Below, one piece after another: positions 1-64,000 of a stretch of DNA of 64,000 nucleotides (position 1 is its first letter; each line of letters begins with the position of its first letter). Made by a program: the position numbers and the translations under genes. The notes beneath the pieces are model-generated. The model was not told where the DNA came from and did no database searches. It saw nothing but the letters and a program-made list of their open reading frames with translations. Origin of the DNA: Candidatus Eiseniibacteriota bacterium (lineage in GTDB: Bacteria; Eisenbacteria; RBG-16-71-46; CAIMUX01; WJJG01); the NCBI GenBank assembly GCA_023129715.1, contig JAGMBO010000002.1, positions 1-64,000 of the forward strand. The letters are read 5' to 3'.

Positions 1-142
1 CAGCCTGCCGAACCCAATTGCGGATGGCTTGGGCAGAAGGCTCGAATTTCTTGGCCAGTTGCTCCGGACTCCGACCGGAGCCAACCAGCTCAACCAACCG
101 CCGGCGCAGTTCCGGCGGATACGGGGAGTGGCTCTTGGGCAT
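1..142 (-). CDS. IS3-family transposase OrfA, N-terminal part (cut by window edge)
   Basis: Reading the minus strand from an ATG at 142 gives 47 codons that run off the window. The protein starts MPKSHSPYPPELRRRLVELV and continues through GSGRSPEQLAKKFEPSAQAI, then RNWVRQA. This is the N-terminal helix-turn-helix of IS3/IS911-type OrfA, which binds the element's terminal repeats. A GGAGGGAT ribosome-binding site lies just before the ATG. The C-terminus and OrfB are outside the window, so whether the element is intact cannot be judged. The HTH pattern (PPELRRRLVELV...SPEQLAKKF...A..IRNW) is typical and I am fairly sure of the family. Confidence 0.8.
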   Translation of the reverse strand, partial: MPKSHSPYPPELRRRLVELVGSGRSPEQLAKKFEPSAQAIRNWVRQA

Positions 143-193
143 CGCGGATCCCTCCTCTCTCCCAAGTGGGAAGGTATCCACGAAACCGGGTCA
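1..193 (-). mobile_element. End of an IS3-family insertion sequence
   Basis: Upstream of the orfA start the minus strand reads TGACCCGGTTTCGTGGA, beginning at position 193. It starts with TG and lies about 50 bp before orfA, as expected for the left inverted repeat of an IS3-family element. The other end is outside the window, so neither the inverted-repeat partner nor a target-site duplication can be checked. The exact boundary is inferred. Confidence 0.5.
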
Positions 194-719
194 ACTCCAC
201 GGCGGCGGTTCCCGACGGGGGCCGGAAGTTGCCCGAGTCGCGAGAAGGGGGTTTCGTACGCCGGAGAGGGGGATTGAAATCACTGTGCTCTGCCGCTGGA
301 GGTGATCTGCTACGCCATCGTCCCCTGAGATGGCGGAGTCCTGGACCCTGCCTCGGAGAGTTGTGGGAGATCGTCGAGGTCGACCGGCTACCTGCCCGAG
401 GCGCCGGATGGAAACGAAGGTCGTCAGGGTGATCACTGCGCGGGATCTTGCCCCTGGAATCGCCGGCAGCGACGCGTTATAGTACTTCGCGCCGGGCCGG
501 CCCGCGGGCGGCCCGGTGGTTGATGCCAAGAGAGAGAGGACGCGCCCAGCCCGGTTTCTGCCCCCGTGGGCACTCGCGCGCGCCGGGGTCTGTGTAACTT
601 GGGCCTGCGGGATCCCTTCCCCGAGATCCCACGTTTCCGATCTCTGCTCGTGGCGGTACAGCCCTGATCCAATCTCAGCCTATTGCCTGAAAGCCTATTG
701 CCTGAAGGGAGGTCTCCTG
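194..719. other. Gene-poor stretch between IS end and secreted protein
   Basis: Besides the repeat at 204-295, I see no convincing gene here. Open frames exist on both strands but show no recognisable protein. A TATAGT hexamer at 478-483 could be a -10 box but has no good -35. A 14-bp tandem duplication (AGCCTATTGCCTGA at 677-690 and 692-705) lies just ahead of the Shine-Dalgarno of the next gene. Confidence 0.4.
204..295 (+). repeat. Dispersed repeat, copy 1 (tRNA-3'-end-like)
   Basis: About 90 bp that align with 2574-2665 in the same orientation; by eye roughly 76 of 90 positions match. The best block is TTTCGTACGCCGGAGAGGG. On the minus strand the copy ends in a T-loop/acceptor-like string (TTCAATCCCCCTCTCCG), like the 3' end of a serine tRNA, but no complete tRNA can be folded. 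It sits just outside the IS end. Function unknown. Confidence 0.55.
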
Positions 720-2435
720 ATGAAGCACATCTGCGTCTGGACAGCGTTTGTGGTCTGCCTCCTCCTGCCGGTGCCGGCCCTGGCCACGGCCCTCTACAAC
801 GTGCACTGCTCGCCGGCCGGTCCCGCGCTGCTCGAGCACGGCCAGCGTGTTACGGTCGCCTTCGACTACCAAACCGAGTTGTCCGGAGGCCTGAGGGTTT
901 ACGTACGCCCATACGCGAACGGGGCGCTGGCCCCCCACTACGGCGCCCACCCGGCCACGCTCCTGCCCGGCGGCTCCGGGAGCGGAAGTGGGTGGTTCAC
1001 GATTACCTCTGGCGAGGTCACCGTCGACGACGTGCGCATCCATGTCTACGACTACGACCAGACGGAGCTGCTGCTGGAGATCCACGTCGCGGCCGCCTAC
1101 GAGTTCGGCCAAAACGCTGCCCTCTACGGCGAGCATGCAATCTACGACGTTGCGCTCTCCCCGGCCACGCCGTCCTGGATGCGGCGGGGCGAGGCGATCG
1201 AGGCGAGCTTCAGCTACCGGACTTCCTATGCCGCGGGCGTGCGTGTCCGCCTCCACCTCTATGACAACGGGCAAGCGGTGACACCGACCTCCGGATCGAC
1301 GTCCGCTCTCCTGCCGATGGGGACCGGCACCGGATCAGCCTCGATGGCGGTCGAGGCGAGCGACAGGCACGTCGATGAGATCCGACTGGTCATGGAGAAG
1401 GCGGACACCATGGATGAGATGGTCTCCCTCTCGATCCCGGCCGACTACCAGATCGATGTGGCTGCCACGCATGATCTGCAATTCATACCGGCGTCGCCCA
1501 ATGGACGGCGCAACGGGGAGCAGGTCGTGATCAACTTCGAGTACCAGGTGTATGAGCCGGGTGGCGTGCGCATCTACATGATGCCCTACACGGACGGATC
1601 CCCGACCCCCAACTTCTCGATCTCCTCCTCCCCGATCTACACCGGATCCGGGACCGGCCAGAACATCTTTGTGATCGCCAATGGGGATGCAGTCGTCGAT
1701 CAACTCTACTGCTGGACGACTGGGGCCTATAGCAGCGATGTCCTGAGCGAGTACTTTGTGCCGATCAACTACTACTTTGGCCGCCATGTTGTCCGGGATC
1801 CGCAGCTCCGGGTGCCTTCGCGAGCCTACTTCACCACCGGACATCGCGACACGCTCGATCTCGACTATTACACGTCGGAGGTGAGCGGGGTGCGGATCAC
1901 CGCACGACCCTTCTCTGGCGGATCCAGTACGCCCGGCGGGTTCTATGTCGGCACCGGGCTCCTGGCGACCGGCTCCGGTAGCGCTTCCTGTTTCATCGGA
2001 TGCAATGTGGATGCCCTGATCGACGGACTGCAGATCAAGATGACCGATGCGAGCGGCGCGGTGACGCTGATGGAGTGGCTCCTTCCGGTCAGCCTGATCT
2101 ACGGGAACATGGAACCCGCGCTCGTCTGGGACGTCGCCGCGCAGCCGCAGCGCTCGGGCTTGCATCTGGCCGTGGGCCCCAACCCGGCGCAGATCGGCTT
2201 CAGCGTGCGCTACCGGCTGCCGGCCGCCGCGGAAGTCGAGCTGCGTCTGTTCGATCTGCAAGGCCGCGAGGTGCACCGCGTCCTTGAGGAAACCCAGGCG
2301 GCCGGCGAGCAGCACTTGGCGTTCGGTGCGGCCGGTCTGGCTAGCGGGGTCTACTTCTGCCGCCTGGAAGCGCGGAGCACGCTGGATCCGCGGCAGGCGT
2401 CGGTCGAGACGGTGCGGTTGGTCGTGACCCGTTAG
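720..2435 (+). CDS. Secreted repetitive protein with FlgD-like C-terminal module
   Basis: 571 residues. The ATG at 720 is chosen because GGGAGGT precedes it and a clean signal peptide follows (MKHICVWTAFVVCLLLPVPA, cleavage near residue 22). The mature part has four repeats of about 110 residues starting near residues 24, 137, 247 and 353. Each contains an FxYxxxxxGGxRxxxxPY-like core and a GSGSGS/GTGTGS-like turn, suggesting beta-sandwich domains. From about residue 477 there is a FlgD-Ig-like module (VGPNPAQ...VELRLFDLQGREV...LASGVYFCRLEA), common at the C-termini of secreted FCB-group proteins, where related modules act as sorting or anchoring tails. The specific function is unknown; an extracellular or surface structural role is inferred. 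Confidence 0.75.
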   Translation: MKHICVWTAFVVCLLLPVPALATALYNVHCSPAGPALLEHGQRVTVAFDYQTELSGGLRVYVRPYANGALAPHYGAHPATLLPGGSGSGSGWFTITSGEVTVDDVRIHVYDYDQTELLLEIHVAAAYEFGQNAALYGEHAIYDVALSPATPSWMRRGEAIEASFSYRTSYAAGVRVRLHLYDNGQAVTPTSGSTSALLPMGTGTGSASMAVEASDRHVDEIRLVMEKADTMDEMVSLSIPADYQIDVAATHDLQFIPASPNGRRNGEQVVINFEYQVYEPGGVRIYMMPYTDGSPTPNFSISSSPIYTGSGTGQNIFVIANGDAVVDQLYCWTTGAYSSDVLSEYFVPINYYFGRHVVRDPQLRVPSRAYFTTGHRDTLDLDYYTSEVSGVRITARPFSGGSSTPGGFYVGTGLLATGSGSASCFIGCNVDALIDGLQIKMTDASGAVTLMEWLLPVSLIYGNMEPALVWDVAAQPQRSGLHLAVGPNPAQIGFSVRYRLPAAAEVELRLFDLQGREVHRVLEETQAAGEQHLAFGAAGLASGVYFCRLEARSTLDPRQASVETVRLVVTR

Positions 2436-2573
2436 GGCTGCTGAACGTACCGGTCCTGCGGGGCTGCCTGCGCCGTCGGTGTCGCCCCGTCGCGACGTCG
2501 CTCTCTTCTAGCATGGGGGGCAGAGTGTCCGCCCTGGTGGCCGCACTGCGAGGCGGGGAATCGTTGCCCCAAT

Positions 2574-2665
2574 CGGCGGGGCGGCGGTTCCCGACGCTGG
2601 CCGGAGGTTTTCTGAGGTGCGAGAACGGGGTTTCGTACGCCGGAGAGGGAGATTCGAACCACTAT
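2574..2665 (+). repeat. Dispersed repeat, copy 2 (tRNA-3'-end-like)
   Basis: Second copy of the repeat at 204-295. Read on the minus strand it gives GGTTCGAATCTCCCTCTCCG, very like the T-loop and acceptor 3' strand of a tRNA-Ser. The preceding T-stem strand does not pair and no matching 5' acceptor lies within tRNA length, so it is at best a remnant. It directly abuts the lower-GC genes that follow, and its GGGAG may serve as the ribosome-binding site of the next gene. Confidence 0.55.
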
Positions 2666-3899
2666 GCTCCATATCATGAAACAGTATTCGATGGTTTGCT
2701 TCAGTTTGTTCCTGATCATTGGCATATCCTTCACCCCGGCCCCGGCTGCGGGTGAACCCGTCAACATGCTCTCCTTGCAGGAAGGTGCCCTGCCCGTGGT
2801 GGTTCCTGCCACCTATGGCGGCTGGCACGCCCATTTGCTGCTGGACGACAGTCCGAACTCCGGCTGGGCCTGCGAAGAGGCCAACATCAGCAATAATGTT
2901 TTCGTCTTCGAGCTCGTGGAAACCGCCACCCTGGAGCGTTTTGAATTCGACAACGCCTCCGTGGACGCCGAGGGCGCCGGTGCCAAGGACATCCTGGTGG
3001 AAGTGTCCACCAGTTCGGCCCAGGCCGGCTATGCGCCTGTTCTGGAGACCGTCCTGGTCGATCTGACCGACCAGCAGAGTTTTCCGGCCGCAGCCAAGAC
3101 TCCCGCCCGCTGGGTGCGCTTGACCATCCGCACCAACCGGGGTAGCGCGAAATGGACTGAACTCTTCTCCTTTCGGGGCTTTGGTGAAAAGCCGGCCATG
3201 ACCACCCCGGGCAACATCTCCGGTACTTATGAAACAAGCTATTCCAGCTTTCACGTCCTGCAGCAGGGCACGGCCCTGACCGGATGTTATGAGTACGATG
3301 ACGGGTTGCTGGAGGGGACGATTGAAGGCCGGGTCATGAAGATCACCTGGCGGGAATCCGGCGGCCCGGACGACCGCGGCCCGGCGGTCATGGTCTTCGC
3401 CCCCGATGGCAAAACCTTCCGGGGCTTCTGGTGGTACCTAGGTAGGGAAAGGGGCGCTCCCAACGGCATATGGGAGGGGAAAAAGATCTCCACCGAGGTG
3501 GGGGGGTGCCCCCACTGGTCCGGGTCGGTGGGAGGTGAATTGAAAAAGCAGCTCCTCGCGGAAAAGCGGGCCAGGCTGTACGGAATACTCTTCGATACCA
3601 ACTCCTCGGTCATTAGATCGGAATCCCAACCCGTGCTGGATCAGGTCCTGGATCTGTTGCGCGCCGAACCGGATTGGAAACTGACCATCGAAGGGCACAC
3701 CGATGCCGTGGGCTCCAACGAACACAACCTGACTTTGTCCCAGCAGAGGGCCGATGCCGTCAAAGCCAACCTGGTTTCCGGTGGCGTAAACGAGAGTCGG
3801 CTGAAGACCGTCGGATTCGGGGAATCAAAACCCTTGGCCGACAATGGCACGGAATTGGGCCGCGCCCAGAACCGGCGCGTGGAGCTGGTGCGGGAGTAA
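2664..3899 (+). CDS. OmpA-family outer-membrane/peptidoglycan-binding protein
   Basis: 411 residues. A signal peptide (hydrophobic VCFSLFLIIGISF, ending near APAAG) targets it to the envelope. Residues ~30-170 look like a discoidin/F5-8C-type beta-sandwich (DDSPNSGWACEE, ARWVRLTIRTNRGS), as seen in carbohydrate-binding proteins. Residues ~305-411 are an OmpA C-terminal domain: GILFDTNSSVIRSES, TIEGHTDAVGSNEHNLTLSQ, RADAV, SRLKTVGFGESKP, NRRVELV. The OmpA domain binds peptidoglycan; the GHTD motif and the conserved Asp and Arg positions are present. An ATG at 2676 is an alternative start. Base composition is lower in GC than the neighbours, suggesting transfer together with the next gene. Confidence 0.85.
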   Translation: MLHIMKQYSMVCFSLFLIIGISFTPAPAAGEPVNMLSLQEGALPVVVPATYGGWHAHLLLDDSPNSGWACEEANISNNVFVFELVETATLERFEFDNASVDAEGAGAKDILVEVSTSSAQAGYAPVLETVLVDLTDQQSFPAAAKTPARWVRLTIRTNRGSAKWTELFSFRGFGEKPAMTTPGNISGTYETSYSSFHVLQQGTALTGCYEYDDGLLEGTIEGRVMKITWRESGGPDDRGPAVMVFAPDGKTFRGFWWYLGRERGAPNGIWEGKKISTEVGGCPHWSGSVGGELKKQLLAEKRARLYGILFDTNSSVIRSESQPVLDQVLDLLRAEPDWKLTIEGHTDAVGSNEHNLTLSQQRADAVKANLVSGGVNESRLKTVGFGESKPLADNGTELGRAQNRRVELVRE

Positions 3900-4013
3900 C
3901 TACCTGTCCCTGTGTATCCACGTCGTTGATGGGCACCAAGCCCCAAGTGCTCTACTGGCCCGGCTCCGGCCACCCTAGTTGCGCAACAAAAACACTTCAT
4001 CTAGAGTGGCCTT

Positions 4014-5390
4014 ATGATTCTCAGAAACACAAGACCATTGCTCTCGTCAGCAATTGCTTTGGCAATAGTACTGATTCTCTGCGCATGTGGTAAGAAGGCT
4101 GCGGTTCCTTCCGGTCCCAACATTGTTCTTATCACCATCGATGCCCTGAGAGCGGACCACATGTCCTGCTACGGATACCACCGGGAGACCTCGCCCTTCA
4201 TCGACGGTATTGCCAGTGAATCGGCGGTCTTTACCAATGCCTATTCCACCAGTTCCTGGACGGCACCATCCATGGCATCGATCTTCACAGGCCATTATCC
4301 TCGCAGTCACGGCGTGCTTCACGGTGTTGCCCGCGGTCCCAAAGCAGCCATTACCGGGCAGGAATTGCTGGTCAATGATTTTCTCACTATTGCAGAAGTC
4401 CTCAGTACAGCCGGCTATACCACGTTCGGAGTTTCATCCAACGGTCACATCTCTCGCGACACTGGATTCAGTCAGGGGTTTGACTATTTCGCCACGCACT
4501 GGTTCATGAAATCCCCGGCACCGAATAGTTCGATAAGAGAATGGCGAGAACACATTCGCGAAGCGTCGAGATATTTCCTGTGGATTCATTATTTCGATCC
4601 CCATAACCCCTATGCCCCACGGATGCCCTGGGTCAAGAACTACACGCTCCGGAGCGGTTCTTACAGTAAATGGACACGGGAAGTCATGGCCAATCCCAAA
4701 GAGTATATCGAGGATATAAGGAATGCCCCTCAGGCCCTTCACACACTGAAGGACCGCTACGACAGTGAAATCAACTACTGCGATCAGCACATCAAGGAGC
4801 TGTTTGAACTCTTACCCTCAGACCCCAACACCCTCGTCATAATCACTGCGGACCACGGTGAAGCCTTCATGGAACATGGACAATTGCTGCACGGCGACAC
4901 GCTTTTCGAAGAAGAAGTCCTGGTTCCGCTGATCATTAGATTGCCCGCCAATCGTAGCGCTGCAAGAACCATCGATCGTCCGGTATCCAACCGGGATATT
5001 TTCGCCACTATTATGGGCATCACCGGGCTGGGCGCAGACCGGAAGATACCAGGTATCAGTCTCATGCCGCTGATATCAGGCTCTTCGGAGGAAACTGCCG
5101 AGGAGGTGTTTCTTGAACTTGACTGGCAGGGGTGGGGCAAAGGGATTCGCTCTGAGAACTGGAAATACATCGTCAGCGGACGGGAAGAGAAGGAATTGTC
5201 TCTGTTTGACCTGCAGGCCGACCCGGATGAGAGACGGAACCTGTTCCGTGAAATGCCGGGAAAGGCGAGATTGCTGGATTCCGTGCTCAGGCAGTGGATA
5301 GATGCTCATCCTGAATTCAAGGCGCCCTTGATCAATGTGGACATTGACCCGGACCGTGAGGATAGATTGAGAGCCCTGGGTTATCTTTAG
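4014..5390 (+). CDS. Sulfatase-fold lipoprotein (alkaline-phosphatase superfamily)
   Basis: 458 residues. It starts with a lipoprotein signal (hydrophobic stretch, lipobox L-C-A-C with Cys25). The N-terminal sulfatase signature NIVLITIDALRADHMSCYGY supplies the metal-binding Asp. The nucleophile region reads SSWTAPSMASIFTGHYPRS, so the usual formylglycine Cys/Ser is replaced by Thr (~residue 83), as in phosphatase/phosphoglycerol-transferase-like members. A later TADHGEAFMEHG supplies further metal ligands. It probably hydrolyses or transfers a sulfate or phosphate ester on an extracytoplasmic substrate, which I cannot name. A TTGCGC (3979-3984), 17-bp spacer, TAGAGT (4002-4007) element places a start site about at the ATG, so the transcript might be leaderless. 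Lower GC than most of the window. Confidence 0.85.
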   Translation: MILRNTRPLLSSAIALAIVLILCACGKKAAVPSGPNIVLITIDALRADHMSCYGYHRETSPFIDGIASESAVFTNAYSTSSWTAPSMASIFTGHYPRSHGVLHGVARGPKAAITGQELLVNDFLTIAEVLSTAGYTTFGVSSNGHISRDTGFSQGFDYFATHWFMKSPAPNSSIREWREHIREASRYFLWIHYFDPHNPYAPRMPWVKNYTLRSGSYSKWTREVMANPKEYIEDIRNAPQALHTLKDRYDSEINYCDQHIKELFELLPSDPNTLVIITADHGEAFMEHGQLLHGDTLFEEEVLVPLIIRLPANRSAARTIDRPVSNRDIFATIMGITGLGADRKIPGISLMPLISGSSEETAEEVFLELDWQGWGKGIRSENWKYIVSGREEKELSLFDLQADPDERRNLFREMPGKARLLDSVLRQWIDAHPEFKAPLINVDIDPDREDRLRALGYL

Positions 5391-5519
5391 AACATCACAA
5401 GCCCGGCCCAGAGGCCGTCGTCCGTGAGGTTCGCTGGCGACCGACCAGAGTGTGCAGAATAGCCCGGCGCGAGGTTCCTGGAATGTCCTGTTCCGCTTTC
5501 CGAGGCGGCCCAGGATGCC

Positions 5520-8288
5520 TCACCCAAGCTGCCCTCCGCCCTCGTCCCGGATCTCCACGCGCGTTACCAGACAGCGGGCGAGATCCTCCCGCGACCAGGC
5601 GAAGATCTCGCGCAGGGCGGGCAGGGGACCAAGTACGTGACCGGCTGGTTCCTGCTGGCGTAGCAGAAGGCGCAGAGTCGGCTGGCGGTTGTCCCCCGCG
5701 GAGTCTGGATCAGACGCAGCGGGAACCTCAAGGACAGTCTCCGGAGTTGCCTCATCCGCATCCTGCCAGGTGATCTCCACCACGCAGCGTTTGAGATCGA
5801 CACTCTTCGTGCGTCCTTTGCGTGCCTTCGTCACTGCCATGGTGGGCGCGGCGATGAACGCCGAGCGGCGGCCCTCGCGGCGTGCCTGGGCATAGAGGTC
5901 GGCGGGGAGTGTGACCTGGTAGAGGGCAAAGACCGCCGCCGCCGCCAGACTCGGCTCGCCGCCGGCGATCTCGCGTAGTGACGTCAGGGTAAAGCCGGGC
6001 GGTGCAAGTTCTTCCAGGCGTTCCCGTTGCTTTGCCGAGGGTGCAGTGGTCAGGAAGATGTCGATCAGCTCGCGCTCCCCGGCAATCCCCAAAGGCAACG
6101 GTGGACCGTAGCCGACGCGCGGATGGGGATGATGCCCGCGGGTGAAGGCGAGCGGCCATCCCGCCATGCGCAGCAGACGTTCGATCAAACGCCCCGTCTC
6201 GAGGTGTGAGATGAAGCGCAGCGCCCCGTTCTTGCGATAGGTGGCGCGGAAGCGCCGGGGGGCAGCGGGCTGGCCGGCAGTCTCACTGTGCTGGCCGGCA
6301 GACTCGTCCTGTGGGCCGGCAGTCTCACTGTGCTGGCCGGCAGATTCGCCCTGTGGGTCGGCCGTTTCACTCTGCGGCGGAGCAGCCTCCCCAGGAAACG
6401 CATTGGCGAGCCGGGAGGTGAGCGCTGCGCGCGTCTTCTCGTCGACCCCCGGTGCAAACACGCGGTCGGCCGGTCCCCCGAGGCCACACCCGGTGCAGGG
6501 TCCGGTGCGGCAGTCGGCGGTCGTTTCGCCGGTCAGCGCCCGTTCCCGCTCACGACGCAGCCAGCGGCGTTCGACACCCAGATCGATGTGATCCCAGGGC
6601 AGCGGCAGGTCGGGATCGACCGCGTCGGTCCAGAGGCGCGTATCTAGCCCCGCGCTCTCGATGGCCGCCGGCCAACGATCGTAGACGAAGTGCTCCCGCC
6701 AACCCTCGAAGCGCGCGCCGTTGCGCCAGATATGCTCGATCACCCGCCCGGCGCGCCGGTCGGCACGGGCGAGCATCGCCTCGACGTAGGAGATCTCGAC
6801 ATCGTGCACCTTCAGTGGCGATCCCCGATGATCGCACACCCTGCGCAACTCGCCGATGCGTTCACGCAGGGTGGCCCTGTCGGTGAACGCCTCCCACTGG
6901 AAGGGCGTCTGGGCTTTGGGCACGAAGGCGCCGACGCTGACCGTCACACTGCGCCCCGGGCCGTGACGGCGCCCGATCTCGCGGATCCGGCGCACCAATG
7001 CCCCGATCGCGGCGATATCATCACTCGTCTCGGTCGGCAGGCCGATCATGAAGTAGAGCTTGATCCGTCGCCACCCGCGCGCGTAGGCCGCCTCAACGGA
7101 GGCGAAAAGATCCTCGTCGCTGATCCGCTTGTTGATCACCTGTCTGAGGCGGGCGGTACCCGCCTCGGGCGCAAAGGTGAGTCCCGTCTTGCGCACGCGC
7201 GAGACGAGATCAGCGAGTTCCACGCTGAAGGTATCGACCCGCAGCGAGGAGAGGCTCAGTCCGATCCGCGCATCGCGCAGCCCGTCACTGAGCATGCGCG
7301 CCAGTGGCTCGATCTGTGAGTAGTCGGCGGTGGAGAGTGAAGAGAGACTGATCTCGTTCCAGCCCGAGGCTGCCAGGCCGGTGCACACCGTCTCGACCAA
7401 CTCCGCCGCCGCCCGCTCGCGAACCGGACGATAGAAGATGCCCGCCTGGCAGAAGCGGCACCCTTGGGTGCAGCCGCGCTGGATCTCGAGCGTCAACCGG
7501 TCCTGGACCGCCTCGACCAATGGGACGATCGGCGCCTGGCGGCGTACGGTGGCGTTCAACGTCGGGATGTAGGTGCGCCGGATGGGAAGGGGGGCGTCAT
7601 CGATCGCCTCCATCGCGACCTGACGGCCCTGCGCGAAGACCGGCCGGTAGAAGCGCGGCACGTAGATGCCGGGCAACTCGGCCAGCGCGCGCAGTCGTTC
7701 AATCCGCGGGCGGCCGCGCAGGGCGGACAAGCGTTGCGAGATCGCGCCGACCGCCTCCTCTCCGTCACCAATGAGGATGAAGTCGAAGAACTCAGCGAGC
7801 GGCTCGGGATTGGCGGTGCAGGGTCCGCCGCCGGCGATCAGCGGGTCGTCTTCCCCGCGGTCGCTTGCGTGCAAGGGGATCCCGGCGAGGTCGAGCAGGT
7901 TGAGGACATTGCTGGCCAGCAGCTCGTACTGCAGCGAGAAGCCGACAATCTCGAAGTCACGCGCCGGCCGGCGGCTCTCCAGCGAGAAAAGCGGCACGTT
8001 GTCGTGGCGCAGGCGCGCTTCAAGATCGATCCAGGGGGCGAAGGCCCGCTCGGCATGGGCATCATCGCGCCGGTTGATCAGGTCGTAGAGGATCCGCAAG
8101 CCCTGGTGGCTCATCCCGATTTCGTAGACCTCTGGCAGGATCAACAGCCAATGCACCTGTTCCGCTTGCCAGGGGCGGTGCAGGGCGCCGATCTCGGAGC
8201 CGAGATAGCGCGCCGGTTTCTCAACCAGCGGAAGCTGGGCATCGATCCATGTCGCGATCTGTTCCGGCGAAAGGGAGGGGGGTCCCAT
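5520..8288 (-). CDS. B12-binding-type radical SAM protein fused to DUF2344
   Basis: 922 residues, matching the architecture of the TIGR03960 family fused to a TIGR03936/DUF2344 domain. A cobalamin-domain-like N-terminus precedes a radical SAM core whose [4Fe-4S] motif is RGCTQGCRFCQAG (Cys near residues 275, 279, 282). From about residue 678 comes the DUF2344 part (RFRATYRKNGALRFISHLET, RGHHPHPRVGYGPPLPLG). The family's reaction is not established; some occurrences sit near RNase E/G or ribosomal protein genes, and a role in RNA or ribosome modification has been suggested. The ATG at 8288 is preferred because AGGAA precedes it; a GTG at 8309 is possible. A five-copy 7-residue repeat rich in T-A-G-Q-S-E forms the linker between the two halves. 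It lies 33 bp downstream of the TonB-receptor-like gene and may be cotranscribed with it. Confidence 0.85.
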   Translation of the reverse strand: MGPPSLSPEQIATWIDAQLPLVEKPARYLGSEIGALHRPWQAEQVHWLLILPEVYEIGMSHQGLRILYDLINRRDDAHAERAFAPWIDLEARLRHDNVPLFSLESRRPARDFEIVGFSLQYELLASNVLNLLDLAGIPLHASDRGEDDPLIAGGGPCTANPEPLAEFFDFILIGDGEEAVGAISQRLSALRGRPRIERLRALAELPGIYVPRFYRPVFAQGRQVAMEAIDDAPLPIRRTYIPTLNATVRRQAPIVPLVEAVQDRLTLEIQRGCTQGCRFCQAGIFYRPVRERAAAELVETVCTGLAASGWNEISLSSLSTADYSQIEPLARMLSDGLRDARIGLSLSSLRVDTFSVELADLVSRVRKTGLTFAPEAGTARLRQVINKRISDEDLFASVEAAYARGWRRIKLYFMIGLPTETSDDIAAIGALVRRIREIGRRHGPGRSVTVSVGAFVPKAQTPFQWEAFTDRATLRERIGELRRVCDHRGSPLKVHDVEISYVEAMLARADRRAGRVIEHIWRNGARFEGWREHFVYDRWPAAIESAGLDTRLWTDAVDPDLPLPWDHIDLGVERRWLRRERERALTGETTADCRTGPCTGCGLGGPADRVFAPGVDEKTRAALTSRLANAFPGEAAPPQSETADPQGESAGQHSETAGPQDESAGQHSETAGQPAAPRRFRATYRKNGALRFISHLETGRLIERLLRMAGWPLAFTRGHHPHPRVGYGPPLPLGIAGERELIDIFLTTAPSAKQRERLEELAPPGFTLTSLREIAGGEPSLAAAAVFALYQVTLPADLYAQARREGRRSAFIAAPTMAVTKARKGRTKSVDLKRCVVEITWQDADEATPETVLEVPAASDPDSAGDNRQPTLRLLLRQQEPAGHVLGPLPALREIFAWSREDLARCLVTRVEIRDEGGGQLG
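6273..6377 (-). repeat. 21-bp in-frame tandem repeat (5 copies) in linker
   Basis: Five tandem 21-bp units beginning GCCGGCAG or close variants (the last is GTCGGCCG), alternating in sequence so that the true period is about 42 bp. Each codes for seven residues of the linker between the radical SAM and DUF2344 parts. The period is a multiple of three, so copy-number change would keep the frame. Confidence 0.8.
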
Positions 8289-8321
8289 CGAGTTTCCTTG
8301 TATCTCCACGCCCTAGGCGCC

Positions 8322-11279
8322 CTAGAAGAGCTCGACGCTCACCGATCCGCGCAGCATGAAGGGATGTCCATAGTGGCGGGGATCGATCAGCCGCTCGTGG
8401 TAGTCGCCCGGATCGATCTCACCCGACTCCTCGGTGCTTCCGGGACAGCCGGGCCGGCCCAGGCAGCCATCCTCGTCAGGCTGGCCGGTTGCGCGATAGA
8501 TCGCAATCACGTTTTCCCGGTCGATCACATTGAGTGCCTCGATGGTCAGGGTGGCAAATCGCGATCCCAGGGCGAAGCGCCGTTGGAGCGCGAGATCGAG
8601 ATCGAAGGTGATCGGCAGGCGCTCTCCGTTGGGATCCTCGCCGGTGGGGACCGTCTCCCAGGCGGGATCGTCGGGACCGCGCTCGGGCGCTGCCGTTCCG
8701 GGAGGGATCACCGACGGGTAAACATAGGCCTGGGTGAAGGGACGCCCGCTCTCGAGGCGGCCGATGATCCCGAGCGTCCAGCCCCCCGCCAGAACTGCGG
8801 TCCAGTGGGCACCGCGCGCCGAGGCCGGCAGACGGCCGATGAGTGCTAGGCTAAGGCAGTGGGGCCGGTCGAGGTTGCCGGGCCGGGTTGCCTCGCGCAC
8901 GCTGCCGTCCGACCCGAATTCCTCGACCAGACTGCCCAAGGGCCCCGCGTAGCCCTCGCTCTCATACTCGCCGGGCGGCCGGTCGGGGTAGATCCAGCGC
9001 GCATCGAGCAGGGGCGGTTCGAACCGGTCGCTCTCGAGGCGGCTCCAGTCATAGGCGAGCCGGGCCCAGAGAGCCCCCTCCCGCCGGCCGGCGACGGCTT
9101 CGAAGTGGAGTCCCCACTGCCGCAGGGTACCGCCGTTCTCATAGATCGGGACCCAGTCCCCATCCTGAAGCAATCCGCGGAATTCACCCAGATGAGCGGC
9201 GCTCATCGTGATCGCATCGTCGAGACGCGCGGCATAGCCGGCCAGGGCCAGACGCCCGGTCAAGATGCCGGCGGGCCAAGGCACCGCCAAGCCGATCTCC
9301 GCCGCGCGCTCGAGTTCGGGCTCGAGGGCGGGGTTGCCCATGACTCCCTCGGGATCCACGTTCTGGACGAGGTAGGCGCGGGGCGAATAGAGCGCCTCGA
9401 GCGGAGGGAGAAGCGCCCGCTGATGGACGCTCGCCCAGTAGGTGAGGCGTGGGCTCGGCCGGCGGGCATAGGTCAGGTGGACCTGCGGGCGCAGGTGCCA
9501 TTGGGGGGCGGAGAAGTCGGCCCCGTCGAGGAGCACGTTCTCGCCCAGGGGATGTCGGGCATCGGCCAGCACCGAGTCGCGCGCGGAGAAGAGCAAGCCG
9601 CCGGCCGCGAGGTGCAGGTGTCCGCCGTCGCTGATCGTCCGATCGAGCGTGACCGCCAGATCCCCGGCAAACGGAGTCCCCGGCGGGAAGGGGTCGTCGC
9701 CCGGCTTGCCGGTGGTCGGATCGTGCCCGATCAGCAGCGCCCGGCTCAGATTGGTGCCCCCGCTGGTGAGCAGGGTGGGGGCATAGTGATCGAAGCGCCG
9801 GTAGGTGAGGAAGCGCCCGCTCGCGATCGCCGCCAGCCGCGTCGACGCTCCGCGGACTTCGCTGAACCGCAAGCGCATCCGCCATTCGCGCGTGTGTTTC
9901 CACTGATAGTAATCGTAGACGTGCGCGTCGCCGAACTCGCTGCCGTCGTTGCCCTGCCAGTAGAGACCGTCTTCTCCGGCTCCCGGATTTCCGCCCGGCT
10001 GGAGGTAGTGGGCCAGGGTCTCGCGATGCACGCCGTCGCTATAGGATGATTCGTAGGTGTCGAGGCCGAGCGAGAGCTGAAGGGAACGGCGGTGGCTGAG
10101 TCGCAGTGTTGCCGTCGCCTCGCCCTGCAGCCAGGTCGTCTCTTCGTGAGGCATGTGATCGAGGTTGCGGCGATAGCTTTCGAGGAAGTGATTGCGCCGC
10201 CATCCCCTGGCCGTCAGGCCCAAGGCGAGTCCCCAGCGTTGCCGATCCTGCTCCGGCTCTCCCATGGAGAGGCTGGAGAGGACTCGCCCATTCTCGGCGA
10301 GCAGTGCCGCCGCCGGGGAGCCGAAGGTGAGTCGCGCGATCAGGTCGAGGCGGCGGGCGTCGTTGCCCGGCAGAATCCGCTCGGCGCGCGCGCGCGGACT
10401 GGCGTCGGGCTGGCGGCAGTGACGGATCCAGAGGTGTCCGCGGGCGTTGAGCCCCAGGAGCGGCCGCGGGTCGAGGCGGGCGTGCCCGGTGGCGATCTCC
10501 TCATCGTGCAAGCTCGTTTGGTAGCCGGCGGTCACGTGCAGCGCTGGGGAATCTCCTCCCGAGAAGGTGAAGCTGCGCTCCCGTGGGCGCACATCGCCGG
10601 CCCCCGTCGTCAGACTCCAGGGCTCTCCGTCGAGCTGGTGCGGGGAGAGCGAGAGTCGAGCGGCCGCCGCCGCATCGCCGTTGATCAGGAGCTGACGCCG
10701 TTCGGCGGGGACGGCCATCGGCTGCCCATCCAACGTTGCGCCCGGCCGCCAGCGCACGCGGGTATCGAGCGCCCCCAGGATCACCCCGGCATCACCCGGC
10801 AGGGCCTCCAGCGCTTTCCGCGCGAGCTGCAACTGGGTGCCGAGTGCTTCTGCGCCCGCCTCGGCTGCGCTCAAGCGCGGCGGATCGCCGGCGAAGGTCA
10901 CGGAGACGATTGCTCCCTCCGCGAGGGTGAAGCGGGTCCCCGGCTGCGTTGCGGATCGGCCGGCAGTCGCCTCCGCCCCCGGGGCGCCCGGGAAGAAGAT
11001 CGCCTGGTACTCACCCGCCGGCAGGCACCAGAGCATCGTCTCTCCCGGTTCCAGCGCGACGGATTGCTGCCACTCCGAATCGTGGGTCAGTTGGAGCCGG
11101 CCCGCGCGGATCGTCTGCACGCGCAGGTCCCCCTCGGGCGCGAGGGCGTGCGCGGCACAGAATGCAGGAAGCAGAAAGATCGCCGTGCAGATGAGGAAGA
11201 AACTGCTTCCCAGTGATCGGGATGGGAAGCACAGGTGGGAAGGTCGTGGGATTGATCGGCAACGGCCCTCTCGATTCAT
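8322..11279 (-). CDS. TonB-dependent-receptor-like outer-membrane barrel protein
   Basis: 985 residues from the ATG at 11279, chosen for the GGGGAG just upstream and the signal peptide that follows (FFLICTAIFLLPAFCAAHA). Residues ~40-110 resemble a carboxypeptidase-regulatory-like beta domain (VALEPGETMLWCLPAGEYQA). A divergent plug-like segment follows (QLARKALEALPGDAGVI). The long C-terminal part has alternating aromatic/polar strands, the NPALEPELERAAEIG motif typical of TonB-receptor barrels, LNVIDRENV, and a terminal SVSVELF strand ending in Phe. No TonB box is recognisable. It should form an outer-membrane barrel for import or secretion-related transport; the substrate is unknown. It could also be a barrel of another class. 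Confidence 0.7.
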   Translation of the reverse strand: MNREGRCRSIPRPSHLCFPSRSLGSSFFLICTAIFLLPAFCAAHALAPEGDLRVQTIRAGRLQLTHDSEWQQSVALEPGETMLWCLPAGEYQAIFFPGAPGAEATAGRSATQPGTRFTLAEGAIVSVTFAGDPPRLSAAEAGAEALGTQLQLARKALEALPGDAGVILGALDTRVRWRPGATLDGQPMAVPAERRQLLINGDAAAAARLSLSPHQLDGEPWSLTTGAGDVRPRERSFTFSGGDSPALHVTAGYQTSLHDEEIATGHARLDPRPLLGLNARGHLWIRHCRQPDASPRARAERILPGNDARRLDLIARLTFGSPAAALLAENGRVLSSLSMGEPEQDRQRWGLALGLTARGWRRNHFLESYRRNLDHMPHEETTWLQGEATATLRLSHRRSLQLSLGLDTYESSYSDGVHRETLAHYLQPGGNPGAGEDGLYWQGNDGSEFGDAHVYDYYQWKHTREWRMRLRFSEVRGASTRLAAIASGRFLTYRRFDHYAPTLLTSGGTNLSRALLIGHDPTTGKPGDDPFPPGTPFAGDLAVTLDRTISDGGHLHLAAGGLLFSARDSVLADARHPLGENVLLDGADFSAPQWHLRPQVHLTYARRPSPRLTYWASVHQRALLPPLEALYSPRAYLVQNVDPEGVMGNPALEPELERAAEIGLAVPWPAGILTGRLALAGYAARLDDAITMSAAHLGEFRGLLQDGDWVPIYENGGTLRQWGLHFEAVAGRREGALWARLAYDWSRLESDRFEPPLLDARWIYPDRPPGEYESEGYAGPLGSLVEEFGSDGSVREATRPGNLDRPHCLSLALIGRLPASARGAHWTAVLAGGWTLGIIGRLESGRPFTQAYVYPSVIPPGTAAPERGPDDPAWETVPTGEDPNGERLPITFDLDLALQRRFALGSRFATLTIEALNVIDRENVIAIYRATGQPDEDGCLGRPGCPGSTEESGEIDPGDYHERLIDPRHYGHPFMLRGSVSVELF

Positions 11280-11741
11280 GAGATCTCCCCCGAGACGGAG
11301 CTGGTTCTGGTTCAATCCGGCGCCCCCGCGGCGCCCCTTTCCGGGTCCGGGGAGCTGGCCGGTCACAATCTACACTATAGGTGGGCAGTTCCCATACCGG
11401 GGTCTCTGCCGCCCTCTCCGTCCCACATGGCGGGTCAGGATTCCCCCTTCGCCTGGGCGCGGATGCGCGTCCGACGCTGCGGCGTTGCGTTCTTGCCTGC
11501 TGATCAGAACGGCGCTGCACGGATTTCGAAGGTGCCGATTCCATCCGGTCCGCTCGCCAACTCGGACTCCGCCGAACCGCGCAAAGTGATTTGGTCAGAA
11601 AGGCCCATGGACACTATGATGGCGGTCGTTTGTTGCATCGGCGAGTCTCCGCGCCCGGTGCGTGCCCATGTTCTGGCCGCGCGGGTGGGGAGGGACCGCG
11701 ATGCGAAACGCTCCGATGCGCGAAGCGCCGGGAGATCGCCC
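11280..11741. other. Divergent intergenic region
   Basis: 462 bp between two divergently transcribed secreted-protein genes. On the minus strand a TATAGT (11374-11379) could be a -10 box for the barrel gene, without a clear -35. A better candidate for the plus strand is listed separately at 11591-11620. Open frames continue upstream of 11742 but look noncoding. Confidence 0.4.
11591..11620 (+). promoter_or_regulatory. Candidate sigma-70-type promoter
   Basis: TTGGTC (11591-11596), an 18-bp spacer and TATGAT (11615-11620) lie in a locally AT-richer stretch and would give a leader of about 115 nt for the gene starting at 11742. Match seen by eye only. Confidence 0.4.
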
Positions 11742-14700
11742 ATGGAAGATCGAGTGCGTCCCTGCGGAACAACGCCCCGCTCCTCTGCCTGCTTGGTTCC
11801 TGCCCCTTGGGGGTGGCGTGCCGCGGCATTGCTGCTCGCCGGTTTGGTGCTGTTCTCGGGCGCGGGAATGGGGGCGGGGCATGACCAGCCTGCTGCGCAG
11901 CGCCCACTCTTTGTTGCCGGACTCGATTCCCTCAGCGGCGCGACTCTGGGCCGGGCCTTGGAGTATCTCGAGGCGGAGCCGGCGGAGCTCGGATTCGACA
12001 AGCTCTACGCGGAGGACGATACCTTCCGCCTAGGCATCGTCGAGCGGCTGCTGGGGGATCCGTTGGCGGTCCCCGGCTGGCAGGCGAGGACGGTGGGGCG
12101 CATTCGCGAGGAGCTGCGCGACAGTCCCGCTGGGCTACCCGTACTGCTGGGAGAGCTCGCCGAGGCTCCCATCGGGCCTGCCGGGAAGTCGGTGACGGGG
12201 GTCACGGTCACGTCATCGAACAGGCCTGTCTTCGGTGAGGCATCACCCGCTGCCCGCGGTCGCTTCGGTGGGGCCATCGACCGATTCCTCGCTTCTGCGC
12301 GCGAGGCCGAGATCCTGCTCGAAGATGCCTTCGCCGAGTTCTCCGCGGAGGAGCGCACGCGTCTGATCACTCTGGCTCCTGCCTTCTGGGGAGAAGAGGA
12401 TCATCCGCACGACCGCGCCAAGAAGGGGCGCCTGCACTTCGAGCAGGGCATCGCCGTCGACACGACGCTCGAGTTCTCATCCGATCCGATACTCGATTTG
12501 GCGGCACGATTGGACCGGCCGGCGTTGACGCGCGCCGCGCACACCTTCCTGTGGGCCTGGGAGGCGTTGTGTGCCGATGCCGAACACTACCTCGATCCGC
12601 AGGCGCCGCCGCCGGGCCAGGATCGAGAGGCGGCCATGCCGCCGGGCCGGGATCGAGAAGCGGCCATGCCGCCGGATCGCGGAGCCGCCGGGGAGGCGGC
12701 CGCTGAGCCTGCGTTGATGGCGAGCGCTGGCGGCCGGATTCTGGCGCAGTGCAGCACACCCTGGGGGCATCTGGTCGTCGGTGGTCCCGGGACGAATCAC
12801 TACCCGCCCGAGGTGCTTGCCGAGATCGCCTTTCTGATCGATCTGGGTGGAGACGACCTCTACCGGGGCCGGGCCGCCTCGGCCGTCGGAGATCTGCTCC
12901 GTCCCCTCGGGGCGCTCACCGATCTCGGTGGCGACGACCTCTACGACGCCCGGGGCTACGACTATGCGCTGGGTGGGGCGCTGCTGGGCATCGCGGTTCT
13001 GCAGGACCATGGCGGAGACGACACCTATCGAGGCGCCGACGGCTCGCTGGGGGCCGGCTTCTTCGGCGCCGGTCTGCTCTACGATCAGGGCGGCAACGAT
13101 CTCTTCACGGGCGGCAATTTCTGTCAGGGCGCCGGCGCCTGCGGGTTCGGCGCGCTTGTCTCGATGGCCCATCCCGCAGCCCCTCCCGGCCGGGAGGTCG
13201 AGGCCGCACGCGCGGTCGCCGCCGGATTGGCCAAGACACCGGGCACCGGTGCGCTGCCGGTGCGCTACGACGAGAACGACAGCTATCGCTGCGCCCGCCA
13301 AGCGCAGGGGTTCGGCTCGACCTTCGGCGTCGGGTTGCTCTACGACCAGGCCGGGGGGGACACCTACAGCGCCGGCGGGCGCTATCGTCACGCGCCGTTG
13401 TTGCCCGATGACTTCCAGTCCCTGGCGCAGGGCTTCGCGATCGGCTTCCGTCCGCGGGCCGCGGGTGGGATCGGTATCCTGATCGATGAGGAAGGCAACG
13501 ACTTCTATGACGCCGAGGTCTGTGCCCAGGGCGTCAGCTATTGGTATTCGCTCGGCTTGCTCTTCGACGGCGGGGGCAATGACAGCTACGTCGCGACTCA
13601 GTATGCGCAGGGCGCCGGCGTCCATCTGGCCGTCGGGTCCCTGTGGGACCGCGGTGGGGATGATCAGTACATCTCGCAGTTCGGTGTCACCCAGGGAACC
13701 GCCCACGATCTCTCCGTCGGCTGGCTGCTCGACGAGGGGGGCGATGACTACTACCTGGTCAGTGACGGGCAGGGGATGAGCATCACCAACTCGGCCGCGA
13801 TCTTCATCGATGTCCAAGGCGATGACTTCTACGCCACACCCCGCGGCGGGCAGGGCAAGGTCACCTGGGCGCGCGGATTCTGCGGCGCGGCGCTCTTCCT
13901 CGACCTCGAGGGCGCCGACACCTACACGCGCGATGCCGCCGGGAGCGATGGCGCCGTTTGGCAGCTCGACGTCAACACGCTGGGCATCGATCTCGATCGC
14001 GACCTGCAGCTGCCCGACGAGGTGTTGCCCGAGATCGAACTGACCGCGCAAGATTCGGCGCGCGCCGTGCCCGAGCTCTTCGAAACCGCCTCGCTCTGGG
14101 AAGTCGGCAGCGCGCGTGAGAAGGTCCGCCGCGCCCGCCAGGCGCTGATCGCACGCGGCAGCGCGGCGGTCGACTACGCCGTGGGCGAGAAGCTCGGCAC
14201 GCGCGAAGGCCTCGAGTATCGCGCCCTGCGCGAGCTGGCCCGCGCCCATCCCGATACCTTCGCCGCCCGGATCATTCCCTTGCTCGACGATGCCGACTAC
14301 GAGGTCCAGCGCAATGTGATCGGTCTATTGGGAGACTTGCCGTGGGAGCCGGCGCGTGAACCGCTGGTCGCGATGCTGCGGTCGAAGGCCTCCCGGCGCC
14401 ATTGGACGCGCATCATCCATGCCCTCGGCCGGATCGGGGATCACGCCGCGGCGCCGGCCATTCGCCCCTTCCTCGAGGACGAGGGGGAGCGGCGGCGGAT
14501 CTACAGCCTGGCGGCTCTGGCGAGCCTTGCCGATACGACGGCGCTACCGGCGATCGTCGCCCGCCTCGATGATCCTCTGCTGACCGTACGTGCCGCCGCA
14601 TCGGCCGCGTTGACGGTGTTGCCGACGCCCGCGGTGGCGCCGCTCTGCGGCCTGCTGGAAGCGGGGCCCACTCATCCCGCGATCGGTCTGCGCACATTGG

Positions 14701-14969
14701 GGAAGATCGCGGTGGCGCTGCGTGACAGCACGGCGCGCGGGGATCTCGTCGCCCGGGGCATGGCCCGCCGGGTCTTGATGAACGTGCTGGAACGCCTGGA
14801 TGCCGAGAGTCGGCCCGCCGCCCGGGCGGCGGCCGTGCGCGCGCTGATGGAACTCGGCGATGCCGAAACGTCGGCCTTTGTGCGTCTGAGTATGGAAGAC
14901 GAGTACGACCCGCTGGTGCTGCGGACCTATGCCCTTGCCTGCGCCCAACGGGGGGCGACGCCCGAGTAG
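11742..14969 (+). CDS. Secreted GGDD-repeat protein with C-terminal HEAT repeats
   Basis: 1075 residues from the ATG at 11742 (GGGAGA upstream). A hydrophobic segment (WRAAALLLAGLVLFSGAGM, near residue 30) acts as signal peptide or anchor. Residues ~60-290 are a helical module. Residues ~360-740 hold about twelve units of 22-35 residues with consensus G-x-L-x-D-x-G-G-[DN]-D-x-[YF]-x(4-10)-Q-G-x-G, for example GLLFDGGGNDSYVATQYAQG and GSLWDRGGDDQY. Residues ~785-1070 are HEAT-like helical repeats (VQRNVIGLLGDLPWEPAREP, IIHALGRIGDHAAAPAI). The Asp/Gly-rich turns recall calcium-binding beta-roll repeats, but the spacing is longer than in RTX proteins. A paralogue lies at 60821-63274. No family name known to me; a surface or periplasmic scaffold is inferred. 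Confidence 0.75.
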   Translation: MEDRVRPCGTTPRSSACLVPAPWGWRAAALLLAGLVLFSGAGMGAGHDQPAAQRPLFVAGLDSLSGATLGRALEYLEAEPAELGFDKLYAEDDTFRLGIVERLLGDPLAVPGWQARTVGRIREELRDSPAGLPVLLGELAEAPIGPAGKSVTGVTVTSSNRPVFGEASPAARGRFGGAIDRFLASAREAEILLEDAFAEFSAEERTRLITLAPAFWGEEDHPHDRAKKGRLHFEQGIAVDTTLEFSSDPILDLAARLDRPALTRAAHTFLWAWEALCADAEHYLDPQAPPPGQDREAAMPPGRDREAAMPPDRGAAGEAAAEPALMASAGGRILAQCSTPWGHLVVGGPGTNHYPPEVLAEIAFLIDLGGDDLYRGRAASAVGDLLRPLGALTDLGGDDLYDARGYDYALGGALLGIAVLQDHGGDDTYRGADGSLGAGFFGAGLLYDQGGNDLFTGGNFCQGAGACGFGALVSMAHPAAPPGREVEAARAVAAGLAKTPGTGALPVRYDENDSYRCARQAQGFGSTFGVGLLYDQAGGDTYSAGGRYRHAPLLPDDFQSLAQGFAIGFRPRAAGGIGILIDEEGNDFYDAEVCAQGVSYWYSLGLLFDGGGNDSYVATQYAQGAGVHLAVGSLWDRGGDDQYISQFGVTQGTAHDLSVGWLLDEGGDDYYLVSDGQGMSITNSAAIFIDVQGDDFYATPRGGQGKVTWARGFCGAALFLDLEGADTYTRDAAGSDGAVWQLDVNTLGIDLDRDLQLPDEVLPEIELTAQDSARAVPELFETASLWEVGSAREKVRRARQALIARGSAAVDYAVGEKLGTREGLEYRALRELARAHPDTFAARIIPLLDDADYEVQRNVIGLLGDLPWEPAREPLVAMLRSKASRRHWTRIIHALGRIGDHAAAPAIRPFLEDEGERRRIYSLAALASLADTTALPAIVARLDDPLLTVRAAASAALTVLPTPAVAPLCGLLEAGPTHPAIGLRTLGKIAVALRDSTARGDLVARGMARRVLMNVLERLDAESRPAARAAAVRALMELGDAETSAFVRLSMEDEYDPLVLRTYALACAQRGATPE
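12609..12690 (+). repeat. 30-bp in-frame tandem repeat
   Basis: Two full and one partial 30-bp units encoding PPGQDREAAM / PPGRDREAAM / PPDRG, in the linker just ahead of the GGDD repeats. The frame is preserved by the repeat length. Confidence 0.75.
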
Positions 14970-15000
14970 AGTCGGTGCCGGGACAGACGGCCGCAGGGGG

Positions 15001-15039
15001 ACGGTTGCGAGGATAGGGGACCGATTCCTCCGCAACCGT
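15001..15039 (+). terminator. Stem-loop downstream of the GGDD/HEAT gene
   Basis: ACGGTTGCG (15001-15009) pairs with CGCAACCGT (15031-15039), and the adjacent AGGA/TCCT extends the stem across a one-base bulge. It begins 31 bp after the stop codon. No U-tract follows, so this could be a transcript-end or stabilising hairpin rather than a classical intrinsic terminator. Confidence 0.45.
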
Positions 15040-15142
15040 GGCATTCTCTGCCGGCGGGCCGCTGTCCCGGCGACCATGCCCATTTCGTTGTGTCGACCTC
15101 AGGGGTCCCGGAGTGTCGCGCACGGAAGCCCCGTCGCGCGCA

Positions 15143-16246
15143 CTATGACTGGCGGATCTGGATCGAGCCGCTGCCGGCGTCGAGCCGGACGCGGCTGTTC
15201 CCGTCTCCGATCCGGAAGGAGATGTGGTCGGCGTGGCGCCGGTGCATGCGCACGCCGGGGACATCCACCCGGATCGACCCCGAACCCGTATCGGCGGTCA
15301 CCTGCGCCGAGGCATCCTCCGGCAACTCGATCTCGATCGATCCGCTGCCCGTATCGACGATGAAATCGCCGCTCCCCATCCGGTCCAACTCCAGCCGCAC
15401 CGATCCGCTGCCGGTGTCGATCTCGGTCTCATCGGCTTCGATGCGGTAGGCGCGCACCCTGCCACTGCCGGTGTCGATGGAGAGTTCCTCGCACACGATC
15501 CCGTCCGCGTGGACGCCGCCGCTGCCCGTATCGACCGTGATCTGCTCGCCCCGGCAGTCACTGATCTTCACCGAACCACTGCCGGTGTCGACGAGAACGT
15601 TGCCGGAGATCCCCGCGATCTCCACCGAGCCACTGCCGGTGTCGACCAGCAGATCGCCGGAGATGTCGCGGGCGGTGACGCCGCCGCTGATCGTATCGAG
15701 CTCCAATTCGCCCTCAGTGCCCTCGGCGATGACCTCGCCGACCCCGTGGCGCAGCTCGAGGCGCTTACCGCGCGGAACCTTGATGGTCACATCCGCCCAC
15801 AGCTCCATTCCGGAGCCCCCGCGGCGTACCCGGATCTTCTCGCCGCCGATGCTCCGCAGCAGGTCCCACAGGCTTCCGCCGCGCTCGACCAGCGAGCGGG
15901 CGTTGAAGGTGGTATTCGAGCCGCGCGGCAGGCGGGGATAGACGTAGTGCTGTTGCTCATCGACCGGGAAGAGGATCAAGACGCGCGCGTGGCGCCCCTC
16001 GGTCGTCTGGATCTCGATGAGATCCTCGGCGGCGTCCTCGCCCCGGACATCGACGAGGACCTCGAAGCGCGCGCCATCGGCGCGTTCGATGCGGATCTCC
16101 CCGATGAAGTTGACCAGCTTCAACTCCTCGGCATCGAGGCTGAATCCCCGCTGGAATTCCGCATCGGCTCCCGGGACGAGAATCCCGGCGGCGATCGCCA
16201 GGAGGCCGGTCAAGGTGGCCCTGTAGACCAGGTTCGTCGGCGTCAT
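15143..16246 (-). CDS. DUF4097-type secreted beta-helical protein
   Basis: 367 residues. The start MTPTNLVYRATLTGLLAIAA is preceded by GGGAGG and opens a signal peptide. The second half is built of regularly spaced D-T-G-S-G-S/G-V units (at least eight, residues ~195-320, e.g. LLVDTGSGSVEIAGISGNV), which is the signature of DUF4097/DUF2807 adhesin-like beta-helices. Such proteins are exported and often sit beside envelope-stress or anti-sigma genes, but none is adjacent here. Convergent with the repeat-protein gene on one side. The substrate or partner is unknown. Confidence 0.8.
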   Translation of the reverse strand: MTPTNLVYRATLTGLLAIAAGILVPGADAEFQRGFSLDAEELKLVNFIGEIRIERADGARFEVLVDVRGEDAAEDLIEIQTTEGRHARVLILFPVDEQQHYVYPRLPRGSNTTFNARSLVERGGSLWDLLRSIGGEKIRVRRGGSGMELWADVTIKVPRGKRLELRHGVGEVIAEGTEGELELDTISGGVTARDISGDLLVDTGSGSVEIAGISGNVLVDTGSGSVKISDCRGEQITVDTGSGGVHADGIVCEELSIDTGSGRVRAYRIEADETEIDTGSGSVRLELDRMGSGDFIVDTGSGSIEIELPEDASAQVTADTGSGSIRVDVPGVRMHRRHADHISFRIGDGNSRVRLDAGSGSIQIRQS

Positions 16247-16608
16247 CGTTCGTTCCTCCCTGGGAGTACGCCGGCCAGGCACTCCCGGCTGGATAGACCC
16301 TTCCCTCTCGTCCTATGCTACGGGACAGGCCGAGGTGAGGTTGCGGGCACAATCGAATCGGCCTGGTGCCATGCAACGGGACAGGCCGAGGTGAGGTTGC
16401 GGGCCCAGTGGGATCGCCGTGGCGGCTCGACGGCGTCGATGCTAGATTGGCGGTGACACGGCGGCGCCGGCGGCGATGCTCGGGGGATACGGCGCTGCGG
16501 TGGGGGCGGCTCCCGGGTGAGGAGTCGCTTGCCGGCGGGAGGTGGGCCCGTACCCCTGCGCGGCCTCTCGAGCCCGGAGCGGAGACCGATCGTGTGAGGG
16601 GCCGAATC
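16247..16608. other. Divergent intergenic region
   Basis: 362 bp between the DUF4097 gene and the receiver/PEP-synthase-like gene. Apart from the two 28-bp repeats it shows a TAGATT hexamer (16443-16448) with no clear -35 partner. Nothing else is convincing. Confidence 0.35.
16321..16404 (+). repeat. Two 28-bp perfect direct repeats
   Basis: The 28-bp string starting CGGGACAGGCCGAGGTGAGG occurs at 16321-16348 and again at 16377-16404, a period of 56 bp. It lies between two divergent genes and could be paired regulator sites or a recent local duplication. Confidence 0.8.
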
Positions 16609-19605
16609 GTGCAATTTACTGCTCTGGAAGATGTTGTCGGTCGGCTGATCCAGCGCCGAGTGCCCCTCTCCGCCTTGATGGCCTGGCGGGTGCGCAGCAT
16701 CCTGGTGGTCTCGAGCCTCTACGACTCCTTCACCTTCCAGGAAGATGGCAACCTGACCGAAATGCTCGTCTCGGAGTATCTCGAGCTCAATCTGGGCTAC
16801 GCGCCCGCGATCGACCGGGTCTCCACCGCGCCGGAGGCGATCCGCCGCGTGCGCGACGATCCCCCCGACCTCCTGATCTCGATGTCCCGGGTCGGCGGCA
16901 TGGACGTCATCGAGTTCAGCCAGGCGGTCAAGGCGATCGCCCCCGAGCTGCCCCTCGTTCTGTTGGCCTACGACACGCGCGAACTCGTGCTCCTGAAGGC
17001 CCGGGCAGATCGGGCCAGTGTCGAGCGCATCTTCGTCTGGCAGGGCGATGCGCGCCTCTTTCTGGCGGTCATCAAACACATCGAGGATCGGATGAACGCC
17101 CGCCACGACGCCGATGTCGCGGGGGTCAAGAGCATCATCCTGGTCGAGGACTCGGTGCGCTTCTACTCCGCCTACCTGCCGATGCTCTACACCGAGCTCG
17201 TCAAGCAGACTCAAGCCTTGATGGCGGAGGGCGTCAACCGCATGCAAAAACTCATCCGCATGCGCGCGCGCCCGAAGATCCTGCTGGCATCGACTTACGA
17301 GGAAGGGGCCGGGTTGCTCGACGAGTATCGGGAGCATGTCCTCGGGGTGATCGTCGATGCCCGCTTTCCCCGTGGGGGGCGCACCGATCCGCAGGCGGGC
17401 GGCGAGTTCGCGCGCCTGGTCAAAGCGGCCGATCCCACGATCCCGGTCCTGATGCAATCTTCCGAGGCGGCCAACGAGTCGATCGCTCGGGAGGTGGGCG
17501 CGGCCTTCATCGACAAGAACTCCGAGACGCTCTTGCACGAGGTGCGCGAGTTCCTGCGTGCCCATCTCGGATTCGGTGATTTCATCTTCCGCCGGCCCGA
17601 CGGTTCCCTGATCACCACCGCCCGTGACCTGCGCGGACTCGTCGCCCGCCTACGCAAGGTTCCCGAGGAATCGGTTCTACATCACGCCTCCCGCAACGAC
17701 TTTTCGACCTGGTTGATGGCGCGCACCGAATTCGATCTCGCCAAGGCCCTGCGTCCGCGCAAGGCCGAGGAGTTCGATTCGCCCGAGGATCTGCGCCGGT
17801 ACCTGCTGGCCGCTCTGGAGACCTATCGCGACGAGCAGCAGGCGGGCCTGGTGACCGAGTTCTCGCAGGAGACCTTCGATGCGGCGAGTCTCTTCACCAG
17901 GATCGGTGAGGGCTCCCTGGGTGGAAAGGGGCGCGGGCTGGCCTTCGTCAATTCCCTGCTCAACACCTACGAGATCGGCGACCATGTGCCCGGCGTGCAG
18001 ATCTACGTTCCCCCGACTGCCGTCTTGGCCACTGGTGTCTTCGATCACTTCATGGAGACCTCGGGCCTGACCTCCCTCGCGCTGCGCGAACCCGACGATG
18101 CCGCGATCCGGCGGGCCTTCTTGGCGGCTCACTTGCCGCCCGACACGCGCCGGGCGCTGCGCGCCTTCCTCGAACGGGTGACCTACCCGCTGGCGGTGCG
18201 TTCATCGAGTCTGCTGGAGGATTCTTCCCATCAACCCTTCGCCGGGATCTACCAGACCTACATGCTGCCCAACAGCAATCCCGATCTTGAGGTGCGCTTG
18301 GAAGAACTCGGCCGGGCGATTCGCTTGGTCTATGCCTCGACCTACTATGCCGACTCGAAGAGCTACATCGAGTCGACGCCCAATCGTCTGGAAGAGGAAA
18401 AGATGGCGGTGGTGATCCAGCAGGTCGTCGGGCGCCGTCACGGCGACTACGTCTACCCGGATGCCGCTGGGGTGGCTCGTTCGTACAATTACTACCCGAT
18501 CAAGGAAATGCAGTCCGAGGAGGGGATCGCCTCGGTAGCCTTGGGACTGGGACGCACGGTTGTCGACGGCGGCTGCTGTGTGCGCTTCTCGCCGGCAGTG
18601 CCGCAACGGCTCTATCAGTTTTCCTCGACCAAGGACTATCTCGAGAACGCGCAGCGTGAGTTCTACGCCCTCGATCTCTCCCGCCCCGCTCCGGGCGGGA
18701 ACGACGGCGAGTCTCCTGATTCAAACCTCGTTCTGCTCGATCTGGATGCGGCCCGGGAGCACGACACGCTCGCTCCGGTCGGATCGGTCTACTCTCCGGA
18801 GAATGATGTGGTCTATGAAGGCATCCACCGGCCGGGGGTGAAGCTGATCACGATGGCGGGCATGCTGACAGGCACGCACTTCCCGCTGCCCGATGTCCTG
18901 AGTTTCCTCATGGAAGTGGGTAAGGCGGGCTTCTCCTGCAACGTGGAAATCGAGTTCGCCGTCAATCTGCGCACCGCCGGCGATGGGCCGCACGAGTTCG
19001 CCTTCCTGCAGATTCGCCCGCTGGTGCTGGGAACCGCCGGAGAAGACCTCGTCCTCGAGGCCCTCGCGGCGGAGGATACGATCTGCCTCTCCGGGGGCGC
19101 GCTCGGCCATGGTCACTTCGAGGAGATCCGCGACATCCTTTACGTGCGCGCCGAGACGTTCGACCGCGGCCGCACGCGCGAGATCGCCGATCAGGTCGGC
19201 ACGGTGAATGGACGGCTCCGCGAAGTCGAGCGGCCCTATGTCCTGATCGGGCCCGGGCGGTGGGGCAGCGCCGATCCCTGGCTCGGGATCCCGGTTACCT
19301 GGGCGCAGATCTCGGGCGTGCGTTGCATCGTCGAAGACGAACTGCGCGACATCAAGGTCGACCCCTCCCAGGGGACCCACTTCTTCCAGAACATCACTTC
19401 CTTTGGCATCGGTTACTTCACGCTCAATGCCCAGGACCCCCGCGCGCACCTCGATCACGCCTGGCTGGACGCTCAGGAGGCGGTGTGGGAGAGCGAGCAC
19501 CTGCGGCACGTGCGCTTCGCGGAACCCCTGACGATCGCGGTCGATGGGCGCAGCGGCATCGGGGTGATCATGAAACCGGGTGCGCGGCTGCCCGGGGGAT
19601 CCTGA
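16609..19605 (+). CDS. Receiver-like domains fused to PEP/pyruvate-binding (PPDK-type) ATP-grasp domain
   Basis: About 998 residues from GTG 16609 (GAGGGG upstream). The start must lie at or before this codon, because homologues have the helix LMxxRVRxILxVSSLYDSF and it is complete here. Residues ~25-150 and ~173-310 resemble receiver-type alpha/beta domains (PPDLLISMSRVGGMDVIEFS; IILVEDSVRFYSAYLPML). From ~428 a PPDK N-terminal/PEP-synthase ATP-grasp domain follows: GEGSLGGKGRGLAFV, YPLAVRSSSLLEDSSHQPFA, PIKEMQSEEGIASVALGLGR. The C-terminal GPGRWGSADPWLG block is typical of this subgroup. There is no phosphohistidine or PEP-binding barrel, so it is not a complete PEP synthase. A regulatory or phosphotransfer role is possible; its true function is unknown. 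Confidence 0.8.
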   Translation: MQFTALEDVVGRLIQRRVPLSALMAWRVRSILVVSSLYDSFTFQEDGNLTEMLVSEYLELNLGYAPAIDRVSTAPEAIRRVRDDPPDLLISMSRVGGMDVIEFSQAVKAIAPELPLVLLAYDTRELVLLKARADRASVERIFVWQGDARLFLAVIKHIEDRMNARHDADVAGVKSIILVEDSVRFYSAYLPMLYTELVKQTQALMAEGVNRMQKLIRMRARPKILLASTYEEGAGLLDEYREHVLGVIVDARFPRGGRTDPQAGGEFARLVKAADPTIPVLMQSSEAANESIAREVGAAFIDKNSETLLHEVREFLRAHLGFGDFIFRRPDGSLITTARDLRGLVARLRKVPEESVLHHASRNDFSTWLMARTEFDLAKALRPRKAEEFDSPEDLRRYLLAALETYRDEQQAGLVTEFSQETFDAASLFTRIGEGSLGGKGRGLAFVNSLLNTYEIGDHVPGVQIYVPPTAVLATGVFDHFMETSGLTSLALREPDDAAIRRAFLAAHLPPDTRRALRAFLERVTYPLAVRSSSLLEDSSHQPFAGIYQTYMLPNSNPDLEVRLEELGRAIRLVYASTYYADSKSYIESTPNRLEEEKMAVVIQQVVGRRHGDYVYPDAAGVARSYNYYPIKEMQSEEGIASVALGLGRTVVDGGCCVRFSPAVPQRLYQFSSTKDYLENAQREFYALDLSRPAPGGNDGESPDSNLVLLDLDAAREHDTLAPVGSVYSPENDVVYEGIHRPGVKLITMAGMLTGTHFPLPDVLSFLMEVGKAGFSCNVEIEFAVNLRTAGDGPHEFAFLQIRPLVLGTAGEDLVLEALAAEDTICLSGGALGHGHFEEIRDILYVRAETFDRGRTREIADQVGTVNGRLREVERPYVLIGPGRWGSADPWLGIPVTWAQISGVRCIVEDELRDIKVDPSQGTHFFQNITSFGIGYFTLNAQDPRAHLDHAWLDAQEAVWESEHLRHVRFAEPLTIAVDGRSGIGVIMKPGARLPGGS

Positions 19606-19716
19606 ATCCCGGCTTGTAGATCTCCTATCGTTGGGTGCTGTCTCAATCCCACGCCGCCAGGTGCTGTTGGTCCTCCTGCCGCTAGACTGCTGCACGCCGT
19701 GAGCCGGGGCCTGGCC

Positions 19717-20958
19717 TCACGAGGCGGGCGCGAGACAGATCACCTCGAGTGGCGCCGGTGCTTCATCCGCAGCAGCCGCGGGATCCCCGGCGCCGAACAT
19801 CGCATCGATGGCGTCGTGAATGCCGCGCAGCAGGACGTAGCGGCCATCCGCGAGCGGGATCAGGCGGTCGCGCTGGACATCTCCGGGAGAGGCGACCTCG
19901 ACGCATTCGAGGTATTCCCCGGCGGGATCGAAGATGTCGTAACGGATGAAGACACCCTCGGGCAGATCCTGGTTGCTATGGCTGTGGATGACCCCGAGAT
20001 GCCCCGACGGGTGGCAGAAGAGGCGCGCGATGCAAGGGTCGGTCTCCTCGATGATCGCCTCCACATCGACTCGCCGGCCGTGGATCGACATCGACACATT
20101 GGCGGCCGCGGCCTTCTCCTCAGCCGTGCGCCGGTGGGGCTCGTAGTCGCGCTCGATGACGCGCAGGCACTGCCCGTCGGGCCGGAAGACGTCGATCCGA
20201 TAGTGGTCGCGCTCCGGCGCCAGGTAGACGAGTCCGTCGGTTCCCAGTGTCCATCCGCCCCGATCGATGAAGTAGTCGTCGCGTTCCAGGTAGCGGTGGT
20301 TCTCGAAGTCGAATCCCGTTCCCGCTTCCATCAATCTCAGGTGCTCGGTGCCATCCGGTGCATACAGGGCCAGGAAGCGCCGCCGTTCGAGACGCTCATT
20401 CACAACTGTGCGCTCCTGGCCGGAGGCGGCCAGGGTGCCGCCGCGGTAGAGCATTGCGCGCAGCCGGGCGGAGCTGGCGGCACCATCTGGCGTGTGCAGG
20501 CGCAGACTGCCCTGCGGGGTGCCGAGAGTGTCGACCAGGGTGACGACCCCTGGCGCGCGATGGATGATCCCCAGGTGACCGGCGGGCATCCACACCAGGT
20601 CGGTGGGGCTGCGGAATTCGCCGGGGCCCTCGCCCTCGCGGCCGAGGACGCGCACGAACTCACCCGAGGGTGAGTAGACGAAGATCTGACAGAGCTGGCG
20701 GTCGAGGAGATAGAGGTTTCCGAGGGAGTCGGCGAGCGCATCGGCAATCACGCCGAAGAAAACCTCTTCGTCGTCACCCCCGGCGCGCCAGAGTTCTTCG
20801 AGCTCGATTCTGCGGGTGCCCAGGCTCGGCTCCGCGCTGTTCCGGATGTGGGGGATGCCGTCGATCGTGACGGTCTCAACCGCGGCGGTGCCGACCTGGG
20901 GCAGGACGATCAGCAAGAGAGCGGGCAGTGCCGCACGTAACCCAGGGGATGGTTTCAT
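19717..20958 (-). CDS. Secreted six-bladed beta-propeller (NHL-like) protein
   Basis: 413 residues with an N-terminal signal peptide (LRAALPALLLIVLPQVGTAA). The mature part shows propeller-blade motifs: DSLGNLYLLDRQLCQIFVYS, PSGEFVRVLGREGEGPGEF, GTDGLVYLAPERDHYRIDVF, RPDGQCLRVI. These match NHL/6-bladed propellers that bind ligands extracellularly or in the periplasm. It follows the PfkB kinase gene with 18 bp between them, so the two are probably cotranscribed. Ligand unknown. Confidence 0.75.
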   Translation of the reverse strand: MKPSPGLRAALPALLLIVLPQVGTAAVETVTIDGIPHIRNSAEPSLGTRRIELEELWRAGGDDEEVFFGVIADALADSLGNLYLLDRQLCQIFVYSPSGEFVRVLGREGEGPGEFRSPTDLVWMPAGHLGIIHRAPGVVTLVDTLGTPQGSLRLHTPDGAASSARLRAMLYRGGTLAASGQERTVVNERLERRRFLALYAPDGTEHLRLMEAGTGFDFENHRYLERDDYFIDRGGWTLGTDGLVYLAPERDHYRIDVFRPDGQCLRVIERDYEPHRRTAEEKAAAANVSMSIHGRRVDVEAIIEETDPCIARLFCHPSGHLGVIHSHSNQDLPEGVFIRYDIFDPAGEYLECVEVASPGDVQRDRLIPLADGRYVLLRGIHDAIDAMFGAGDPAAAADEAPAPLEVICLAPAS

Positions 20959-20976
20959 GAGAACCTCCTCGGTCGA

Positions 20977-21945
20977 TCAGCGCCTTCCGCGGGTGCGATG
21001 ACCTGTGTCCCGGCGGAATCGCTCGACCTCTTCCAGACTCCGCGGAATCCCCGTGCGCCCACCAGCCTGGCGGCACTTTATCGCCGCGACCGCGTTGGAG
21101 AAGTCGAGCGCCTCTCGCAGCGCCATTCCCTCGAGACAGGCCACCGCGAAGGCGCCGTGGAAGACATCGCCGGCGCCGGTGGTGTCGACGGCCTCGACGG
21201 CGTAGGCGGGGAAAGACTCGAGCGCGCCCTCGATCCGCGCGACCGCGCCTCGAGCTCCCAGGGTGACGATCACGAGTGCTCCCGCAGAGCGTTCCTCCAG
21301 CATCCGCGTGGCAGCATCCAGGTCGCCCGCGCCGGTCGCCTCTTTGGGGAAGCCGGCCGCGGCGATCAGGAAATCGATCTCGGGCAAGAACTGCTCGAGT
21401 CCAGGGCGCACGAGTTCCAGATCGGCGATGACCGGCATGCCGGCCCGATGAGCGATGCGCCCCGCGTGCGCCGCCGCGCGGGGATCCTGTGCGTCGGTGT
21501 GGAGGATGCGCGCCTCTGCGATCCCGCCGGCGTCGATCTCGCCGGGGGCGATGACCATGCCCTCGCTGCGCCCCCAGATGATCGTGCGCTCGCCGCTGGT
21601 TTCATCAACCAGGATGAAGGCGCGTTGGGTGAGTCCCCCGGGACGCGTGAGGGTGCCGGAGACATCGACGCCCTCGGCTTCCAGACCGGCGAGATTCGCC
21701 CGTCCATCGCCATCGTCTCCCACTCCCCCCAGGTAGCGCGTGCGGTAGCCGAAGCGGGCGATGGTGACGAGTGCCGTTGCGGTTTGTCCGCCGCCTTGAT
21801 AGGTGTAGTCACGGAAGCGGATCTTCTCCCCGGGCTGGGGGTGGCGGGCAATCGTGACCAGATGATCGGCGGCGTTGGCGCCCAACCCAACCACGTCACA
21901 GGCCCGCGCTTCCGGAAGCTGCGGAGGGAAGCTGGATGAACTCAT
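20977..21945 (-). CDS. PfkB/ribokinase-family carbohydrate kinase
   Basis: 322 residues, the usual length. The N-terminal GLGANAADHLV and the YQGGGQTATALVTIARFGYR substrate-binding region are followed by the C-terminal PfkB signature VDTTGAGDVFHGAFAVACLE, whose second Asp (near residue 256) is the catalytic base and whose GAGD loop forms the anion hole. It phosphorylates a sugar or nucleoside hydroxyl with ATP in the cytoplasm; the exact substrate cannot be read from sequence. Likely cotranscribed with the propeller gene downstream. Confidence 0.88.
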   Translation of the reverse strand: MSSSSFPPQLPEARACDVVGLGANAADHLVTIARHPQPGEKIRFRDYTYQGGGQTATALVTIARFGYRTRYLGGVGDDGDGRANLAGLEAEGVDVSGTLTRPGGLTQRAFILVDETSGERTIIWGRSEGMVIAPGEIDAGGIAEARILHTDAQDPRAAAHAGRIAHRAGMPVIADLELVRPGLEQFLPEIDFLIAAAGFPKEATGAGDLDAATRMLEERSAGALVIVTLGARGAVARIEGALESFPAYAVEAVDTTGAGDVFHGAFAVACLEGMALREALDFSNAVAAIKCRQAGGRTGIPRSLEEVERFRRDTGHRTRGRR

Positions 21946-22087
21946 GTCGCACCCGGTAGAACAGCATGGATTGCGTGGCCGTCGGCACCTAGATCTACGA
22001 CGACGGGCATTCTAGCGACAAACCGGCCGTCGTGGAAGCGGAGACCACCCGTTGGATCCCGCGCCTCCACGGGGCGATGGGGGAGAG

Positions 22088-22768
22088 ATGAGAACGCTAC
22101 CGATTCAGTCTCAAGATCGCCCGGTGCGCAACGTGTTCCAGGAGGCTGACGATGCGCAGGGCAGCGCACTGGTGCTTCCTGGTGCCTACTACTGCTCACA
22201 GGCTCCCGGGCTCTATTACACGCGCGAGGTGCTCTACCGGGCCGGCTGCGATGTGCTCACGGTCGACTACGGCTACTTCCTCGCAGGGGAGCCATTCTCC
22301 GAGGCGAGCCGGCGGGACGCGCTGGGGGAGGCCGAAGCCGCCTATCACTACCTGTCCGCCAACGCCCGCGCGCCCCGGACGATCATTGCGGGCAAGTCAT
22401 TGGGAAGCATGCTGGCGCTCGACATTGCGTTGCGGTACCGGAGGGGGGTGCCTACGGAATTGGTTCTGCTGACTCCCATCGAGAATCGGCTGGCGGCGAT
22501 GCTCGCAGTCCGGCGGGAGGGGGATGGGTCGGCGGATCTCGCCGAGCCTTGGTCCGTCTTTGCCGTGCGCTGTGGGGCGGACGATGCCCGCGACGATGCA
22601 GCCTGGTCGAATGTTCGTTCGGCCTTCATGGATGTCGAAGAGGTCAGTCTCGATCTGACCACCCATGGCCTCGATGCGCTCGATGGTCCGGTGGCGTCCC
22701 TGCAGGGATTGGCGACCGTGTGCCAACGATTGGCGAGCTGGCTGGCGCGCCAAAAGCCTCATCCGTGA
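22088..22768 (+). CDS. Alpha/beta-hydrolase-like protein
   Basis: 226 residues. The core shows SALVLPGAYYCSQAPGLYYT, a strand/turn LTVDYGY, and the nucleophile elbow IIAGKSLGSMLALDIALRY (G-K-S-L-G-S, Ser near residue 103), followed by strand ELVLLTP. A late His (THGLDALDG) could complete the triad. Proteins of this small type are esterase- or dienelactone-hydrolase-like; the substrate is unknown. ATG 22088 is chosen, but the GGGAG spacing is short and TTG 22052 is possible. Confidence 0.65.
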   Translation: MRTLPIQSQDRPVRNVFQEADDAQGSALVLPGAYYCSQAPGLYYTREVLYRAGCDVLTVDYGYFLAGEPFSEASRRDALGEAEAAYHYLSANARAPRTIIAGKSLGSMLALDIALRYRRGVPTELVLLTPIENRLAAMLAVRREGDGSADLAEPWSVFAVRCGADDARDDAAWSNVRSAFMDVEEVSLDLTTHGLDALDGPVASLQGLATVCQRLASWLARQKPHP

Positions 22769-22903
22769 GCTCCGGCCCCTCGACCGCAGGTCCCGCCAGA
22801 ATGGGCAAGTCCAATAGCTGTTTGACGATCCGGGACGATGCGATCGCCTGGCAGGCCGCACGAGCCACCCGGCCGTCCATTCCCCTTCAGAAACGAATCA
22901 GAC

Positions 22904-22942
22904 TTGACGATTTGATATCTAGATGATATCATAAAGCTATCA
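22904..22942 (+). promoter_or_regulatory. Sigma-70-type promoter with three 11-bp-spaced operator boxes
   Basis: TTGACG (22904-22909), a 17-bp spacer and TATCAT (22927-22932) form a good promoter for the SPFH gene. Overlapping it are TGATATCT (22913-22920), the perfect palindrome TGATATCA (22924-22931), and a weaker AGCTATCA (22935-22942). Their centres are exactly 11 bp apart, so all face one side of the helix and cover the -10. A ribbon-helix-helix protein encoded downstream is the obvious candidate repressor; that link is inference. Confidence 0.65.
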
Positions 22943-22981
22943 GATTGACCTGGTCCGCACATCTCGTCGAAGGAGGGGCCC

Positions 22982-23851
22982 ATGATCCAGGAACGTCCAG
23001 CGCGAACGGCGAATGGTTTCCTTATGCTCGTACTGCTCTTGTTGGTCATGGCCGTACTTGTCATTGCTCTGATCGGTACGATCCGCGAGGCGCTCCCCTG
23101 GGGGATTGTTCTCTGCACGCTGCTCATCATCGTCGATTTCCTCGCCCTCTTTGGTCTCTTCGCTGTGCATCCCAATGAGGCACGTGTGGTCCAGTTCTTC
23201 GGCAACTACGCCGGAACGTGCAAGACCACCGGGCTGCGCTGGGTCAACCCCTTCTGCACTTGCCGGCGGGTCTCGCTACGGGTGCGCAACTTCGAGAGCG
23301 GGATGCTCAAGGTCAATGAGCTGGATGGAAACCCGATCGAGATCGCGGCGGTGGTTGTCTGGAAGGTCGTCGATACGGCCGAGGCGGTTTTCGAGGTCGA
23401 TGACTACCAGAACTTCGTGCAGGTGCAGAGCGAGGCGGCGCTGCGCAATCTGGCGACCAGCTACCCGTACGACACGCACGAGGAGAACGTCATCGCCCTG
23501 CGCAGCCATGTCAACGAGATCGCCGAGGAGCTCAAGCGCGAGGTTCAGGACCGCCTGGCCAAGGCGGGGGTCGAGGTGATCGAGGCGCGCATCAGCCATC
23601 TCGCCTATGCGCCGGAGATCGCCAGCGCCATGCTGCAGCGCCAGCAGGCCTCGGCCATCATCGCCGCGCGCCAGAAGATCGTCGAGGGTGCCGTCGGAAT
23701 GGTCGAGATGGCTCTCGCTGAACTCTCCGCCAAGGAAGTCGTGACCCTCGACGACGAGCGCCGCGCCGCGATGGTCAGCAATCTACTGGTCGTGCTCTGC
23801 AGCGACCGCCACACGCAACCGGTGGTCAACACGGGCACGATCTATCACTAG
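22982..23851 (+). CDS. SPFH/band-7 domain membrane protein
   Basis: 289 residues starting after GAAGGAGG. Two hydrophobic segments ([20 protein letters not shown] near residues 14-33 and ~40-60) anchor it. The SPFH domain follows: [69 protein letters not shown], then a coiled-coil-prone [20 protein letters not shown] and [24 protein letters not shown] proteins oligomerise on membranes and organise protease or lipid domains. In many bacteria this subtype is paired with a small Arc-like protein, as here. Confidence 0.9.
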
Positions 23852-23985
23852 GCGGATGGGGGCCGGTGGCCGGTGGCCGCGCCATCCTGCAGGTTCAAGC
23901 GGGCTCGCAGGAATCCCAGTCGGCGCGGCCACCGGCCGCTCAAAGTGTCTCACCGGCCAGGGATGGCCGCGAGCCTGGGAGTCTC

Positions 23986-24198
23986 ATGGCTGAACGCAAG
24001 CCATTCCTCTTGCGCATCGATCCGGCCGTACTGAAGGCGATGCGCCGCTGGGCGGACGACGATCTGCGCAGCCTCAATGGACAGATCGAGTTCGTTCTGC
24101 GCCGCAGCCTCCGGGAGGCCGGACGCATGGGCAGGAACCGATCCCCGAATGCCGCCTCATCCCCGGGGCGGTCAGTGCCGGACGATGCTGCCGGATGA
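23986..24198 (+). CDS. Arc-like ribbon-helix-helix DNA-binding protein
   Basis: 70 residues from ATG 23986 (GGGAG upstream). The sequence opens KPFLLRIDPAVLKAMRRWAD and continues DDLRSLNGQIEFVLRRSLRE: a beta strand with alternating polar residues (F-L-R-I-D) and two helices, the ribbon-helix-helix fold of Arc. The N-G-Q-I-E-F-x-L-R element is characteristic of the Arc-like proteins found beside SPFH genes. The basic, disordered tail is variable. It probably acts as a dimer on the boxes at 22913-22942 to autoregulate the pair. Confidence 0.8.
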   Translation: MAERKPFLLRIDPAVLKAMRRWADDDLRSLNGQIEFVLRRSLREAGRMGRNRSPNAASSPGRSVPDDAAG

Positions 24199-24465
24199 GC
24201 GAGGCCGACAGCTCGTGTGCTGGGAGCGGACTTGGGGGCAGCCATCTTTCCGGCAGGAAATGTGGCCGCTGCTTCCATTCGCGGCAGCGTGTCTTTGTGC
24301 CCTCGCCGCTGGTATGTTTCTGGCCTCCCCCCGACGGCGCCCCGAAACAGTGCTGCCCCCCGACGACAAGCCGTGCTACGCTTCCGATCCCCTCAGCAAG
24401 AGGTGCCGCGGCTGCAGGCCGGGGGTGCCGCCCCTCCACAGCATTCTCCGAAAGAGGAGCAAACG

Positions 24466-27400
24466 ATGCGCAGTCTCGACCGATGCCTGTCGGCCTTGAT
24501 CGGATGGGGCCTCTGTTTCCTGGTCCTCGGCGCGTCGGTGGCGCAGGCCGTGCCGGCCGTCGGCGCCCGGCATCCCGACTTGAGCCCCGACGGCAGCAAG
24601 ATCGCCTTCGACTGGCATGGCGACCTGTGGGTCGTGCCCCGGGAGGGTGGCCGCGCGGTCAGCCTGACCACCCACATTGCCCACGATGCCCATCCCCGGT
24701 GGTCGTTCGATGGAACGGAGATCGCCTTTACCAGCGACCGGTATGGCAACCAAGATGTCTTCGTCTTGACTCTCGCCGACGGCCGGGTCGATCGGCTGAC
24801 GCATCACAGCGACTGGGATCGGGCCTACGACTGGAGTCCGGACGGGCAGACGATCTACTTCGGTTCCTGGCGCGAGTCGCGCCAACCCCTGATCTACGCC
24901 GTTCCCCGCGCCGGCGGCCGCCCCGTGCGCGTGCTCGCCGACCGCGCCATGAACGCCCGGGTAAGCCCCGACGGGAAGTGGATCGCCTACGTCCGGGGGT
25001 ACACGAACTGGTGGCGCAAGGGCTACCGCGGCCCGGCCAGTCGCGATCTCTGGGTGCGCGCGCTTGCCGGCGGCACGAGCCGTCAGATCACCGACTGGCC
25101 GGGTGACGACGATCAGCCGATGTGGAGCGAGGACAGCCGCGCGCTCTTCTTCCAGAGCGAGCGCGACGATGGGACGAAGAATTTCTACCGGCAGGACTTG
25201 CGCTTCTTCGAATCCGAGAGCGCTCCGGGAAGCGCAGATGCGCGTGAACCCACCGTCGGGCCCACGGGACCACCGGTGCAACTGACACGCATGATCGCTG
25301 ATGGCATTCGGTACTTGCAGACCAGCCGTGATGGTCGCTGGGCGGTCTTCGAGTGGCGGGGAGGCATCTACGTCGCGCCGGCTGCCGGCGGCGAGCCGCG
25401 GGAGGTGGCGATCGACTGTCCGGCCGATCAGAAGGAGAACCAGGTCACCCACGAGGTGCGCGATTCCGGCGCGACCGAGTATGCCTTCTCGCCGGGGGAA
25501 GAAGAGGTCGCCTTCGTCGTCGAGGGCGAGGTCTACGTCGCCTCGGTCAAGGAGGACGAACTCGGCGATCCGATGCGCATCACCACCACCGATGCGCGCG
25601 AGCAGGATCTCGCCTGGCTGGATGAACACACGCTGCTTCTCGTCAGCGATCGCCACGGCAACGACGATATCTTCCTCGTCCGCAGCACCGATCAAGATGA
25701 GCCCCGTCTGAGCAAGAGCCGCTACCGCGAGGCGGTGCGTCTGACCGACTCGCCCGAGACCGAGCGCCGGCCCCAGGTGAGTCCCGATCGCGAGACGATC
25801 CTCTATACCCGCGACACGCGGTTTCTCTGGACGATGAAGCCCGATGGAAGCCATCAGCGTCTCCTGCTCGACGAGCCGGGGATCCTGCACAATTCCTGGT
25901 CGCCCGATTCGCGCTACCTTGCCTACAGCTACACGACCCTCGGCTACGCGGAAGACATCTTTGTTCTCGATCTCGCGTCCGGCGAGGTCGTCAATGTTTC
26001 CAATCACCCGAATGACGATTTCCACCCCCTCTGGACGGGAGACGGCCGGCGTCTCAGTTGGGCGAGCCGCACCGAGGAGGGCCTCTATCACCTCCGCTAC
26101 GCCTGGTTGACCTGGGAAGAGGCGGATAAGAGCGAGGCTCAGCGCGAGCGCGAGGAGGAGGAAGAAGAGGAGCGGGAAGAGAAGTCGGACGATGCAGACG
26201 GTGATGGGAAAGGCGACGGAGACGACGAAGAAGTCCCGGAAGTAGATATCGACTGGGATGGCTTTGTCGATCGCATCCGCACGGTGACCACGGTGCGTGG
26301 CTACTACTGGGATTACGATCAGAGCCCCGACGGCAAGCACTATGCTCTGCGCACCGAGGTGTTCGACGAGATGGAGCTCTGGACCGTCGACTGGGAAGGC
26401 GAGACGCTGCGCCGGATGACCCGCGGAGGCGCCGATCCGCGTCACATGCGCTGGGGCGAGGACGATCAGACCATCCGCTACATCAGCGATGGGCAGATCA
26501 TGGCGATCGTCGATGAAGAGGGCGCCGATCCGACCCGCCTGGGCTTCTCGGTCGAACTGACCGTCGATGCCGCCGCGCGCCGGATGCAGAAGTTCCACGA
26601 GGCGTGGAGGCTGTTGCGCGATGGGTTCTACGACGCCGACTTCCACGGCACCGATTGGGAGGCGGTGCGGGAGAAGTACGCGCCGCTTGCCGCCCGGGCA
26701 GTGATGACCGAGGACTGGAACGATGTCGTCCGCGAGATGATCGGGGAGCTCAATGCCAGCCACCTGAGCGTCTATCGGGGACCGCATCCTTGGCGCGGCA
26801 ACGACGAGACCGGGATGCTCGGGTTCGTCCCCGACGACAGCTACACCGGCCCCGGCGTGCGGGTCGCCGAAGTCCTGCGGCGCGGCCCGCTCGATCGCGA
26901 AGGCCGCCGAGTGGAATCGGGCGAGGTGATCCTCGCGATCGACGGGATCGAGATCGCTGCCGGCGAGAACTACTACCCACTACTCAATCACAAGGTGGAC
27001 AAGGAAGTCGATCTGACCGTCGCCGAGAATGGGCGCGGCAAGCATCGACGCGTGATCACCGTCGAGCCGATGAGTAGGGGGCGCGTCTGGAATCTGCTCT
27101 ATGAGCAGTGGATGGATGAGAACCGGCAGATGGTCGCCGAGCTCTCCGACAGGCGTCTCGGCTATGTCCACATGGCGGCGATGGGCAACCACAACTGGGA
27201 CCAGTTCGTCGAGGACCTCTTCAGCCGCGCGAAGGATCGTGAGGGGCTGATCCTGGACATCCGCAACAACAACGGCGGTTCGATCCACGACCGCGTGCTG
27301 ACCTTCTTGAGCCGAAGGCCTTACATCTACTCACGCAGTCGTGCGGATCGGGACACGACCTACGATGCCCTCTGGCGTTGGGATGGGCCGATCGTGCTCC

Positions 27401-27717
27401 TGACCAACGAGCGCAGCTACAGCGACGGCGAGATCTTCCCCTGGGGTTTCAAGGCGCTGGGCCTGGGGCGCGTGGTCGGGATGCCGACCTTTGGGGCGGT
27501 GATCGGGACCAATGATGTCGAGCTGATCGACGGCACCGGTTTCCGCATCCCCGGCACCGGCTGGTACCGGCTGGATGGGCGTAACCTCGAGAACGACCCC
27601 GTCGAGCCCCACGTGCGCGTGCCCGACGTGCCCGAGGAGGCGCTCCGCGGGCGAGATGCGCAGATCGAGGCGGGCGTTGCCGAGTGCCTGCGGATGCTGG
27701 CGGAGGAGGCGCAGTAG
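24466..27717 (+). CDS. Tricorn-type serine protease (S41 family), secreted
   Basis: 1083 residues. The start MRSLDRCLSAL is preceded by AGAGGAG and opens a signal peptide ending near SVAQA. Residues ~30-600 form WD40/TolB-like propeller blades (HPDLSPDGSKIAFDWHGDLW, HPRWSFDGTEIAFTSDRYGN). A highly acidic Glu/Asp linker (~residues 560-590) precedes the C1/PDZ/C2 protease part. Catalytic motifs match tricorn: N-A-S-H (Ser/His ~763-764), Y-S-D-G-E (nucleophile Ser ~986 and Asp), and N-L-E-N-D (Glu ~1042), compared with S745/H746, S965/D966 and E1023 in Thermoplasma tricorn. A PDZ (VRVAEVLRRGPLDREG) lies between. It should degrade peptides in the periplasm. Confidence 0.92.
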   Translation: MRSLDRCLSALIGWGLCFLVLGASVAQAVPAVGARHPDLSPDGSKIAFDWHGDLWVVPREGGRAVSLTTHIAHDAHPRWSFDGTEIAFTSDRYGNQDVFVLTLADGRVDRLTHHSDWDRAYDWSPDGQTIYFGSWRESRQPLIYAVPRAGGRPVRVLADRAMNARVSPDGKWIAYVRGYTNWWRKGYRGPASRDLWVRALAGGTSRQITDWPGDDDQPMWSEDSRALFFQSERDDGTKNFYRQDLRFFESESAPGSADAREPTVGPTGPPVQLTRMIADGIRYLQTSRDGRWAVFEWRGGIYVAPAAGGEPREVAIDCPADQKENQVTHEVRDSGATEYAFSPGEEEVAFVVEGEVYVASVKEDELGDPMRITTTDAREQDLAWLDEHTLLLVSDRHGNDDIFLVRSTDQDEPRLSKSRYREAVRLTDSPETERRPQVSPDRETILYTRDTRFLWTMKPDGSHQRLLLDEPGILHNSWSPDSRYLAYSYTTLGYAEDIFVLDLASGEVVNVSNHPNDDFHPLWTGDGRRLSWASRTEEGLYHLRYAWLTWEEADKSEAQREREEEEEEEREEKSDDADGDGKGDGDDEEVPEVDIDWDGFVDRIRTVTTVRGYYWDYDQSPDGKHYALRTEVFDEMELWTVDWEGETLRRMTRGGADPRHMRWGEDDQTIRYISDGQIMAIVDEEGADPTRLGFSVELTVDAAARRMQKFHEAWRLLRDGFYDADFHGTDWEAVREKYAPLAARAVMTEDWNDVVREMIGELNASHLSVYRGPHPWRGNDETGMLGFVPDDSYTGPGVRVAEVLRRGPLDREGRRVESGEVILAIDGIEIAAGENYYPLLNHKVDKEVDLTVAENGRGKHRRVITVEPMSRGRVWNLLYEQWMDENRQMVAELSDRRLGYVHMAAMGNHNWDQFVEDLFSRAKDREGLILDIRNNNGGSIHDRVLTFLSRRPYIYSRSRADRDTTYDALWRWDGPIVLLTNERSYSDGEIFPWGFKALGLGRVVGMPTFGAVIGTNDVELIDGTGFRIPGTGWYRLDGRNLENDPVEPHVRVPDVPEEALRGRDAQIEAGVAECLRMLAEEAQ

Positions 27718-27838
27718 GTGCTGCCCGGACGAGGCGCTTGCCGGTGAGCTGGTGCTTGGGCGCCGGATGCCTCGTGGCAGTCGCCGGTCGCCAAAGGCTG
27801 GCCGCCGGGGACATCTCTGCACCGGTGCGCGAACTGGT

Positions 27839-28903
27839 TCATCCGTAATCCCTGACCGCCTCGAGAAACGCCGCGACATTCTTCCACGGGATGTCCGGCT
27901 CATCGATGTCGTAGGCGGGCGCCAGGATCAGCCCGGACCGTCCGAGGGTCGCGATCCGTTCCTCGACTTCCGCGCGGATCTCATCCGGAGTTGCGAAGCT
28001 GAAGGTCGTCTGGCGCCCGACGGTGCCCCACAGGGCGACCCGCGATCCGTACTGCTCGCGGATCTGCAGTGCATCCATGTACTCCGGCTGGATCGGATTG
28101 ATGGCATCCACGCCGATCTCGATCAGGCCCGCGATGATCGGCTCGAAGTAGCCGTCGCTGTGATAGAGCACGCGAAGCTCCGGGCGGACGGCCCGGGCTG
28201 CCGCGATGATCGCTGCCAGCCGGGGTTGCAGAAACTCCTGCCAGGTCCGCGGACTGATCATCATTGTTCCCGGCATGCCGACGTCGTCGTCGAGGGCGAG
28301 GACATCGATGCCCGCTCGAGCGAGCGTCTCGGCGTTGCGGCACGCCAGATCGGTCAGACGGTCAAGTAGGAAATGGGCCCAAGCCGGGCGCCGGGCCAGG
28401 TCGATCAGGAAGTTCTCCAGTCCCCGCAATCGCCAGGCGGTCTCGAAGAGTTCCCCACCCAAGTGCGGGAGATTGCCCCCGGCGGCGAGCCCGCGGGCGT
28501 GCAGCGCCCCAACCTGGCGGCGCACTTCCTGCGTGTCGCGCGGAGTGGATGCGTCGGGGAAGGGGAAGCGGCGCAGATCATCGAGCGTGCGGGCGTCGGC
28601 CAGGGGATTGCGCTGCTGATCGTCGGCTGGGCGATAGTCCCAGCGGGCATAGGTGGCAACTTGCGTAGGAGAGCCGATCCGCGAATCGCCATCATAGGGC
28701 AGGCTCCGCCGGATGAAGGCATCCTCTTCCGGGGATGGAGAGAAACGCACGAAGCGGATGTCGACGCAGCCGGCGAGCTGGCCGACGCTGGCGTCCCGCG
28801 GGGCGAGTTCATCGAGATCCACCCGGTAGAATCCCAGCGCGCAGGCGACCCGGTCGGGGGGAGCGCCGCCGAGGGCAGTGAGGATTCGCTCGCGTGAGGT
28901 CAT
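27839..28903 (-). CDS. Uroporphyrinogen-decarboxylase-family protein
   Basis: 354 residues from ATG 28903 (GGAGGT five bases upstream). URO-D-type TIM-barrel motifs are visible: MTSRERILTALGGAPPDRVA, LALDDDVGMPGTMMISPRTW, VLYHSDGYFEPIIAGLIEIG, VDAINPIQPEYMDALQI, and ALWGTVGRQTTFSFATPDEI. The D-x-x-N-P-x-Q and H-S-D-G motifs are those of the HemE/MtaA/CmuA superfamily. The absence of other heme genes and the early divergence from HemE suggest a methyltransferase-like or catabolic decarboxylase rather than HemE. Substrate unknown. Confidence 0.8.
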   Translation of the reverse strand: MTSRERILTALGGAPPDRVACALGFYRVDLDELAPRDASVGQLAGCVDIRFVRFSPSPEEDAFIRRSLPYDGDSRIGSPTQVATYARWDYRPADDQQRNPLADARTLDDLRRFPFPDASTPRDTQEVRRQVGALHARGLAAGGNLPHLGGELFETAWRLRGLENFLIDLARRPAWAHFLLDRLTDLACRNAETLARAGIDVLALDDDVGMPGTMMISPRTWQEFLQPRLAAIIAAARAVRPELRVLYHSDGYFEPIIAGLIEIGVDAINPIQPEYMDALQIREQYGSRVALWGTVGRQTTFSFATPDEIRAEVEERIATLGRSGLILAPAYDIDEPDIPWKNVAAFLEAVRDYG

Positions 28904-28984
28904 CTCGACCTCCACCAAGTGCTGCCTCGGACGGTCGTACGGGATGGTGACGTGGGGGAGTATGGCGAGCCGAGCGTCGCGTGT

Positions 28985-29027
28985 CTCTATCAATAAGACG
29001 CGGGCGGTCGCAAGGACCGCCCGCGTC
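28985..29027 (-). terminator. Intrinsic terminator of gdhA
   Basis: A perfect 13-bp stem (GACGCGGGCGGTC at 28997-29009 with GACCGCCCGCGTC at 29015-29027) closes a 5-nt loop. On the minus strand it is followed by TTATTG. It lies 65 bp beyond the gdhA stop and upstream of the UroD-like gene, so it should end the gdhA transcript. Confidence 0.9.
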
Positions 29028-29091
29028 GTTCGAGAGCGATTCATCAGCCGCGCCGCAAGAGATGTCCGGCGTGACCGAGATCCGTGAGACG

Positions 29092-30808
<1,717 letters not shown>

Positions 30809-31444
30809 GTGCGTTCGGCCAGCGAGAAGAGCAGTGCCCCCCCGTCGAGGACCTTGGTCCAATGCCCGGTGGTCTTGCTCCTGATTGCCTGCGTGTCGAT
30901 TGCTCTCGGGACGCTGGCGACCTCGACGGCGAAGGGGGGCGTGCCGCGCGTCGGGGGATGCCGCACCGTCGAGCGGGCCTACGGGCTTCCCGCCCTGACC
31001 GACTCCGTGGCCCACGCCGCGACCCAGGAATTGCTTGCCCCCGGGGCCCCTGAGCGTGAGCGGCCCCTCTGCCGGGCTCTGGGCGTGACCACCCCCCTCT
31101 TCGTGCAAGTCGGCGCGGTCGATTCGTTGGACGATCGGCTCTGGGCCTCGGTTGCCGGCCGGATCGGCGAGAAGCTCGCGGCGGACGGCGTGCACCTGGC
31201 AATGCGTAGCGGGCTGCGTCACACGACCGGCCCCTGCTTTCCGCCGTTCCATGTGGATCTGCGGGCGTGCGGCGATTCGGCGAGTGTCGCCGTTTTCCTG
31301 GATGAGTTGGACGGCCTTGCCTGGGAGGGCCTCCTGCCGGCGGACGATCACGGAGAGCGGGTTCTCTTCGTCAGTGCCGGGACGAGCCTGCAGCTGATGG
31401 ACCATGTCGTCCATCTGCGGCGGTATGGACAGCGGAAGGAGTAA
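30809..31444 (+). CDS. Unknown secreted protein
   Basis: 211 residues from a GTG start. A hydrophobic N-terminal segment (CPVVLLLIACVSIALGTLA) suggests export. I recognise no domain. Visible features are several Cys residues (GCRTVER, LCRAL, TGPCF, LRACG), which could form disulfides, and a helical N-terminal half. The next gene starts 9 bp after its stop, so the two probably form an operon and may act on the same substrate. The plus-strand coding reading is supported by codon bias and this spacing rather than by homology. Confidence 0.5.
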   Translation: MRSASEKSSAPPSRTLVQCPVVLLLIACVSIALGTLATSTAKGGVPRVGGCRTVERAYGLPALTDSVAHAATQELLAPGAPERERPLCRALGVTTPLFVQVGAVDSLDDRLWASVAGRIGEKLAADGVHLAMRSGLRHTTGPCFPPFHVDLRACGDSASVAVFLDELDGLAWEGLLPADDHGERVLFVSAGTSLQLMDHVVHLRRYGQRKE

Positions 31445-31453
31445 GCACGCGCA

Positions 31454-33565
31454 ATGTCGACCCCACGCGAATTCCGGCGTGAGTCCCAAACGGCCGGAAA
31501 GCTTCAGGCATGGCGCGGGCGGTCACTTGCCCTGGCCATGGTTGCCACCCTGGTGGCGGCGGGTTGCTCGGAGGATGACTCCCCGACCCGTTCCAATGGC
31601 AGCGATCCGGGACCCTTCACGATTGCCGATACATCCTCGGTGGCGCTCGAGCTGGGCGCGGGCGCGGCCTATTACGATTCCCTGGCCGACTTGACCTTCG
31701 TCTTCCCCAACGGGGCCGCGGGAACTCTGACCCGCGGCGAGCTGGTCGAGGCGCCCGCGCGCACCTGGCCGGGCGGACGCGGCCTCTACTTCTCCTATCG
31801 GGGGGACGACGAGGTCCAGCTTCAAGTCCCCTTCGAGGAAGGCGGCGCAACGGTCCTGCTCGCCTATGAGCGTCCTTTTGGCTCGTGGAGCCAGCGCGCC
31901 TGGCAGCGCTGGTTTGCCCTGCCGGTCGCCGACACGATTCGCGCACCCGGCGGGGACTCGCTGCGCATCTGGCTCGGACTGCCGAACGCGGACATCAAGA
32001 GCGATTGCGAGGGGAGCAGTGCTCACTGGCTCTTCTCTTTCCCCTCCGGCACCGGTTTCGCCGATTCCCTGGCCGCCGTGCAGGCTACGGCGCGCGCGTT
32101 CGTCGCGGCCTGGCTCGATTCGCTGGATGCGACGACACGGGCGGCGGTCGAGGCGCGCGTGGCGGACGAGCTGCCGCCCATCTTCTACCCCGACGGCAAC
32201 TACTACACGGGGTTCATGCGCATCTGCCCCACGGGCCGCATGGTTCCGCACGCGCGGATCGGGCTGCTTCCCGGTGCGACGCCCGGAACAGTCGCCCATC
32301 AGCTAGGGCACTACGCGATCCATCTGCTGGCGGGGGATGAGGCCTATGCGGCCATGGAAGATGAAATCACCTTCGACTCGGAGATCGGTGCCTTCCAGGT
32401 CGGGCGCGGTGGATTGATCGAGGACTACGCCCACTATCACGAGTACCTACTCACCGGCGCGATCACCGGCGCCGGTGACCCCCGCGCGCCGCAGGACTTT
32501 TTCCTGTCGGGCACGCCGGATCCGGCCGAGATCGATGTGCCTTCATTAGAAGGCTTCGGCGTGCTCTTCCTCGATGCCTTGACCCGCCGGGACTCGACTC
32601 GGGTGGGACTGACCGGCGCAGAGATGATCGTTCCACCTGTCGGGATCGACTACGCTCGGCTTGCCGCCGAGATTCTTACCGCGGGTGCCGCCGACATGAA
32701 CCAACTCCAGGCGAAGATCACGACCTACCTCCGGGGAGAAGGCCTGGATGACCGGCTGGCGCTCCTGGCGGCGTCCGCCGGCTGGGTCTACGCCGGGTAC
32801 GGGCGTGTCGTCAACGGTGTGGGCGGGCCGGTGACGGGTGCGAAACTGTGGGACCTCGTCTCGGTTGGGAATCGCCAGCATGCCATCGCGGCGATGGCGG
32901 CGACGACCGATGGGGCTGGGGAGTTCGACCTGCGCAATATCGCCGCGGGAAGCTCCATGCTTCACGTCGAGACGGCCAGTGATACGTTCGACATCGTTAC
33001 TTCCCGTTCGTGGATCCGTCCGACGGATGAGCGCCACAACTTGGGCGATCTGATGGCCTGGCTGACGCTGGATCGCTTCAATCGGCTTCAGTTCCAGTTC
33101 AAGCTCGACTTCGCCAGCGAGCCGGAAGACAGCGTTGCGGACGTGTCGGTGGTCTTCAACTCACCGATCCGATGCTCGAGTGCGAATTTCGAGCGGGATC
33201 GGATCTCGATCGATGAGCCCTACATTTTCTACTGCTCGCCGACGGCCAATCTGGAGGACTGTTGGGTTCTCGATTCTCTAGAGATCGCCTACTCGCTCGA
33301 GACGGGTTACATCGACGAGCTCCACGTCGGTTTGCGCAACCGGGCCCCGGAGACCACCCGTCTCTCGCTGAGCCTCGGCGGCACACTGCAGGTGCGCACC
33401 GTCGCGACATCGTCGGTCTACTTCGCCCAGCTCCGCTACGTTGCGGCCGAAGAGGTTTCCTCGCTGTTCGTGATCGACCTGGATGAGCCTGGGACCGGCG
33501 CCCACACAGAGGCCGATCTCCGCGGGAACCGGCAGTACCTGGAGATTCGAGCCTATCACGGGTGA
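31454..33565 (+). CDS. Large lipoprotein with HQLGH motif
   Basis: 703 residues. A long signal ends in a lipobox (V-A-A-G-C, Cys near residue 38) followed by acidic SEDDSPTRSNGSD, as in exported lipoproteins. Residues ~280-290 read GTVAHQLGHYAIHLLAGDEA: an HxxxHxxxH arrangement at the place a zinc-peptidase HExxH would sit, but with Gln in place of the catalytic Glu. A carboxypeptidase-regulatory-like domain follows (VVNGVGGPVTGAKLWDLVSV). The C-terminus is beta-rich. It could be an inactive or divergent gluzincin/metzincin-like protein; no family assigned. Cotranscribed with the preceding unknown gene. Confidence 0.6.
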   Translation: MSTPREFRRESQTAGKLQAWRGRSLALAMVATLVAAGCSEDDSPTRSNGSDPGPFTIADTSSVALELGAGAAYYDSLADLTFVFPNGAAGTLTRGELVEAPARTWPGGRGLYFSYRGDDEVQLQVPFEEGGATVLLAYERPFGSWSQRAWQRWFALPVADTIRAPGGDSLRIWLGLPNADIKSDCEGSSAHWLFSFPSGTGFADSLAAVQATARAFVAAWLDSLDATTRAAVEARVADELPPIFYPDGNYYTGFMRICPTGRMVPHARIGLLPGATPGTVAHQLGHYAIHLLAGDEAYAAMEDEITFDSEIGAFQVGRGGLIEDYAHYHEYLLTGAITGAGDPRAPQDFFLSGTPDPAEIDVPSLEGFGVLFLDALTRRDSTRVGLTGAEMIVPPVGIDYARLAAEILTAGAADMNQLQAKITTYLRGEGLDDRLALLAASAGWVYAGYGRVVNGVGGPVTGAKLWDLVSVGNRQHAIAAMAATTDGAGEFDLRNIAAGSSMLHVETASDTFDIVTSRSWIRPTDERHNLGDLMAWLTLDRFNRLQFQFKLDFASEPEDSVADVSVVFNSPIRCSSANFERDRISIDEPYIFYCSPTANLEDCWVLDSLEIAYSLETGYIDELHVGLRNRAPETTRLSLSLGGTLQVRTVATSSVYFAQLRYVAAEEVSSLFVIDLDEPGTGAHTEADLRGNRQYLEIRAYHG

Positions 33566-33669
33566 GGCAAGTAGCGACGGGACCCGGGGGGTCCCGCTGG
33601 GGCGCGCGAGCGGCGGCCTGCGGCCGGACGTTGACCACATCTCAACGGCGTGCCATCGATCACCTGCCG

Positions 33670-33731
33670 GCTGCGAAGCCATCCGTGACACAGGTTACCT
33701 GGAAGCAGCCCGTGCGGGTCAGGAAGGCATC
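33670..33731 (-). repeat. 62-bp inverted repeat, isolated copy
   Basis: The reverse complement of 43375-43436 with only two differences in 62 bp (seen by eye). Read on the minus strand it codes DAFLTRTGCFQVTCVTDGFA and then AGR followed by a stop, a fragment of the receiver domain of the HDOD protein. No intact gene surrounds it, so it is a gene fragment or mobile cassette. Confidence 0.85.
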
Positions 33732-33806
33732 ACGATACGTGATCGGCCGCGACGCCCGCACCGGTCCGTGAGCGCCGCGGGATGCTCAGGCAACGCCCGG
33801 GAACCG

Positions 33807-34412
33807 CTAGTCGGGCGGAAAGTCTTCCAGGATCTCGCCCACGGCGGCGTGCAGCGCCTCGCCGGGCCGCATGTCCCGCATTGCCCCAACGCCTACACCG
33901 CGCCAGACCAGGTGCTGGCCGGCGGCATCGACGACATCGATGACCAGGGTGCCTTCCTTGTAGTGACGCACGTGGCCCGGACGGGCAACATAGACATGCC
34001 CCCGCCAGCCGACGCCGTAGATGGGCGGAACCACGTCCCTGCGGTTCTGCACCACTGTGTGGTACCCGATCAGCAGGTCGGGCTTCGCCTCGCCCCGCAC
34101 GGGCTGGAACCCCTTCTCGATCAGCGCGCCGCCGATCGCCTCCTGGAGGATGGCATGGTAGGCGGGATCTCGGATGATGCGCAGGTGGCGCGGCGGCGTG
34201 GCGCCCCGCAGCGGCTTGCCTCCCTCGCGGAGGAACTTGAACGTCGAGTATTCGGTGAAGTTGGCTTCGGGATCGGCGATCGTGTGCACGGCAACTCGGG
34301 AGCATCCGGAGCCGATCATGATCAGGACCATGAGAGTGGCGAGAATGCCGGCGAGGGGCCGCCCGACGGCCGACCGGCCGGCGACGGGGTTTCTGTGGGC
34401 GATACCGTGCAT
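33807..34412 (-). CDS. DUF4136-family lipoprotein
   Basis: 201 residues. A hydrophobic signal ends in a lipobox (L-I-M-I-G-S-G-C, Cys near residue 37). The mature protein shows the DUF4136 pattern: an N-terminal DPEANFTEYSTFKFL, HAILQEAIGGALIEKGFQPV, then PDLLIGYHTVVQNR and a C-terminal GTLVIDVVDAAGQHLVWRGV. These small periplasmic lipoproteins are widespread and of unknown function. Confidence 0.82.
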   Translation of the reverse strand: MHGIAHRNPVAGRSAVGRPLAGILATLMVLIMIGSGCSRVAVHTIADPEANFTEYSTFKFLREGGKPLRGATPPRHLRIIRDPAYHAILQEAIGGALIEKGFQPVRGEAKPDLLIGYHTVVQNRRDVVPPIYGVGWRGHVYVARPGHVRHYKEGTLVIDVVDAAGQHLVWRGVGVGAMRDMRPGEALHAAVGEILEDFPPD

Positions 34413-34687
34413 TCCTTGGCCTCCTTTCGGGAGAATCGCGTGCTCGGGAAATCACTCAACGCACCGGGGCGCTGGCGGCCTTCCCTTGCCGTATGGATCG
34501 GCTGTGCTAGCCTGCTCCTTGAAGCGGCTCGGCCGGGGACGTTCCGTGGGTGAGGGCGACCGCCGGTCGATCCAGAGTAGCGCGGATCGCCGTGGCGCGC
34601 GAGACCGCTGTCGGGGAGTGCAGTCGGAGAGGGTAACGAGCACTATCTCGGAGCGTTACGGATGTGCGCCGTGCGTGGGGGAAGCCA

Positions 34688-35548
34688 ATGGCGGTGAGTG
34701 ATTCCCGGCCGGCAATCGGGCTGACCTTGATGCTCGATCTCGCCCGCCATGGTGAGCATGTTGCACGCTATAGCATGAACCAGACCTTCTTTTCCTCGAT
34801 TCGCCGCGCGGGCGGGACCCCGGTTCCGCTCGCGCCGGGTGATCCTCAAGAGATGGCTCGCTATCTCCCGGGGGGAGCGGACGTGGTGGAAGGGCGCGGG
34901 TTCCTCGACGGGCTCTGTCTCACCGCGGGTGGGGATCTTGATCCGCGCCTCTTTGGTCAGCCCCGCAAGCCGGGCTGTGAGGAGCCCGATCGCGAGCGCG
35001 ACGAAATGGAGATTGAGCTGCTCGCGCGGGTCCGCGGGAGCGGTCTGCCCATTCTGGCCCTCTGCCGTGGCATCCAGGTTCTCAATGCCGCCTGGGGCGG
35101 TACGTTGATCCAGGACATCGCCCGTGAGCTTCCGGACGCCTTGGACCACAGTCATCACGAAGGGCGGCCGCGGGAGACGCTCGTCCACGAGATCCGTCTC
35201 TCCCCGGGATGTCTCTTACACGGCATCTTCGACACCGACCAGCGGCCCGTGAACAGCCTCCACCATCAGGCCATCGATCGTCTGGCGCCCGGCTTGGTGG
35301 CGACGGCCTGGGCTCCCGATGGGATCATCGAGGCGGTGGAGTTGGAGCCGGGAGCAGGCGCCGCGGGAAACTCCGACAGTGCAAGCGCAGGGCCGCGGCC
35401 GGAGGGGGGGGGCGGCGCGGCGCGCCGATTCCTGCTCGGCGTGCAATTCCACCCGGAAGACTTGCCCGATGACTCCGGCATGCAACGGATCTTCAGCACC
35501 TTCGTCGATGCCGCCCGTGCCTATCGGCTTCAACGGCAGGCGCGCTGA
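34688..35548 (+). CDS. Class-I glutamine-amidotransferase-like hydrolase (peptidase C26)
   Basis: 286 residues from ATG 34688 (GGGGGAAG upstream). The gamma-glutamyl-GABA hydrolase (PuuD-like) architecture is complete: RPAIGLTL, GGDLDPRLFGQ, ILALCRGIQVLNAAWGGTLI (nucleophile Cys ~125), NSLHHQAIDRLAPGL, and LGVQFHPED (His ~253, Glu). It hydrolyses a gamma-glutamyl amide or related substrate in the cytoplasm. A Gly-rich insert (~residues 225-240) separates the last two motifs. It is convergent with ispG, ending 1 bp apart. Confidence 0.88.
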   Translation: MAVSDSRPAIGLTLMLDLARHGEHVARYSMNQTFFSSIRRAGGTPVPLAPGDPQEMARYLPGGADVVEGRGFLDGLCLTAGGDLDPRLFGQPRKPGCEEPDRERDEMEIELLARVRGSGLPILALCRGIQVLNAAWGGTLIQDIARELPDALDHSHHEGRPRETLVHEIRLSPGCLLHGIFDTDQRPVNSLHHQAIDRLAPGLVATAWAPDGIIEAVELEPGAGAAGNSDSASAGPRPEGGGGAARRFLLGVQFHPEDLPDDSGMQRIFSTFVDAARAYRLQRQAR

Positions 35549-35549
35549 G

Positions 35550-37916
35550 TTACGGAGTTCTGGCGGGATCGTCACCGTTGATTGGGATCAGCCCCCGATC
35601 GCGCAACAGAGCCAGCAATGCGCTGTCGGCCGCCTCGGGCGTCAAGTCCCGCTGCGCGCGGCGGCGTCCAACATAGAGGTCGACGGTCTGGGGCCCCGCG
35701 CCGACGTATCCGAAATCGGCATCCGCCATCTCGCCGGGACCGTTGACCGAACATCCCATGACGGCGATCTTGACCGCGGGGAGATGCCCCAGCTTGCTCT
35801 TCAGCCGGCGCACGGTGCTCTCCAGGTCGAAGTGCAAGCGGCCGCACCCGGGGCAGGAGATGAACTCGACGTGCGAGAGACGCCGGCGCGTCGCTTGCAG
35901 GATCTCGCGGGTGATCTGCAATCCCGCGGCGGTCTCCGTCGTCAACGACGGCGGCGGAGCCTCCGTCAACGACGGTGGCGAGGCCTCCGTGGGCGACGGC
36001 GGTGAGGCCTCCGTGAGCGACGGCGGCGAGGCCTCCCTGAACGGTGACGGTGGGGTCCCACGAGACATCGCTGGCGGGATCATCACTGCATCGGCGAGGT
36101 GATCGAGCAGGAGCGCCCCGAGGCCAAGCACGGCTTCCCAGCGGTCGGCGGGGAGTCGCGCGATCAGAAGCGGCCGTTGTGCCTGCTCGGGATCCTGCTC
36201 GCAGCTTGTCCAGAGGGCGAGGGCCAAGGCGCGTCCTCCGGCGACGAGGTTTTTCCCCTCCCACGAGAAGGCGGGCTCCTTCCACCCGGCTGCAAGGCTC
36301 AGCTGCCGCAGCCGGCGGGCAGCCTGCGCCCAGGCGGTCAGAGCGCGGTCGATGCTCTCGCCCGCCCCGGGAGCGGCGTCATCTGAGCGTGCGGCCGCAT
36401 CGGGCACGCGCAGATGCCAGCGGAGGAGGCCAGAGGGGGAGGAACCGTCCGCGCCCCCGGTGAGCCGGGAGGCGAGCAGCTCGAGGAAATGGGTCAGCGC
36501 CTTCTCCGGCAGGGCCGCGGGGCTCAGCGCCGGCGTCGGGGTCTCGGTCCTCGCAGGGGCCGAGCCGTCTCGAGAGAGTAGGGAGGCCCGACCTTCCCCA
36601 GGGACGTGCAGCACGAGGCCATCGATCGCACCGAGCAGTTCGCCGGAGAGGAATCCCTCCGCTTCCGCCAGGCGACTCCGATCGGCATTGGGTGCCTGCC
36701 AGAGTTCCTGCCAGAAGGGCTGCCGTTGATCGACCGCCAGCCAGATGGGTACCGCGGCGGGCAGCCCCTCGCGCAGGCGAAGCCATCGATCGTGCAGCGC
36801 GCGCCCCGCGGCCCCATCGGCGATCACCGGAGGATGCAGGACCAGCGACTCGATGGGGGGCTCGTGGCGCCGCCCGATCTCCAGAGCCGCGAGGCACTCG
36901 TCCGGGCCGCGAGGAGAAGGCGGGGTGCTGACCAGTTCGATCCTCGGCGGATGAGTTCCTCCCAAGGGAATCCCGCGCCACGACGTCGCCGGCGGATCCG
37001 GCCGAGACGGGGTTTTGCCGCCGCTAGGCTGCGCGGCGTCCCCCGTGCTCCGCACTTCGCGGCCATCGGCGTTCGCGCTGCCGACGTTCGCGCTGCCGAC
37101 CCCGCCGAGTCGTTCGACGGCGGCGAGGATCTCGCGGCAGACCGGGATCTCACCGGCCGGGTGCCCGGTCAGGCTGACACGGATCGTATCGCCGATGCCA
37201 TCGAGCAACAGGGTGCCGATGCCGACCGCGCTGCGCAAAGCCCCCTCGTCACCTTCCCCTGCCTCGGTGACCCCGAGGTGAATCGGCATCCGCAGGCCGG
37301 TCGCTTCCATTCGCGCCGCGATCAGCCGGTTGGCGGCGACCATGATCGCCGGGTTCGACGCCTTCAGCGAGACCAGGACGCGCGTGAAGCCGTGGGCGCG
37401 ACAGATCTCGAGGTAGTCGAGGGCCGAGACGGCCATGGCCGTCGGGCCATGCCCGTGGAGCGCGGTGACGTAAGGGGCCAGGGAGCCGTGATTGACTCCG
37501 ATGCGCAGGGCGGTTGCGTAGCGATTCAGTTCATCGAGCAAGGCTGGAAGACGGCGGCGGACCTCCTCCTCGCTGGAGGCGAAGTTGCCCGGATTGATCC
37601 TTACCTTGGCGACGTGGGGTGCGGCATCGAAGGCGATCCGGGGATCGAAGTGGACATCGGCGATCAGGGCGACGGAGGGCGCCCGGGCGTTCAGTCGCTC
37701 ACGCAGCGGTGCCAAGGCCTTGGCCGCACGGCGCGAGGGAACCGCCAGGCGGATCAGGCGGCAGCCCGCCTCGGCAAGCGCCTCGATCTGTGCACAGCTG
37801 CCCTCGAGGTCGGCCGGGTCGGTGGTCGTCATCGACTGGATGACGATCGGATAGTCACCGCCGACGACGATATCGCCGACCTGGACGGGATCGCTGATCC
37901 GCCGCCTGGCAACCAC
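35550..37916 (-). CDS. ispG: 4-hydroxy-3-methylbut-2-enyl-diphosphate synthase, three-domain type
   Basis: About 788 residues. It reduces MEcPP to HMBPP in the MEP isoprenoid pathway, using a [4Fe-4S] cluster. The N-terminal TIM barrel shows PIVIQSMTTTDPADLEGSCA, ALIADVHFDPRIAFDA and VRINPGNF. The C-terminal iron-sulfur domain has I-S-C-P-G-C-G-R (~688) and M-G-C-S-V-N-G-P-G-E (~720), giving the three Cys and one Glu ligands. Between them is the large inserted A* domain of plant, Chlamydia and FCB-type IspG. A GTG at 37916 is chosen because GGGAGG lies just upstream of it; ATG 37943 is possible. Four 8-residue Pro/Ser-rich repeats sit in the linker. Confidence 0.93.
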   Translation of the reverse strand: MVARRRISDPVQVGDIVVGGDYPIVIQSMTTTDPADLEGSCAQIEALAEAGCRLIRLAVPSRRAAKALAPLRERLNARAPSVALIADVHFDPRIAFDAAPHVAKVRINPGNFASSEEEVRRRLPALLDELNRYATALRIGVNHGSLAPYVTALHGHGPTAMAVSALDYLEICRAHGFTRVLVSLKASNPAIMVAANRLIAARMEATGLRMPIHLGVTEAGEGDEGALRSAVGIGTLLLDGIGDTIRVSLTGHPAGEIPVCREILAAVERLGGVGSANVGSANADGREVRSTGDAAQPSGGKTPSRPDPPATSWRGIPLGGTHPPRIELVSTPPSPRGPDECLAALEIGRRHEPPIESLVLHPPVIADGAAGRALHDRWLRLREGLPAAVPIWLAVDQRQPFWQELWQAPNADRSRLAEAEGFLSGELLGAIDGLVLHVPGEGRASLLSRDGSAPARTETPTPALSPAALPEKALTHFLELLASRLTGGADGSSPSGLLRWHLRVPDAAARSDDAAPGAGESIDRALTAWAQAARRLRQLSLAAGWKEPAFSWEGKNLVAGGRALALALWTSCEQDPEQAQRPLLIARLPADRWEAVLGLGALLLDHLADAVMIPPAMSRGTPPSPFREASPPSLTEASPPSPTEASPPSLTEAPPPSLTTETAAGLQITREILQATRRRLSHVEFISCPGCGRLHFDLESTVRRLKSKLGHLPAVKIAVMGCSVNGPGEMADADFGYVGAGPQTVDLYVGRRRAQRDLTPEAADSALLALLRDRGLIPINGDDPARTP
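35941..36036 (-). repeat. 24-bp in-frame tandem repeat (4 copies) in ispG
   Basis: Four 24-bp units close to GTCAACGACGGTGGCGAGGC (plus CTCC) code for the eight-residue repeats S-P-P-S-L-T-E-A in the linker before the Fe-S domain. The period preserves the frame. Confidence 0.85.
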
Positions 37917-38202
37917 GTTGTTCCTCCCTGGAGAAGCCACCATGGGGAGAGAGGATAGCAGACCGGTTGTGGTGCGAAGAATCTTGATCCAAGGGGCCAA
38001 GGCGAACGGGGCCAGAAGCTTATCGGTATACGTAGACTTCGGTTGGCGCTGGGCCCCTGCTTGCGCGAGGCAGATGTAGGGCAGTCGGTCTCATGGGCGG
38101 AGTAACTTCCACCCCGGAAAAGAGCTACATGCTGCGCGTCAGGAATCGTCGTGCCACAATCAGCGAGGTAGAACTCCGGGGGCCCGGGGGTGGGAGCATC
38201 CG
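37917..38202. other. Divergent intergenic region
   Basis: 286 bp between ispG and rtcA. I see no gene, no strong promoter and no clear hairpin; a GTATAC palindrome at 38026-38031 is the only notable string. Confidence 0.3.
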
Positions 38203-39264
38203 ATGATCGAAATCGACGGCAGCGCTGGAGAGGGGGGTGGGCAGGTCCTGCGCACGGCGCTCTCGCTCTCGGCATGGCGGCAGCAGCCGGTGCTGATCAC
38301 CGGGATCCGAGCCCGACGCCGCCAGCCGGGGCTGAAGGCCCAGCACTTGACGGCCGTTGCCATGATCGCGCAGCTCTGTGATGCGCGCGTCGAGGGCGGC
38401 GAGCCGGGCTCGACGACGCTCGCCTTCCGGCCGGGAGCCGTGCACGGCGGCGCCACCGCATTCGCCGTCGGCACGGCGGGCGCCACGACACTCGTCGCGC
38501 AGGCTGCCCTGCCGCCGCTCTGGGCGCACGGATTGCAGGCGGAACTGACGATCAGTGGGGGCACGCATGTGGCCTGGTCGCCGCCGGTCGATCATCTGCG
38601 AGATGTCTTCGCGCCGACGGTGATTCGTCTGGGCCTGCCGATCGAGGTCGAACTCGTCCGCTACGGGTTCTATCCGCGCGGGGGTGGACGCATCAAGGTG
38701 ACGCTGTCGGCACCTGCGCCGGCGGCTGCTCCGGCCGCCGAGCCGCGGGCCATCGTCTGGGAACGGCCCGCCCGCCGGCGGATCCGCGTCGATGCGACTG
38801 CTCTCGTCGCCGGCCTGCCGCGTCACATCGCGGAACGGATGCTGGCGACCGCGGGCCGCAGCCTGCGTGCCAAGCACTGGCGCGCGCGCGAGCGGATTCT
38901 CGAAGTCCCGGGCGGCCCGGGGGCCTATCTCTTCATCCGCATCTCCACCGCGGCAGATGCGATCGCGGAGGATGGCTACATCGCCGGGGGATTCATCGGA
39001 TTGGGCGCTCCGGGCAAACCCGCGGAGGTCGTGGCGGAAGAAGCCGTCGGTGAGGCGCTCGGTTTCCTGGCGAGCGAGGCGGCGCTCGATTCGCGCCTCG
39101 CCGATCAGATCGTGCTGCCGGCGCTGGCGGCCCGACGCTGCGTCTCTTTCCTCACCCCACGCGTCAGCCGGCACCTGCAGACCAATGCAGCCACGCTTGC
39201 CCGCTTCCTGGGCCCATGCGTCGAAATCTCCGGCGAGGGGCGGGTTACCGTCCGGCCCGGCTAG
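38203..39264 (+). CDS. rtcA: RNA 3'-terminal phosphate cyclase
   Basis: 353 residues, the normal length. It converts RNA 3'-phosphate ends to 2',3'-cyclic phosphate using ATP. Family motifs are IEIDGSAGEGGGQVLRTALS, ARRRQPGLKAQHL, GGTHVAWSPPVDHLRDVF, YGFYPRGGGR and LADQIVLPALA. A conserved SRHLQTN near the C-terminus holds the His that is adenylated in the E. coli enzyme. RtcB and RtcR are not in the window. Its 3' end overlaps the convergent regulator gene by 20 bp. Confidence 0.95.
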   Translation: MIEIDGSAGEGGGQVLRTALSLSAWRQQPVLITGIRARRRQPGLKAQHLTAVAMIAQLCDARVEGGEPGSTTLAFRPGAVHGGATAFAVGTAGATTLVAQAALPPLWAHGLQAELTISGGTHVAWSPPVDHLRDVFAPTVIRLGLPIEVELVRYGFYPRGGGRIKVTLSAPAPAAAPAAEPRAIVWERPARRRIRVDATALVAGLPRHIAERMLATAGRSLRAKHWRARERILEVPGGPGAYLFIRISTAADAIAEDGYIAGGFIGLGAPGKPAEVVAEEAVGEALGFLASEAALDSRLADQIVLPALAARRCVSFLTPRVSRHLQTNAATLARFLGPCVEISGEGRVTVRPG

Positions 39265-40129
39265 AGCGCTTCTTGGGCGTGGGCGGCTTGCCCGGCCGAC
39301 CGGGCCCGCGGCGCGCCGGGCGCGATGGACGAGCGGCGCTCGGGCTGGTCGGCTTGCCCCGCTCCCAGTAACGCAGCAGGCTGCGCAGCAGCGTCGGCAA
39401 CCGCCGCCGGATCCAGGCGGGCGCGGCGATCTCGAAGTGAGGAGCCCAACGGAGCAGCTCGAGTAGCAGGGCATCGGGGTCACGCGTGGTGACCGAGGCT
39501 TCCAGACCGCCGTCGGTGAGGAGCTGGACATCCTCACGCAGCAGGAACCCGCCCCGGAGCAGCCGGTCTCCGGCAGCGGCATCGAAGCGCAGGCGCACGG
39601 CGACCGGGTCTCCCGTCCTGCCGTGGACCGGGCGGACAAAGCGGCCCAGGCGGTGATGGCTGATTCTCCGTCCCTTTGTCTGACCGGACGACGGATCGGC
39701 GCCACCCCGAGGTCGCGCTGTCGCCGCGGGGTCCGCCGGGGCAGCCGCGTCCGCATCGGCCCCGCGGGGTCCGTCAGCGGCGGGCAGGAAGGGCAGCAGG
39801 CGATCATGGTGCCGGAGAAGACTCGCGGCCAGAGCCGTGCCGGCGAGACGGCCGCTGCGCTGGAGGAGGCGGCCCAGCTCGAGCGCTTCCTCGAACGGCA
39901 GGTCGGGAAGATCGGGACGGAAGGGGTGTCCGTAGTAGAATGCGCCCGCCGATGGGTCGTAGATCACCGGGGCCTTGAACTCGTCACGCAGGCGGGCTAG
40001 GTCGCGGTGGATTGTGCCGCGTGCGACTCCCAGGTCGCGCCCGAGATGCGCCGCGTTCGGGCAGGCCTCGTTCTGTAGATGGGCATCGATCCAGTAGAGG
40101 CGGCGGATCGCCGCTCGGGCACGTTGCAT
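39245..40129 (-). CDS. HTH transcriptional regulator, WYL/WCX-like
   Basis: 294 residues from ATG 40129 (GGGGGA upstream). Residues ~5-60 are a DeoR-like winged helix (RARAAIRRLYWIDAHLQNEA, LGRDLGVARGTIHRDLARLR). The C-terminal ~100 residues resemble the WCX extension of WYL regulators (VAVRLRFDAAAGDRLL, SVTTRDPDALLLELLRWAPH, FEIAAPAWIRRRL). The central WYL core is poorly conserved and disrupted by an Ala/Pro-rich insert. WYL-type regulators respond to nucleic-acid or nucleotide signals and some are linked to RNA-repair genes, which fits the tail-to-tail overlap with rtcA. The last ~30 residues are very basic. Confidence 0.65.
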   Translation of the reverse strand: MQRARAAIRRLYWIDAHLQNEACPNAAHLGRDLGVARGTIHRDLARLRDEFKAPVIYDPSAGAFYYGHPFRPDLPDLPFEEALELGRLLQRSGRLAGTALAASLLRHHDRLLPFLPAADGPRGADADAAAPADPAATARPRGGADPSSGQTKGRRISHHRLGRFVRPVHGRTGDPVAVRLRFDAAAGDRLLRGGFLLREDVQLLTDGGLEASVTTRDPDALLLELLRWAPHFEIAAPAWIRRRLPTLLRSLLRYWERGKPTSPSAARPSRPARRGPGRPGKPPTPKKRSSRAGR

Positions 40130-40329
40130 CTTTTCCCCCTTGCCAAGGGTGGGATGGCGGGGTTCCATTCGCCCCGTTCGGATGGGGTCCGCAGTCTGCG
40201 CCCACATTCTACGGTCAGGCCTACACGGGCATCAAGGGGCGTCGGGTCATCCCGACGTCTCGCGCAACCTGTTGAATGGAGGGGGATCATGGCCTCGGGG
40301 GCCAGGGGGATGACGGTGGGGGCAGGGGG

Positions 40330-41979
40330 ATGACGGTCGGTGCGATGATCACGGTGCTGCTTTGGCTGGCCGCCTCCGCCCGCGGGCACGCGGCCCCCAC
40401 CGATGATTTCGACTGGCCCGCTGCTGCCGACTCGGCGATCGTGCGATCCCTGACCATCTCGCGCGGCAACATTTTCACTCCTGATGAGCCCGAAGCGAGT
40501 CGTTTCTATGCGCGCCTGGCCAACGCGTTGCACATCGTGACCCGCGAACATGTGGTTCGCCGCGGCCTCTACTTCACCGAGGGCGACACGATCTCCGCCG
40601 CCGACCTGGCCGCCTCGGTGCGCCGCCTGCGCACCTACCCCTTTCTGAGAACCCGGATCGATCTCGATGTCGCCGGCGATCACGATTCGGTCGACGTCAC
40701 CGTGCGCACGAGCGATGCATGGAGCACGCGGCCCGAGGCCCGTCTCAGTCAATCGGGAGACCTCTTCGAATGGTCGTTCAGCCTGCGCGAATCGAATCTT
40801 CTCGGTCTCGGCAAGGAGATTGGGGTCGAGGTCGGCCGTGAGGATCAGAGGCTTTTCTGGAGCGGCAAGTATGCGGACCAGCAGCTACTGGGCAGCGATT
40901 GGCAACTTGGCCTTTCGGTTGCAGCGGGTGAGGATCTGGAGGCCCAGGGGGTCACCCTCTGGAGGCCCTTCGGCCGGCCGGCGACACCCTGGGGCTTTCA
41001 TGTAGAGGCCGGGCGCTACGAGGGGACGCTGATCGACAGACGGGGAGGACTCGACGGCCCCGAGTGGGAGACGCGGCGCTGGTCGCTCGTGGCGAATGGG
41101 GGCGTGCGGATCTCCGGTGATGAGCGCGGTGCAGTTCGGCTGAAGGCCTTCGCCTACTTGGTCAGCGAGCGCTACACGCCGCCGGACGATTCCAGCGAAT
41201 GGGTCGCCAGCGACGATGGGGCATCGGGCCCCAATGCCCATGCCCCGCTGCGGGAGCGGCAGATCCGCGGCGTGGGGCTGGCCCTCTCGCGGATCGACGA
41301 GCGCTTCTTCCGGTTCACCCGGATCGACGCCCTCGGGCAGTACGAGGACATCGATCTGGGCGGCCGGTTCGAAGCGGGTGCCGCCTACTCGCCCGCATCA
41401 TGGGGGGCCTTGCGGGATGGGATCGTGCTGACCCTCGATGGCTGCCAGGGCATCGGCCTGGGACGAGAGAGCTTTCTGCGGCTGTCGGCGCGCGGGGTGG
41501 GGCTCTTGGCCGCCGGACGCCTGGAGGACGCGCTGATCGAGGGCTCGGCGCGGTTTCACGGCCGGATCGATACGCGCCAGACTCTCGCCCTGGGGATCCG
41601 GGGAGAATTCGGCGTCCGCGTCGCGCCCCAGCGTTTTCCGACTCTTGGTGCGCACAACGGCCTGCGGGGCTTCGACGCCTATCGCTTCTGCGGCGAGCGG
41701 ATGATCCTGGCGAACGTGGAGGAGCGCGTGCTGGTCGTGGAGGATTTGTTCGGCCTCGTCTCGGTCGGCATGGCGGCGTTTGCCGATGTGGGGACGACCT
41801 GGATCGCCGGCCGGCGGGAGGCCGCCCGGCCGCGCGTGGCCGCGGGTGTCGGTCTACGTCTGGAAGCCAGCCGGACCAGCGGTGTCCTAGTTACACGGCT
41901 CGATCTGGGGTACCCGGTGGTCGGAGGGGATCGCGAGGATGGCTGGGTGCTCTCGTTCGGGAGTGGACAGGCATTCTAG
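40330..41979 (+). CDS. Omp85/BamA-like outer-membrane protein
   Basis: About 549 residues. A signal peptide (MITVLLWLAASARGHA) is followed by one POTRA-like domain (VVRRGLYFTEGDTISAADLA, VRRLRTYPFLRTRIDLDVAG, DHDSVDVTVRTSDAW) and a barrel of alternating beta strands. The end shows FADVGTTW, AAGVGLRLEASRTSG and L-D-L-G-Y-P-V, as in Omp85 surface-antigen domains, with a terminal Phe. It probably inserts or moves proteins or lipids at the outer membrane. With a single POTRA it is a TamA/Omp85-like paralogue rather than BamA. The start could be 40330 or 40345; a 20-bp duplication of the GGGGGATGACGGT region precedes it. Confidence 0.75.
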   Translation: MTVGAMITVLLWLAASARGHAAPTDDFDWPAAADSAIVRSLTISRGNIFTPDEPEASRFYARLANALHIVTREHVVRRGLYFTEGDTISAADLAASVRRLRTYPFLRTRIDLDVAGDHDSVDVTVRTSDAWSTRPEARLSQSGDLFEWSFSLRESNLLGLGKEIGVEVGREDQRLFWSGKYADQQLLGSDWQLGLSVAAGEDLEAQGVTLWRPFGRPATPWGFHVEAGRYEGTLIDRRGGLDGPEWETRRWSLVANGGVRISGDERGAVRLKAFAYLVSERYTPPDDSSEWVASDDGASGPNAHAPLRERQIRGVGLALSRIDERFFRFTRIDALGQYEDIDLGGRFEAGAAYSPASWGALRDGIVLTLDGCQGIGLGRESFLRLSARGVGLLAAGRLEDALIEGSARFHGRIDTRQTLALGIRGEFGVRVAPQRFPTLGAHNGLRGFDAYRFCGERMILANVEERVLVVEDLFGLVSVGMAAFADVGTTWIAGRREAARPRVAAGVGLRLEASRTSGVLVTRLDLGYPVVGGDREDGWVLSFGSGQAF

Positions 41980-42029
41980 TTGCGGCTGTGCCATGGGATT
42001 GGCGCGAGGGGTCCGTTGCCGGGAAGGAT

Positions 42030-42058
42030 TTGACATCCTGTGTAGAATTCGTGATAAT
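42030..42058 (+). promoter_or_regulatory. Near-consensus sigma-70 promoter
   Basis: TTGACA (42030-42035), a 17-bp spacer and GATAAT (42053-42058) form the best housekeeping-type promoter in the window. Transcription would start near 42065, more than 200 nt upstream of the GTPase start codon. Confidence 0.75.
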
Positions 42059-42063
42059 GGTGC

Positions 42064-42233
42064 GTGTATTGACTTCGAGCGAGCGGTGAGGGGGTACAAG
42101 CAGTTCTGGAGGGATCTGTTTCTGGGTGAGGGTCCCGAAGTAGACCTCCACGCGGTCCTTGTGGCCGCCTGCTTCCAAAACGCTGCTAGCTCGCACGCCC
42201 CCGTGGCGATAGCATCGTCGCGGGGGTTGTTCT
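42064..42233 (+). ncRNA. Candidate structured RNA (~170 nt)
   Basis: The transcript predicted between the promoter and the terminator-like hairpin folds well by eye: P1 GCGAGC/GCTCGC (42079-84 with 42189-94), P2 AAGCAG/CTGCTT (42098-103 with 42169-174), P3 TGGAGG/CCTCCA (42107-112 with 42145-150) extended by TTC-GGG/CCC-GAA, and P4 GCGGTC/GGCCGC (42152-157 with 42163-168). P2, P3 and P4 meet in a three-way junction. It matches none of the RNA families I know (not obviously 6S, SRP, tmRNA or RNase P). It may instead be the leader of the GTPase mRNA. Confidence 0.5.
42198..42233 (+). terminator. Intrinsic-terminator-like hairpin
   Basis: CCCCCGTGGCGAT (42198-42210) pairs with ATCGTCGCGGGGG (42214-42226): 13 bp with two G-T wobbles and a 3-nt loop, followed by TTGTTCT. 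It lies between the promoter at 42030 and the GTPase gene, so it should end or attenuate that transcript. Confidence 0.65.
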
Positions 42234-42277
42234 GAACGGACGAAGACTAGGGATTCCAAGACCGAGCCAGGGAAGGG

Positions 42278-43264
42278 ATGCCGGCCAACCTATCGCCAGA
42301 GTACTTGCGTCTCGATGAACGGCTCCGCCAGGTGCGGGACCCACAAGAGAAGCTTGTCATTCTGCGCGAGATGCTCGCGGCCATTCCCAAGCACAAGGGG
42401 ACCGACAAGCTCCAAGCGGATCTCAAGCGGCGCATCTCCAAGATGGAGGAGGGCGTCCAGCAGCGGGCGAAGCGGGGTGGACGGGATCCCTTTCACGTTC
42501 CGCGTGAAGGCATCGGTCAAGTGTTGCTCGCCGGCGCGCCCAACGCCGGCAAATCGTCTCTTCTGTCCAAGCTGACCAACGCAACCCCTGCGGTCGCCGG
42601 CTATCCTTTCACAACCCACCAGCCGCTTCCGGGGATGGTTGCCTATGAAGATGTGCAGATCCAACTCGTAGACATGCCCCCGCTTTCGCGCGATTACACG
42701 GAGGCGGCGCTCTTCAACACGTATCGCGTTGGGGACATCATTCTTCTCGTCATCGACATGAGCGACCCCGACCCCGCGGTCGTTGTGCAGGAATGCATCG
42801 ACCTCTTCGATGAACACCTCATTCACCTCGTGCCCCACCTGGTCGATTCCGCCGGCAATCTCTCGACCATCGAGAAGCAGGCTTTGATCCTGGCGAACAA
42901 GATCGATCTCGCCGGGGCATCGGCCCCGGGGCGGCTTGCGGAGGCCGGGGATCTGGAGCTGCCGGTTCTCAACTGCTCGGCGGAGACGGGTGAGGGGCTT
43001 GCCGGCTTGCCCGAGCGGCTGTTTCACGAACTGCGCCTGGTTCGGGTCTACACCAAGAAGCCGGGGAAGAAGTTCGTCCGCGACGCACCCTTCGTCCTGC
43101 CGGAGGGATCAACGGTGCTCGATGTCGCTCGGGCGATCCACAAGGACTTCGCCGACGGCCTGCGCTCGGTGCGCCTGTGGGGTTCGGGGAAGCATGACGG
43201 CATCCCGGCTCCCCGCGACCATATCGTTGCCGACGGCGACATTCTCGAGATCCACACACGCTGA
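42278..43264 (+). CDS. Obg/DRG-like GTPase with TGS domain
   Basis: 328 residues. A helical N-terminus precedes the G domain: G1 LLAGAPNAGKSSLLSKL (residues ~84-100), the switch region AGYPFTTHQPLPGMV, G3 QLVDMPPLSR (D-M-P-P instead of D-x-x-G), and G4 ANKIDLAG. Residues ~255-328 form a TGS domain (FVRDAPFVLPEGSTVLDVAR, PRDHIVADGDILEIH), as in DRG and YchF/Obg-related GTPases. It probably acts at the ribosome. Its transcription start is uncertain because of the terminator-like hairpin just upstream. Confidence 0.88.
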   Translation: MPANLSPEYLRLDERLRQVRDPQEKLVILREMLAAIPKHKGTDKLQADLKRRISKMEEGVQQRAKRGGRDPFHVPREGIGQVLLAGAPNAGKSSLLSKLTNATPAVAGYPFTTHQPLPGMVAYEDVQIQLVDMPPLSRDYTEAALFNTYRVGDIILLVIDMSDPDPAVVVQECIDLFDEHLIHLVPHLVDSAGNLSTIEKQALILANKIDLAGASAPGRLAEAGDLELPVLNCSAETGEGLAGLPERLFHELRLVRVYTKKPGKKFVRDAPFVLPEGSTVLDVARAIHKDFADGLRSVRLWGSGKHDGIPAPRDHIVADGDILEIHTR

Positions 43265-43283
43265 CGCACCCCTCGATCTAAGA

Positions 43284-43314
43284 GGCCTCCTGCCGATACC
43301 CTAGGGAGGAGGCC
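43284..43314 (+). promoter_or_regulatory. Hairpin sequestering the ribosome-binding site
   Basis: GGCCTCCT (43284-43291) pairs perfectly with AGGAGGCC (43307-43314). The latter is the Shine-Dalgarno of the gene starting at 43318, so translation may be controlled by opening this stem. Confidence 0.5.
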
Positions 43315-43317
43315 GGC

Positions 43318-44847
43318 ATGACGCCGAAACGGGTTCTCGTGGTTCATCCCGATGCAGCGGAGGCCGGCCGCCTCGATGCCTTCCTGACCCGCACGGGCTA
43401 CTTCCAGGTGACCTGTGTCACGGATGGCTTCGCAGCGGCCGACGAACTGCATGGGGCAACGTGGGATGCGTTCCTGCTCCACGCGGCCACTCCCGGCTTG
43501 GGGCCGGTGGGCGTATTGCGGCGCCTGCGGGCCCGGGAGAGCACCGCCCGGCTACCGGTGGTCGTACTGCTTTCCGTGCCGGATCCGCCCACCGCCCGGC
43601 TCCTCCTACGGGCCGGCGCCCGGCGTGTTCAAGCCGAACCGCTGACCTCCGGAGAGGTGGCCACCGCGCTTCGCCGGGTCTGCGGGATCCCCGATCCTGC
43701 AGGTCGCCGTGCCCGCCGGTCCGGCCCGCGGCCAGCGAGGAAGGCCTCTCCGGGCCCGGCGCCGGCGAGGATGGCCTCCCCGGGTCCTGCGCCCGCCGGT
43801 CGGGCGGAGGAGGGGGGCGCCGAGAAGCCTCCCTCACGCCCGCGTCCCCAGGTGGGTCGGCGGCTCAGTAGCGTCATCTGGCGCACGGTGCGTCGCGGGG
43901 AGGGCTTGCCCGAGCTTCCCGACGAGGTACTGGCGCTTTACCCCCGCCTCGCGAGTGTGCGGGGCGAGCTGGTCACCAAGGACCTCGTCGCGCTGGATGT
44001 CGCCTTGAGCGCCACGGTGCTGCGGATGGCCAACTCGGTTACCTATGGTGGATCGGTGGCCATCGGCGGGCTCGCGGCTGCACTCCAGCGGGTCGGACAG
44101 CGGGAACTCGCTGCCCATCTGCGGGACACCAGGGCCACCCGCGCGCGGACCTCCGCCGAGACTCAGGCGTTCATCCGGCGGGCGTTCCAGGAGCACAGCC
44201 TGCAGGTCGGCTGCGTGGCCGAAGAGGTTGCCCGCCACCTTGGGCACCCCCATCCCGATGCGGTCTTCAGTGCCGGGTTGCTCCACGATGTCGGCAAGCT
44301 CTTCCTCGTGCATCGGTTTCCGGATGTCTACCGCGAGGTCGAGCGGCTCGTTGCCGGAAGCCCGCCGGGCGCCAGGCGCCCCGATGAGCGGGTGCGCATC
44401 GAACGCGCATTACTGGGACTCGATCATGGGGTGATCGGCTATGAACTGAGCCGTGCCTGGCGGCTGTCGCCGGCGATTCAAGGGGGCATGCTGCATCATC
44501 ATCCTGCGGACGAGCGCGGGCGCCGCCTTTCCAGGCCACGGACGACTGAGATCGTCGCCCTTGCCGATTTGGTCGCCCATGTTCTCGAGGCCGTGCGGCC
44601 GGCAGTGGCGACGGTTGTCGGGGCGGGTCGAGGTTCCGAGCTCTCGGGAGCGGTGCAGGCCGTGCCAGAGGAGCATGAAGAGCCGGTGCGAGCGGGCATT
44701 CCCGGCTCCTTCGACGAGGCCTTCTCGGCGGTTGCCCCCGTCTGGACCCAGCCCTTCCTGCTCGGGCGTCCCGCTATTCTGCATCATGTCGTCGAGATCT
44801 CGGCGCGCCGTGTGGCCCGGGCGCTCGATGCCGCCCGCGCGCTCTAG
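43318..44847 (+). CDS. Degenerate receiver domain fused to HDOD domain
   Basis: 509 residues. Residues 1-120 have a receiver fold (KRVLVVHPDAAEAGRLDAFL...LPVVVLLSVPDPP) but the phospho-acceptor Asp is replaced by His (A-F-L-L-H-A-A-T-P-G), so phosphorylation is unlikely. A repeat-rich linker (two copies of ASPGPAPA) leads to the HDOD domain: PELPDEVLALYPRLASVRGE, LSATVLRMANSVTYGGSVAI, AGLLHDVGKLFLVHRFPDVY, DHGVIGYELSRAWRLSPAIQ and HHHPAD. HDOD proteins relay signals in c-di-GMP, motility and stress circuits. It faces the pilus cluster and may control it. The 62-bp repeat lies in its receiver. Confidence 0.85.
   Translation: MTPKRVLVVHPDAAEAGRLDAFLTRTGYFQVTCVTDGFAAADELHGATWDAFLLHAATPGLGPVGVLRRLRARESTARLPVVVLLSVPDPPTARLLLRAGARRVQAEPLTSGEVATALRRVCGIPDPAGRRARRSGPRPARKASPGPAPARMASPGPAPAGRAEEGGAEKPPSRPRPQVGRRLSSVIWRTVRRGEGLPELPDEVLALYPRLASVRGELVTKDLVALDVALSATVLRMANSVTYGGSVAIGGLAAALQRVGQRELAAHLRDTRATRARTSAETQAFIRRAFQEHSLQVGCVAEEVARHLGHPHPDAVFSAGLLHDVGKLFLVHRFPDVYREVERLVAGSPPGARRPDERVRIERALLGLDHGVIGYELSRAWRLSPAIQGGMLHHHPADERGRRLSRPRTTEIVALADLVAHVLEAVRPAVATVVGAGRGSELSGAVQAVPEEHEEPVRAGIPGSFDEAFSAVAPVWTQPFLLGRPAILHHVVEISARRVARALDAARAL
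43375..43436 (+). repeat. 62-bp inverted repeat, copy inside the HDOD gene
   Basis: Near-identical (two differences) inverted partner of 33670-33731, located in the receiver domain coding sequence. Confidence 0.85.
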
Positions 44848-44908
44848 ACCGCGCACGCGGATCCTGAGTCATGTGAGCCAGGAGGAGGCCGAACGAGGTG
44901 CACGGGCT

Positions 44909-44938
44909 GCCGGCCTCGCCCCTCGCCGGCAATGTTTT
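44909..44938 (+). terminator. Weak terminator-like hairpin
   Basis: GCCGGC (44909-44914) pairs with GCCGGC (44925-44930) and is followed by AATGTTTT. It sits between the convergent HDOD and pilQ genes and could end the plus-strand transcript. Confidence 0.35.
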
Positions 44939-44957
44939 CCGGATCGCGCGCGGCGGC

Positions 44958-46304
44958 CTAGTGGGGCTGCTCGACGAGGCCGATGCTGGAGACAGCCGCC
45001 TCCTGTCCCGGTTCCAGGATGTGTGGGGTGATCACGATGATCAGCTCGGTGCGCTGCGTGGAAGTTATCGTCCGGCCGAAGAGGTGTCCGAGCAGGGGAA
45101 TGTCGATGAGCAGCGGGATCCCCTTGCGCGACTTCTCCTCGCGCTCCTTGATCAGTCCCCCGATGAAGAGTGTGTGCCCATCTTTGATGAGCACATCGGT
45201 CGTGACTTGAGACGTGCTCTTCGACGGCAGGCCTTCGTCGATGATGCCATCGGAAACCTCGGGACGGATGTGCATCAACACGTAGCCGTCGCCCGCGATC
45301 GTTGGGGTGATCCGTAGCTGGGCGCCCGTGTCGAGGAATTCCACCGACTGGATGATCGTATTCTCGACGGTCGTCAGAACGGAAAAGCCGAGCTGGCCGC
45401 CAACGATGATCTCGGCCTGTGAGCCGTCGGTGGCCAGCAGGCGCGGCGCGGCCATTGTGCTGAGTTCCTCGACCCCCTCGAGGCTCTGCAGGGCGGCGGC
45501 GAAATCCCCCTGGCCCCAGGTGAGGAAGAACCCCTCGCCGCCGACATCGGCGGGCGCAGAGAAGCCCTCGACATTGACCATGCCGCTGCCCTCGCCCTGC
45601 GAGAAGAAGAGCGACCAGTCGATTCCCATGCGCATGTCGCGTGAGAGGCGCGCCTCCATGATCCGGGCCTCGATCAGGACTTGGCGGGGGGGGACGTCAA
45701 GCGCGGCGATGATTGCTCCCGTGCGGTCGAGGACATCGGGCCGGTCCTCGATGACGATCGAGCGCAGGGGGGTGTATGCCGTGGCCCGGCCGATCGGGGA
45801 GAGACCCTGCTGGAGGACCGGAAGGATCTCGGCCGGTTGCGCATAGTCGAGCCGGTAGGTGCGCACTTCGCGCACCATTGCCTCGCGCGGATCTCCATTT
45901 GGATCCTGGCGGACGAAGTAGATGTTGCCGCTGCGTGTGACCTCGAAGCCCGCCATGGCGACCACGGCACGCAGCGCCTGATCGAACGGCACCTTGTGCA
46001 AGTCGATCGAGACCCGTCCCTCGACTTCGCCCCCGCAGACGAGATTGAGTTCCCGCGAGCGCGAGAGCATCGTCAAGACATCCTTGATCTCCATGTTCTT
46101 GACCGAGATCGTGACCGGCTCCGGTTCGGGCGAATCCGCGGTGATCCGCACCCCGGCGCGAACCGGTTGCGCGGGTGCGGTCTCGTCCGCGGATCCCGGC
46201 GTGGGGTGCCCGAGCGCGAGGAGCAGCAGCGCTGCTCCGAGCAGGCGTGCTGCTCCGAGCAGGGGCGCGGCATCCCGTGGTGACCGATACGCTCCGTCTC
46301 GCAT
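44958..46304 (-). CDS. pilQ: Type IV pilus secretin
   Basis: 448 residues, short for PilQ, with no AMIN domains. The signal region (AARLLGAALLLLALG) is followed by a secretin/TonB short domain (VTISVKNMEIKDVLTMLSRS), an N1-like ring domain (VRTYRLDYAQPAEILPVLQQ), and the secretin core: VLIEARIMEARLSRDMRMGI, LSTMAAPRLLATDGSQAEI, QLRITPTIAGDGYVLMHIRP, VLIKDGHTLFIGGLIKEREE, KGIPLLIDIPLLGHLFG, ELIIVITPHIL. It forms the outer-membrane pore for the pilus. Last gene of the cluster; the ATG overlaps the preceding stop (TGATG). Confidence 0.92.
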   Translation of the reverse strand: MRDGAYRSPRDAAPLLGAARLLGAALLLLALGHPTPGSADETAPAQPVRAGVRITADSPEPEPVTISVKNMEIKDVLTMLSRSRELNLVCGGEVEGRVSIDLHKVPFDQALRAVVAMAGFEVTRSGNIYFVRQDPNGDPREAMVREVRTYRLDYAQPAEILPVLQQGLSPIGRATAYTPLRSIVIEDRPDVLDRTGAIIAALDVPPRQVLIEARIMEARLSRDMRMGIDWSLFFSQGEGSGMVNVEGFSAPADVGGEGFFLTWGQGDFAAALQSLEGVEELSTMAAPRLLATDGSQAEIIVGGQLGFSVLTTVENTIIQSVEFLDTGAQLRITPTIAGDGYVLMHIRPEVSDGIIDEGLPSKSTSQVTTDVLIKDGHTLFIGGLIKEREEKSRKGIPLLIDIPLLGHLFGRTITSTQRTELIIVITPHILEPGQEAAVSSIGLVEQPH

Positions 46305-46870
46305 CACTTCGCTCCTAGTTCGAGCTGGTAGGTCTTCTGCCGCCACTCCAAGGTGACGCAGTCTTCCTCAATGTCGATAAGGCGATAGCCGTCGACCTCG
46401 TCTCCGATGGTGACGAGTTCTCCGCCGAGCATCGCCCGGCGGCTGGCGCCGTCGATCAGGATGCCGGCGAGGTGGGGCAGGCGGGGACGCGTTGGGCCCG
46501 CCGGCGTCCGGCGCACCGGTGCGAGGGTCGGTTTTGCCGCCGGGAGCGGCGCGAAGAGGTCGCGCCGACCGGGGGAGGGTAGCTCGGCCGCCGGGGAATC
46601 TCCCGCGGGAGTCGTCTCCGGGAGGGGCCGCATCTCTCGTGCTGCTGCTTGCGCCAGGGTGGCGATTTCCTCACCGGGGCTGATCTGGGCGAGCAGCGAG
46701 AGATAGGCAGCCTCTGCATCGGCGGCCGGGTCGATCTGCGGCCGCGGATTCTCGACGATGGGGAAGCTGATCAGGACGAGCAGTGCGATCCCGACCAATC
46801 CGGCGAGCAGCATCGTCCGGCCCGTGAGAAGCGTCCAGAGCGGTCGATCCGAGCGGGGTAGCATTCCCAT
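46304..46870 (-). CDS. pilP: PilP-like pilus assembly protein
   Basis: 188 residues. The start at 46870 is preceded by GGGAGGGG. One transmembrane segment (MLLAGLVGIALLVLISFPIV) is followed by a Pro/Ala-rich linker and a C-terminal HQ-like beta domain (LPHLAGILIDGASRRAMLGG, TIGDEVDGYRLIDIEEDCVT, LEWRQKTYQLEL). PilP links PilNO to the PilQ secretin; the order pilO-pilP-pilQ fits. It lacks an obvious lipobox. Identity rests on domain pattern and position. Confidence 0.75.
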   Translation of the reverse strand: MGMLPRSDRPLWTLLTGRTMLLAGLVGIALLVLISFPIVENPRPQIDPAADAEAAYLSLLAQISPGEEIATLAQAAAREMRPLPETTPAGDSPAAELPSPGRRDLFAPLPAAKPTLAPVRRTPAGPTRPRLPHLAGILIDGASRRAMLGGELVTIGDEVDGYRLIDIEEDCVTLEWRQKTYQLELGAK

Positions 46871-46875
46871 CTTGG

Positions 46876-47412
46876 TCACCCCTCCCGTGGTGAGAAGTAG
46901 AGCGCCAGGCGCAACTCGGCGGCGCACGGACCGCCCGGTGCGGCACTCGTGATCCGCAGTTCTTCAATACGCGAGAGCTGGTCGGCCTCCTCGAGCACTC
47001 CGAGCAGGCCGTGGAGCTGCAGGAACGCGCCACTGATGCGCACATCGATGTTCTGTTGCCGGTAGAGGGCGTGCGGAATGATCCCGCTGGGGGTGAGCCT
47101 CTCGATGCGCACGCCGTTCTGCTGGGCGGCCGTTTCCAATCGATCGAGGAAGTCCTCGAGGTTCGGTTCCGGCGGCAACTGCGTCTCGCCGGCGGCGATC
47201 TGTCCCGAGATGATCTGGATCTCCCCCGCCAGCCGATCGAGCATCCCCTGCGCATCGGTGAGGATCTCCGCCGCTTGGCGGAAGGAACCTAGGTTGCGGC
47301 GCGCGTGCAGCAGCGGCCGGATGCCCTGATGGACGACGAGCAGGACGAAGGTGGCTACGCATAGCATCACCGCCAAGCGCCCGAGCACATCCACTTTGCG
47401 CGGATCGGTCAT
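46876..47412 (-). CDS. pilO: Pilus assembly protein PilO
   Basis: 178 residues. One N-terminal transmembrane segment (LAVMLCVATFVLLVVHQGI), a coiled-coil region (ARRNLGSFRQAAEILTDAQG, LAGEIQIISGQI) and a ferredoxin-like C-terminal domain (PPEPNLEDFLDRLETAAQQN, IDVRISGAFLQLHGLLGVLE) are the PilO layout. It dimerises with PilN in the inner-membrane alignment complex. Start overlaps the pilN stop by 4 bp (ATGA). Confidence 0.85.
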   Translation of the reverse strand: MTDPRKVDVLGRLAVMLCVATFVLLVVHQGIRPLLHARRNLGSFRQAAEILTDAQGMLDRLAGEIQIISGQIAAGETQLPPEPNLEDFLDRLETAAQQNGVRIERLTPSGIIPHALYRQQNIDVRISGAFLQLHGLLGVLEEADQLSRIEELRITSAAPGGPCAAELRLALYFSPREG

Positions 47413-47996
47413 CGCCCCGGTCTTCCTAGAGAGCAGAACAGCTCGAACTCGACCCCACCTCCCGCAGTGCCGACAGGATCGGTGATCGTACCCAGCGTGA
47501 CCTCGCCGAAGGCGCCGGTGCTCTCGAGCTGACGAATCACGCGGCCGACTTCCCGGTGTCCCGGGGCGCGTCCGCGAAGATGCAGGCGGCCACGGCAGTC
47601 GGCAGCCTCTTCGTCACCGCCAGGCTTGGGCGCGCAGCGCTCGACGGCGAGAAAGGTCAGATAGCTTTCCGGGGTCAGCGCATCGCCCAGCGCCGCCAGC
47701 AGCGCACTCGTCTTCGCGCTGTGTTGGATCGCCACGATCGTGGCGCGGCGCGCCAGCAGCCGGTCCCGCTCTTGGATCAGTGCCTCGGCGGCGCGCAGAT
47801 CTTCGCGGATCTCCGAGCATTCACCGGTCAGCTGGCGGTACTCACTGCTGCGGCCGCTGACCAGCCGGTCGAGCCCGGCATAGCCGGCGAGCAGGACGAG
47901 CAAGATCACTCCCAGGCGTACGCTCCAGCTCCGCAACCGGCGTCGCGCGTCGCGCGCGACGAGGACCTCATGGGGGACCAGGTTGATCACGGTCAT
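47409..47996 (-). CDS. pilN: Pilus assembly protein PilN
   Basis: 195 residues starting MTVINLVPHEVLVARDARRR, the cytoplasmic N-terminal INLLP-like motif that binds PilM. One transmembrane segment (LGVILLVLLAGYAGL), a coiled-coil and a ferredoxin-like domain with LESTGAFGEVTL follow. ATG at 47996 overlaps the pilM stop (ATGA). Confidence 0.88.
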   Translation of the reverse strand: MTVINLVPHEVLVARDARRRLRSWSVRLGVILLVLLAGYAGLDRLVSGRSSEYRQLTGECSEIREDLRAAEALIQERDRLLARRATIVAIQHSAKTSALLAALGDALTPESYLTFLAVERCAPKPGGDEEAADCRGRLHLRGRAPGHREVGRVIRQLESTGAFGEVTLGTITDPVGTAGGGVEFELFCSLGRPGR

Positions 47997-49102
47997 TGGC
48001 GGTGCTCCTTGGGCCAGAAGGCGCAACCGGCGGCGGTCGCATAGGTCGCCGCATCGAGCTTGCCGGAGAACGGGGGGAGGTTCCCTCCAGCCAGACCGCA
48101 TTGGACATCCAGCCCAAGGCCTTCCTCGAGGATCCGTTGCAGGGGAGGGAGGGTGGCGATGGAGCCCGTGACGATCAGACCGGCGGCAGGCACCGATTGC
48201 AGGAACGCGTCGCAATAGCCGAGGCAGCTGCCCGCTTCCTGCACCAGCTCATGCAGGGCCGGGCCGAGAATCTCCTGCACCGCGCCTTCCACCGGAGGCC
48301 TGGTGGCATCGATCTCTTCGTCGGCGTCGCCGGCCTCTTCGTCGCTGGGCATGGCCCCGGTGAGCAGTGTCCGGCATTGGTCGACGGGCAACTCCAATTC
48401 CTCAGCCAAGCGCTGCTCCAGACGCCCGAGGCCCCAGGGCAGGATCCGTTCGAGTAACACGTGCTGGGACTGGAGCACGGCGACCGAAGTCGCCTGCTCA
48501 GCGACGGCAATCAGCAGGAAGCGCTGCCCGGGCGTCTGGTCGCCGACATAGGATGCCATGGCACAGGCGGGCGTCAGGAGTCGATCGAGCTGTAGACCGG
48601 CGGCGGAGAGGCGCCCGAGCCATTCGTCGATCAGACTGCGAGGCGCCGCGAAGACGAGGACCGCCGCGTTCTCCTTGCCCGGCCTGCGGATCTCTTCGGG
48701 CAACACCGCGTAGTCGAGCACCGCCTCGGTGAGCGGATAGTTCAAGTGCTCCTCGGCCCGCCGGACCACCTGCAGATCCCGTGGCGCGGAGGCCTGGGGA
48801 TCGATCGTCACCGGAAAGACATCCACCGCAGGGGATGCGAGCGCCGCGACGACCGGCCCGCCGGTCAAGCCCGCCGACCGCAGGCTGCGGCGTAGCGCAC
48901 GAGAGGCTTGCCGCGACGACCGGCCCTCGACGGCGGCGAGCTCGAGCGTCCGGCAGATCCAGTGGTCCCCGCTGCCCTGTCGGCGGTAGCGCGCGAGACG
49001 GATGCGCGAGTCGCCGAGTTCGACGCCAAGTGCGCTGTGGCCTGGGGCGCGCGCCCTGCGATCCACCGCCTCCCGTGGAGGACTAGCCGTCGAAATCGAC
49101 AT
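47993..49102 (-). CDS. pilM: Pilus assembly ATPase-fold protein PilM
   Basis: 369 residues with an actin/FtsA-like fold: GVELGDSRIRLARYRRQG (phosphate-1 motif region), FLLIAVAEQATSVAVLQ, and AAGLIVTGSIATLPPLQRIL. PilM is cytoplasmic and binds the PilN N-terminus. The start is preceded by GGGAGG and overlaps the end of the upstream minor-pilin gene by 20 bp. Confidence 0.85.
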   Translation of the reverse strand: MSISTASPPREAVDRRARAPGHSALGVELGDSRIRLARYRRQGSGDHWICRTLELAAVEGRSSRQASRALRRSLRSAGLTGGPVVAALASPAVDVFPVTIDPQASAPRDLQVVRRAEEHLNYPLTEAVLDYAVLPEEIRRPGKENAAVLVFAAPRSLIDEWLGRLSAAGLQLDRLLTPACAMASYVGDQTPGQRFLLIAVAEQATSVAVLQSQHVLLERILPWGLGRLEQRLAEELELPVDQCRTLLTGAMPSDEEAGDADEEIDATRPPVEGAVQEILGPALHELVQEAGSCLGYCDAFLQSVPAAGLIVTGSIATLPPLQRILEEGLGLDVQCGLAGGNLPPFSGKLDAATYATAAGCAFWPKEHRQ

Positions 49103-49658
49103 CCCGTCCTCCCTGAACGCGCACTGTGGTGAAGCTGTTCCGCAGCTCTCCTCGCAGATAGACCGATACCGTGATGCGCTTGTAGTCGGTCGCCTGGGCC
49201 GACACCAAACCGAAGTCGTCCGGGTCGACGTAGTCGACCGCCACCGCCCGCGCGTAGCTGCTCAGCGCGATCGGTGTGCCATCCTTTTCCTGAAGCGGCA
49301 TTCCGGCTGTCCAGACGGCGTAGTCGTCGACATCGTTGAAGAGCGTACGCTTGCCGCCCGGCGTCCACTCCCCCGCCTCGGGCCCGAGCACCCCCTCGCC
49401 GAGCTGCGGGTCGTCGAAGGGGAGACTGGCGATCTCACCGAGCAGCGCGAGGCCCAGTTCGGTTGCCTGCCACGAATCATCCCCCTCGCGCAGCCCCGCC
49501 AGGATCGTCTCGCCGGCGGTGTGCAGCGCACTCGCCAGGAGGCCGACGATCAGCGTCGCCACCGCGACCTCGATCAGCGTCATGCCGCCCGCGGCACGCG
49601 CCTTCCGCTGCTGCCGGGCGAGCGGGCCGGCTGGGCGTTTGCTTGATCGCGCGGCCAT
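49083..49658 (-). CDS. Type IV minor pilin, PilV/GspI-like
   Basis: 191 residues. A basic leader ends in a class III prepilin signal: G-G|M-T-L-I-E-V-A-V-A-T-L-I-V-G-L, with Glu at +5. The body is beta-rich with VDYVDPDDFGLVSAQATDYK and RITVSVYLRGELRNSFTTV. It joins the initiation complex of the pilus tip. ATG overlaps the preceding stop (TGATG) with a good GAGGAG. Confidence 0.85.
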   Translation of the reverse strand: MAARSSKRPAGPLARQQRKARAAGGMTLIEVAVATLIVGLLASALHTAGETILAGLREGDDSWQATELGLALLGEIASLPFDDPQLGEGVLGPEAGEWTPGGKRTLFNDVDDYAVWTAGMPLQEKDGTPIALSSYARAVAVDYVDPDDFGLVSAQATDYKRITVSVYLRGELRNSFTTVRVQGGRDVDFDG

Positions 49659-50899
49659 CAGAGCTCCTCGGTCGTCCCGGCGAGCAGGCGCAGCCCGGGG
49701 CGCGTCATCTCGGCCAGGGGAAGCAGGTTGAGGTCGGGATCGTGGCGGATCCGCGTGCCCGGACCGACGAGATCGAGCCGGGCGGCCAGCAGTGCGCCGG
49801 TGACCCTGATCGATTGGCTCGCACCCATCTGGGGTCCCTGGAAGTTGCCGGTACAGAAGAAGACACCCCGTAGTCCGCTGCTGACAGTCTCCGTCTCCCC
49901 GTCGATCATCACCGGCCAGCTCTTGCCCCCCTCGATCGACATCTCGACGTTGCCCTGCACGACCATGGCGGGCAGGCGCGCCGGGTCGGGGGAGGCGTGG
50001 TAGTAATCGGTTGTCCCCCCCCCACCGCCGATGAAGAGGTCGTCGCAGTCGATCACCGCAAGAGACGCTTCGATGACGAGGTTGCCGAAGTAGACATCCT
50101 CGCCGCCGGCATCGATCCAGTAGATGCCCGCGGGCGAGGGACTGCCGTAGGGGTTGCTCTGTGCGGTGATCACCACGTTGGCGAGGAGATTCATCGACGG
50201 CAAGCTGATCTCCTCGCCCGCCTCGCGAAACCAGGTGAAATCGACCTCCGGTGGGCCGAGGGTATCGGCGACGAAGAAGACATCGGTGTCCTCGTCGGTG
50301 AGGCTGGCCGAGACCTGCTCACCGGCGACCGTGGTGATATCGCCATGCACATCGAGGACGCCGCCGTCGATCACATCTTCGTTGGCCCGCAGGCGCCCCT
50401 CGAGGGCGATACCCATCAGTGAGATCGTCGTGCGCGAGTAGGCCACATTCCGCAGCGTCCAGTGGGGGAGGGGGATGAAATCGGCCTGCAATCCCCGGGA
50501 GACTCCCCGGACGGTTGCCCGGGCGGTCAAACGGACCGTGTCAGCGGTCGAGGAACCGGCGGCCCCGTTGGCGCCGAGGAGGCCATCGCCCGGGTCGGAG
50601 GCCTCGACGGTGACGAGGCCTGCGCCGATCGGCTTATTCTCGATCCAGACCGGTGAGGTCAGCTGCCCCTGCAGGGCGCCCTCGACACTGGCCAGCCGGG
50701 CGCCGTTCTCCAGCCCCGCCTGCGTGCAGGAGAGCGCCAGCATGGCCTGGCGCAGGCGTGCGCGCGCCTCGAGGCGCACGCCGACCTCGTAGGAGGCGCC
50801 CAGGACGAGCGTTGTCGCCAAGAGGGTGACGATCAGCGCGGCGAGGAGAATGCCTCCCCGCGCGTCGCTAGAGATCTTCCAAGGCCACGAATCCCGCAC
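49658..50899 (-). CDS. Pilus assembly PilX-like protein
   Basis: 413 residues from a GTG. An N-terminal hydrophobic helix (GGILLAALIVTLLATTLVL) resembles PilX-type pilins, with a G-G|I cleavage site but no Glu5. The body contains repeated beta motifs (GVLDVHGDITTVAGEQ, LVIEASLAVIDCDDLFIGGG, IRVTGALLAARLDLVGPGTR) like large PilX/GspK-type tip proteins. It overlaps the preceding gene by 32 bp. Confidence 0.7.
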   Translation of the reverse strand: MRDSWPWKISSDARGGILLAALIVTLLATTLVLGASYEVGVRLEARARLRQAMLALSCTQAGLENGARLASVEGALQGQLTSPVWIENKPIGAGLVTVEASDPGDGLLGANGAAGSSTADTVRLTARATVRGVSRGLQADFIPLPHWTLRNVAYSRTTISLMGIALEGRLRANEDVIDGGVLDVHGDITTVAGEQVSASLTDEDTDVFFVADTLGPPEVDFTWFREAGEEISLPSMNLLANVVITAQSNPYGSPSPAGIYWIDAGGEDVYFGNLVIEASLAVIDCDDLFIGGGGGTTDYYHASPDPARLPAMVVQGNVEMSIEGGKSWPVMIDGETETVSSGLRGVFFCTGNFQGPQMGASQSIRVTGALLAARLDLVGPGTRIRHDPDLNLLPLAEMTRPGLRLLAGTTEEL

Positions 50900-52088
50900 G
50901 GCGTTCCGGCTCCTCCGCTGCGCCGATCTTCAGCCGATAGATCACACCTAAGGTATCGACAACTTGGGTGGTTACCTCCGTCAACTTCTGCCTTGTTTGC
51001 CATCCCCGGATATCGAAGAAGAAGTCCTTGAGGTTGGTTTCATCACTCCACTTTGTGCCCCCGTCGTCGCTCTTGCGGTAGCGGTACTCGGTTCCGGGCC
51101 ATTGCCCCTCATCGCAGTTCTTGACGCGTTCGAGCTCGACGTGGCCGGCGTAGGTGCCTCCCCCTGAGCCGTCGGGGCGCAGGACCAGCCAGTAGTGGCC
51201 GCCCGCCACGATCGGCTTGTTGGTGACCAGGGTCAGTGTCGTCTCGTGCCAGGCGGGTTCCTCGGTCAGCGCGAGGCGGCTGATCCCTCCGGCGGCCAGC
51301 AGCGTCGCCGGGTACCAGGGCCAGTCGCTGTCTGCCTCGTAGACCTCGACGATGAGATCGACCTCGGCGGGGAAGTGGTCCTTGGCCCACACGACGAAGG
51401 TGACCCGAGAGAAGGCGTTGAAGTTCTCATCCGGCCAGAACTCCTCGGCACACCATTTCTTGTCCTCGATCCTCCGGTCGCCGCGGGATTCGTACTCGCA
51501 CACCGTCTGCCCGATCCACTCGTCCCAGTCGCCCGGATAGAAGCTCATCACCACCGCCTCGCTCGTATCGGGCAGCAGCAGTTCGGTCGTGAAGGGCCGC
51601 GTCACCGTCTGCACCGAGAAGCGCAGCGAGTCGACAGCGCCGGCCAGGACCTGGGGGGTATCGCCAGAGGTCCAGCGCGCCAAGGTGTCGGTACCCGCCG
51701 CCGACCAGCCGTAGAAGATGGTGTCCTGCGAGGCGCCGAGCAGCGTCAGCAGTCCGTCGCCCGCTTTCAGGACCCGGGTGGCCTGGCGGATGTCGTGATG
51801 CAGCAGGCTGACCGCGAGTTGGGCGTCCTGGCGCTCGGAGGCCTGCTGCCGTGCGGTGCGCGAGAGATCGAGCGCGCCGGCGAAGAGATGGACCAAGGCG
51901 CCCGCCAGCAGCGCGCTGATCGTCGCGGCGAGGAGCACCTCGACGAGCGTGAATCCGCCCCTAGAGTTCGGGGATCGGGTCGGGATCCTTCTCGGGGAGA
52001 CTCCCCCCGTCCTCTCCGGCGTCCGCCTCCAGCGTGACCCGGCCGCTTCCGCCGGCGACACTGATTGTCCAGCTGCTTTCTGCTGCAT
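50868..52088 (-). CDS. Type IV minor pilin, PilW/GspJ-like (start uncertain)
   Basis: Prepilin signal S-R-G-G|F-T-L-V-E-V-L-L-A-A-T-I with Glu at +5, then a helix with LARRTARQQASERQDAQLAV-like composition and a long beta body (SAVVMSFYPGDWDEWIG-like region, WYPATLLAAGGISRLALTEE). ATG 52088 would give a 45-residue leader and deep overlap with the preceding gene, which is unusual. A downstream non-ATG start near 51985 is possible, since GGGGGGAG lies there. Tip/minor pilin role. Confidence 0.7.
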   Translation of the reverse strand: MQQKAAGQSVSPAEAAGSRWRRTPERTGGVSPRRIPTRSPNSRGGFTLVEVLLAATISALLAGALVHLFAGALDLSRTARQQASERQDAQLAVSLLHHDIRQATRVLKAGDGLLTLLGASQDTIFYGWSAAGTDTLARWTSGDTPQVLAGAVDSLRFSVQTVTRPFTTELLLPDTSEAVVMSFYPGDWDEWIGQTVCEYESRGDRRIEDKKWCAEEFWPDENFNAFSRVTFVVWAKDHFPAEVDLIVEVYEADSDWPWYPATLLAAGGISRLALTEEPAWHETTLTLVTNKPIVAGGHYWLVLRPDGSGGGTYAGHVELERVKNCDEGQWPGTEYRYRKSDDGGTKWSDETNLKDFFFDIRGWQTRQKLTEVTTQVVDTLGVIYRLKIGAAEEPERRAGFVALEDL

Positions 52089-52548
52089 GGATCTCGATGG
52101 TTCCCCCCGCCGCGGGCGCGCCCGCACCGTCAAAACGCAGCGTGTCGCTGCCGCCAAAGCCGACCGTTCCGAGGTCTACAGCCGCACCGGCGAAGAGCCC
52201 CGCCAGGCCGATTTGATAGGGCCGCTTCGAGACCGGGTGGGTCAGCAGGGCTGCCTGTCCGCTGTAGAGCCCATAGCTGTCGGCATCCTCGTCGAACACC
52301 ACGAGACGCACCGCCCGGTGGGCCAGTGCGTCTGCCTGGGCGTAGGCGATATCGGCCGCGACCTGTCGCGCGGCCTCCTCGGTAGCCACGTCACGATGCC
52401 CCCCTGAGAGCAGCGAGATCGCCGCACCCGCCAGCAGCGCGAAGAGGGCGACGACGATCAGCAACTCCACCAGCGTGACGCCGGGCGGATGCGCGGTGGG
52501 TCCTCGCGAACGCCTGCGCCTCCGCCCGCACACCGGTCGAATCATCAT
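51961..52548 (-). CDS. Type IV minor pilin, FimT/GspH-like
   Basis: About 195 residues. Prepilin signal H-P-P-G|V-T-L-V-E-L-L-I-V-V-A-L-F-A-L-L with Glu +5. GspH-type features follow: AARQVAADIAYAQADALAHR, RLVVFDEDADSYGLY, and beta strands near the C-terminus. GTG 52560 or ATG 52548 could be the start. Confidence 0.82.
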   Translation of the reverse strand: MMIRPVCGRRRRRSRGPTAHPPGVTLVELLIVVALFALLAGAAISLLSGGHRDVATEEAARQVAADIAYAQADALAHRAVRLVVFDEDADSYGLYSGQAALLTHPVSKRPYQIGLAGLFAGAAVDLGTVGFGGSDTLRFDGAGAPAAGGTIEIHAAESSWTISVAGGSGRVTLEADAGEDGGSLPEKDPDPIPEL

Positions 52549-52585
52549 GCCGGGCACCAAGTCGGTCTACGCACCGAATGCCCGG

Positions 52586-53104
52586 CTAGCGGTCGGTGTG
52601 CGTGCCGTCGTTGGCGATCAGCCGGCCGGTCTTGACATAAAACTTCCAGCCCGCCGTGCCGGCGGCCGCCACCTGGGTGATGTCGGTCTCGGTAATGTCG
52701 CAGGTCGCCTCGTTGCTGCTGTTGTAGGGGTTCGCCGGCATCGCCTTCTTGATGTAGGGACCGTACTTGTGGGTGGCGTCCTTGCTCGTGCTGGTCACAC
52801 CGGTCGCGGCGGTGTACAGGGTGAGCTGCTTGAGGAACGACGTATCCGCTTGCGCAGTGGTCGTCACCGCCGCCCCATTGTCGTAGCGGTTGGCTCCCGG
52901 ATAGGTTGCGCTATGCTGGTGATAGTAGAGCTCGACCGCGTTGCGCATCTCCGACAGATTGGTGTCGAGAGCCGAGATCCTGGCATCTTCCGTGTTGCTG
53001 GTGAACTGGGGGATGGCGATCGCAGCCAGCACGCCCAGGATGATGACGACGATCAGCAGCTCCACCAGGGTGAAACCCGACCGCGGCGAAGAACGACGAC
53101 TCAT
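52586..53104 (-). CDS. Major type IV pilin / GspG-like pilin
   Basis: 172 residues. A short basic leader and prepilin signal S-G|F-T-L-V-E-L-L-I-V-V-I-I-L-G-V-L precede AAIAIPQFTSNTEDARISAL, NLSEMRNAVELYYHQHSATY, as in GspG-type pilins. The rest is rich in Thr/Ala and includes KYGPYIKKAMPANPYNSSNE (the GspG P-x-N-P segment). It is polymerised by PilB/PilC. Placed right after pilC, as expected. Confidence 0.88.
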   Translation of the reverse strand: MSRRSSPRSGFTLVELLIVVIILGVLAAIAIPQFTSNTEDARISALDTNLSEMRNAVELYYHQHSATYPGANRYDNGAAVTTTAQADTSFLKQLTLYTAATGVTSTSKDATHKYGPYIKKAMPANPYNSSNEATCDITETDITQVAAAGTAGWKFYVKTGRLIANDGTHTDR

Positions 53105-53183
53105 GGTTTGCTCTCCTTCCTCTGAACTCCTCATGTGGCGCGCTCCAGGCAGAACCTTGCCGCCGGGCAGTTCGCGCCGCCCC

Positions 53184-54353
53184 TCAATGGACCACGCTTG
53201 AGAGTTTGAACAGGGGCACGATGAACGAGATCGCCACGAACCCGACCATCAACCCCATACCGACCAACATCACGGGCTCGATCAGGGTGCTCAGACGCCG
53301 GACGTCGCTCTCCAGGTTTTCCCGGTAGTGTTCGCTGAGCTGACCCATGACCGTATCCAATGCTCCCGATGTCTCTCCCGTGGAGACCATCAGCTTGACC
53401 GTCTCCGGCAAGAACCGCGCCTCCCGAAACGCCTGGGCGATCCCCCGCCCGCCCTCGGCATGCTCGGCGAGCGTCTCGAAGAACTGGGCGAAGCAGACAT
53501 TGCGCACCGTTCGGCGCGCGATCTCGATCGCCTCGAGATGCGGCACGCGACTGCCGAGCAACAGCCCGAAGCTCGAGAAGAGCTGGAACAGATAGGCCTC
53601 GGAGTACAGTGTCCCGACGAAGGGCAGGCTCAGCTTGAGCCGGTCCCAGGTCCGCTGGACAGACGCCCGACGCCAGAGGGCCCTTGCCCCAAAGCCCGCT
53701 ACTCCTGCTATCGGTAGCAACGCCCACCATCTTGAGCGCAGCAGCTCGGCGGTTCCCAGGATCAGGCGGGTCGACCAGGGGAGCTCGTCGCCGAGGCCGG
53801 CAAAGATTGCGCTGAAGCGGGGCACCATGTAGGTGAGCATGAAGATCATCACGACCACCATGATGCCGGTGAGCAGTGCGGGGTAGGTCATTGCCTCGCG
53901 GATACGCGCCCGCAATTGGCGCCGGATCTCGAGGATCTGCGCTAGACGCGCCAGACTGGCGCGCAGCTCGCCGGTCGCCTCGCCGGCGCGCACGATGCTG
54001 ACGAAGAGGTGATCGAACGCGCGCGGGTAGGCCTCCAGACAAGCCGAGAAGGGGCGCCCCTCCTCGAGCCGGGCGCGCACGTCCTCGAGAACCTCTTTGA
54101 CCTGGGGAGTGCGCATCTGTTCGGCGAGCGCTCCCACCGAGGGCACGAGGCCGTTGCCCGATTGGAGGAGCAACACCAGTTGCTGGGTCACCAGCACGAG
54201 ATCCTCCAGGGTGATCCGCTGGCGGGTGAAGATGGGTCGACCGGCCAGGCGCTGCCACCAGCCGGAGCGCGGCCGCGGCGAGGGCACGCCCGCGGGCGGC
54301 CCCTCCTCGGGCTCCGTGCGGGCTGCCGCGACGCGCGCCAGATCGATCGCCAT
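53184..54353 (-). CDS. pilC: Inner-membrane pilus platform protein
   Basis: 389 residues, GspF/PilC family. Two four-helix F domains are visible: LVLVTQQLVLLLQSGNGLVP...VSIVRAGEATGELRASLARL, then FQLFSSFGLLLGSRVPHLEA...KLMVSTGETSGALDTVMGQL. Three hydrophobic stretches (LLTGIMVVVMIFMLTYMVP; ALLPIAGVAGFGA; LVGMGLMVGFVAISFIVPLF) span the membrane. It is the platform on which PilB drives pilin assembly. Confidence 0.93.
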   Translation of the reverse strand: MAIDLARVAAARTEPEEGPPAGVPSPRPRSGWWQRLAGRPIFTRQRITLEDLVLVTQQLVLLLQSGNGLVPSVGALAEQMRTPQVKEVLEDVRARLEEGRPFSACLEAYPRAFDHLFVSIVRAGEATGELRASLARLAQILEIRRQLRARIREAMTYPALLTGIMVVVMIFMLTYMVPRFSAIFAGLGDELPWSTRLILGTAELLRSRWWALLPIAGVAGFGARALWRRASVQRTWDRLKLSLPFVGTLYSEAYLFQLFSSFGLLLGSRVPHLEAIEIARRTVRNVCFAQFFETLAEHAEGGRGIAQAFREARFLPETVKLMVSTGETSGALDTVMGQLSEHYRENLESDVRRLSTLIEPVMLVGMGLMVGFVAISFIVPLFKLSSVVH

Positions 54354-54465
54354 GCCGGATCACTCCTTGGGGCGGAGGTCTCAGCCGCGACGATCACGGC
54401 GCCGGAACCACAGCCCTCCCAAGGACTATCGGTCGCCGGCCGGGGGCTCTTGAGAGGCGTGGGGG

Positions 54466-56172
54466 CTACTCGACGTGGGCCGCGCGGGAAACTTCCTCGA
54501 GGGTCGTGACTCCCTCGAGAACCAGGCGCAAGCCTTCCGAGCGCAGGCTGGGCAGATCACGTTCGTCCTGGTGGCGGCGAAGGGAGTCAATTGTCGGACG
54601 GTCGAGCAGCAGGCGGCGCAGATCGGCATCGACCAGCAGCAGCTCGTAGATCCCGATCCGGCCGTGATAGCCCGAATCGAAACAGGCGTCGCAACCGCGT
54701 CCGCGGCGCAGGCGCTGGTCCTTCTTATCCGCGATCTCCAGGCTCTGGAGTTCGGCGGGGCTTGGGTAGTACTCGGTCGCACAGTTGCTGCAGATCGTGC
54801 GTACCAGGCGCTGGCCGATGACGCCGATCAATGCCGAGGCGAGCAGATAGGCCTCGACCCCCATCTCCAGCAGGCGCGACACCGAACTGGTCGCATCGTT
54901 GGTGTGCATCGTCGAGAGGACCATGTGTCCGGTGAGGGCCGCCTGGACGGCGATCTCGGCGGTCTCGGCGTCACGGATCTCGCCGACCATGACAATGTCG
55001 GGATCCTGCCGCAGGACATGCCGCAGAATCCGCGCGAAGGAGAGCCCGATCTCGTCGCGCACCTGGTTCTGATTGACAATCTCGAACTGGTATTCGACCG
55101 GATCTTCGATCGTCACGATGTTCTTCTCGACCGAATTGAGTTCCTTCAAACCCGCATAGAGGGTCGTCGTCTTGCCGCTCCCCGTCGGGCCGGTGACGAG
55201 CACGAGACCATGGGGGCGGCTGAGGAGAGCGCGGAAGGAGGCGAGTGTCTTGGAGGCCAGACCGAGTTCGTCCAACCCGAGCAGTCCGGTCTCCTTGTCC
55301 AACACGCGCAGGACGACCTTCTCGCCGAAGATCCCCGGAAGCGAGGAGAACCGCAGGTCGACCGTGCGGCCCTGGGCGAGCACCTGGATGCGTCCATCCT
55401 GGGGCAAGCGGCGCTCGGCGATGTCGAGATTGGCCATGATCTTCAGGCGCGAGATGATCGGGGCGTGCAGGTCGATGCGCTGGCGCATCACTTCATAGAG
55501 CACGCCATCGATACGGAAGCGAATGCGCAGGTACTTGCGTTCCGGCTCGATATGGATGTCGCTGGCGCGTTCCTTGATCGCCTTCAACACGATCTGATTG
55601 ACCAGATTGATGATCGGGCTGCGCCCCGCCATCGCGGAGATGTCTTCGAATCCGGCTGCCGGTTCCTGGGAGACCAGTTCGACGTCGGCCTCGTCGAGGC
55701 CCGAGGCGAGGTCTTCGATGCGGACCTCATCCTCGGCGTAGGCCTCGGGAATCATCGCGCGGATGTCCTCCGGCGGGCAAACGACCGGCTGGACATCGCA
55801 GCCGGTCAGCTTGCGCACGGTGTCGAGGAGGATGACTTCGTGGGGGTCGCCGATGGCGAGCACCAGCCGGTTGTGGATGCGGAAGAGCGGCAACACCTCG
55901 TCCCGCTCGGCGCGCTCCCGCGGAATCATGGACGCGATGTGTTGATCGAAGAGCCCCTTGCGCAGCCGGGCGAAGGGGAGTCCGGCTCGCTCGGCAAGAA
56001 TCGCGATCACGTCCGCCTCGTTGACCAGCTCCATTTCGACGAGGACTTCCCCGAGCCGGCGTCCGGTTTGGCGGTGAATCGCCAGCGCCGCTTCCCGCTG
56101 CTCGGCGGTGATCAGACCCCGTTCGACGAAGAGATCGCCGAGGTAGGCGCGTTTGGTCTCGAGCCTGCGCAT
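54466..56172 (-). CDS. pilB: Pilus extension ATPase
   Basis: 568 residues with the full PilB/GspE layout: N-terminal MshEN-type domain (YLGDLFVERGLITAEQREAA, binding c-di-GMP in related proteins), Walker A VTGPTGSGKTTTLYAGLKEL, Asp box TIEDPVEYQ, Walker B LRQDPDIVMVGEIRDAETAE, His box TGHMVLSTMHTNDA, and the tetracysteine zinc motif CSNC...CDAC. It hydrolyses ATP to extend the pilus. It starts directly at the STAS stop. Confidence 0.95.
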   Translation of the reverse strand: MRRLETKRAYLGDLFVERGLITAEQREAALAIHRQTGRRLGEVLVEMELVNEADVIAILAERAGLPFARLRKGLFDQHIASMIPRERAERDEVLPLFRIHNRLVLAIGDPHEVILLDTVRKLTGCDVQPVVCPPEDIRAMIPEAYAEDEVRIEDLASGLDEADVELVSQEPAAGFEDISAMAGRSPIINLVNQIVLKAIKERASDIHIEPERKYLRIRFRIDGVLYEVMRQRIDLHAPIISRLKIMANLDIAERRLPQDGRIQVLAQGRTVDLRFSSLPGIFGEKVVLRVLDKETGLLGLDELGLASKTLASFRALLSRPHGLVLVTGPTGSGKTTTLYAGLKELNSVEKNIVTIEDPVEYQFEIVNQNQVRDEIGLSFARILRHVLRQDPDIVMVGEIRDAETAEIAVQAALTGHMVLSTMHTNDATSSVSRLLEMGVEAYLLASALIGVIGQRLVRTICSNCATEYYPSPAELQSLEIADKKDQRLRRGRGCDACFDSGYHGRIGIYELLLVDADLRRLLLDRPTIDSLRRHQDERDLPSLRSEGLRLVLEGVTTLEEVSRAAHVE

Positions 56173-56513
56173 CAGAGGAAGCTCCTCCCAGCGCTTTCCA
56201 GATCCTCGTGGATCGGGATCGTCTCGTCGAGCCGGGTGATCGCCAGCACCTCGCGACAGAGGGGATTGGGGTTGACCAGCCGCAGCGATCCTCCTTCGTC
56301 ACGTAGCTCGGTGGCCAGATCAAGGAGGAACTCGAGTCCCGCGCTGTCGCAGTAGGCGGTATGCCGCAGATCGACGACCAGTTTTGCGCCTCCGCTCTCG
56401 CGCACTTCTCGCAGCGCTTCCACCAACCGCGCGAGGTGTTCCCCGACCAGGGGACCCTCGGGGGTCACATAGGTGGCTACTCCCAGTTTCGATACGCGCA
56501 CCTGCATCGTCAT
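56172..56513 (-). CDS. STAS-domain anti-sigma-factor antagonist
   Basis: 113 residues. KLVVDLRHTAYCDSAGLEFL has the conserved Ser phosphorylated in SpoIIAA/RsbV-type proteins (C-D-S-A-G-L). The short length and location between HD-GYP and pilB suggest a regulatory switch of the cluster; the partner kinase would be a RsbW-type ATPase, absent here. It abuts pilB by 1 bp. Confidence 0.88.
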   Translation of the reverse strand: MTMQVRVSKLGVATYVTPEGPLVGEHLARLVEALREVRESGGAKLVVDLRHTAYCDSAGLEFLLDLATELRDEGGSLRLVNPNPLCREVLAITRLDETIPIHEDLESAGRSFL

Positions 56514-56516
56514 TCC

Positions 56517-57998
56517 TCAGGCGGCTTGTTCGTCATTCTCCGCCGCGGCAGGCGCGGGGGCCTGGTGGGCGGAGGCCTCGGGGAGCATTTCCTGGAGAAC
56601 GCCTTCGGCCTCGAGGGCGAGGAAGACCTCGACGATGCGCGGGTCGAACTGCGTGCCCGCGCCGCGGTTGATCTGCTCGCGCGCGGTTCGCGAGGACTGG
56701 GCGTGGCGATAGGCGCGCGTCGAGATCATCGCATCATAGGCGTCGGCGACGGCGATGATGCGCGCGAGGAGCGGGATCTCGTCGCCGTGCAGGCCGTCGG
56801 GATACCCCTTGCCGTCGTGGCGCTCGTGGTGGTGGCGGATCCCGGGCCAGCTGGCGCGCAGCTGGGGGATCGGTTCCAGCACGCGGCACCCCCGCTCGGG
56901 GTGGGTGCGTACGGCCTGGAACTCGCCGTCGGTCAAGCGGGAGGGCTTGTTGAGAATGTCTCCCCGGATCGCGATCTTGCCGATGTCGTGCAGCAGCGCG
57001 GCCCAACTCAAATCGCGAAGTTCCGTTTCGGGAAGGCCCAGCCGCTCGCCGATGGCGAGCGAGGTGTGATAGACGCGCTCCGAATGGCCGCGGGTGTACT
57101 CATCCTTCGCGTCGATCGCCGCGACCAGGCTGCGCACGGTGTTGAAGAGCATCGCGCGCAATTCCCGGTTCAGTTGCCGGGTGGTCGACGCGTTGGAGAG
57201 TTCCTCGGCGAGGCACTCGAGCAGGCGCAGTTCGGTGGTCTCGAACGAGTTCTCGGTCTCCGTGCGGAAGACGCCGACATATCCGGTGATCGCTTCCCCC
57301 GTACGCACGGGAACGACCACGTAGTGGAAGACGCCTTGGGGCGCGTGATGCGTGGCCGGGATCCGCATGGGCCGCCGGTCGCCGGAGGTTGCGGCCCGGG
57401 CGACTGCGTCGCTGTGGATCCGGGCCAAAGTCGGCGGGCTGCCGGTCAGCCAGCGCTTCCCTCTCTCCATCGATTGCGCCGGGCCGCAGGCCCAGTCGAT
57501 CTGCTGCGGATCGGCCTGGAAGCGGATCAGCAGGCGGTGCTCGAGCAGGTCGGCCGTCTCGCGCAGCAGGGCGCGCGCGTTCTCACCGAAGCCCCTCTCG
57601 GGGCGCAAGAGATGGGCGAAATCGTAGAGCAGGTTGATCTCATCGTAGGATTGGGAGAGCTGATCGGTCATCCGGTCGAGGTCGCTCTCCAGGCGGAAAC
57701 GCTCGCTGATCTGTTCCGCCAGTGTGAGCACCAGGGGTTCCATTTCCTTGCTGCCGGGTTGCGCGACCAGGGTTCCCAGGCGTTTCCCGTGAACCGTGAG
57801 CGGGACCACCAGGCGGTGGTTGTGGCCAGATTCGCCTCCGGCATCCGGGGCCGCGGAGGTCGGTCGGCCACAGAGCGGCCGACCACGGGAGTCGAAGATT
57901 GCGAAGGAGGTTTCCAGCACGCTGCTCAGTTCCTCAAGCAGATCGCCGCAGCTCGTACAGGCGAAGGCCGAGAAGGCACTGTGTATGGGAAGAGTCAT
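56517..57998 (-). CDS. GAF/HD-GYP cyclic-di-GMP phosphodiesterase
   Basis: 493 residues. N-terminus with ACTSCGDLLEELSSVLETSF (a C-x-x-C element) and a GAF-like domain. The C-terminal HD-GYP domain is complete: GHSERVYHTSLAIGERLGL, WAALLHDIGKIAIRGDIL, RTHPERGCRVLEPI, IRHHHERHDGKGYPDGLHG, IAVADAYDAMIS. It should hydrolyse c-di-GMP and so may couple pilus activity to c-di-GMP. The ATG overlaps the preceding response-regulator stop (ATGA). Confidence 0.9.
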   Translation of the reverse strand: MTLPIHSAFSAFACTSCGDLLEELSSVLETSFAIFDSRGRPLCGRPTSAAPDAGGESGHNHRLVVPLTVHGKRLGTLVAQPGSKEMEPLVLTLAEQISERFRLESDLDRMTDQLSQSYDEINLLYDFAHLLRPERGFGENARALLRETADLLEHRLLIRFQADPQQIDWACGPAQSMERGKRWLTGSPPTLARIHSDAVARAATSGDRRPMRIPATHHAPQGVFHYVVVPVRTGEAITGYVGVFRTETENSFETTELRLLECLAEELSNASTTRQLNRELRAMLFNTVRSLVAAIDAKDEYTRGHSERVYHTSLAIGERLGLPETELRDLSWAALLHDIGKIAIRGDILNKPSRLTDGEFQAVRTHPERGCRVLEPIPQLRASWPGIRHHHERHDGKGYPDGLHGDEIPLLARIIAVADAYDAMISTRAYRHAQSSRTAREQINRGAGTQFDPRIVEVFLALEAEGVLQEMLPEASAHQAPAPAAAENDEQAA

Positions 57999-58414
57999 GC
58001 GGCCCTCCGTTGCTCGCCCGATTCCCGACCATCGAACCCGGGTAGGCTTTCCAGATGCCGGCGCACCCGGCGTAGCAACTGCTTCGGCCCGACCGGCTTC
58101 TCCACCAGGCAGACACCGGGGAACTCCTCGACCCACGCGCGCTCATCATGCTCCGACCGCGACGTCACGATCAGCGTGCACGCGGGCAGGTAGGGGCCTT
58201 GGCGGGTCAGGTGCCGGCAGAGCTCGCGCCCGTCCATCCGCGGCATTTGAATGTCGCAGATCATGATGTCGATCTGCTGGTCGGCGAGCAGAGTCAACGC
58301 CCATTCCCCATCGGGGGCGGTGGCGACGACATACCCCGCGCGCTCAAAGGCGCGGGCCAACACGCGCGCGACACTCGAGTCGTCGTCGACGATCAACACC
58401 CGGTGGTCTTCCAT
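57995..58414 (-). CDS. Single-domain response regulator
   Basis: 139 residues: VLIVDDDSSVARVLARAFER (acidic pocket), MICDIQMPRMDGRELCRHL (phospho-Asp), TSRSEHDERAWV and VEKPVGPKQLLRRVRRHLES (Lys). No output domain, so it would act through the adjacent HD-GYP protein. Probably phosphorylated by the kinase upstream. Confidence 0.92.
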   Translation of the reverse strand: MEDHRVLIVDDDSSVARVLARAFERAGYVVATAPDGEWALTLLADQQIDIMICDIQMPRMDGRELCRHLTRQGPYLPACTLIVTSRSEHDERAWVEEFPGVCLVEKPVGPKQLLRRVRRHLESLPGFDGRESGEQRRAA

Positions 58415-58473
58415 ACCCCCTCCTCGATGTCTGTGCGTCTCATTGCCCGAGCGCGCCTTCGCCCGAAAGCCTC

Positions 58474-60327
58474 TCAGGCGGCCACGTCCATGCGTGTGCC
58501 GACCTGGCGGCAGGGGAGCCTGAGTCGGAAGAGGCTGCCGCGCCCCACCTCGCTGTGCACCGAGATCTCTCCCTCATGGAGTTCGGCAATCTCCTTGACT
58601 AGCGTCAGGCCTAAGCCGCTTCCGGGGCACCCCCGGACCTCGGGCTGGTCCGAGCGCGCGAAGCGCTCGAAGATCCGTTCCTGGGCCTCTGGCGGGATTC
58701 CGATGCCCGTATCCTCTATCTCGATTGTAAGTTCCTCGTCGGCAACCCGCGCCAGCACGGTGATCTGCCCACCCCGTGGGGTGTACTTGATCGCATTGCT
58801 CACGAGATTGGTCACCGCCACCCCCAGAAGGTCCTTGTCACCGTAGAGCGCCGGCAGGTTCTCGGGGATCTTGGCTTGGAGGGTGAGGCCGGCGCTCTCG
58901 GCCTGGCTGTGGAAGGCTTCGACCTGCTGGCGAATCAGCGCCGCCGACTTGACATACGTGAACTTGCCCGAGAGATTGCCGAGTTGGATACGCGAGAGCT
59001 GCATGAGATTGCCGATTAGGCGGGCCATGCGCAGCGACTCGGCGTTGAGCGTGTTGAAGTACTGCCGGCGTTCCTCACTGCTCAGGTCATCGTCGTCCGC
59101 CAGGGCCTCGATGAAAGTGACGATCGTGTTGAGCGGAGCCTTCAGCTCGTGGGAGATCTGCGAAAGAAACTCCGCCTGGGCGCTCTGCGCAGCGTGCAGG
59201 GCCGTGACATCGCGCAAGATGTAGAGATCGCCCGCCGGTTCGCCCATCGCCCCGGGGAGAGGCAGACGATTGATCTGGATGTGCCGAGGGTTCTCCGCCG
59301 ACTCGGGCAAGGCGGCTTGCCCGGTCTTGTGCGCTTCACGCAGGGCAGCTTGCAGGTCGGCGGGGAGCTGGGCGAGATTCCAGCTGCCGTCGGATTCGGG
59401 CGAGCGTTGGATCACCTTATCGGCCGCCCGGTTGCTGAAGAGAATGTGGTGGAGGGCGTCGGTGAAGAGAATGCCGTCGGGAATGCGGTCGATCAGATGG
59501 CTCATCCGCTTCTTCTCGTAGTCGAGCACGCTGTTCTGGACCGTGAGCGCCTGCTTGGCTTGATGCAGCGCGGTCACGCAGCTGACCGCCTGCTCCATTG
59601 CCGCGCCATGTCCATGCGTTTGCGCGCCATCTCCCTTGGCCGTCTCTCCGCTTGTCTCGAGGGTGCGCCAGATCCGCTCGATGAATTCCGCCGTCGGCCG
59701 CACTGCCCAGCGGATGGTTGTCTGGGTGATGCCGATGAAGGCGAGCAGCAGCAGACCGGCCGGCAGGAGCAGGCGCAGCGTTTGTCCGCCCCAGAGCGTC
59801 ACCTCCGGCGCGGGAAGCAGCAGGGCGACCCGGCCGCGCGGTCCATGGGGCCCGATCAGAGGGCGTGCGATCATCGACCCCGGATCGGGCCCGAAGAGCC
59901 CCGCCTGCACCTCTGCGGATTCCGCGGTCGGCGCCAAGGCTTCCGGTGACAGGCGGCGGCCCACGCAGGCGACATCGGTGTGCGCGATGATCCGCCCGGC
60001 GCTGTCGATCACGGCGCCCGCGGCCAGATCGCCCTCGCGCACGGCGCATTCCAGGATACGAATCAGTCGCGGGGCGTCGGCGGGGAGAGCTTCGTTGCCG
60101 ACAGCCTGGGCAATGAGTTCGGTCTGTGCCTGCGCGCGCGCGGTCGCACGCGCGCAGGCCTCGCGGTGGGCTTCGCGCTGCAACAGCCACGTCGTCACCG
60201 TGGCGAGCAGGAGGAGTACCGAGATCTGTAGCAGGAGATTCTTGACCGGGAGAGACGCAGTCCCGCAGGTCGCCCGGCCGTTGCAGCGCGACTTAGCTTG
60301 TGATGGCGGTGCCCCCGCGCGCGACAT
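58474..60327 (-). CDS. Membrane sensor histidine kinase
   Basis: 617 residues. N-terminal transmembrane segment (LLLQISVLLLLATVTTWLL), a periplasmic sensing region, a second segment (LLLPAGLLLLAFIGITQTT), a PAS-like region (HLIDRIPDGILFTDALHHIL), and the kinase core: FLSQISHELKAPLNTIVTFI (His), LVSNAIKYTPRGGQ (N box), IEDTGIGIPPEAQ (G1), GCPGSGLGLTLVKEIAE (G2). SD GAGGAGGGA. First gene of the pilus cluster. Confidence 0.93.
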   Translation of the reverse strand: MSRAGAPPSQAKSRCNGRATCGTASLPVKNLLLQISVLLLLATVTTWLLQREAHREACARATARAQAQTELIAQAVGNEALPADAPRLIRILECAVREGDLAAGAVIDSAGRIIAHTDVACVGRRLSPEALAPTAESAEVQAGLFGPDPGSMIARPLIGPHGPRGRVALLLPAPEVTLWGGQTLRLLLPAGLLLLAFIGITQTTIRWAVRPTAEFIERIWRTLETSGETAKGDGAQTHGHGAAMEQAVSCVTALHQAKQALTVQNSVLDYEKKRMSHLIDRIPDGILFTDALHHILFSNRAADKVIQRSPESDGSWNLAQLPADLQAALREAHKTGQAALPESAENPRHIQINRLPLPGAMGEPAGDLYILRDVTALHAAQSAQAEFLSQISHELKAPLNTIVTFIEALADDDDLSSEERRQYFNTLNAESLRMARLIGNLMQLSRIQLGNLSGKFTYVKSAALIRQQVEAFHSQAESAGLTLQAKIPENLPALYGDKDLLGVAVTNLVSNAIKYTPRGGQITVLARVADEELTIEIEDTGIGIPPEAQERIFERFARSDQPEVRGCPGSGLGLTLVKEIAELHEGEISVHSEVGRGSLFRLRLPCRQVGTRMDVAA

Positions 60328-60381
60328 AGTTCCCTCCTCGAGCGGCGCCCATGCCTTGGCCCCGAGATCCCGCTAGATGAG

Positions 60382-60397
60382 TGCAAGGCGAGTGCCG
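60382..60397 (-). promoter_or_regulatory. Sigma-54 (-24/-12) promoter candidate
   Basis: On the minus strand CGGCACTCGCCTTGCA matches the consensus TGGCAC-N5-TTGC with correct GG-N10-GC spacing and only the first base off. Transcription would begin about 44 nt upstream of the kinase start codon. Sigma-54 control of pilin genes is well known in Proteobacteria (pilA), so the context is right; no NtrC-type activator is in the window. Confidence 0.6.
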
Positions 60398-60617
60398 TCA
60401 GGGAGACGGGGATGGCGGATAAGGGCCAGCCCTGCGCAACGAGTTCAGGCGATGAAGCTTGATGATGCGCCGGCCTCGGCTCACCGGCGCCGAGAGCGCG
60501 GGGAGGAAGGACGTACCCGGAATACTGCCACTGCATCCTGCACGTTTGACTGCAGGATGCGCCTCGATTGGGCTGATGGGCCACCGGGATTGCAGGGACC
60601 GGTGGGGACCGGTGCGT

Positions 60618-60791
60618 CAATGGGTCACGGGGCGGGCAGAGGCCGGCGGGACCGGCGCGCACCGGGGCGGACCTCTCGCAGGCGCGCGCGCCTTGGGTCC
60701 GCTGCGCGCGACGTCACGCAGAGGGTGATTGCCGGGCACTTTCCGCGCGGCGGACACATCCCGCCCACCTCTGCCCGCCCCGTGGCCCATT
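60618..60791 (-). repeat. Long inverted repeat (large hairpin)
   Basis: CAATGGGTCACGGGGCGGGC (from 60618, arm to 60642) pairs with the arm at 60767-60791, 24 of 25 positions, and the stem continues with GGCGGG/CCCGCC (60645-60650 with 60759-60764). The 108-nt loop contains a second hairpin GCGGAC/GTCCGC. It begins 30 bp beyond the stop of the repeat-protein gene, so it may terminate or stabilise that mRNA, or be a mobile REP-like element. Confidence 0.65.
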
Positions 60792-60820
60792 GAGGAGGTC
60801 TTGAATGGCTCTGCGGCGAA

Positions 60821-63274
60821 CTAGTGCTGTTCGGGCGCGACCCCCGTCGACTCGGCAATCGCCGATTCGAGCGGGCCCGCCAGGTCGAGGAAGAAGCCGT
60901 GAGCGGGGTGGTGGCGGGTCATGTTGTTGGCGTTCTGCTCGGCGGTGTAGGTGTCTTCATCACCGCCGGCGTCGATGAAGAGCGCCAGGCTGATGCCCCC
61001 ATGATAATCGTTCTGGCCGGCGCGTGCCTGGCCGGGGCCATACCGATACTGGTCGACACCCTCCTGGTCGAGGAAGAGGCAGACGCTGTTGTGGGCGGCG
61101 GCGCCCTGCGAGAAGAATCCCCCGCCCTGGTAGATGTCGTCGCCCGCGGCATCGATGAAGAGGGTCACCGATTCGTCCCAGGCGAGTCCTTGGGCGACGC
61201 CGTGGCGGGTCGTGTAGAAGTCATCGCCTCCCGCCTCCCGGAATACGCCGGCCGCCTGATGGGCACAGAACCCCTGATTGTAGCGTGATCCGATGTAGCG
61301 ATCGCTCTCCGATCCCCGTGCCTCGAGGATTCCGAGGCCGTAGTAGTATCCGCCACCCTGCGAGAAGCTGCCCGCCTCCATTCGGTCGCGTCCTCCGCCA
61401 TCGACGAGCACGCCCAGCCCCCCCGAGGCGAGCGTGCGGAAGCCGACGCCGCAGCCCTGCGACCAGGCATCGAAGATCCCGGCATCGCCGTAGCTCGTCG
61501 GATAGCGACCCTTGGCGTAGTACTGATCTTCTCCTGCCAGATCGACCAGCGCCCCGACGCCGCGTGGCAGGCCGACTCCCTGAACATGGGCATCGCCCTC
61601 GAAGCGATCGGCGCCCCGGCAATCCAGAAGGCTGCCGGCGCCCCACAGCCCGACACCCTGACAGAAGCTGCGGCCCCGGTAGACATCATCTCCCGCGGCA
61701 TCGTGCAGCCAACCGACTCCGGCATACCCCACGCCCTGACACCATTCGAGCGCGACATACTGGTCATTGCCCGCGAGATCGAGCAGCCCGCCGATGCCGA
61801 GCCAACCAGCACCCTGACAGCCCGGATCGGTCGATTCATAGGCATCGTCGCCGGCCAGGTCGATGCAGATCGCCAGCGGCAGGGACCATGGCTGGCTGCC
61901 GCCGCAATTGCCCGTATAGAGATCGTCGCCGCCCAGATCGAGGATGAAGGCGGCATCGAACTCGCGGTACCAATGGGCGCGGGTGCCGCCGATCAGGATC
62001 CGTCCATGCCGAGTCGGGAAGTCGAGGAGCACCTCGGCGTCGACCGAGTCTCCGAGGGCGGCATGGATCCGCCGGCCGGCGCTCGCCGCCCAGCGTGGGT
62101 CGCAGAGCAGAGCCAGGCGAGCGGCGGCTTCCTGGAGCGCCCCGAAGTCGATCTGCCCGGCGAGCTCGATGACCCGCTGATTGCGGCGGAAGCGCTCGCG
62201 ATCCTCGTCGAGGTGGAGGTAGATCTCTTCCGAAAAGACCTCGGTGAGCTCCCGGCATTGGGCCGTCAAGAACTCGCGTTCATCGGGGTCAAGGGCGGCG
62301 AAGGCACGCTCATGCCAGGTAGCCGCCTCATCGAAGATCGTCAGGACCTCGGCGACCAACTCGGCCATCGGATCGGAACTCCGCGTCACACCGACCGGCA
62401 GCCGGCGCGTCACCGGCAGGCTGAGCGCCTGTTGGGGGGTCAACAACACGTAAGTGCGGGCAACGAGGTCACGGGCTTGCGCCGCCGTCGCGAAGCTCTC
62501 GCCGATATGACGGCTGAGTGGATCCAACCGGAAGGGGTCGCGGTGTCCGTAGATCACGCAATCCAGACGGTAGGGATCGCGGTTGGCGTGGGTGTCTGCC
62601 AGGCGGGCCAGGAGGTCTTCAGTTTCTGTGCGGATCCCTTCAGCCTCTACGAGGGACCAGGCGATCGATTGCAGCGTGCCGGCTGGGAAGAGCCCCGGTG
62701 GGTAGATCTCGTCGTTGGGCGGCGCAGCCGGCCAGCGCGCCTCGGGTCGCAGGCCGAGCACGATCGGCAGGTCGCGGACGACCTGCTCCTTCGCGGCCGC
62801 CGCCTCGAGACGGCTGCCCGCGGGCAGAGCCGCCAGCAGCGCTTCCGGGTCGCGCCAGAACCGATTGGCAAGATCGATCTCCGCCCGCGGCGGGTGCAGC
62901 TCTACCTTGCGGGTGACCGCATCGCGAATGATCCGCAGCGGACACGGTGTGCCCGCTGCGCGCCGGCTCAGTTCCTCGCGAAGAATGATCTGAGCGCTCT
63001 CGGGTGGACAGGTGAAGGGCCGGCCGTCGATCGCGATGATCAGATCATCCAGCAGCAGACCACCACGCTCGGCCGGGGAATCGGGGAATAGCGACGTCAC
63101 CCGCAGTCCGCAGCGAGCCCCTCGCAGGGCTTCCGTTCCGCCCGCCTGCGCCTCGATCGGCGGTAACGAGTCGGCCCGTTCGGTGTAGATGCCCAACCAG
63201 CCGCGATGATCGTCGCCGACCCCCGCGCCGGGCGTCGCGATCACGAGCGCCATCGCGATCCACAATACGCGCAT
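60821..63274 (-). CDS. Secreted GGDD-repeat protein with N-terminal PDZ
   Basis: 817 residues from ATG 63274 (GGAGGA upstream) with signal peptide MRVLWIAMALVIATPGAGVG. Residues ~20-110 form a PDZ-like domain (LGIYTERADSLPP, RVTSLFPDSPAERGGLLLDD, LIIAIDGRPF). A helical module follows. From ~443 to ~798 there are about twelve GGDD-type units (AAFILDLGGDDLYTGNCGGS, GGLLDLAGNDQYVALEWCQG, GWLHDAAGDDVYRGRSFCQG). The helical module and repeats align with the 11742-14969 protein, including the shared entry F-[IL]-[IL]-D-L-G-G-D-D-L-Y. Cys residues often precede Q-G. No known family recognised; calcium-binding or scaffold function is inference. Confidence 0.75.
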   Translation of the reverse strand: MRVLWIAMALVIATPGAGVGDDHRGWLGIYTERADSLPPIEAQAGGTEALRGARCGLRVTSLFPDSPAERGGLLLDDLIIAIDGRPFTCPPESAQIILREELSRRAAGTPCPLRIIRDAVTRKVELHPPRAEIDLANRFWRDPEALLAALPAGSRLEAAAAKEQVVRDLPIVLGLRPEARWPAAPPNDEIYPPGLFPAGTLQSIAWSLVEAEGIRTETEDLLARLADTHANRDPYRLDCVIYGHRDPFRLDPLSRHIGESFATAAQARDLVARTYVLLTPQQALSLPVTRRLPVGVTRSSDPMAELVAEVLTIFDEAATWHERAFAALDPDEREFLTAQCRELTEVFSEEIYLHLDEDRERFRRNQRVIELAGQIDFGALQEAAARLALLCDPRWAASAGRRIHAALGDSVDAEVLLDFPTRHGRILIGGTRAHWYREFDAAFILDLGGDDLYTGNCGGSQPWSLPLAICIDLAGDDAYESTDPGCQGAGWLGIGGLLDLAGNDQYVALEWCQGVGYAGVGWLHDAAGDDVYRGRSFCQGVGLWGAGSLLDCRGADRFEGDAHVQGVGLPRGVGALVDLAGEDQYYAKGRYPTSYGDAGIFDAWSQGCGVGFRTLASGGLGVLVDGGGRDRMEAGSFSQGGGYYYGLGILEARGSESDRYIGSRYNQGFCAHQAAGVFREAGGDDFYTTRHGVAQGLAWDESVTLFIDAAGDDIYQGGGFFSQGAAAHNSVCLFLDQEGVDQYRYGPGQARAGQNDYHGGISLALFIDAGGDEDTYTAEQNANNMTRHHPAHGFFLDLAGPLESAIAESTGVAPEQH

Positions 63275-63615
63275 GGATTCCTCCTGCCGCCGAGAATCTT
63301 GTGGCAGCATACCCGCTGAGTCGCGGAAGGAGAAGCCCGCACAGTGACGCTTGCCATCTCTGTCGCCCCGTTCCCACGACCTGCTCATCCTGTGAATGGA
63401 TGCCGGCAACGGGACGCTTGGCAACCCACCCAATCGTGCTCTAGACTGCTGGATGGATGTCCATGCGCGGTGATTCCAGAGGCGCGCCATGCGGCCCTGT
63501 CCACTGCCGGGGAGCAATCACGAGCGGCGGGCGCACCGCTCGCAGGGCGATCAGCGGCGGCTCGTTCGAGCCGAACGATCAGCCAGGCTGATTGTCGAGA
63601 GTCAGGGGGTATCGA
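63275..63615. other. Divergent intergenic region
   Basis: 341 bp between the repeat-protein gene and the last gene. A TAGACT (63443-63448) and a distant TTGGCA (63418) are too far apart for a standard promoter. Nothing else convincing. Confidence 0.3.
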
Positions 63616-64000
63616 TGAGCCGATTCGCGCTCACAAAGACGCTGTCGGCAGTTTCGCTGTCGCTCGTAATTGGGATTTGCCTGGTGGGATTCCAGGGATG
63701 TTCGGGTAACGATCCCACGGGCCCAGGTGAGGACACGCCGGCCGGGCCGACCGTCTCGATTCTGGCCCCCACTGATGGGGCAACGGTCTCCGGCGCGGTG
63801 ACGATCTCGGCGAGTGCGACCGACGCGGATACGGTCCGGTTCTTCGTCGAGGGGAACGAGATTGGTTTCGACGCTCTTGATCCCTATGAAGCCGTCTGGA
63901 ACACCGGAACGATTGCCAATGGCGACTGTGTGCTGCTGGTACGTGCGATTAGGGGCCAGCAATCGGCGGAGGACCAGGTGACCGTTGTGGTCGACAACGC
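63616..64000 (+). CDS. Ig-like lipoprotein, N-terminal part (cut by window edge)
   Basis: 128 complete codons from ATG 63616 (CAGGGGG upstream) running off the window. A signal peptide (LSAVSLSLVIGICLVGF) ends in a lipobox F-Q-G-C (Cys29), followed by Gly/Pro-rich SGNDPTGPGEDTPAGP. The next segment VSILAPTDGATVSGAVTISA and DTVRFFVEGNEIGFD is a bacterial Ig-like fold (Big_7 type) common in secreted proteins. The C-terminal function is outside the window. Confidence 0.8.

Follow-up and report, generated by a model that had tools for sequence, protein, structure and literature searches.

The locus and its predicted transcript

The window (the whole stretch of 64,000 nt analysed here, from a Candidatus Eiseniibacteriota bacterium) contains, between a gene for an Omp85-like outer-membrane protein and a gene for a TGS-domain GTPase, the promoter, the folded RNA and the terminator-like hairpin with which this report is concerned. 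All lie on the forward (+) strand, as follows.

40276..41979, +, gene for an Omp85-like outer-membrane protein, the upstream neighbour in 5/5 genomes
42030..42058, +, sigma-70-type promoter, TTGACA-N17-GATAAT, with an equivalent in all five family genomes
42065..42233, +, predicted RNA transcript, its 5′ end placed from the promoter
42077..42088, +, 5′ strand of helix P1, GAGC-G-AGCGGTG, with G42081 opposite A42188; nearly invariant in five genera
42089..42097, +, J1/2, unpaired, conserved G-rich strand AGGGGGTAC
42098..42103, +, 5′ strand of helix P2, AAGCAG, partner 42169-42174
42107..42150, +, hairpin P3, two stacked helices with loop TGAGGGT (fold; compensatory changes)
42152..42168, +, hairpin P4, GCGG-T-CC-TTGT-GG-CCGC (fold; covariation)
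42169..42174, +, 3′ strand of P2, CTGCTT (fold; covariation)
42181..42192, +, 3′ strand of P1, CGCTGCT-A-GCTC, inside the conserved stretch CTGCTAGCTCGCA
42198..42233, +, terminator-like hairpin of 13 bp with loop AGC, then the T-rich tail TTGTTCT (sequence, fold, covariation)
42278..43264, +, TGS-domain GTPase gene (Pfam MMR_HSR1 and TGS), the downstream neighbour, separable from the RNA

A preliminary description of this DNA had reported a near-perfect sigma-70 promoter at 42030-42058. That assessment is borne out, in that 11 of the 12 consensus bases are present, with a spacer of 17 nt. Sites with at least 9 of 12 matches would be expected by chance at a frequency of 0.2 per 2.5 kb. The same arrangement, TTGACA, a 17-nt spacer and a −10 box of the form NATANT, was found in 5/5 genomes of the window’s family, with 10-12 matches of 12. 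Between the −10 box and P1 lie 20 to 126 nt, depending on the genome, and the 5′ leader of the RNA is therefore variable and its 5′ end not fixed.

The preliminary description had also stated that the region contains no ORF, which is right in effect. Frames that are open by chance do cross the RNA locus (e.g. 41939-42235), but they are not conserved among the relatives. A coding function on either strand was ruled out: the core of the RNA measures 123, 126, 128, 128 and 132 nt in the relatives, the indels are not multiples of three, and a shared peptide is absent from the middle of the region.

The 13-bp hairpin with a T-rich tail of the preliminary description was confirmed. The stem (42198-42226) comprises 13 pairs, some of them G-T, and is kept in 5/5 genomes with compensatory changes, but the tail has only 5 T of 7 and the hairpin was absent from the list produced by an automatic terminator scan of the region. 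The T tails are imperfect in the relatives as well. The strength of the terminator is thus uncertain, and termination may be partial.

Two further genes were observed in the vicinity. An RNA 3′-terminal phosphate cyclase gene (RTC with its insert domain; RtcA-like) is situated at 38203-39264 of the window, and the minus strand of 35550-38000 encodes a long protein with a likeness, judged by eye, to IspG (GcpE), into which a large proline-rich segment is inserted.

Fold and covariation of the RNA

The RNA at 42065-42233 has a folding energy of −80.3 kcal/mol, with z = −3.76 relative to dinucleotide shuffles, of which 1 in 200 was equally stable. The four pairing elements and the three-way junction proposed in the preliminary description are supported by this fold, and the three-way junction is the arrangement common to the folds of all five sequences.

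Covariation was assessed in an alignment of the five sequences in which 91.9% of cells pair. Changes on both sides of a pair were found at 14 of 50 pairs, compared with a mean of 6.8 for shuffled alignments, and none of 500 shuffles reached 14; fitting the alignment to the structure favours the latter, and its sequences, no more than five in number, come from draft genomes. When the pairing partners were slid by 1-3 columns as a control, 1-6 pairs with changes on both sides remained. A MAFFT-based fold, which is independent of the model, gave 12 such pairs. It is apparent that the conservation and covariation of this RNA in the relatives are well beyond chance.

The compensatory changes are located in P2, both helices of P3, P4 and the terminator hairpin, so that the covariation anticipated for P1-P4 was obtained for all of these except P1. 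That helix is 100% paired, and 9 of the 11 pairs are the same throughout; because it hardly varies, it yields no covariation evidence. The (almost) invariant sequence is AGCGGUGAGGGG on the 5′ side and CUGCUAGCUCGCA-NN-CCCCCG on the 3′ side, and the middle of the RNA varies by compensatory changes and in length. Conservation resides in both strands of P1 and not in one single-stranded seed.

Distribution of the RNA and arrangement of its neighbours

The RNA is present in 5/5 available genomes of the window’s family, which represent five genera of Candidatus Eisenbacteria. A DNA search detected it in the four other family genomes, at 72-73% identity, and not in the more distant genomes searched. 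For comparison, the neighbouring proteins of these relatives share only 44-47% identity (Omp85-like) and 60-67% identity (GTPase) with their counterparts in the window. Scanned independently for a sequence pattern, 84,980 species genomes yielded the same four relatives and one chance-like match. The latter, in a contig labelled ‘Gemmatimonadetes’ (L022), covers the 3′ motif but lacks the 5′ half and the fold, and is probably due to chance; by a rough count, about two chance matches to this motif would be expected in the collection.

From the five sequences a covariance model, R1, was derived, which scored 116-150 bits in all five family genomes. No matches were found in the 42 other genomes of the phylum, and at a loose threshold no convincing match emerged from the remainder of the order; weak matches in G000, G005 and G009 were terminator-like hairpins or loose matches. 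The exact two-part pattern occurs in 5 of 47 genomes of the phylum, every one in the window’s family, and a viral collection contained no matches to the RNA. As far as these genomes show, the RNA is thus restricted to one family, with the proviso that the searches might overlook a form that has diverged strongly.

The earlier impression that the RNA matches no common family was confirmed: when the window, the RNA locus and contigs of the relatives were compared with Rfam, the RNA was assigned to no family, and nothing was obtained at the locus even at E = 10. Searches of the open-access literature for Eisenbacteria together with noncoding RNA or riboswitches brought up no described structured RNA of this sort from these bacteria, and a search for structured-RNA surveys was likewise unproductive.

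In four of the five genomes (G000, G001, G002 and G004) the gene order is Omp85, RNA, GTPase, and the gap between the hairpin and the GTPase start is 23-55 nt. The arrangement differs in G003. There, the end of the Omp85 gene (read directly), the promoter, the RNA and the hairpin all occur together, and they are followed by an opposite-strand gene and then by an opposite-strand gene for a repeat protein, which in G001 and G004 adjoins the far side of the GTPase gene. The GTPase gene of G003 lies on another contig (C221), and the 550 nt upstream of it are without the RNA. The separation of the RNA from the GTPase gene is seen in this one genome only; there is some small chance of a draft-assembly error, but what flanks the RNA in G003 is coherent on either side. 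The positions concerned are 590-4534 of C119 (L080) and 931-1929 of C221 (L081); the GTPase gene has moved from its usual place, where another gene is now found.

These arrangements bear directly on an alternative view, in which the RNA acts in cis on the TGS-GTPase gene as an attenuator or riboswitch leader: the three-way junction would sense a signal and thereby decide whether the terminator forms. The short distance between hairpin and GTPase start codon in 4/5 genomes is in its favour, particularly in G001, where 23 nt leave scant space for another promoter, and the imperfect T tails would fit partial termination. A leader would, however, be expected always upstream of the gene it regulates, and in G003 the RNA is retained with its promoter and hairpin but with no GTPase gene behind it, while the GTPase gene is found elsewhere with no such leader. 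Relatives of the GTPase in other families of the order are likewise without the RNA element. In addition, when the single obvious candidate for an antiterminator, in which the GGGG strand pairs with the CCCC of the terminator, was forced, the resulting fold was 19-21 kcal/mol worse in 5/5 sequences, and it was rejected on energy. A leader as the whole explanation is accordingly considered unlikely. Because G003 separates the two, a role as leader of the GTPase gene in the other four genomes is possible but unlikely to be the RNA’s only role, and of the two possibilities raised in the preliminary description, an independent small RNA or a leader of the GTPase gene, the former is favoured.

The RNA might instead be a processed 3′ UTR of the Omp85-like gene, which precedes it in 5/5 genomes; the near-consensus promoter that lies between the two in 5/5, with a constant 17-nt spacer, makes this very improbable. 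Least probable, and rejected here, is the view that it represents a divergent or second 6S RNA. The length, end-closing helix and own promoter are reminiscent of 6S, and in three relatives that are more distant the 6S model has two matches. A recognisable 6S lies on another contig in G001, G002 and G003, however; the fold of this true 6S is a single long rod, and model R1 does not match it. A rod with a central bubble is the 6S shape, in place of the three-way junction found here, and the 6S model (RF00013) has no match at the RNA locus even at E = 10. At E ≤ 0.001 the same model detected no 6S in either G000 or G004, a result that could be held to favour a second 6S; most relatives do have a 6S, and these two cases may reflect a very diverged 6S or an assembly gap.

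A predicted stand-alone small RNA and its possible mode of action

Taken together, these data indicate that the folded RNA of approximately 165 nt is very probably a real and new small RNA, carried by all five sampled genera of one Eisenbacteria family. The reading preferred here, with a probability of roughly 0.72, is that of a stand-alone, lineage-restricted structured small RNA which would have its own promoter and act in trans, perhaps bound by a protein. It would represent a new family within a well-known kind of molecule, the small RNAs, and one that is apparently undescribed.

We infer from the conserved signals that the RNA is transcribed and that it acts in trans. Transcription would start at the RNA’s own sigma-70 promoter, and at least some of it would stop at the terminal hairpin, with a degree of read-through likely to feed the GTPase gene. 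The product would be about 165 nt in the window, and longer in those genomes with a longer 5′ leader. P1 would close the ends of the RNA, with two hairpins set on the three-way junction.

As to how such an RNA might function, a protein partner would bind the near-invariant P1 together with the G-rich strand at the junction, while P3 and P4 would serve as a variable scaffold. Protein binding by these elements is the favoured mode, but it is weakly held and rated at somewhat less than an even chance. It is preferred over an mRNA-pairing seed on two grounds: conservation extends to both P1 strands as well as to the G-rich strand next to them, and sites complementary to the G-rich strand are not in excess (30, the RNA loci included, versus 48 for a reversed-pattern control). 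Base-pairing with mRNA is accordingly thought rather doubtful as a mode of action, and no conserved pairing target for the RNA stood out in this search for complements of the G-rich strand. Hfq was detected in 0 of 13 genomes, all five family members among them, in searches in which the positive controls worked and with drafts that are 69-96% complete. As a tentative proposal, given slightly under even odds, the RNA could constitute a new RNA family specific to this one family of Eisenbacteria that forms an RNA-protein particle or regulator, its partner bound by the closing helix and the G-rich junction.

In its intergenic position, sigma-70 promoter, compact fold and terminal terminator-like hairpin, the RNA resembles stand-alone bacterial small RNAs of unknown function. 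It differs from them in that conservation lies in a paired helix and the junction, and not in an evident single-stranded seed, and in that Hfq was undetected. Like riboswitch and attenuator leaders, it combines a junction of several helices with a terminator-like hairpin a short distance upstream of a gene; unlike them, it gave no alternative antiterminator fold with the GGGG-CCCC pairing tried and is separable from the gene. With a covariance model to hand, its phylogenetic range defined and a natural case in which it stands apart from the neighbouring gene, the RNA is directly testable with metatranscriptomes.

In Y RNA, the conserved end-closing helix, which bears a mismatch, is the invariant part and the rest is variable. 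By analogy, the RNA described here may be likened to the Y RNA/Ro (TROVE) system, since it too has an invariant, mismatch-bearing closing helix with a variable remainder, and an RtcA-like gene is nearby. It has no Rfam match, however, and a TROVE protein was found in 0/5 family genomes, so that identity with Y RNA is unlikely. A TROVE (Ro-like) protein was observed in one genome of the same class that belongs to another family (G011, L073-L074).
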